The notes under the pieces were generated by a model. That model had not been told where the DNA came from, made no database searches, and saw only the letters and a program-made list of their open reading frames with translations. 20,996 nt of DNA from a virus: IMG/VR virus record IMGVR_UViG_3300046028_003091, positions 1 to 20,996 of that record. The stretch is one strand, 5' to 3'. Below, in pieces: positions 1-20,996 of the stretch (position 1 is the stretch's first letter; every line of letters begins with the position of its first letter). The translations under genes were made by a program, and so were the position numbers.

Positions 1-198
1 GCAGTCGCGGTCCAGATCGCGCTGGACTGACGGGAGCACGATCACGGTGGTGCCGCCTGGGCGCACTGCGGTGTAGGTGGCGGGCGCAAGTTGCCGAAAC
101 GGCGGCTCGCGGTCGAGCGCCCACCAGGCCGGCCAGGCCAGCATCAACAACCAAGTAATGCGCCAGTAGCGCTGCGCGAGCTGGTGTAGTTGCGTCAT
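1..198 (-). CDS. N-terminal part of a membrane-anchored protein (partial at window edge)
   Basis: The first 66 codons of a gene that runs off the left edge. It starts at the ATG at 198, overlapping the previous stop as ATGA. Residues about 13-27 (RITWLLMLAWPAWWALD) form an N-terminal hydrophobic anchor with Trp at its borders, followed by REPPFRQLAPATYTAVRPGG and then TTVIVLPSVQRDLDRDC. The pattern (short basic head, one membrane anchor, then a beta-rich extracytoplasmic start 'D-R-x-P-P-F ... R-P-G-G ... R-D-L-D-R-x-C') is a recurring type in podovirus genomes next to small holin-like genes. A spanin or holin partner is possible but not shown. Its function cannot be set from the fragment. 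Confidence 0.75.
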   Translation of the reverse strand, partial: MTQLHQLAQRYWRITWLLMLAWPAWWALDREPPFRQLAPATYTAVRPGGTTVIVLPSVQRDLDRDC

Positions 199-413
199 GG
201 CTTGAAGTGCTTGGTGATGAATTCCCAGGCTGCCCACAGGCCTGATACGAGGCCCACCACCCACGGTGTGAAGGTCATTATTTGTTTGCGCGCCCAGGTG
301 GCGCGGTCGTCGGCCCGCAGGAGCTTGCGCAGACGCATGACCTCGACCTCGCTCAGCGGACCGGCGTCCAGATCGTCGTCGCTGCTTGAGTGCGTCACGG
401 CATGTAAATCCAA
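195..413 (-). CDS. Small single-pass membrane protein, holin-like
   Basis: A 72-residue protein if started at the TTG at 413; a GTG at 398 (67 residues) or an ATG at 338 (47 residues, with GAGGTC 0-6 bases upstream) are alternatives, so the N-terminus is uncertain. It has an acidic N-terminus (SSSDDDLDAGPLSEVEV), a basic amphipathic stretch (MRLRKLLRADDRATWARKQ) and one hydrophobic helix, TPWVVGLVSGLWAAWEFI, ending with a Lys/His tail. The layout (one membrane helix, charged ends, after the tail fibre) fits a small holin or a phage membrane protein of the lysis region. It overlaps the next gene by 4 bases (ATGA). No endolysin is in the window to confirm the lysis role. Confidence 0.65.
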   Translation of the reverse strand: MDLHAVTHSSSDDDLDAGPLSEVEVMRLRKLLRADDRATWARKQIMTFTPWVVGLVSGLWAAWEFITKHFKP

Positions 414-476
414 GATTATCTAGGTTGCGCCTACTGCAATGTGGTATCAGCCATATGTATCCTCTACTTGTTTGGG

Positions 477-2450
477 TTAGGCTGGTTCAAATATCTGGTA
501 TGCCACGGTAGATGTGTCTGCCCCGTTGCTGCTGTCGACAGTGAACGACGTGCCAGCTACCCGGGAAGAAACCCGTAAAAACCCCGGCGTGCCGCCATCA
601 ACCTGTGAAGTAAGGAATATTCTACTGGCTGCAGTGACACTGGTATTTGCCACAACCACATGACCAGCAACCAATGTAGCCGTGCCCTGTTTGGCGTTGC
701 TGCCTTCCTTAACGCGCAACCCAGCACCTACCGTGTTTACTGTGAAGTTGCCAGCGCTGGTGAACTGCCCCACCTCTACGCTATTGATTGTCCAGAATTG
801 ACGCGCCGCACCCTTCGATCGGTACTCTATTGGAACAGTTGCATCGCTCCCCTCGGCGCCATACACCACGGCGTCTCCGGTAACGGCACCGCGCACCTGC
901 GTGCGATTGACCGCGCTGGCTAGATACACCGCACGGAAGGCCTCAGCACCTAGGGCGCCACCTGCAAGGAAGTCCCCCGTCGACGCGAACCGTGCAACAA
1001 CCTGCGAGCCGATGACTATGTCTTCTGTCGCGTCAAGCCGAACCTCGCCCGCGCGCGAAGTCAGCACGCGCTCGTTTTGGCCCCCGTAGCGGAAGTACAA
1101 GTATCCCGCGTTGTGCCATAGATCAGAATTGTTAAACGTGGCACCGGTGTACTGCGCCATGTTTATTACATTATCACCTACATACATGGCAGCAGCGGGC
1201 CGCTGCGCAAATCCCGCATAGCTGTCCGGGAACTCGATGCCGTATGATCCTGTTGCCGCGTATTTCCCAAATAGAATGCCGCGACTTTTGATCTTGTCGA
1301 TCAGTATGCCTGTATAGAACCCGCTCCATAGGGATACGTCGGCTCCAAGGTAGTTGTTGTCGCTGGGGGTGCCGTCAAACACGGCACCAAACGTCCAGTC
1401 CATAACGCCAGTGCCTGGAGTGCGGTAGTTCTTGTACAACCCGCCCGCGCTTGACCCTTTGCCCACAAGCAGCGTTTTAGTGCCCAGGTCGGGGTGGTTT
1501 ATCTGTACGTTCACCTCATGCCCAACCAGAGACCAGTTGGTCGCCGGCAGGTTTGCGTAGGTGGTGGCGTCGAGGGTGGGGCCTTCGGCGTATCCCCACA
1601 CGCCGCAGACAATGTTGCCGTCTCCTGGGTAGCCAGTAGTGTGCGAAAAACCCGCTACGCCGATTGTGTTGCCGTATGCGTCAAAGTCTGGTGCGGCGGC
1701 CGAGCCTTGGTTTGTGCCCTTCAGTGCCGCGTTGCCAAGCATGGCAATCCATGTGCCGTCGGTGTCGGTAGCGCCCGTGGTTCCCGATCCCTTTATCACT
1801 ACCGACCCAAACACCCCGCCCACTTCGTGCGCAAAGCGGTTGGTGCCGTTGTCGAACTTGGTGTACTTTTGAGCCCAAATTGCGGGGTCATTGTCCACTG
1901 CATTGGGTTGGGCATCCGTGCCGTCAAAGCAGCCAAGCACTGACGCCTTGTCAAACGTCATCGCAGTGGGGCTGACGTTGTTGTCCCAAAAAGTCCCAGT
2001 TGTGCTGTAGCGGCCTCCGCTAAAGTTAACCACCGAGGCGACCTGGTTGTCGACCACCGCCTTCATGGCGGTGAAGGCGGTGGTGTCGTCCGATATGCCA
2101 TCGCCCACCGCGCTATAGTATTTTGGCGAGTACCATGTACCCTGCGCATTAACTGCAGCGATGGCCTGCTGCACGAACTGAGTGCTAGCGGCCTGGGTAG
2201 TGCTGGTGCTCTGGCTCGCCGTGGGCACGGTGGGCGTGCCGGTGAGCGCGGGCGATGCCAGCGTGGCCAGGTTTGGGATGCTGTTGAGCTGCGTGTGCGT
2301 CATCGTCACTGCCCCCGTGACGTTGGCAAACGTGGCCTTGATCGCTGCCTTTATCAGGCGCAGGTGGTCGTCGCCCTCGGCTGTCAGATCGTTCGACCCG
2401 GGCTTGGTGGCGTCCAACTCATTGATGGTGGTGGCTGATTCGATGGTCAT
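477..2450 (-). CDS. Tail fibre / tailspike protein
   Basis: A 657-residue modular receptor-binding protein starting at the ATG at 2450, which has an AAAGGG site 5 bases upstream (the frame is open ten codons further but lacks a site and overlaps the terminator). In order: a virion-attachment start with DDHLRLIKAAIKATFANVTG (27-46); a collar-like ALTGTPTVPTASQSTSTTQA (68-87), of the kind in many T4-type fibres; an onset of pectate-lyase-like beta-helix, YYSAVGDGISDDTTAF (111-126); a long Gly/Asn/Thr/Tyr-rich beta body; and a conserved C-terminal module of about 80 residues (SNAKQGTATLVAG through STVAYQIFEPA) found on many phage and prophage spike proteins. It binds, and may cleave, host surface polysaccharide. 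No catalytic residues can be assigned. The gene is visibly less GC-rich than its neighbours. Confidence 0.88.
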   Translation of the reverse strand: MTIESATTINELDATKPGSNDLTAEGDDHLRLIKAAIKATFANVTGAVTMTHTQLNSIPNLATLASPALTGTPTVPTASQSTSTTQAASTQFVQQAIAAVNAQGTWYSPKYYSAVGDGISDDTTAFTAMKAVVDNQVASVVNFSGGRYSTTGTFWDNNVSPTAMTFDKASVLGCFDGTDAQPNAVDNDPAIWAQKYTKFDNGTNRFAHEVGGVFGSVVIKGSGTTGATDTDGTWIAMLGNAALKGTNQGSAAAPDFDAYGNTIGVAGFSHTTGYPGDGNIVCGVWGYAEGPTLDATTYANLPATNWSLVGHEVNVQINHPDLGTKTLLVGKGSSAGGLYKNYRTPGTGVMDWTFGAVFDGTPSDNNYLGADVSLWSGFYTGILIDKIKSRGILFGKYAATGSYGIEFPDSYAGFAQRPAAAMYVGDNVINMAQYTGATFNNSDLWHNAGYLYFRYGGQNERVLTSRAGEVRLDATEDIVIGSQVVARFASTGDFLAGGALGAEAFRAVYLASAVNRTQVRGAVTGDAVVYGAEGSDATVPIEYRSKGAARQFWTINSVEVGQFTSAGNFTVNTVGAGLRVKEGSNAKQGTATLVAGHVVVANTSVTAASRIFLTSQVDGGTPGFLRVSSRVAGTSFTVDSSNGADTSTVAYQIFEPA

Positions 2451-2468
2451 ATGGGCCCTTTCAGGCGT

Positions 2469-2490
2469 AAAAAAACCCACTCAAGGTGGG
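2469..2490 (-). terminator. Intrinsic terminator between ejection-protein and tail-fibre genes
   Basis: Minus strand: CCCAC-CTTGA-GTGGG stem-loop (2476-2490) followed by seven T (2469-2475). The T tract exists only for leftward transcription. It lies 18 bases before the tail-fibre start, so a promoter between it and that gene is not possible; the fibre must be transcribed by read-through. The sequence just after the T run (TTTTTTACG) is the same as after the terminator at 13845-13867. Confidence 0.85.
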
Positions 2491-2539
2491 CTGACTGGCG
2501 CAGAATTGATGCCCCGTATTTCGCGGGTTGGGGAGATTG

Positions 2540-2746
2540 ATGACCACAGCAGACATTGCCAGAGGCATCGGGACCGCAGTGATGGTGGGCGTTATCGGGC
2601 CGTTGTTGTGGCTCTTTGCTGCCTATGGTTCAAACGTTTTTGAGTCGCTACTCCGCAAAGCCATAAGCCGATGGGGCTCCAAGAAGCCCGGTGCGCAACA
2701 GCGTTTGCTCAATAATCTTGCGCGACTTCGGGTTATTCGCAAGTAG
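2540..2746 (+). CDS. Possible small membrane protein on the opposite strand (tentative)
   Basis: A 68-codon plus-strand frame starting at an ATG 4 bases after a GGGGAG ribosome-binding site. The first 36 codons occupy the minus-strand gap and encode a well-formed hydrophobic segment, VMVGVIGPLLWLFAAYG (14-30), followed by a basic amphipathic stretch (LLRKAISRWGSKKPGAQQR). The last third is antisense to the end of the ejection-protein gene and may be fortuitous. A single hydrophobic helix plus basic tail is a holin- or small-membrane-protein-like layout. It is the only frame on the plus strand that I consider possible. No promoter or terminator was found for it, so confidence is low. Confidence 0.35.
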   Translation: MTTADIARGIGTAVMVGVIGPLLWLFAAYGSNVFESLLRKAISRWGSKKPGAQQRLLNNLARLRVIRK

Positions 2747-4507
2747 CTTTCGCTCGGCATCTGTCATCAGCTTGGCCGTTTGCTGCGGGTTGAGCAGCGC
2801 ATCTGACAGCAGCCCCCGCATCTGCTGATCTGCGTCCTGGTAGATCCAGCGTGTGGCGCGGTTGATGCCCGGCAGGCTCAACAACCCGCCCATCACGCGC
2901 GGCATGCCGGTTTGCTCGGCAATGTTGGACATCGCAATTTTCTGGAACGTGTCGGACCCTATGCCGCGCCCTAGGTTTTGCGCATTGGACTTGCGCGCGA
3001 GATCTTGGGCGATGGCAGTCAAGGTCGCCATTTGCCCCGGATCCATGGTGGATTCCAGCGTGGCGCCCTTGAAACCTGTGGCCCTCGCAGCTGTGGCATC
3101 ACCCTCGCGCAGAGCGCGGCCAAAAGTTGCCGCTGTCTCTTGGCCCAGTGCACCGTAATCAGACAGGGCAGGCGCCACTTTCTTGTACAGATCCTGCCCG
3201 ATCTCCATTTGATTGACTGGCCGCGACAGATCCGCAAATGTCTGGCGGGCAACGCCGTAGGCCGGTATGCCTTTGTCGATGGCTGACAGCAGCGAATCCT
3301 TCGCGCCAGTCATCAGCCCTTTTTCGACGTTACCCAGCGAGCCATCGCCAACCTTGCTCAAGGTGTCGTCAAGCGCCAGCTTGATGTAGTGCAGGGCTTT
3401 GCCCGAATACTGGGCTGTTTGGGCTGGGACAGTGTTGGTGATTGCCCGGCCTGATGCGTCAAGGATGCCCGTCGCCAGCAGCTGCTCGGGCATGTCCCTG
3501 CCGATCTGCAGTGGCTCTTGCGCCAGCTTGGCCAGGCGTTGTGCCTTGGCCATCACCTCGGGCGGCAGACGGTCAAGCGCAGCGGCCAAGTCTGCCGTCT
3601 TGTTCATCACGGACGCTTTGGCTTGATCATAGATCGGCCCGGCTGCAGCACTGCGCGCTTGTTCTGCCGCTTTGAGTGCTGCGCCATCCTGCGCGATGCC
3701 TCGCAGCGCGCCGAGTCGAGCGCTTGCCTGCTCCATCGCGCGCACCGTGTACGCCTCTGGGTTGGCTTGCGATGCTGTGCGCTCCAGCGCCGCAAGACCA
3801 CCGCTTTCTGCAACCTGGCCGACAGTCGGCGCCGAACCGGGGACGAGCTGACCTGCTTGTTGCAGCCTCGACACGATGCCTGGCGCGCTGTCGCCGGCCA
3901 CCTGGTTCAGAAGCCTGCCGGCAATGGCATCACGGCCGCCTTGATAGAACGGCTCAACAAAGCCTTTGGCCGTTCGGCCGACCGCCGCCGCTGCTGCAGG
4001 CAAAACGCCCGCCGCAGCGCCCATCAGCGCCCGCCCGCCCCGTTCACCGGCTGCCCCATACTCCAGCGCGCCTGGTATCGCCCCAGCAAGCGCCATGCGC
4101 ACAGCGTTGGCGCCCAATGTTGCGCCGCCACCAGCCGGGATCACCATCGACGGCAACGACTCACCGATGCCTGTAGCCCAAGGCCGGGCCTGCTGCAGCG
4201 GCTTGTAGGCGGCATCGTCGGATTCTGCGGAGGCCTTCAGGTCGGCCAGCGCCATGTCATTGCCGGTGGCGCCGTAGTACATCTGCTGCGCACCCTTGCC
4301 GATGCGGTCAAAGGTCCTGCCTGCACCGATGAGCATTGACTGCGCAAAGCCTGGGTCGTCAAAGGCTGGTCCTTGCTTTGCGGGCGCGTCGGGCTGGCCC
4401 TGCTTGATGCTGATGATGGCTTGCGCCAAGCGCCGTGCGTCGTCGGTGGCGCCGGCCTTGTCGGCCGCAATCAGCGCAGTTTGCAGTTCTGCCAGCGTTG
4501 CCATCAT
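2648..4507 (-). CDS. Largest internal virion / DNA-ejection protein
   Basis: A 619-residue, largely helical protein, last of the ejection-protein block. The N-terminus has a short helical motif ELQTALIAADKAGATDDARR (7-26) followed by LAQAI, which recurs at the start of podovirus injection proteins and resembles a degenerate helical repeat. Residues about 118-185 are hydrophobic and Gly/Ala-rich (GGGATLGANAVRMALAGAIP, RALMGAAAGVLPAAAAAVG), consistent with membrane interaction. The rest is helix with scattered Gln/Ala. There is no peptidoglycan-hydrolase motif. Two adjacent ATGs (4507 and 4504) overlap the previous stop; the first gives a 4-base ATGA overlap. The stop at 2648 is followed by the largest minus-strand gap and then a terminator. 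Confidence 0.75.
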   Translation of the reverse strand: MMATLAELQTALIAADKAGATDDARRLAQAIISIKQGQPDAPAKQGPAFDDPGFAQSMLIGAGRTFDRIGKGAQQMYYGATGNDMALADLKASAESDDAAYKPLQQARPWATGIGESLPSMVIPAGGGATLGANAVRMALAGAIPGALEYGAAGERGGRALMGAAAGVLPAAAAAVGRTAKGFVEPFYQGGRDAIAGRLLNQVAGDSAPGIVSRLQQAGQLVPGSAPTVGQVAESGGLAALERTASQANPEAYTVRAMEQASARLGALRGIAQDGAALKAAEQARSAAAGPIYDQAKASVMNKTADLAAALDRLPPEVMAKAQRLAKLAQEPLQIGRDMPEQLLATGILDASGRAITNTVPAQTAQYSGKALHYIKLALDDTLSKVGDGSLGNVEKGLMTGAKDSLLSAIDKGIPAYGVARQTFADLSRPVNQMEIGQDLYKKVAPALSDYGALGQETAATFGRALREGDATAARATGFKGATLESTMDPGQMATLTAIAQDLARKSNAQNLGRGIGSDTFQKIAMSNIAEQTGMPRVMGGLLSLPGINRATRWIYQDADQQMRGLLSDALLNPQQTAKLMTDAERKLLANNPKSRKIIEQTLLRTGLLGAPSAYGFAE

Positions 4508-5751
4508 TGCCCCATGTTGATGTACTTCTTCACCAGGTCATCGACGCCGGTTGGCCCAGGCATCGGCACGCTATAGAACGGCACGAACGGCGCGAACTTC
4601 GGGTCGACGTTCTTGAGTTGCGACTGATGTTTTTCGATCCGCGAGATGTTGACCGTGCGCAGCGCGCCCGTCAGCGCCGAGATCTCGGGCGGTGTCATGG
4701 TGTCGATGTCGCCGCCAGCAGCGCGCAAGATCAGCCGGCGCTCGCCGTCAGATATCTGCCCCTGGCCGGCCAGCGCCTTGGCGCCGTCGGCAGCCAATGA
4801 CGCAGCGCTCTGGATCATCTGCCGCGTGTTGCCCAGCGTCTCCGCAGCGTCCTTGCCGCCAATGCCGAGCAATTGCCCCATCTGCATGCCAAAGAGCTGG
4901 AAGGGCTGCGTCGGGCCGGTGGCGACCTTGCCCGTCTTGAGCACGTTGTCGATGCGGTCCAGCGTGCCGATGGTGCTGGCCGCTGATCGTGCGATGTCGC
5001 GTGATGCTCCCAGGCTCTTGGCCGCGTCGTTGGCAAATGCCTCGCCGAAGCCCTTGTCCATGCTCACGCTGACATTGGTTGCCGGCGCGTGGCTCGAGTC
5101 CTTTTGCGCCTTGGCCAGCAGGATCTGGTTCCACTGCGGTGAGCCTTCGGGCACGCCGGCCGCGCGCAGGTTGCGCATGAAGTCGTCCTCTTTGCGCCCG
5201 CCGCTTGCCAGAGGCTTGTAGCCGCTGGCCCTGCCGCTGAACAGTTGCTCGCCTTCGCCCAGCTTGACGGGCGCGTCGTCTTTTGCCGTGGCGCTGATGT
5301 AGTCCAACGGCTTGATCTGGCCCTGGCGCATGGCCTCGAACAGCAGCTGCTGCTGGGGGTCGACGCGAGGCTGCGCAGATGCAGCCGCCATCGTGCCCAG
5401 CGGCGCGCCAGAGGCGTTGGCGGCTGCGGTGTTGGCGCTGCCCAGCGGCGACGGGATCGAGCCCCGAAACGCCTCCTCGCGGCTCTTGGCGAGCTGCTGC
5501 TCCTTGAACTGCGCTTGCAGTTGCTGCAGCTGCAGGCCGTGCATCTGCGCCATTTGCGAGGCCTGCGCCTCCTGCATGGCCAGTGCGCGCTTGCGCTGCT
5601 CTTGCTCTTGCGCTGCGGCCATCGTCTGCTGATAGCCCGACAAGCCGCGACCGGCGGCCTGGCCGAAGTTGCCACCACCCAGCAGCCCGGCGGCCATCTG
5701 CAGCGTGGCCATCGTGCGCGGATCGTCCCAGTTGTCGCCTAGCAAGCCCAT
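4504..5751 (-). CDS. Internal virion protein, Gln/Ala-rich N-terminus
   Basis: A 415-residue protein beginning MGLLGDNWDDPRTMATLQMA, with a Gly-rich hydrophobic start (AAGLLGGGNFGQAAGRGLSG). A Gln/Glu/Ala/Met coiled coil follows at about 41-95, then a low-complexity Ala/Ser region to about 130. The C-terminal half is ordered and helical (SMDKGFGEAFANDAAKSLGA, then DIARSAASTIGTLDRIDNVL), ending PFVPFYSVPMPGPTGVDDLV. This 'W-D-D-P-x-x-x-A-x-L' opening with a Gly-rich segment recurs in phage proteins near ejection or transglycosylase genes, but no lysozyme or transglycosylase catalytic motif is visible here. It is joined to its upstream gene by the one-base spacer TGACATG and overlaps the next by 4 bases. 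Confidence 0.72.
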   Translation of the reverse strand: MGLLGDNWDDPRTMATLQMAAGLLGGGNFGQAAGRGLSGYQQTMAAAQEQEQRKRALAMQEAQASQMAQMHGLQLQQLQAQFKEQQLAKSREEAFRGSIPSPLGSANTAAANASGAPLGTMAAASAQPRVDPQQQLLFEAMRQGQIKPLDYISATAKDDAPVKLGEGEQLFSGRASGYKPLASGGRKEDDFMRNLRAAGVPEGSPQWNQILLAKAQKDSSHAPATNVSVSMDKGFGEAFANDAAKSLGASRDIARSAASTIGTLDRIDNVLKTGKVATGPTQPFQLFGMQMGQLLGIGGKDAAETLGNTRQMIQSAASLAADGAKALAGQGQISDGERRLILRAAGGDIDTMTPPEISALTGALRTVNISRIEKHQSQLKNVDPKFAPFVPFYSVPMPGPTGVDDLVKKYINMGQ

Positions 5752-5752
5752 G

Positions 5753-6865
5753 TCATGGCCCCCCGAAAATTCTGTAGAGCTGCGCTGCCGTCAGCCCGCC
5801 GCCGATCGCGCCTGAGAGCGCGTTGCCGCCCTGCGTGTTGGTGCCGGTCTGGTTCAGCCCGGTGAACGGGTTGATCATGTTGCCGTACTGTTGGAACGGA
5901 TACAGGCTGGCCTGCTGCTGCGACAGCCCCAGGTTCGACAACCCCTGGCCTTGCGCCAGCTGCTGGGCCAGCGACTGGCTGTAGATGTTGGCGCCGACCT
6001 GGGCCTGGTTGATGTCCTGGCCGCGCTGGTTGGTGAAGAAGTTCTGCTGCGCGGTCTGGTTGGCCAGGTCGAGGTTGCCGTAGCCCAGGCCGCGCTGGGT
6101 GTCGGCCTGGAATTGGTTCGTCGCGTTGTTCTCCTGGCCCAAGCTGTACTGGTTGGCCGTCTGCTGCTGCGCATTGCCCAGGTTGCCCAGGCCGAGCGTG
6201 TAGGCCTGGTCAGCGCTGCGGTTGCCCAGCGCCAAGTTGCCCTGGCCCAGCGCATACTGGTTTTGCGTCGCGAGCTGGTTGTTGGCCAGGTTGCCCATGC
6301 CCAGCGAATACTGGTTGGCGTTGTTCTGGGTCGTGGCTGCCAGGTTGCCGTAACCCAGCCCCAAATTACCTTGGCCGAGCGCATATTGATTGGCGTTGGC
6401 CTGGTTGGTGGCCGCCAAGTTGCCCTGGCCGAGCTGGTACTGGTTGGCGGTCTGCTGCTGGCTGTTGGCGAGATTGCCGTAACCCAGCCCGAGGTTGCCT
6501 TGGCCGAGGCTGTACTGGTTGGCGTTGCTCTGGTTTGTCGCGGCCAGGTTGCCCAGCCCGAGCTGGTATTGGTTCTGGTTTTGCAGCCGCTGGGTGTCGT
6601 TTTGCATCTGCGCGACCGACTCGTTCGACGCGCGGTTGGCGTCGCCCTCGTAGGCCTGGCCGTACAGGCTGGCGATGGACGAGTTCAGGCCAGTCTGCGC
6701 GTTGCCGGCCGCGATGCCCTGGGCGATGCCCTGGCGTGAGCCGCCGTAACCGCCGGCCGCGATCGCGCCCGAGTTGATGCCCGGCAGCACGTTTTGCTGC
6801 AGGTTCTGGTTGCTGGCTGCGGTGAGCGCGCCGGCTTGGCTCTGGAGATACGGATTGATGGCCAT
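5753..6865 (-). CDS. Internal virion protein with 18/25-residue NQYxLGxGNL repeats
   Basis: A 370-residue protein that is almost without Lys (no clear Lys run), and very rich in Asn, Gln, Gly, Leu and Ala. The centre (about 97-265) holds eight copies of NQYxLGxGNL; the Tyr residues fall at 100, 118, 143, 161, 186, 204, 222 and 240, so spacings are 18, 25, 18, 25, 18, 18, 18. The 25-residue units contain one extra GLGYGNL heptad. The seventh copy is degenerate (DQAYTLGLGNL) and the eighth loses the GNL (SLGQENN). The N-terminus starts MAINPYLQSQAG and the C-terminus is Gly/Thr/Asn-rich. Position between other ejection-protein candidates suggests a capsid-stored protein that is ejected, perhaps as a tubular or filamentous component. 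No known domain is recognised. Confidence 0.75.
   Translation of the reverse strand: MAINPYLQSQAGALTAASNQNLQQNVLPGINSGAIAAGGYGGSRQGIAQGIAAGNAQTGLNSSIASLYGQAYEGDANRASNESVAQMQNDTQRLQNQNQYQLGLGNLAATNQSNANQYSLGQGNLGLGYGNLANSQQQTANQYQLGQGNLAATNQANANQYALGQGNLGLGYGNLAATTQNNANQYSLGMGNLANNQLATQNQYALGQGNLALGNRSADQAYTLGLGNLGNAQQQTANQYSLGQENNATNQFQADTQRGLGYGNLDLANQTAQQNFFTNQRGQDINQAQVGANIYSQSLAQQLAQGQGLSNLGLSQQQASLYPFQQYGNMINPFTGLNQTGTNTQGGNALSGAIGGGLTAAQLYRIFGGP
6071..6577 (-). repeat. Coding repeat array, 54-bp and 75-bp units
   Basis: This is the DNA underlying the NQYxLGxGNL array. Units of 54 bp (18 codons) alternate with units of 75 bp (25 codons, with a 21-bp GLGYGNL insert). The nucleotide copies are similar but not identical, so the array has diverged since it expanded. 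The reading frame is kept throughout. Confidence 0.85.
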
Positions 6866-6868
6866 TTT

Positions 6869-8176
6869 TTACCCGCGATTGAAATAGCTGGGCAAGCCCG
6901 GCACGCTGATATTGGGCCGGGTCAGGGTGGCCTGGCCGGTCGAGAACGGGTTGGCGGTGATGCCGCCGCCCAGCAGCCCCAAGCCCTGCGTTCGCAGCCG
7001 GTCATAGCCCTGCGCGTAAGCCGGGTCGGTCAAAAACTTGCGCTGCATCTCAACACCTTGATCGACCAGGGCGTTGCCGCCTTTGTTCTTGTTGAACCAG
7101 TCCTGCGCGCCAGACAGCAGCCCGCCAGAGCCGTAAAGGTAGGCGTCCATGCGCGGGTCGAGCTGCTGCTGCGTGGTGTTGGTCGTGCCCTTGGCGCCTG
7201 CCGTCGCACCGAGCACCGCACCGGCCAGCGGCAGCAGTGTCTTGGCGCCACCCAGCGCTGACGCGGCGCTGCCGAGGGTGCCCAGCAGGCCGCCGCCGCC
7301 TGCGCCAGCGGCCGCGCCGGTCAATGACAGGCCCGCCTTGGTGGCCGCCGCGTCCCAGGCTGGCACGCCGCTGGCGATCCCCTCGCCCAAAAAGGCACCG
7401 TTGCCTGCAGCGGGTACGCCACCCCCGCCAGCCGCCAAGCCCGCGCCAGCCGCCCCGCCTGCAGCGCCGGCCGCGGCAGTGATGCTGGCGATGTCGGGCA
7501 CGCCGGCCATCATCTGCGCCATCGTCACCGGGTTGGCTGCGCTGTACGCGCTGAGCGAGGCCAGCGCGTCGCCACTGCCCACCGTGCCGAGCAAGCCGCC
7601 ACCCCCTGCAGCAGCGCCACCCCCTGCAGCAGCGCCACCCGCAGAGCCTCCTGCGGCCCCCGCGGTGCCGCCTGCGGCCCCCATCGCGCCCATCAATTCG
7701 CCAATGCCCAGGCCGCCCACGCCGATCATGCCGGCCTTGACCAAATTGCCGAACATCTTGTCGTCGTCAGGCGCGCCCCATTTGACGACGTTGCGATCGC
7801 CGGTCAGCCCGTCTGGGCCGTATTGCTGGGTCTCGTAGCGGCCATTGCCCAGCGGCCGATAGGCCATGTTGCGCGCCGCGCCCTCGGCCGGGTCGCCAGG
7901 CCCCGTGCCCGGCAGGTAGAGGTCTGTCTGCACTGGCGCTCGGCCATAAGCGGCTGCGCCAGGGTCGGTATCAACACCAATCTTGCCGCCCGACCAGCCT
8001 TGCGGCAGGCTACCCATCGCTGCCTGCTCTTGGGCCTTGTACCAATCGGTGTAGGCAGCGCGCGGGTCGAACTGCGTGTCGAACCCGCCCTCGGCGCCCG
8101 GTATCCTCACAGGCTGAAAAGCGGCCTGCTGCTCGGCCAGGTAGTCCGCAAAACTCTGTCCAGGTTTGTAGCCCAT
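6869..8176 (-). CDS. Internal virion (DNA-ejection) protein, Gly/Ala-rich
   Basis: A 435-residue protein. Residues 1-140 are polar. Residues about 145-330 are dominated by Gly and Ala with hydrophobic patches (MIGVGGLGIGELMGAMGAAGG), and 331-435 form a mixed polar end (QQQLDPRMDAYLYGSGG, DPAYAQGYDRLRTQG). Such Gly/Ala-rich, membrane-compatible centres are typical of podovirus proteins packaged in the head and ejected to form a channel across the cell envelope (roles like P22 gp7, gp20 and gp16). The motif GGGGLLGT[VL]GS occurs twice, at 191-201 and 293-303, an internal duplication. An 18-bp tandem repeat encodes GGAAAG twice just before the first copy. It is the first of four consecutive large genes of this style. 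Confidence 0.75.
   Translation of the reverse strand: MGYKPGQSFADYLAEQQAAFQPVRIPGAEGGFDTQFDPRAAYTDWYKAQEQAAMGSLPQGWSGGKIGVDTDPGAAAYGRAPVQTDLYLPGTGPGDPAEGAARNMAYRPLGNGRYETQQYGPDGLTGDRNVVKWGAPDDDKMFGNLVKAGMIGVGGLGIGELMGAMGAAGGTAGAAGGSAGGAAAGGGAAAGGGGLLGTVGSGDALASLSAYSAANPVTMAQMMAGVPDIASITAAAGAAGGAAGAGLAAGGGGVPAAGNGAFLGEGIASGVPAWDAAATKAGLSLTGAAAGAGGGGLLGTLGSAASALGGAKTLLPLAGAVLGATAGAKGTTNTTQQQLDPRMDAYLYGSGGLLSGAQDWFNKNKGGNALVDQGVEMQRKFLTDPAYAQGYDRLRTQGLGLLGGGITANPFSTGQATLTRPNISVPGLPSYFNRG
7599..7634. repeat. 18-bp perfect tandem repeat within the Gly/Ala-rich gene
   Basis: Two identical head-to-tail copies of CCACCCCCTGCAGCAGCG (plus strand) at 7599-7616 and 7617-7634, followed by CCACC. It is in frame and adds six residues (GGAAAG) to the Gly/Ala linker of the internal virion protein. 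Slipped-strand expansion is the likely origin. Confidence 0.85.
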
Positions 8177-8179
8177 GCA

Positions 8180-8428
8180 TCACCCCAAAAAATGCCAAGC
8201 CGCGCCGCGGTAGCAGTAAACGCCGGCACCAGAGCCCGGATCCCAGGTCGTGCCGTCAGCCTTGACGACCAGCCCGTCGCGCAACTTCTTGGGCGCGGCG
8301 TACAGCGTGTCGAGCAGCAAAAAAGGCACGGTGGACTGCAGCTCGCGCGACAGCCGCTGCAGCTCATTGGCCAGGAATGTCGGCAGCGCCGATGCGTCGG
8401 TCGGCACTGCGCTGGGCAGGTAAGCCAT
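8180..8428 (-). CDS. Small structural protein with an ADGTTWDPGSG motif
   Basis: An 82-residue protein: an N-terminal helix (LANELQRLSRELQ), then a short beta module LRDGLVVKADGTTWDPGSGA (49-68) and YCYRGAAWHFLG at the end. This 'R-D-G-x-x-x-x-A-D-G-x-x-W-x-P-G-S-G-x-G-x-Y-x-Y' pattern recurs in small phage structural proteins found between the tail and internal-protein genes. Its exact role is unknown; a small cap or fibre-associated subunit is plausible. It starts 13 bases after the hub gene with GGGGG upstream, and ends 3 bases before the next start. Confidence 0.75.
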   Translation of the reverse strand: MAYLPSAVPTDASALPTFLANELQRLSRELQSTVPFLLLDTLYAAPKKLRDGLVVKADGTTWDPGSGAGVYCYRGAAWHFLG

Positions 8429-8441
8429 CAGTGAGCCCCCA

Positions 8442-9980
8442 TCAGTACATTCCTCGGTTGACCACGTCCAGGTCGTAGCTTTTCAGCCGCCAGGGCTGCA
8501 CGTCCGTGCTGCCGATGCGCACCGCCATAAAACGCCCGGTCGCAAACACATCGGCCTTGCGGGTCGTGCCCACGGTGTAGGGCACGGCCGTGCCCCAGGT
8601 GGGCGCCACCTCGGCGTCCATCGACGCGCCCACTTGCACCGACAGCAGCGTGCCGGCCGGCGCATCGACACGCGGCACCAGGCTGCGGATCGTCTTGACC
8701 ATGTCGGGCGCATCAAACGTCATGCCGGTGCGCTCGAGCAGCGACGTGGGCGCCACGCCAGAGAACAGCGCGCCGGTGTCTTGCAGCTGCAGCGCCGGCC
8801 CCGCACCGCCCAGGATCAGCTTCATTTCCATCGCGTTGTACTCGTCCGCGCCCCAGGTTCCTGATCCGACAGCCCAGGTGTCGGTATGCGCTGACCATGC
8901 CCCTGAAACGCTGTAAGTGATCTGGCCAGTGGCGCCGCAGGTCACGCTCGGCAGTTGACGAACGCCGAAGGTGTCGTCGACCCAGTTCCACACCAGCGCC
9001 ATCGTGCACGCGGTGTCACCGCCCTGTGGCCAGCACACCCACACTTCATTGCGTGCCGGGTTGGTCGTCAAAAACGCCCGTTTGAAATTTGTGCTGTCGA
9101 TCTGGCCAAACAGCCAGCGCCGCATGCGCGCAGTGAGCAGGCTTTGCGGCCCCTGGCCCGCGTGCAGCACCAGGTCGCCGGCGGCCAGCACCACATGGCC
9201 GGCTGGAACGCTTGCGACGCAGTTGCGGGCGATCGCGCCCACGTCGCCCGGCAACCGCTGAAACTGCCAGATAAACGGCTGGCCGATGTAGCGCATGGCG
9301 TACATGCTGCGCTCTTTGTAGATCACGTTCATGTCGCCGAGCGGCAGCTGGTCGACGAGCAGGTCGGGCGTCTCGGAAAGATCTTGCTCGCCAGCGTCCT
9401 TGGTGGCGTCTGTCTCGTCCCACGATGCCGGCAGCGTGCCGGGGTCGGCCGCTGAAGACCACTTGACCATGTGCGGGTAGGACGTGGCGCCCTTGGTGAT
9501 GCCGAGCGCGACCAGGAAATTTTTGAACGGCCGCACGCTGACGGCGCGCCAGGTGCCAGTCCAGGCAGTGAGCGCTGCGAACTTGACGGAGACGTTGCCG
9601 CCCCAGTACTGCGGCAGGTCCACGCCGTTGTTGATGACCATGATCCCGCCCAACGTGCCGCCGACCCACTTGTCGTCGATCGCGCCGGTGTAGTCGCTGG
9701 CCGGCGTCAGGTTGGTGCGCGTGGTGCCGTCGTCCACATAGACCTTGGCCAGCCCGGCGTGCACCCACATCCGCGACGCGCCGGCTGAGAACGGCGCGAC
9801 AAAGTACGGCACCACGCTCGGAGTGGCGAACACCGCTGCCGAGCCTTTGAATCGCTCGGCGTAGCCGTCTCGAAACCGCATGTTGGTTGCGGCGCTCCAG
9901 GCGTTGGGCGGCAGCTCTTGAGGCGCAGCGTCGCCGATCACCCCGTACTGGCCAGCCGACGGGATGGTGACTCGGGTCAC
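8442..9980 (-). CDS. Large beta-rich virion protein, tail hub/nozzle candidate
   Basis: A 512-residue protein when started at the GTG at 9980, which overlaps the previous stop as GTGA. The frame is open about 97 codons further upstream, but that part is Arg/Trp/His-rich and is the out-of-frame reading of the previous gene. The opening GDAAPQELPPNAWSAATNMR followed by FRDGYAERFKG is typical of podovirus head-tail proteins that begin with an 'n-p-x-x-W-x-x-x-x-N-x-R-F' segment. The rest is beta-rich with recurring Trp and Gly turns (NGVDLPQYWGGN, HVVLAAGDLVLHAG, NEVWVCWPQGGDT), consistent with a propeller-like fold. By position and size it may fill the role of P22 gp10 or a tail nozzle. No enzymatic motif is visible. 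Confidence 0.72.
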   Translation of the reverse strand: MTRVTIPSAGQYGVIGDAAPQELPPNAWSAATNMRFRDGYAERFKGSAAVFATPSVVPYFVAPFSAGASRMWVHAGLAKVYVDDGTTRTNLTPASDYTGAIDDKWVGGTLGGIMVINNGVDLPQYWGGNVSVKFAALTAWTGTWRAVSVRPFKNFLVALGITKGATSYPHMVKWSSAADPGTLPASWDETDATKDAGEQDLSETPDLLVDQLPLGDMNVIYKERSMYAMRYIGQPFIWQFQRLPGDVGAIARNCVASVPAGHVVLAAGDLVLHAGQGPQSLLTARMRRWLFGQIDSTNFKRAFLTTNPARNEVWVCWPQGGDTACTMALVWNWVDDTFGVRQLPSVTCGATGQITYSVSGAWSAHTDTWAVGSGTWGADEYNAMEMKLILGGAGPALQLQDTGALFSGVAPTSLLERTGMTFDAPDMVKTIRSLVPRVDAPAGTLLSVQVGASMDAEVAPTWGTAVPYTVGTTRKADVFATGRFMAVRIGSTDVQPWRLKSYDLDVVNRGMY

Positions 9981-10891
9981 ATCGACACCCGGCCGGACGT
10001 CAATTCGAGCTCGCGTTTGAGCGGCCAGCCGCAGGAATCCATGAAGGCGTTGTATGTGGCATCTGACGAATCGCCGACCACAAAACCCTTGCCAAAGGCG
10101 ACCTTGCTGCCGAACCCGCCGCTGACCCCGTGGGTGTAGTCGTAGACACCCTGCGTCATAAATGGCCCGACGCCCGTGTCGTTGTAGGCATTGATGTGCG
10201 AGGCCTCGGTGAAGACCTTGCGGTGGTCGATCCAGATATCCCACGCGCCAACGCCATCGACGCATGACCATGTGACCTTGTGGACAATCTCAAACCATCG
10301 CCCGTACGGGCACAGCATCGGTTTGCCGCCGTACCCAATCAGATATCGCGTCGTGCGTGGGTCCGCAGCTAGCGAAGCGTCCGTGCTGAACGTGTTCTCC
10401 ATGTCGATGCGCCCGTAGGCATCAACAGTCATCCACCAGTTCGGCCAACCGCCTGCGGTACGTGGAGCTGTAATCAGGTCGTGATGCTGCGCCAAAATGA
10501 ATTTCTGAACCGACTTCGGGCGCGGGTCATCGGCCCAGAATGTTGCAGGAACGTAGATGGCCCGCCAGTACCAGAAGGTGCCAGGTACAGCCGAATATGT
10601 CGCGCCATCGATGCGCAATTCGGTTCGATTCCCGCTGCCTATGCTGGCGTGCTCCGGCGCCGTGTCGTCGGTGTCGTATACAGAGGTCTTGACGACGCGC
10701 TCGCCCGAGCCCGCAGGATCACTGACCAGATCAATCCGGCCAGCCACGCCATTTGGCCTCCCCGACAGCGCCAGCCACGGGTTGCCAATGGTCAGCCCCG
10801 TCGCCGGGTCCGAGCACATAGCGTTGTACTTGGAGAGGTTTTGCAGCCCGAGCGTTGGGCTTTGAAACCTGCCGTCGAAGAGGATGGTCAT
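9977..10891 (-). CDS. Polysaccharide-lyase-like jelly-roll protein (possible depolymerase)
   Basis: A 304-residue protein that resembles the jelly-roll polysaccharide lyase family containing heparin lyase I (PF14099-like). Visible landmarks in order: NRTELRIDG (88-96), where such enzymes carry an R-x-E pair; a FILAQHHD strand (131-138); GRWFEIVHKVTWS (197-209); and GAWDIWIDHRKVF (215-227), matching the late 'G-x-W-x-x-x-x-V-x-W-S ... G-x-x-x-x-W-x-N-G' pattern. A Tyr/His-rich tail (VYDYTHGVSGGFG) follows. The ATG at 10891 overlaps the previous stop as ATGA; a GTG three codons earlier is less convincing. It may degrade capsule or other host polysaccharide as part of the virion. The catalytic residues cannot be assigned with certainty, so a purely binding role remains possible. 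Confidence 0.68.
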   Translation of the reverse strand: MTILFDGRFQSPTLGLQNLSKYNAMCSDPATGLTIGNPWLALSGRPNGVAGRIDLVSDPAGSGERVVKTSVYDTDDTAPEHASIGSGNRTELRIDGATYSAVPGTFWYWRAIYVPATFWADDPRPKSVQKFILAQHHDLITAPRTAGGWPNWWMTVDAYGRIDMENTFSTDASLAADPRTTRYLIGYGGKPMLCPYGRWFEIVHKVTWSCVDGVGAWDIWIDHRKVFTEASHINAYNDTGVGPFMTQGVYDYTHGVSGGFGSKVAFGKGFVVGDSSDATYNAFMDSCGWPLKRELELTSGRVSM

Positions 10892-11649
10892 AACAACCAC
10901 TCCGACGGCGCCACCGGCGTGATCGGAGACCAGTGCAGGCGCTTGGCGAGCTGCTCCGGGTACAAGAACTGCCCTGCCGACGACGGCGCACGAAGCAAGT
11001 GCGCGCCGCAGAATGAGGCCGCAACCCCCGTGCCGCCAGGCAAATACTCGCCGAAAGTGAAAGCCTTGGCCGCGCCGACGTTGCCGGTCAGCGTCGCAAG
11101 GCTTTGGACGGTCGACTTGAGCACGCCGCCGATGTAAATCTGGACGGTATTGGCGACCCCATCGAAGAAAATTCCGAGCGTCGTCTCTACTCCGTCCGAT
11201 ATCGAGCCCGCAGCCGCACCGGGGAACACCGAATGTGAAGCGTCGTCGTAAACGCTCATCGTCATGCTGCCGTCAACAGCAACATTGCATTTCCATCCCG
11301 GCGTTACCGCCATGCCGAGCAGCGGCTGCGCAGCCAGCGTGACCTTGAACCGGGTTGAAAAGAAAAGTGAGTTTTTCTCGGCAGCACCCCACACCCAAGC
11401 GCCGAGCGCGGTCGAACTGGCTGCGACCGCCGGGTGCTTGTTGGCCGATGCGAGAGATGAAAACCGCCCCGCTACGGTGTTAGACAATTCTGCCGCACTT
11501 TGTGCCGACCCCGCGGCGAGGTTGTTGCCGAGTCCGCTGCGGTCTAGCACTGTGGCCTCGCTGGTGCCCTGCATACCGGGCAAGAAAAATATGTAGCCGG
11601 CCGACAATGCCGGGTTGATCACTCGACCGATTTTTGCAATTGCAGCCAT
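10888..11649 (-). CDS. Laminin-G/concanavalin-like jelly-roll virion protein
   Basis: A 253-residue protein with the hallmarks of a LamG/concanavalin A-type fold: VLDRSGLGNN at 34-43, which matches the usual 'D-x-SG-x-x-N' opening, and GVETTLGIFFDGVANTVQIY IGG (spanning 153-175), which matches the 'strand - x-D-G-x-x-x-x-x-x-Y/V-x-x-G' pair near the end of such domains. These folds commonly bind glycans. The body is beta-rich with no signal peptide. It overlaps by 4 bases (ATGA) a gene for a polysaccharide-lyase-like protein with a similar overall fold. It may bind cell-surface sugar or coat the head; whether it sits on the capsid or tail cannot be told from sequence. Confidence 0.7.
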   Translation of the reverse strand: MAAIAKIGRVINPALSAGYIFFLPGMQGTSEATVLDRSGLGNNLAAGSAQSAAELSNTVAGRFSSLASANKHPAVAASSTALGAWVWGAAEKNSLFFSTRFKVTLAAQPLLGMAVTPGWKCNVAVDGSMTMSVYDDASHSVFPGAAAGSISDGVETTLGIFFDGVANTVQIYIGGVLKSTVQSLATLTGNVGAAKAFTFGEYLPGGTGVAASFCGAHLLRAPSSAGQFLYPEQLAKRLHWSPITPVAPSEWLL

Positions 11650-11650
11650 G

Positions 11651-12007
11651 TCAGACCCCCGCCAGAATGCGCAGCCGGGTCACTTCGGTCCCCACGGCTG
11701 CAGCGGCTATCACGTCGATTCGCGTGATGCTGGCCGAGTCGAAAGACAGGTCGTCACCCTGGAACAGTGGGATGTGAGCGCCGGAAAGCGCAAGCTTACC
11801 GTCAGCGTCGGCATCGCTCGCGGCGTTGAAAACGACCTTTGCGAATTGGTTTGCCGTCGCAGTGGCGCCCGGCAGCAGTCGATATGCCAGACTGACCCAC
11901 TTGGCGCCAGACGGATAGGCCAGCGACTGGCGGGTGGTGGTGAGGTTGGTGACTGATGCGACCGTCAGGCCGCCATCCGGTCCAGCGGTTGGTACAGGTT
12001 TGCCCAT
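11651..12007 (-). CDS. Small beta-sandwich-like structural protein, unknown
   Basis: A 118-residue protein with regular beta alternation (SLAYPSGAKWVSLAYRLLPG, ATANQFAKVVFNAASD, DDLSFDSASITRIDVIAAAA) and a Gly/Pro-rich N-terminus. No motif identifies a function. It sits between another beta-rich protein and the lectin-like protein, joined to both by the same one-base spacer (TGACATG). It may be a small collar or fibre-attachment subunit; this is inferred from context. Confidence 0.75.
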   Translation of the reverse strand: MGKPVPTAGPDGGLTVASVTNLTTTRQSLAYPSGAKWVSLAYRLLPGATATANQFAKVVFNAASDADADGKLALSGAHIPLFQGDDLSFDSASITRIDVIAAAAVGTEVTRLRILAGV

Positions 12008-12008
12008 G

Positions 12009-12551
12009 TCAATGTATCTCCGCGGTTACGGTGCCGGTGACGGCGATTGAAAGCTCTAGTGCGTCGTCGATGTAGAGCGGCGACACGTCGGCCGCATTTG
12101 CTGCGGTCGTCTGGATGTCGTCAGTTGTCACGACCTGCGCCAGATTGCGGTAACTGACGGTGTACGTCCCACCGCTGGCGCCGCCGCTGGCCATCAAGCG
12201 CGGGATAGCGCCGAACTTTGTGGGCAGCCAAGCGCCGGAGTTGGCGCTGCTCCAGGCCGCCGACAACAGCGCCTGCGTCGCGGCGACCTCGGCCTGCGTG
12301 AGCGAGTAGCTGTCGGCGCCATCCGTCAGCGCATAAGTCAGCGACCCGGCCGTCACCGCCACCCGCATCTGGCCGCCATTGGTCAGCGTCAGCGTCTGCG
12401 TCGACGTCGCGCCGCTGATCGCCAGCGTGCCGACCGGGTACTCGACCGAATACGTGCCCGAGACGACCGTGAAAGTGATCGAATCGTTGGGCGTGCTATA
12501 GATGCTGCGCCAGCCTTCGGTGCTGGTGATCGTGCCGGACTGATTTGCCAT
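12009..12551 (-). CDS. Beta-rich structural protein, unknown
   Basis: A 180-residue protein. The N-terminal 75 residues are beta-rich (TPNDSITFTVVSGTYSVEYP and STQTLTLTNGGQMRVAVTAG). A helical segment around 80-105 (YSLTQAEVAATQALLSAAWS) follows, then another beta-rich stretch ending IDDALELSIAVTGTVTAEIH. No family is recognised. Its position right after the adaptor and the strong AGGAGG site imply an abundant virion component, perhaps a decoration, collar or fibre-base protein. It ends one base before the next start (TGACATG), so translation is probably coupled. Confidence 0.75.
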   Translation of the reverse strand: MANQSGTITSTEGWRSIYSTPNDSITFTVVSGTYSVEYPVGTLAISGATSTQTLTLTNGGQMRVAVTAGSLTYALTDGADSYSLTQAEVAATQALLSAAWSSANSGAWLPTKFGAIPRLMASGGASGGTYTVSYRNLAQVVTTDDIQTTAANAADVSPLYIDDALELSIAVTGTVTAEIH

Positions 12552-12555
12552 AAAA

Positions 12556-12561
12556 CCTCCT
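12556..12561 (-). promoter_or_regulatory. Strong ribosome-binding site for the gene starting at 12551
   Basis: A perfect AGGAGG on the minus strand, 4 bases (TTTT) before the ATG. It is the best Shine-Dalgarno match noticed in the window and lies in one of the few spacers of the mid-operon block, suggesting independent, efficient initiation of this structural gene. Confidence 0.8.
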
Positions 12562-12568
12562 GAATTGA

Positions 12569-13186
12569 TTACATTGCGCGAACGCGCATCAACGACCCGC
12601 TGCGCAAAGCCGCGTCATCTTGTTTCTGCACGCCGCCGACCTCGGCCTGGTAGCGCGCGTCCCAGGTCGCCACTGCGGCCTCGTCCTGCGTGTACAGCGC
12701 CGCCTCGACCAGCGTGGACGCCAGGTAGACGGCTGGGTAGTTGGTCAGCAACCAATTCGTCGGCGTGACCGACAGCGCATCGAGCCGCTTGTAATAGTCC
12801 AGCGACACGGTGTAGATCGCATTTGGCGTTGGCCCCAGCAAGATCGTGTCGCCCAGCAGCGTGTAGACCACAGGCTGTCCGGGGTTGTAGCCATCAGGGT
12901 AGAGGCGGTCCAGAATCTCTGGCGTCACCACCGACAGCGTGGTCGCGGGCGAGGTGCTGGAGATGGTGATGTTCTCGATCTCGAGAAAACCCGTCGGCAG
13001 CGCGATGGCCTGGTTGTTGGCGACGGTCGAGATCGGCACGGTCACCACCTGGCGCCTGATGCGCAGGTCGCGCGCGATGCGCGACTCGGCCAGCGCCACA
13101 AAATCGGGGATCAGCGCGGTCAGGTCGCTGCGGTGCAGCCACGCCGACACACTGGCCTGCAGGTCGGTGTAGGTGGCCAGCGCCAT
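12569..13186 (-). CDS. Head-tail connector / adaptor protein (SU10-type)
   Basis: A 205-residue protein beginning MALATYTDLQASVSAWLHRS, followed by DLTALIPDFVALAESRIARD (21-40) and LRIRRQ. This start, a short helix with Trp-Leu, then LIPDFVALAE and a basic strand, is a recognisable hallmark of the SU10-type adaptor family, which forms the ring between portal and tail in short-tailed phages. The middle has an LPTGFLEIENI beta segment and GYNPGQPVVYTLLGDTILLG, and the C-terminal half is helical (VYLASTLVEAALYTQDE). It pairs logically with the SU10-type capsid protein upstream. It starts 3 bases after the previous stop, with AAAGGTCAGG just upstream. Confidence 0.88.
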   Translation of the reverse strand: MALATYTDLQASVSAWLHRSDLTALIPDFVALAESRIARDLRIRRQVVTVPISTVANNQAIALPTGFLEIENITISSTSPATTLSVVTPEILDRLYPDGYNPGQPVVYTLLGDTILLGPTPNAIYTVSLDYYKRLDALSVTPTNWLLTNYPAVYLASTLVEAALYTQDEAAVATWDARYQAEVGGVQKQDDAALRSGSLMRVRAM

Positions 13187-13189
13187 GAC

Positions 13190-13498
13190 TTAGACCTGAC
13201 CTTTCCAGATCCGGAAGTGCGCGATCGCCGGGTCGCCGAGCAGGCGCTTTTGGTGCGCCTGGCTCTTGGCGAGCTCCTGCATCGTCAGGTGGTTGTCGTT
13301 GAGGTATTTCTCAACCATCACAAAGGGCACGCGGGCGGCGTGCTTGAGGTCTGCACTGCCGTGGGCGCCGCTGTTGTGCAGCATCTTGGCGTTGTCGGCG
13401 ATCGAGTTGCAGTCTTGCGACGTGCCGTGGATCAGGTGACCATCCTCGACCGCGATGGTTGTCGACACGCCGCCGGGATGGTGGATGGTCGAGCGCAT
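13190..13498 (-). CDS. Small conserved-looking phage protein, unknown function
   Basis: A 102-residue protein. I choose the ATG at 13498, which shares a base with the previous stop (TGATG); the frame is open about 60 codons further upstream, but that part is Cys/Arg/His-rich and is the out-of-frame reading of the previous gene. The N-terminal half is polar with several His and Asp (EDGHLIHGTSQDCNSIADNA); the C-terminal half is helical and basic (VMVEKYLNDNHLTMQELAKS, then HQKRLLGDPAIAHFRIWKGQ). It overlaps the previous gene by one base and ends 3 bases before the adaptor gene, so it is coupled to both. A role in head-neck assembly is likely from position only. Confidence 0.75.
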   Translation of the reverse strand: MRSTIHHPGGVSTTIAVEDGHLIHGTSQDCNSIADNAKMLHNSGAHGSADLKHAARVPFVMVEKYLNDNHLTMQELAKSQAHQKRLLGDPAIAHFRIWKGQV

Positions 13499-13827
13499 CA
13501 CGAGTTGTCCAGCGGGGTGTAGCAGACCTGCCCAACTGCCGAGCCCTGGATATGCGCAACGTGCGTGGCGCCTTTGGGTACTTGGATCGTCACCGCGTCG
13601 GCCGGCTGCACCAGGATGCTGCCCGTCGCGCCAACGGTATTCACAGCTGCAACACTCGAATCGCCGATGGCGACATAGCATTCGTTCCGTGCCGCGATGC
13701 GCAAAAAGTTCGGCTTGTTACCGCTGCCGTTGACCGGGATCACGACGCGGGCCGACGCAGCCCCTGTCGCGGCGATCGTGCTGGCTGCCGTGACGACCAC
13801 AAAGGCGCCGTTGTAGATCTGTGCCAT
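13498..13827 (-). CDS. Small beta-rich structural protein, unknown
   Basis: A 109-residue Val/Ala/Thr/Gly-rich protein (AQIYNGAFVVVTAASTIAAT at the start, SILVQPADAVTIQVPKGATH in the C-terminal half) that reads as a beta-strand protein without membrane or catalytic signatures. It is the first gene after the terminator and lies between the head-decoration candidate and the adaptor. That context suggests a minor head, head-fibre or neck role. The ATG at 13827 has only a weak ribosome-binding site (TGGAAC). Its stop overlaps the next start as TGATG. Confidence 0.7.
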   Translation of the reverse strand: MAQIYNGAFVVVTAASTIAATGAASARVVIPVNGSGNKPNFLRIAARNECYVAIGDSSVAAVNTVGATGSILVQPADAVTIQVPKGATHVAHIQGSAVGQVCYTPLDNS

Positions 13828-13844
13828 GTGCTTGTTCCAGACGT

Positions 13845-13867
13845 AAAAAAGCCCGCGCTAGGCGGGC
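13845..13867 (-). terminator. Intrinsic terminator after the capsid/decoration gene pair
   Basis: Minus strand: stem GCCCGC pairing with GCGGGC (arms 13862-13867 and 13851-13856), a 5-base loop, then six T (13845-13850). There is no T tract on the other side, so it acts only on leftward transcription. It lies inside a run of collinear genes, so it probably lets most transcripts end after the abundant head proteins while a fraction reads through into neck and tail genes. Confidence 0.85.
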
Positions 13868-13889
13868 CTGGGCTATCGGCGAACAGCTG

Positions 13890-14333
13890 TCAAGCCGGCG
13901 CCAGCGTGACCGTGACGGCGCCGATGGCCGACGTCGCGGTGCCGGTGTAGTCGATCGCCAGGCGCGTGCCTGCCGGGATGACCAGATCACTCGCCGTCGT
14001 GGAGAGCGTGAGCGTCTGATTCGTCGCCGCCGTGCCGACGAGGTTGTATGACCCCGAATGCAAAGCAACACCGGACGCAAGCGCAGTACCTGATGCGACC
14101 TTGCGGATCACAGCCGTACACGCGCCACCCGTGCCGATAACGTCGTTCACCCCACGGATGCCCTTGACGACATACGCGCGATCAGAGACGAAAAACGACG
14201 CATCGGCGGCTGGCACGTTGTAGTTGATGGACGCCGTGATCCAGCCCAGGCCCGCCGTCGGGTTGCGGGTGGAGTCTTGGTCGCCAACAAGTTCAAGAGA
14301 GCCGTCGGCCCCCTGTCTGATGTCTACTGACAT
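13890..14333 (-). CDS. Beta-rich virion protein, head decoration candidate
   Basis: A 147-residue protein placed directly after the major capsid gene and before a terminator. It is rich in Thr, Ala, Gly and Val with regular beta-strand alternation. After a polar N-terminus (MSVDIRQGADGSLELVGDQD), residues from about 27 onward (AGLGWITASINYNV and DRAYVVKGIRGVND) read as a compact beta sandwich that ends with LAIDYTGTATSAIGAVTV. There is no signal peptide, membrane segment or catalytic motif. Gene order, size and composition fit a decoration or head-fibre protein expressed at the same level as the coat; a neck component is the alternative. The ATG is preceded by an A-rich leader containing AGGAAA. 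Confidence 0.75.
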   Translation of the reverse strand: MSVDIRQGADGSLELVGDQDSTRNPTAGLGWITASINYNVPAADASFFVSDRAYVVKGIRGVNDVIGTGGACTAVIRKVASGTALASGVALHSGSYNLVGTAATNQTLTLSTTASDLVIPAGTRLAIDYTGTATSAIGAVTVTLAPA

Positions 14334-14363
14334 GTCTGTTTCCTTTTTTTGGAAGTGAGAGAC

Positions 14364-14377
14364 GGGGCCGAGGCCCC
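14364..14377 (-). promoter_or_regulatory. GC-rich hairpin in the capsid 3' spacer
   Basis: GGGGCCTCGGCCCC on the minus strand, about 10 bases after the capsid stop: a 5-bp GC stem with a CTCG loop. It is followed by GTCTCTCACTTCC rather than a T tract, so it is not a standard terminator. It may protect the 3' end of the capsid message or slow the polymerase. An A-rich stretch and AGGAAA site for the next gene come directly after it. Confidence 0.4.
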
Positions 14378-14387
14378 ATCAGATCAA

Positions 14388-15314
14388 TCACTGCACGTCG
14401 TAGATCGCGCCCAGGGCTTTCGGGGCGCGCGCCTCCATGCACCACTCGACGATGATCTCGCGCAGGTCGGCGTCACCGGCCTTGGCGAGCTCCATCGACG
14501 CGAACGGGCGAAGGTAGGCAATCGCCAGCTTGCTCGAGTCGATCACGAAAACGTCGCGCGTGGCCATGAAACGGTTTGGTACGCACTGCAGCGTGCCGAA
14601 GTCCGAGACGTAGAAGTCAACACTAGAATACAGCTTGGCGTCCTCGCTCTTGTCCATGCGCGTGGCGTTGCCGGTGAAGCCGCTAAAGGTCTGCTTGAGC
14701 GCTGGGGGCAACATGATGGTGTCGGGCTCGCCGCCAGCGGTGTACACCTTCTGCAGCACGTCCTTGACCTGTGACTCGGTAAAACTGCGCAATGTGCCGG
14801 TGCTGTACGCGGTGTTGCCGGTGTAGGACGCCAGCGTGGACGAGTTGTGGTTGACGTTGTCCACGCACCAGCCACGCAGGCCACGCGAGGCCCGCGGTGA
14901 CGTTGCCGTCACCGACGCCTGCGTCAGATCGTTCTCCATGTCGCGCTTGATCTCCAAGCTCGCCAGGCCCATCTGGTAGCCCATCGCCTCTTTCCAGCCG
15001 GCCGATGTCACCGCCTGCTGGGTGCCCGAGACAGACACCACCTTGGCGCTGATCTGGGTGTTGTTGTTCAAGCGCACGGGCACGGTGACCGACTTGGCGG
15101 CGATGGTGTCGCCCTCGGCCTGTGCGTTCGACGCGGCAGATGCCAGGTCTTGCACTTGCCATTCGTGCTTGGTGTTGGTCGCCTTGGCTTTGCTCGCCAA
15201 GTTCAGCACCGGGGTCTGCGTCGGGCTGATGCGGTAGATGATGTCTGAGAGGTCTTCGCGGTTGCTCACGCTCAAGAGCGACGATGACACGAGGGTATTG
15301 GTAGGGACAGCCAT
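14388..15314 (-). CDS. Major capsid protein, SU10-like family
   Basis: A 308-residue coat protein. The N-terminal segment REDLSDIIYRISPTQTPVLN (19-38) followed by KATNTKHEWQVQDLA (44-58) is the characteristic start of the SU10-type major capsid family (formerly DUF5309): first the Asp-Ile/Ile-Pro-Thr-Thr-Pro segment, then a His-Glu-Trp strand. The remainder is the expected mix of long helix and beta sheet of an HK97 fold, with LREIIVEWCMEARAPKALGA near the C-terminus. It assembles the icosahedral shell on the scaffold encoded just upstream. The ATG has a good AGGAG site 8 bases away. A GC-rich hairpin follows the stop, and a strong terminator follows the next gene, as expected for the most highly expressed structural gene. 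Confidence 0.93.
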   Translation of the reverse strand: MAVPTNTLVSSSLLSVSNREDLSDIIYRISPTQTPVLNLASKAKATNTKHEWQVQDLASAASNAQAEGDTIAAKSVTVPVRLNNNTQISAKVVSVSGTQQAVTSAGWKEAMGYQMGLASLEIKRDMENDLTQASVTATSPRASRGLRGWCVDNVNHNSSTLASYTGNTAYSTGTLRSFTESQVKDVLQKVYTAGGEPDTIMLPPALKQTFSGFTGNATRMDKSEDAKLYSSVDFYVSDFGTLQCVPNRFMATRDVFVIDSSKLAIAYLRPFASMELAKAGDADLREIIVEWCMEARAPKALGAIYDVQ

Positions 15315-15328
15315 TTCGGATACTCCTG

Positions 15329-15340
15329 CGCCTCGCGGCG
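15329..15340 (-). promoter_or_regulatory. Small GNRA-loop hairpin just upstream of the major capsid ribosome-binding site
   Basis: On the minus strand CGCC-GCGA-GGCG forms a 4-bp stem with a GCGA tetraloop. It ends one base before the capsid gene's AGGAG (15323-15327), which itself lies 8 bases before the ATG. There is no T tract, so this is not a terminator. It could keep the ribosome-binding site open or mark an mRNA processing end; that is inference. Confidence 0.35.
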
Positions 15341-15349
15341 TTAGGTGGT

Positions 15350-16264
15350 TTAGATGAGACCGGCAAACACCGCGGCAGCGTCATCGACGCGACCGGATTT
15401 GCCGAGTTTTTGGAATGCAGAGGTTCTGCGGTCTAGGCCTTCGACGTTGCCAACGCCTGGGCGCTCGACCTTGGTGGGCAGCGTCGAGACTTTCTTCGCC
15501 GCGGCTGCGGCCTTGCTCATCATCTGGTCGTAGAGCATGGCTTTGCGGGCGATGACCACCGTCTTCGAGTCCGACACGCTGTTCACCGCAGCGGCGTCAA
15601 AGCCCTGCTCGGTGAGAAACGCCCGGATCGCCGCCCGTTCGGTCTCGGCCCGCTTCGCGTCGCGCCACTCCGGCAGCTTGGCAAGGAGCTCTTGCTGCTG
15701 CGATTGGAGATGGCCCGCATACGCCTCTTGGGCTTCGGCCTGCTGCATGTGGCCCACTCGTTGCCGCTCGGTGTAGACCTGCTGCAGCTGGGCTTGTCTG
15801 GCTTGCGCCAGGTGCGTCTGCCGCAGGTATTCGACCGGATCGCTCTCGAGCAGAGCCGCCATGTCAACTTTTTGCTGCTCCTGCAATGCGCCCTCAAGTT
15901 GCGCTTGAAAGCGGTGCAGGTTCTGCGCGTAGACGTCGCGGTCTGCGCGAGCCTTGGCTTGTTCGGCCTCGGCTGCGCGTGTCGCATCAGCCGTTGCCAT
16001 AGTCTTCTTGGTGTAGTCTGACTGGCGCAGGCCGTTTTTGTACGCATCGGCGATCTCGGCCTTGGTCAGCTCGACCGTCTTGCCATCGACCACCACCGGG
16101 ATGCGCTCGCCGTCGTCCTCGGGCGGGGCCTCTGGCTGGGCCGCTGCAGCCTCGGGCTCGTCGGCCTCGGGCTTGATCGCCTCCGGGTCGAGCAGCGCCG
16201 CAAAGACGCCGCCGGCCTCGGCCGTGTTCAGTGCTGCGCTGGGTTCAGTTGCCTGATTGTCCAA
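15350..16264 (-). CDS. Capsid scaffolding protein
   Basis: A 304-residue acidic, Ala/Gln/Glu-rich, largely coiled-coil protein directly upstream of the major capsid gene, which is where phage scaffolds sit. The N-terminal 55 residues are low-complexity and acidic (PEADEPEAAAAQPEAPPEDD at about 32-51). A short ordered segment follows (RIPVVVDGKTVELTKAEIAD, about 54-73), then a long helical region rich in Gln and Ala. The C-terminus is basic and compact (STLPTKVERPGVG and AFQKLGKSGRVDDAAAVF), as expected of the coat-binding end of a scaffold. Scaffolds organise coat subunits into a procapsid and leave before DNA is packed. The start codon is TTG, supported by an AAAGGA site. There is no protease-type catalytic motif, so a fused maturation protease is unlikely. 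Confidence 0.85.
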   Translation of the reverse strand: MDNQATEPSAALNTAEAGGVFAALLDPEAIKPEADEPEAAAAQPEAPPEDDGERIPVVVDGKTVELTKAEIADAYKNGLRQSDYTKKTMATADATRAAEAEQAKARADRDVYAQNLHRFQAQLEGALQEQQKVDMAALLESDPVEYLRQTHLAQARQAQLQQVYTERQRVGHMQQAEAQEAYAGHLQSQQQELLAKLPEWRDAKRAETERAAIRAFLTEQGFDAAAVNSVSDSKTVVIARKAMLYDQMMSKAAAAAKKVSTLPTKVERPGVGNVEGLDRRTSAFQKLGKSGRVDDAAAVFAGLI

Positions 16265-16270
16265 TTTCAG

Positions 16271-16276
16271 TCCTTT
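16271..16276 (-). promoter_or_regulatory. Ribosome-binding site that decides the TTG start of the scaffold gene
   Basis: AAAGGA on the minus strand, with AGGA 6 bases upstream of the TTG at 16264-16262. No ATG lies in the same frame until about residue 89 of the scaffold, so this site is the main reason for accepting a TTG start. Confidence 0.7.
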
Positions 16277-16335
16277 GCCGGCGCATCACTGCGTTAGGCA
16301 CAACGATCAGCTACTAGGCGGCTGACCAACGCTTG

Positions 16336-16521
16336 TCAAATCAATCTGTCGTCGCCGTACTTGGTGCGGTAGCCGGCAGGTCCGTCGCTCACCGGCACGC
16401 GGTAGAAGCCCACAATCTCATCGGTCGGCGGCGCTGGGTAGCTGGCCGCGCTGATGTGGTCCCAGCCGTTGGTGTTGATCACCTTCAAAATCTGCGCTTG
16501 AAAATCCAACCAGGCGCTCAG
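16336..16521 (-). CDS. Small protein without an obvious ATG start, between portal and scaffold
   Basis: A frame ending at 16336 encodes a plausible small protein, with a C-terminal part reading ASYPAPPTDEIVGFYRVP then SDGPAGYRTKYGDDRLI. The only ATG in this frame (16695) lies deep inside the previous gene, has no ribosome-binding site, and would give an Ala/Gly/Asp-rich N-terminus that is just the shadow of that gene. Better options are a CTG at 16521, which overlaps the previous stop as CTGA (61 residues), or a TTG at 16509 (57 residues). The coordinates given use the CTG. Coupled re-initiation is the simplest reading; a -1 frameshift product is possible, but no classical slippery heptamer is visible at the junction. 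Function is unknown. Confidence 0.55.
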   Translation of the reverse strand: MSAWLDFQAQILKVINTNGWDHISAASYPAPPTDEIVGFYRVPVSDGPAGYRTKYGDDRLI

Positions 16522-16805
16522 GCCACCCAGTCCCGCGCCCGGTCCATCAGCGTGCGCCTGTGCGACAGCTCCAGCTGCGCCAGCTTGCCCGTCTCGAGCG
16601 TGGTCTGCAGGTTCGCCCGCACTTTGCGCAGCAGCATCAGGTATTGCCACAATTTTTCGCGGCCTTCCTGATCCCTTGCCGGTGAGTTCGTCCATTGATC
16701 GATCACTTCCTTTTCTGTGGCCTCGAACGCGGCGATGAACGCCACGTTGTCCAGCAAATCCTTGGCCTGCTGGCCCAGGTGCAATCGTTGGTCAAGCGTC
16801 GTCAT
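16518..16805 (-). CDS. Small helical protein following the portal, unknown function
   Basis: A 95-residue, almost wholly helical protein. I place the start at the ATG at 16805 (MTTLDQRLHLGQQAKDLL), 14 bases inside the portal gene; the frame is open further upstream, but that extension is Arg/Pro/Trp-rich and is clearly the out-of-frame reading of the portal C-terminus. The segment DQEGREKLWQYLMLLRKVR (52-70) resembles a recurring small protein found next to portal genes in other podoviruses, though I cannot name a family. The overlap implies translational coupling to the portal. It could be a minor head protein or an assembly factor; the sequence gives no catalytic motif. Confidence 0.8.
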   Translation of the reverse strand: MTTLDQRLHLGQQAKDLLDNVAFIAAFEATEKEVIDQWTNSPARDQEGREKLWQYLMLLRKVRANLQTTLETGKLAQLELSHRRTLMDRARDWVA

Positions 16806-19155
16806 TGACCACCTCGTCGGCTGCGGCGTCCATGCTCGGCGTTGCGATCGCCGGCGTCGCGCTGGCCTGCAGCTGCGCGCGCACCACCACCGCCTCGGCA
16901 TTTATTTTGGCCACCGCAATCGCCGTCTCTTGCTGCATCTGCGCCTTGAACTGCTCCAGTTGCATCTGCGACTGAACCTTGATCTGTTCCAGGCGCTCGG
17001 CAGACTGCGCCTCTAGGGCTTTCTGCTGCGCTTCGACCTGTTGCCGGTGCGTGTCAACCTGCGCCTGCATCTGCATGCGCTCACGCTCTAGCGCCAATTC
17101 GGCTTGCTTGGCCTGCGTGTCGCCCTGCGACTTGAGTTGCGCCTGCATCTGGGCCGTCTGCTGCGTCATCTGAGCCTTCATTCGCTCGATGTCCATCGGG
17201 CCAGGCTGCTGCTGCTTTGGTGGAGACTTGGCGGGGTCTGTGAAGAATTTCTCTGCGCTCTTGAAGCCCAGCGCCTTTACCAGCTCGGCCTGCGCCTGAT
17301 AAACGTTCTCGGGCGTCGCCGTGCCCTGCTGCAGCCCAATGTCCTGCTGCTGGCGCAGCGCCATCAAAAACTGCACCTGCTGGTCTTTGTTGCCGGTGCC
17401 CAGGCCGACGTTGACGCTCACCTCGAACCCATTACGCCAGTCACGCGGCGCGACCGACACCCACTCGCCGCGCAACTTGACCACGTCCTCTTTGGCGCCG
17501 TACTGGCTCACCAGCTTCAGGATCATCCTGAACAGCTCGCGAAACCCTTCAGCAAAATTTCGAGCGATCAGGTCGACACGCATGTCGGCCTTGTTGGTCA
17601 CGATCTGCGCCTGGGTGGCGGTCACCGGCTGGTTCAGCGCGTTGGCGTCTGTGCCGGCGCTGTTGCGGCTCCAGCCGGTCGAGTCCTCCAAAAACCCCTG
17701 CATCTGCTCCATCATCGCCATGCCGAGCTGGCTGTCTCCGCGGCCCTGGTCGAGCATGCCCACCGCGCCCGGCTGCTTGATGCGCACCACGCCGCCAGGG
17801 CGCGAGGCCAGCAGGTCGTCGAGGTTGACCTGGCCATCGACCGCAAATGTGCGGCCGTTGATGCTCAAGTACATGTTGTCGAGCATGCCGCGCAGGATAG
17901 CGGTCTTGGTGCGCTGACCCTCGAGCGCCAGGTCGGCAATGCTCAGCCCGAAGAACTTGTGCGGCATCGGCACAGGCGTGATGCTAATGAACGGCGCGCA
18001 GTCCACGATCTCGTTTTCCAAGATCTGGTTGCCCGCGCGCACCACTTTGCGCAGCTCGCTGATGCCGTCGCCGTCGAAATCGACGCGCACATAGCACTCG
18101 GTGACCCACACCATGCGCTGCGAGGCGTCGGCGGTGGTCTGCGTGTCGGCGTTCAGGAACGCCATCTCGTCGTCCCAGCCCAGCCTCTCGATGCGCTCCA
18201 TGTTGAACTGCATCGACTGGTCGTCGCCGGTGATGTTGTCGATGTTCTCGTAACCCATCGACTTCAGCTCACTCATCGAGCGCGCGATGCGGTGGCCGAC
18301 GAAAGACGCATCGGCAATCGTCTTGGCCTTGCGGCTGATGATGAATTCCTCGGGCGGCACGTTCTCGATGCAGACCCGCCCGCCGGCCTTGGTGCGCTTG
18401 CACACCACGTCGTACAGCATCGCCGGCGGCATGCTCTGCACATGCTCGATCTGTGCCTGCAGCTGCTGCGCGGCCTGCATCGCTGGCGGCGGCCCAGGTG
18501 GCTGGCCGGGCGGCTGACCCGGTCCAGCGCCTTGCGGCTGGGCTTGCTGCACGGCCTGCATCGCCTGCTGCAGCTGCTGCGTCATCTGCTCGACCGCTTG
18601 CTGACGCTTCTCGGCGTCCTCTTCGTCGGGGTAGGCTTTCTGCTCGGTGACCTCGATCTCTTCGTCGTCCATCAGCTGCGACAGCTCGACGTCAGACAGG
18701 CCCTTGTATTCCTCGCGCTTTTCCTCGCTGCGCGTGTCCCACCACACCTTGACGATGCCGTTCTTGCTCAGCAAGGCGTCCTTCATCCAGGTGTAGGTGA
18801 TGCGCTCGCCGAGGTTCTTGACGTGGAAGATGTGGTTGACGTAATCGGTGGCCTGCTCGGCCTTGTCCTCGTCGCCCTGCTTCTGCGCCTCGAACTCGAC
18901 AATCCTGTCGGAGCCCGAGAACTTGACCATCAGCTGCGGCAGCATCGACTCGATGGTGTTGCGCACGTCAGGCGAGATCACTGACGACCTGCCTTCGACC
19001 TCGGGCGGGGCCAGGTCGAGCTTGGCCTCGGCGAGGTAGTACACCATAGCCTTCTGCCGCTGCTGGGCCAGCTTGCCGCTGAAAAAGCCCACGGCGGCGC
19101 GCATCTCCTGATCGGTGATCGCGCGCAGCGTGTCTTCCGTCATGCGTTCTGTCAT
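16792..19155 (-). CDS. Portal protein (podovirus type) with Q/P-rich insertion and long C-terminal coiled coil
   Basis: A 787-residue portal, the dodecameric ring at the packaging vertex through which DNA enters and leaves. The N-terminal signature VEGRSSVISPDVRNTIESMLPQL (spanning 53-75) is typical of the large podovirus portals, and the core (about 245-640) has the usual mixed alpha/beta portal layout, including PHKFFGLSIADLALEGQRTKTA (spanning 399-420), the likely stem/crown region. Two features stand out. A Gln/Pro/Gly-rich stretch at about 185-240 interrupts the body, and residues 650-765 are a Gln/Met/Ala/Glu-rich coiled coil that could form a barrel like the one in the P22 portal. The start ATG at 19155 is preceded by AGGA inside the terminase stop region (TAGGA); a second ATG four codons in is less well placed. 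The stop overlaps the next start by 14 bases. Confidence 0.93.
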   Translation of the reverse strand: MTERMTEDTLRAITDQEMRAAVGFFSGKLAQQRQKAMVYYLAEAKLDLAPPEVEGRSSVISPDVRNTIESMLPQLMVKFSGSDRIVEFEAQKQGDEDKAEQATDYVNHIFHVKNLGERITYTWMKDALLSKNGIVKVWWDTRSEEKREEYKGLSDVELSQLMDDEEIEVTEQKAYPDEEDAEKRQQAVEQMTQQLQQAMQAVQQAQPQGAGPGQPPGQPPGPPPAMQAAQQLQAQIEHVQSMPPAMLYDVVCKRTKAGGRVCIENVPPEEFIISRKAKTIADASFVGHRIARSMSELKSMGYENIDNITGDDQSMQFNMERIERLGWDDEMAFLNADTQTTADASQRMVWVTECYVRVDFDGDGISELRKVVRAGNQILENEIVDCAPFISITPVPMPHKFFGLSIADLALEGQRTKTAILRGMLDNMYLSINGRTFAVDGQVNLDDLLASRPGGVVRIKQPGAVGMLDQGRGDSQLGMAMMEQMQGFLEDSTGWSRNSAGTDANALNQPVTATQAQIVTNKADMRVDLIARNFAEGFRELFRMILKLVSQYGAKEDVVKLRGEWVSVAPRDWRNGFEVSVNVGLGTGNKDQQVQFLMALRQQQDIGLQQGTATPENVYQAQAELVKALGFKSAEKFFTDPAKSPPKQQQPGPMDIERMKAQMTQQTAQMQAQLKSQGDTQAKQAELALERERMQMQAQVDTHRQQVEAQQKALEAQSAERLEQIKVQSQMQLEQFKAQMQQETAIAVAKINAEAVVVRAQLQASATPAIATPSMDAAADEVVNDDA

Positions 19156-19162
19156 TGCGGTC

Positions 19163-20431
19163 CTAGGCGTAGGCCAGCTTTGGGTACTTCAACTTGCCGC
19201 CGTATTCGTCATTGCTCATCTGGTCTACGCACAGCGCCAGGTAGCGGAACGCATCCGCGCCGTGGCTGAACTCGTCATGCACTGGCGCGCCGGGTTCGTT
19301 GGTCGTGCCGTTGATCTGGCGCCGGTAGCGCTTCAAGCACTCCAGCAGCCTGGCCGAGCGGTCCTTGTTGAAGTAGATGCGGCTGAACGCGTCGCGGGCT
19401 CGCTTGATGCCCTGCTCCACATCCATGCTTGGCGTGCGCTGGATCGTCCAGCCAAACCCGCCCAGCACCTCTGCGTCCTGCTTGCCTGTCTGGTGCCGCT
19501 TGGCAAACCCGTCGTGCGGCAGGTAATGGTGGCCCCAGTTGATCGGCTGGCCGTCCAGCGTCAGCGCGCGCAACTCGGCGCTGTAGTCGGCCAGCGTGCG
19601 CTGGTTGCCCTCGATGTAATGGACGATGCGGATCTCGCTGGCCACCTTCTGCGCCAGGATGATCGACATCGAGTCGTTGTAGCCCAAGTCCCACACCGCA
19701 TGCGTCTTGAGCAGCGGGTCGTGCGGCACCGCGCCGATCCTGCTGCCCGCCTGCGACATCTGGTCAAAGTAGATCGCGCCCTCGACTGCCGGCTTGCACT
19801 TGCCCTCCCAGATGTGCGCATAGTCCTCGCGCTTCATCGTCGCCTCGGCGTGCAGCCGCTCGGCCTCCAGCACTTTCGGGAAGCGCCGGTTGTCCTCGTA
19901 GTTCATCTCGATGCTGACGCAATCTGGCGGCGGCGCACTCACGAACCGCCGGTAAGTCTCGTCACTCTCGAGCTGCGGGTTAAAGCTGATCCAGATCTCC
20001 GAGTCATCCTTGCGAATCGTCGGGATCAAGATGTCCCACGACCGCTTGCTGATCGCCTGCGCTTCCTCGCACCAGCACACGTCCACGCCTTCGAAAGATT
20101 TCAGGCTCTCAGCCGTCTGGTCGCTCAAGCCGCTGAAAAAGAACTGCGTGCCGTTCTTGCCCCGGATCTCGGTGGCCAGCACCTCGTAGAACGCCGACAG
20201 GCCCAGCGCCTCGATCTGGTCGCGCAGCAGCTGGTGCACCGACTGCTGAATGCTCTTCTGCACTTCCCGCGTGCAAAGCACCCGCATCGGCCTGGTCGAC
20301 CCCTGGATCAGCAGCGCCCGAGCGAATCCCCAACTCTTGCCCGAGCCGCGCCCGCCTCTGACGCACTTGGTGCGGGCAGGCTGGAACAGGATCTTGAGCT
20401 TTTCGGGAAACCAGGCATCGATCTCAGCCAA
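19163..20431 (-). CDS. terL: Terminase large subunit (packaging ATPase and nuclease)
   Basis: A 422-residue motor protein that cuts concatemeric DNA and drives it into the procapsid through the portal. The N-terminal ATPase shows Walker A GGRGSGKS (26-33), a Walker B strand with the acidic pair CEE (VDVCWCEEA, 116-124) and a coupling-type segment WISFNP (147-152). The C-terminal RNase H-like nuclease shows acidic residues in the usual places: D248 (WDLGYND), D307 (LPHDG) and D393 (GADAFRY), the last within the HDEFSHGADAFRYLA signature. Length and motifs fit the PBSX/Terminase_3-like family. The ATG overlaps the end of the small-subunit gene and the stop lies 7 bases before the portal start, so the three genes are probably translated together. 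No catalytic residue looks missing. Confidence 0.96.
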   Translation of the reverse strand: MAEIDAWFPEKLKILFQPARTKCVRGGRGSGKSWGFARALLIQGSTRPMRVLCTREVQKSIQQSVHQLLRDQIEALGLSAFYEVLATEIRGKNGTQFFFSGLSDQTAESLKSFEGVDVCWCEEAQAISKRSWDILIPTIRKDDSEIWISFNPQLESDETYRRFVSAPPPDCVSIEMNYEDNRRFPKVLEAERLHAEATMKREDYAHIWEGKCKPAVEGAIYFDQMSQAGSRIGAVPHDPLLKTHAVWDLGYNDSMSIILAQKVASEIRIVHYIEGNQRTLADYSAELRALTLDGQPINWGHHYLPHDGFAKRHQTGKQDAEVLGGFGWTIQRTPSMDVEQGIKRARDAFSRIYFNKDRSARLLECLKRYRRQINGTTNEPGAPVHDEFSHGADAFRYLALCVDQMSNDEYGGKLKYPKLAYA

Positions 20432-20738
20432 ATGTCACCCGGATCGAGTGCTGCAAAGGGTTGTTCTCATCGCCTGAATGCTCCACCGCAGCCAGTCGCG
20501 GGTGAATGTAGGGCGCTGCATCCTTGGCCGACAGGCAAGCGCTGCTGAGCGCGTCCAGGCTCTGCGACTTGTCGAACTCGGCCATGTGAAAGCGCATCGA
20601 CAGCAGCATCACCTCCAGCGGTGTGATGCCCTTCCCTACGGCCTTGTCGGCGATCTCGCGCGTCCGCGTTGTGGCTGATCCAGGCTTGCGGCCGGCGCCC
20701 GTGCGCGCTCCACCGTGACTTGATTGGTCTTGAATCAT
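20424..20738 (-). CDS. terS: Putative terminase small subunit
   Basis: A 104-residue protein directly upstream of, and overlapping by 8 bases, the large terminase gene. The N-terminus carries GGARTGAGRKPGS (residues 9-21), a Gly/Arg/Lys motif common at the start of phage small-terminase-type and related DNA-binding proteins; the middle is predicted helical. The small subunit recognises the packaging site and delivers DNA to the ATPase. An AGGAAGG ribosome-binding site lies 6 bases before the ATG. The assignment rests on the motif, the size and above all the position; the sequence alone does not prove DNA binding, and many homologues are annotated only as hypothetical. It is the first gene after a terminator and so may open the late operon. 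Confidence 0.6.
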   Translation of the reverse strand: MIQDQSSHGGARTGAGRKPGSATTRTREIADKAVGKGITPLEVMLLSMRFHMAEFDKSQSLDALSSACLSAKDAAPYIHPRLAAVEHSGDENNPLQHSIRVTFG

Positions 20739-20777
20739 TTCAAGCCTTCCTGGGTTCCTTGCGGATTGTCCGAAAGC

Positions 20778-20809
20778 AAAAAGCCGCTTGGATTGCTCCT
20801 AAGCGGCTT
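20778..20809 (-). terminator. Intrinsic terminator between the upstream gene and the small terminase gene
   Basis: On the minus strand a 9-bp perfect stem, AAGCCGCTT pairing with AAGCGGCTT (arms at 20801-20809 and 20781-20789), with an 11-base loop, runs straight into a short T tract (20778-20782). The T tract follows the stem only in minus-strand orientation, although the A-rich start of the stem would allow weak function the other way. It separates the partial right-edge gene from the packaging operon. Only about 40 bases remain before the next start codon and no convincing sigma-70 promoter is visible there, so some read-through is likely. Confidence 0.75.
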
Positions 20810-20844
20810 GGTGGTGACAGCGGCTAGGCTATCAGATTTCGGCA

Positions 20845-20996
20845 CTATATCAAGGCTGCAGCGGCAGCGCAAGGTTTTTTGCGCTCATCGAACAGCGCTT
20901 CGATGTTGCGCAGTGCTCGGCGCAAGTTGTCCATGCGGCTGTTGTGATGCATCGGGTATTCGGCCTCAATGGCTGCGCGCATCGCCACCTTGAAGT
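20845..20996 (-). CDS. 3' end of an unrecognised gene (partial at window edge)
   Basis: The last 49 codons of a gene running in from the right edge; the frame is complete from base 20994 and ends at a TAG at 20845-20847. The visible C-terminus has a mixed-charge helical stretch (MDNLRRALRNIEALFDERKK) followed by an Ala-rich end (CAAAAALI). No domain can be named from this fragment. It points the same way as the packaging genes and is followed about 35 bases later by an intrinsic terminator, so it may be the last gene of the preceding transcription unit. That it is coding rests on the open frame, normal composition and the well-placed terminator; the function is unknown. Confidence 0.5.
   Translation of the reverse strand, partial: FKVAMRAAIEAEYPMHHNSRMDNLRRALRNIEALFDERKKPCAAAAALI

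Follow-up and report, generated by a model that had tools for sequence, protein, structure and literature searches.

In known ejection systems, a channel is formed by proteins that rearrange on exit (PMC8954989). For phage SU10, gp20–24 were found by experiment to leave the virion upon genome release (PMC9509320), and in phiX174 the H-tube, which consists of helical 11- and 7-residue units and has a lumen of mainly Asn, Gln and Arg, is assembled at infection as a conduit for DNA (PMC7354561). Few phage parts are as poorly understood as ejection proteins, and those of SU10 are without resolved density inside the virion.

Here, a stretch of viral DNA of 20 996 nucleotides (IMG/VR record IMGVR_UViG_3300046028_003091; 'the window') was analysed. 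What is new is a length-variable, helix-phase-locked array within a podoviral protein of a known ejection family. The array is clearly a real feature, and no description of it was found in the open-access literature searched (subscription papers were outside the scope).

Genome context

The window was placed in the SU10 lineage on the basis of its gene order and of Pfam matches to SU10_MCP and SU10_adaptor. The gene order on the minus strand is terminase large subunit, portal, SU10-type major capsid protein, SU10-type adaptor, tail tube/nozzle-type protein, internal-protein candidates and tail fibre. The gene studied here (P0001) belongs to the internal-protein cluster that follows the tail tube/nozzle gene, as expected of SU10/LUZ24-type ejection genes. 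The features of this region are as follows.

477–2480, minus strand: tail fibre/spike with a C-terminal K1-lyase-type domain (PF24146, E 2e-28)
2648–4507, minus strand: candidate ejection gene, 619 aa, assigned by position; no significant family match
4504–5751, minus strand: next candidate ejection gene, 415 aa, with a Gln-rich coiled-coil-like N-terminal region, assigned by position and a weak phrog_5105 match (E 0.0011)
5753–6865, minus strand: P0001, whole ORF, 370 aa, array-bearing putative ejection protein of SU10 gp22/LUZ24 gp53 type
6869–8176, minus strand: partner gene upstream of P0001, 435 aa, Gly/Ala-rich with TM-like segments
8442–10271, minus strand: virion structural protein of tail tube/nozzle type (phrog_3287, E 5e-109), encoded upstream of the ejection genes
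9977–10900, minus strand: polysaccharide lyase domain (PF14099, E 8e-14), adjoining the tail tube gene; its product is possibly a virion depolymerase

The partner protein is extremely Gly/Ala-rich and has TM-like stretches, in contrast to P0001. Its C-terminal 90–140 residues are kept directly upstream in split relatives and, in some long members, form part of the N-terminus; a homologue of this part was found directly upstream in about 20 loci, which with few exceptions are of the short type. Because the segment lies upstream in split loci and is fused in some long members, the two genes probably function as one unit, of which the partner could be the membrane-inserting half. At its N-terminus, SU10 gp22 (322 aa) carries an additional segment, whose place is taken in the window by the separate upstream gene. 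LUZ24 gp53 was considered as a clean fusion of the two genes of the window; its N-terminal region (LLSGASDW...) resembles the upstream protein only faintly (BLASTP E 0.066), and the split/fused relation rests on the other relatives.

Repeat array of P0001

P0001 was divided into the following parts.

6650–6865, minus strand: conserved N-terminal domain, residues 1–72, with the family signature NPYL..NVLPGI.SGA..AGGYGGSRQGIAQG..LYGQAY
6095–6574, minus strand: repeat array, residues 98–257, with units of 18, 25, 18, 25, 18, 18 and 18 residues followed by a degenerate unit; consensus NQYxLGxGNL[AG]
6470–6490, minus strand: first 7-residue insert GLGYGNL, residues 126–132
6341–6361, minus strand: second 7-residue insert GLGYGNL, residues 169–175
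6071–6091, minus strand: third GLGYGNL, residues 259–265, past the last full unit
5756–6070, minus strand: C-terminal part, residues 266–370, QNFFTNQRGQD..FQQYGNMINPFTGL..GGNALSGAIGGGLTAAQL, kept in relatives with and without arrays

The initial annotation had described eight Tyr landmarks at spacings of 18, 25, 18, 25, 18, 18 and 18 residues, and these were reproduced exactly (Tyr100, 118, 143, 161, 186, 204, 222 and 240). The longer units are, as had been proposed, the 18-residue unit plus GLGYGNL: both of them (beginning at residues 116 and 159) contain this insert. The third copy of GLGYGNL accounts for the low coordinate of 6071 originally given for the array. The eighth unit is degenerate past NQYSLGQ (ENNA).

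Self-identity of the array was 25% at a lag of 43 residues (z 8.3; shuffle mean 11%), 22% at a lag of 18 (z 6.4) and 20% at a lag of 36 (z 5.4), compared with a maximum of about 17–18% in 2000 shuffles. The array is well beyond chance. At the DNA level, a 129-bp tandem (18 + 25 aa) was detected by TRF at 6225–6574 with 75% matches. The 160 residues of the array include 59 Asn/Gln and 23 Gly. Differences among the units number 138 at third codon positions and 70 and 71 at first and second positions; this approximately twofold third-position excess suggests, weakly, that selection keeps the amino-acid pattern of the array.

Family membership

Clear relatives of P0001 were found on nine viral contigs, and profile searches of viral contigs with the N-terminal region gave 159 relatives (344 with a second seed). 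Across 42 aligned sequences N4, P28, A34, G38, G41, S43, R44 and G46 are invariant. The relatives have in common an N-terminal signature, NPYL..AGGYGGSRQGIAEG..LYG.AY, and many of them also carry the C-terminal motif FYT.QRGQD...SP[YF].G...GG..LGGA..GAQ.

P0001 alone had no match among Pfam, PHROG and NCBIfam models, and neither its full length nor its N-domain gave a tblastn match in 50 697 phages; a search with the family consensus matched Vibrio and Microcystis phages. Among the 42 aligned members, 33 matched phrog_4287 ('DNA ejection protein') and 19 matched phrog_7477, the family of LUZ24 gp53, which is annotated as 'phage particle protein'. SU10 gp22 and gp21 matched phrog_4287 at 1e-109 and 1e-118, respectively, and the P0001-headed family profile matched SU10 gp22 at E 6e-5 and, in hhalign, LUZ24 gp53 at E 4e-7. 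Through its relatives and this profile, P0001 is assigned by homology to the SU10/LUZ24-type ejection family (phrog_4287/phrog_7477). Both its membership and the position of the array within the protein are established by computation. The original suggestion of an ejection-type protein agrees with this assignment, the relatives being virion and ejection proteins that include SU10 gp21 and gp22; by extension from them, P0001 would itself be ejected.

The genes for SU10 gp21 and gp22 are adjacent (L179:21904-23937), and as both fall in one PHROG they look like paralogues. The few relatives found on GTDB genome contigs were labelled Achromobacter, Rhodoferax, Thiobacillaceae, other beta-/proteobacteria and Novosphingobium, all of them Gram-negative groups. 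One relative (L025:5620-6726) has a C-terminal Peptidase_S74 intramolecular chaperone domain (PF13884, E 4e-6), which is unexpected for an ejected protein.

Array and unit lengths across the family

Family proteins are 212–789 aa long. In those members with a findable C-terminal anchor, about 0 to 570 residues separate the N- and C-terminal parts; in P0001 the figure is 197. On the N-terminal side, 26 of 69 members (P0001 included) begin no more than 20 residues from the signature and the others have 42–326 extra residues. The array is missing from many relatives and is thus dispensable to the basic function. Close array-bearing relatives (80–93% identical) differ in length by 7, 11, 18, 22, 33 and 43 residues, plus small gaps of 4.

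Unit lengths in the family are 11, 18, 22, 25, 29, 36, 40, 43 and more. In the first set of relatives, 16 distinct lags (11, 18, 22, 25, 29, 33, 36, 40, 43, 44, 47, 50, 51, 54, 55 and 58) had a self-identity z above 4.5, and all 16 can be written as 7a+11b. Their best common period in a scan from 2 to 12 residues was 3.62 residues, a fit matched by none of 5000 random lag sets; the lags are partly dependent, since sums of units create further lags. Arrays unrelated in sequence also have helix-phase lengths (11-mers of YGSDKSSAASI in L030, 22-mers in L083 and 18-mers in L141). Significant lags were present in only four of 36 new, held-out members. The two strongest, L141 and L146, gave lags of 18, 36 and 54 (plus 11 and 47 in L141) and fitted the period strongly; the two weak arrays, with lags of 21 and 45, fitted it poorly.

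Across the family, unit lengths are therefore phase-locked to the turns of an α-helix. The exact 18-residue unit of the initial annotation does not extend to the homologues, which use units of 11, 18, 22, 25, 29 and 40 residues, lengths other than 18 and 25 included, or in many cases have no array; the broader 7a+11b rule replaces it. The accompanying idea of helical phase (18 residues as five turns, seven as about two) holds for the family, in which the lags cluster at 3.62 residues and the charges recur at 100° in relatives.

Charge and hydrophobic periodicity

In eight arrays the charges peak at f 0.274–0.278 (98–100° per residue), the strongest of all frequencies, with none of 300 shuffles as high; the held-out L141 also has its charge peak at the helix frequency. 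Hydrophobic residues in most arrays peak at 0.442–0.447, which equals 1 − 2 × 0.278, the second harmonic. In all six of L006, L012, L024, L032, L035 and L037, the hydrophobic axes lie at 277–285° and 97–105° from the charge stripe, and the face at 150–210° is almost uncharged, with an Asn/Gln fraction of 0.43–0.45 and a Gly fraction of 0.21–0.23. Three of these arrays (L006, L012 and L032) contain the unit type of the window. The arrays of relatives thus have one charge stripe and two opposed hydrophobic seams. With a single frequency throughout, the two-seam pattern washes out in the long, mixed array of L002, and it is absent from L030 and L083. The array of L030 (L030:5824-7305) is a wholly different one of 11-residue units, in which the hydrophobic residues peak at 99°: a clean hendecad array.

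The P0001 array has four charges in 160 residues, of which three are at unit positions 15 or 18, where relatives carry the R and D of NRQADQ. Its hydrophobic residues peak at 160° (f 0.443) and not at 100°; this is the second harmonic of the helix and is also β-like. On a 100° wheel the amide face contains the near-invariant Q2 and N9 and is flanked by L5 and, on the opposite side, by Y3/L10. A one-sided amphipathic helix found no support, since the hydrophobic residues follow the second harmonic, and the two-seam reading was adopted instead.

Structure prediction

The AlphaFold model of P0001, calculated with 42 sequences, contains helices at residues 5–36, 42–124, 130–156, 173–249 and 268–320; the helix is interrupted at the GLGYGNL inserts or close to them. 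The mean pLDDT is 61, rising to 73–86 in part of the array. In the model of L002 (mean pLDDT 52) the first, 11-mer part is helical (pLDDT of about 60–80) and the Gly-rich 18/25-mer part is coil (pLDDT 33–40). Neither of these low-confidence models contains strands. Foldseek found nothing in the PDB at E < 0.001; against BFVD, the P0001 model gave no significant match and the L002 model matched one uncharacterized Caudovirales protein.

In the monomer prediction called for by the initial annotation, P0001 was thus all helix, at the low mean pLDDT given above, and the same type of Gly-rich units in L002 were coil. Going by the two models, the Gly-rich units of P0001 may be helical, perhaps only upon assembly.

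Comparison with described ejection proteins

SU10 gp22 and gp21 resemble P0001 in capsid/adaptor lineage, in the gene neighbourhood after the nozzle/tube gene and in belonging to phrog_4287, which most of the aligned family members match; gp22 is also profile-homologous. Unlike P0001, neither has a tandem array. LUZ24 gp53 shares the N-terminal signature GQYGSSRAGVAEG and a Gly-rich C-terminus, but also has no array.

P22 gp7 and T7 gp14 are small ejected DNA-transfer proteins, as P0001 would be, and are encoded at the corresponding genomic position, and P22 gp7 has a Gly-rich C-terminus. Homology to P22 gp7 was rejected: hhalign gave a Prob of 0.3 over 20 Gly-rich columns only, and P22 gp7 belongs to another PHROG (phrog_598). 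The gp14-like proteins, at 181–240 aa, change little in size (PMC8954989), in contrast to the range in the P0001 family.

The phiX174 H protein is similar to the P0001 family in its Asn/Gln richness and its 11/7-residue units, the 7/11 phase and an Asn/Gln face both being seen in relatives. It differs in having three hendecads, a transition and then 11 heptads, and in belonging to an ssDNA phage. P0001 had no Pfam match to PF04687 (phiX174 H), and no sign of the N-terminal signature of the family was found in phiX174 H. Array residues 131–189 of L035:3488-4651 match Microvir_H (PF04687) at profile positions 124–179 with 24.9 bits against a gathering cut-off of 22.7. The resemblance is probably convergent and not one of common descent.

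Discussion

We consider it probable, with some reserve, that P0001 is a podoviral ejection protein of the SU10/LUZ24 lineage with a helix-phase array that acts in an envelope DNA channel. P0001 would be packed in the head; during infection it would pass out via portal and tail and, within the Gram-negative envelope, assemble into part of the channel. The array, between the conserved N- and C-terminal parts, would be built of units (11, 18, 25 and 29 residues and their sums) that are whole helical turns, so that gain or loss of a unit would leave the helix phase unchanged. Once assembled, it would form long helices on which two hydrophobic seams lie opposite each other, the charges make up one sparse stripe, and one face is uncharged and composed of Asn, Gln and Gly; several copies would join via the seams into a tube or sheet, the amide face probably being turned towards the DNA as in the phiX174 H-tube. 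We infer an oligomeric tube with an amide-lined lumen, a tube being one of the forms (tube, sheath or filament) suggested in the initial annotation, and it may plausibly line the DNA. A single periplasm-spanning helix of fixed length (160 residues, 240 Å) is a weaker proposal in view of the spread among relatives, from about 0 to 570 residues.

Other readings were weighed against this one. The array might be a flexible, largely disordered Q/N/G-rich linker that is expanded by slippage or unequal recombination and aids threading through the tail, the unit length being structurally meaningless. The low-complexity composition, the 129-bp DNA tandem, the many relatives without arrays and the coil predicted for the 18/25 units of L002 speak for such a linker, which we regard as a serious but distinctly less likely explanation: slippage alone would not pick helix-phase lengths in all of the unrelated arrays (L030, L083 and L141), nor would it set the charges in one stripe at about 100° per residue. 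Periodicities of 11 residues also occur in lipid-binding helices, and the array could instead be made up of membrane-associated helices, in the manner of amphipathic 11/22-mers, and would then open or line a pore of the outer or inner membrane and not form a periplasmic tube. The adjacent Gly/Ala-rich protein with TM-like segments is in keeping with this, as is T7 gp14, an outer-membrane pore protein (PMC8954989). Nonetheless, P0001 has no 19-residue window above KD 1.2 and two opposed seams fit helix–helix packing better than a single lipid face, which makes a membrane pore rather unlikely.

The initial annotation had also offered a β-solenoid or amyloid-like stack, here with one rung per unit. 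Despite the richness in Asn, Gln and Gly and the aromatic/aliphatic residues at 160° in P0001, this now appears very unlikely: the rungs would vary between 11, 18, 25 and 29 residues inside one stack, strands are absent from both models, and the charges of relatives that have the same units follow the helix frequency, of which 160° is the second harmonic. That P0001 is a static structural component of the tail or head and is not ejected seems very unlikely given the gene order and a family that includes SU10 gp21 and gp22, both of which disappear from the virion when it empties (PMC9509320), even though P0001 has itself been directly detected nowhere.

The array is thus most likely a modular helical segment of an ejected channel. 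Tentatively, and with appreciable doubt, the lineage may build part of the conduit that takes its DNA across the envelope from interchangeable modules locked to the helix phase (11 and 11+7n residues), the gain and loss of which would tune the length of an Asn/Gln-lined tube convergent with the phiX174 H-tube. With the quantitative rule (3.62 residues per turn, one charged face, two seams and an amide face), the fold of the array can be predicted from its sequence in a family with no solved relative. The array has been lengthened and shortened in evolution as if the helical register were kept, and if the tube reading is true, part of the DNA channel would have a natural ruler in the length of the array.
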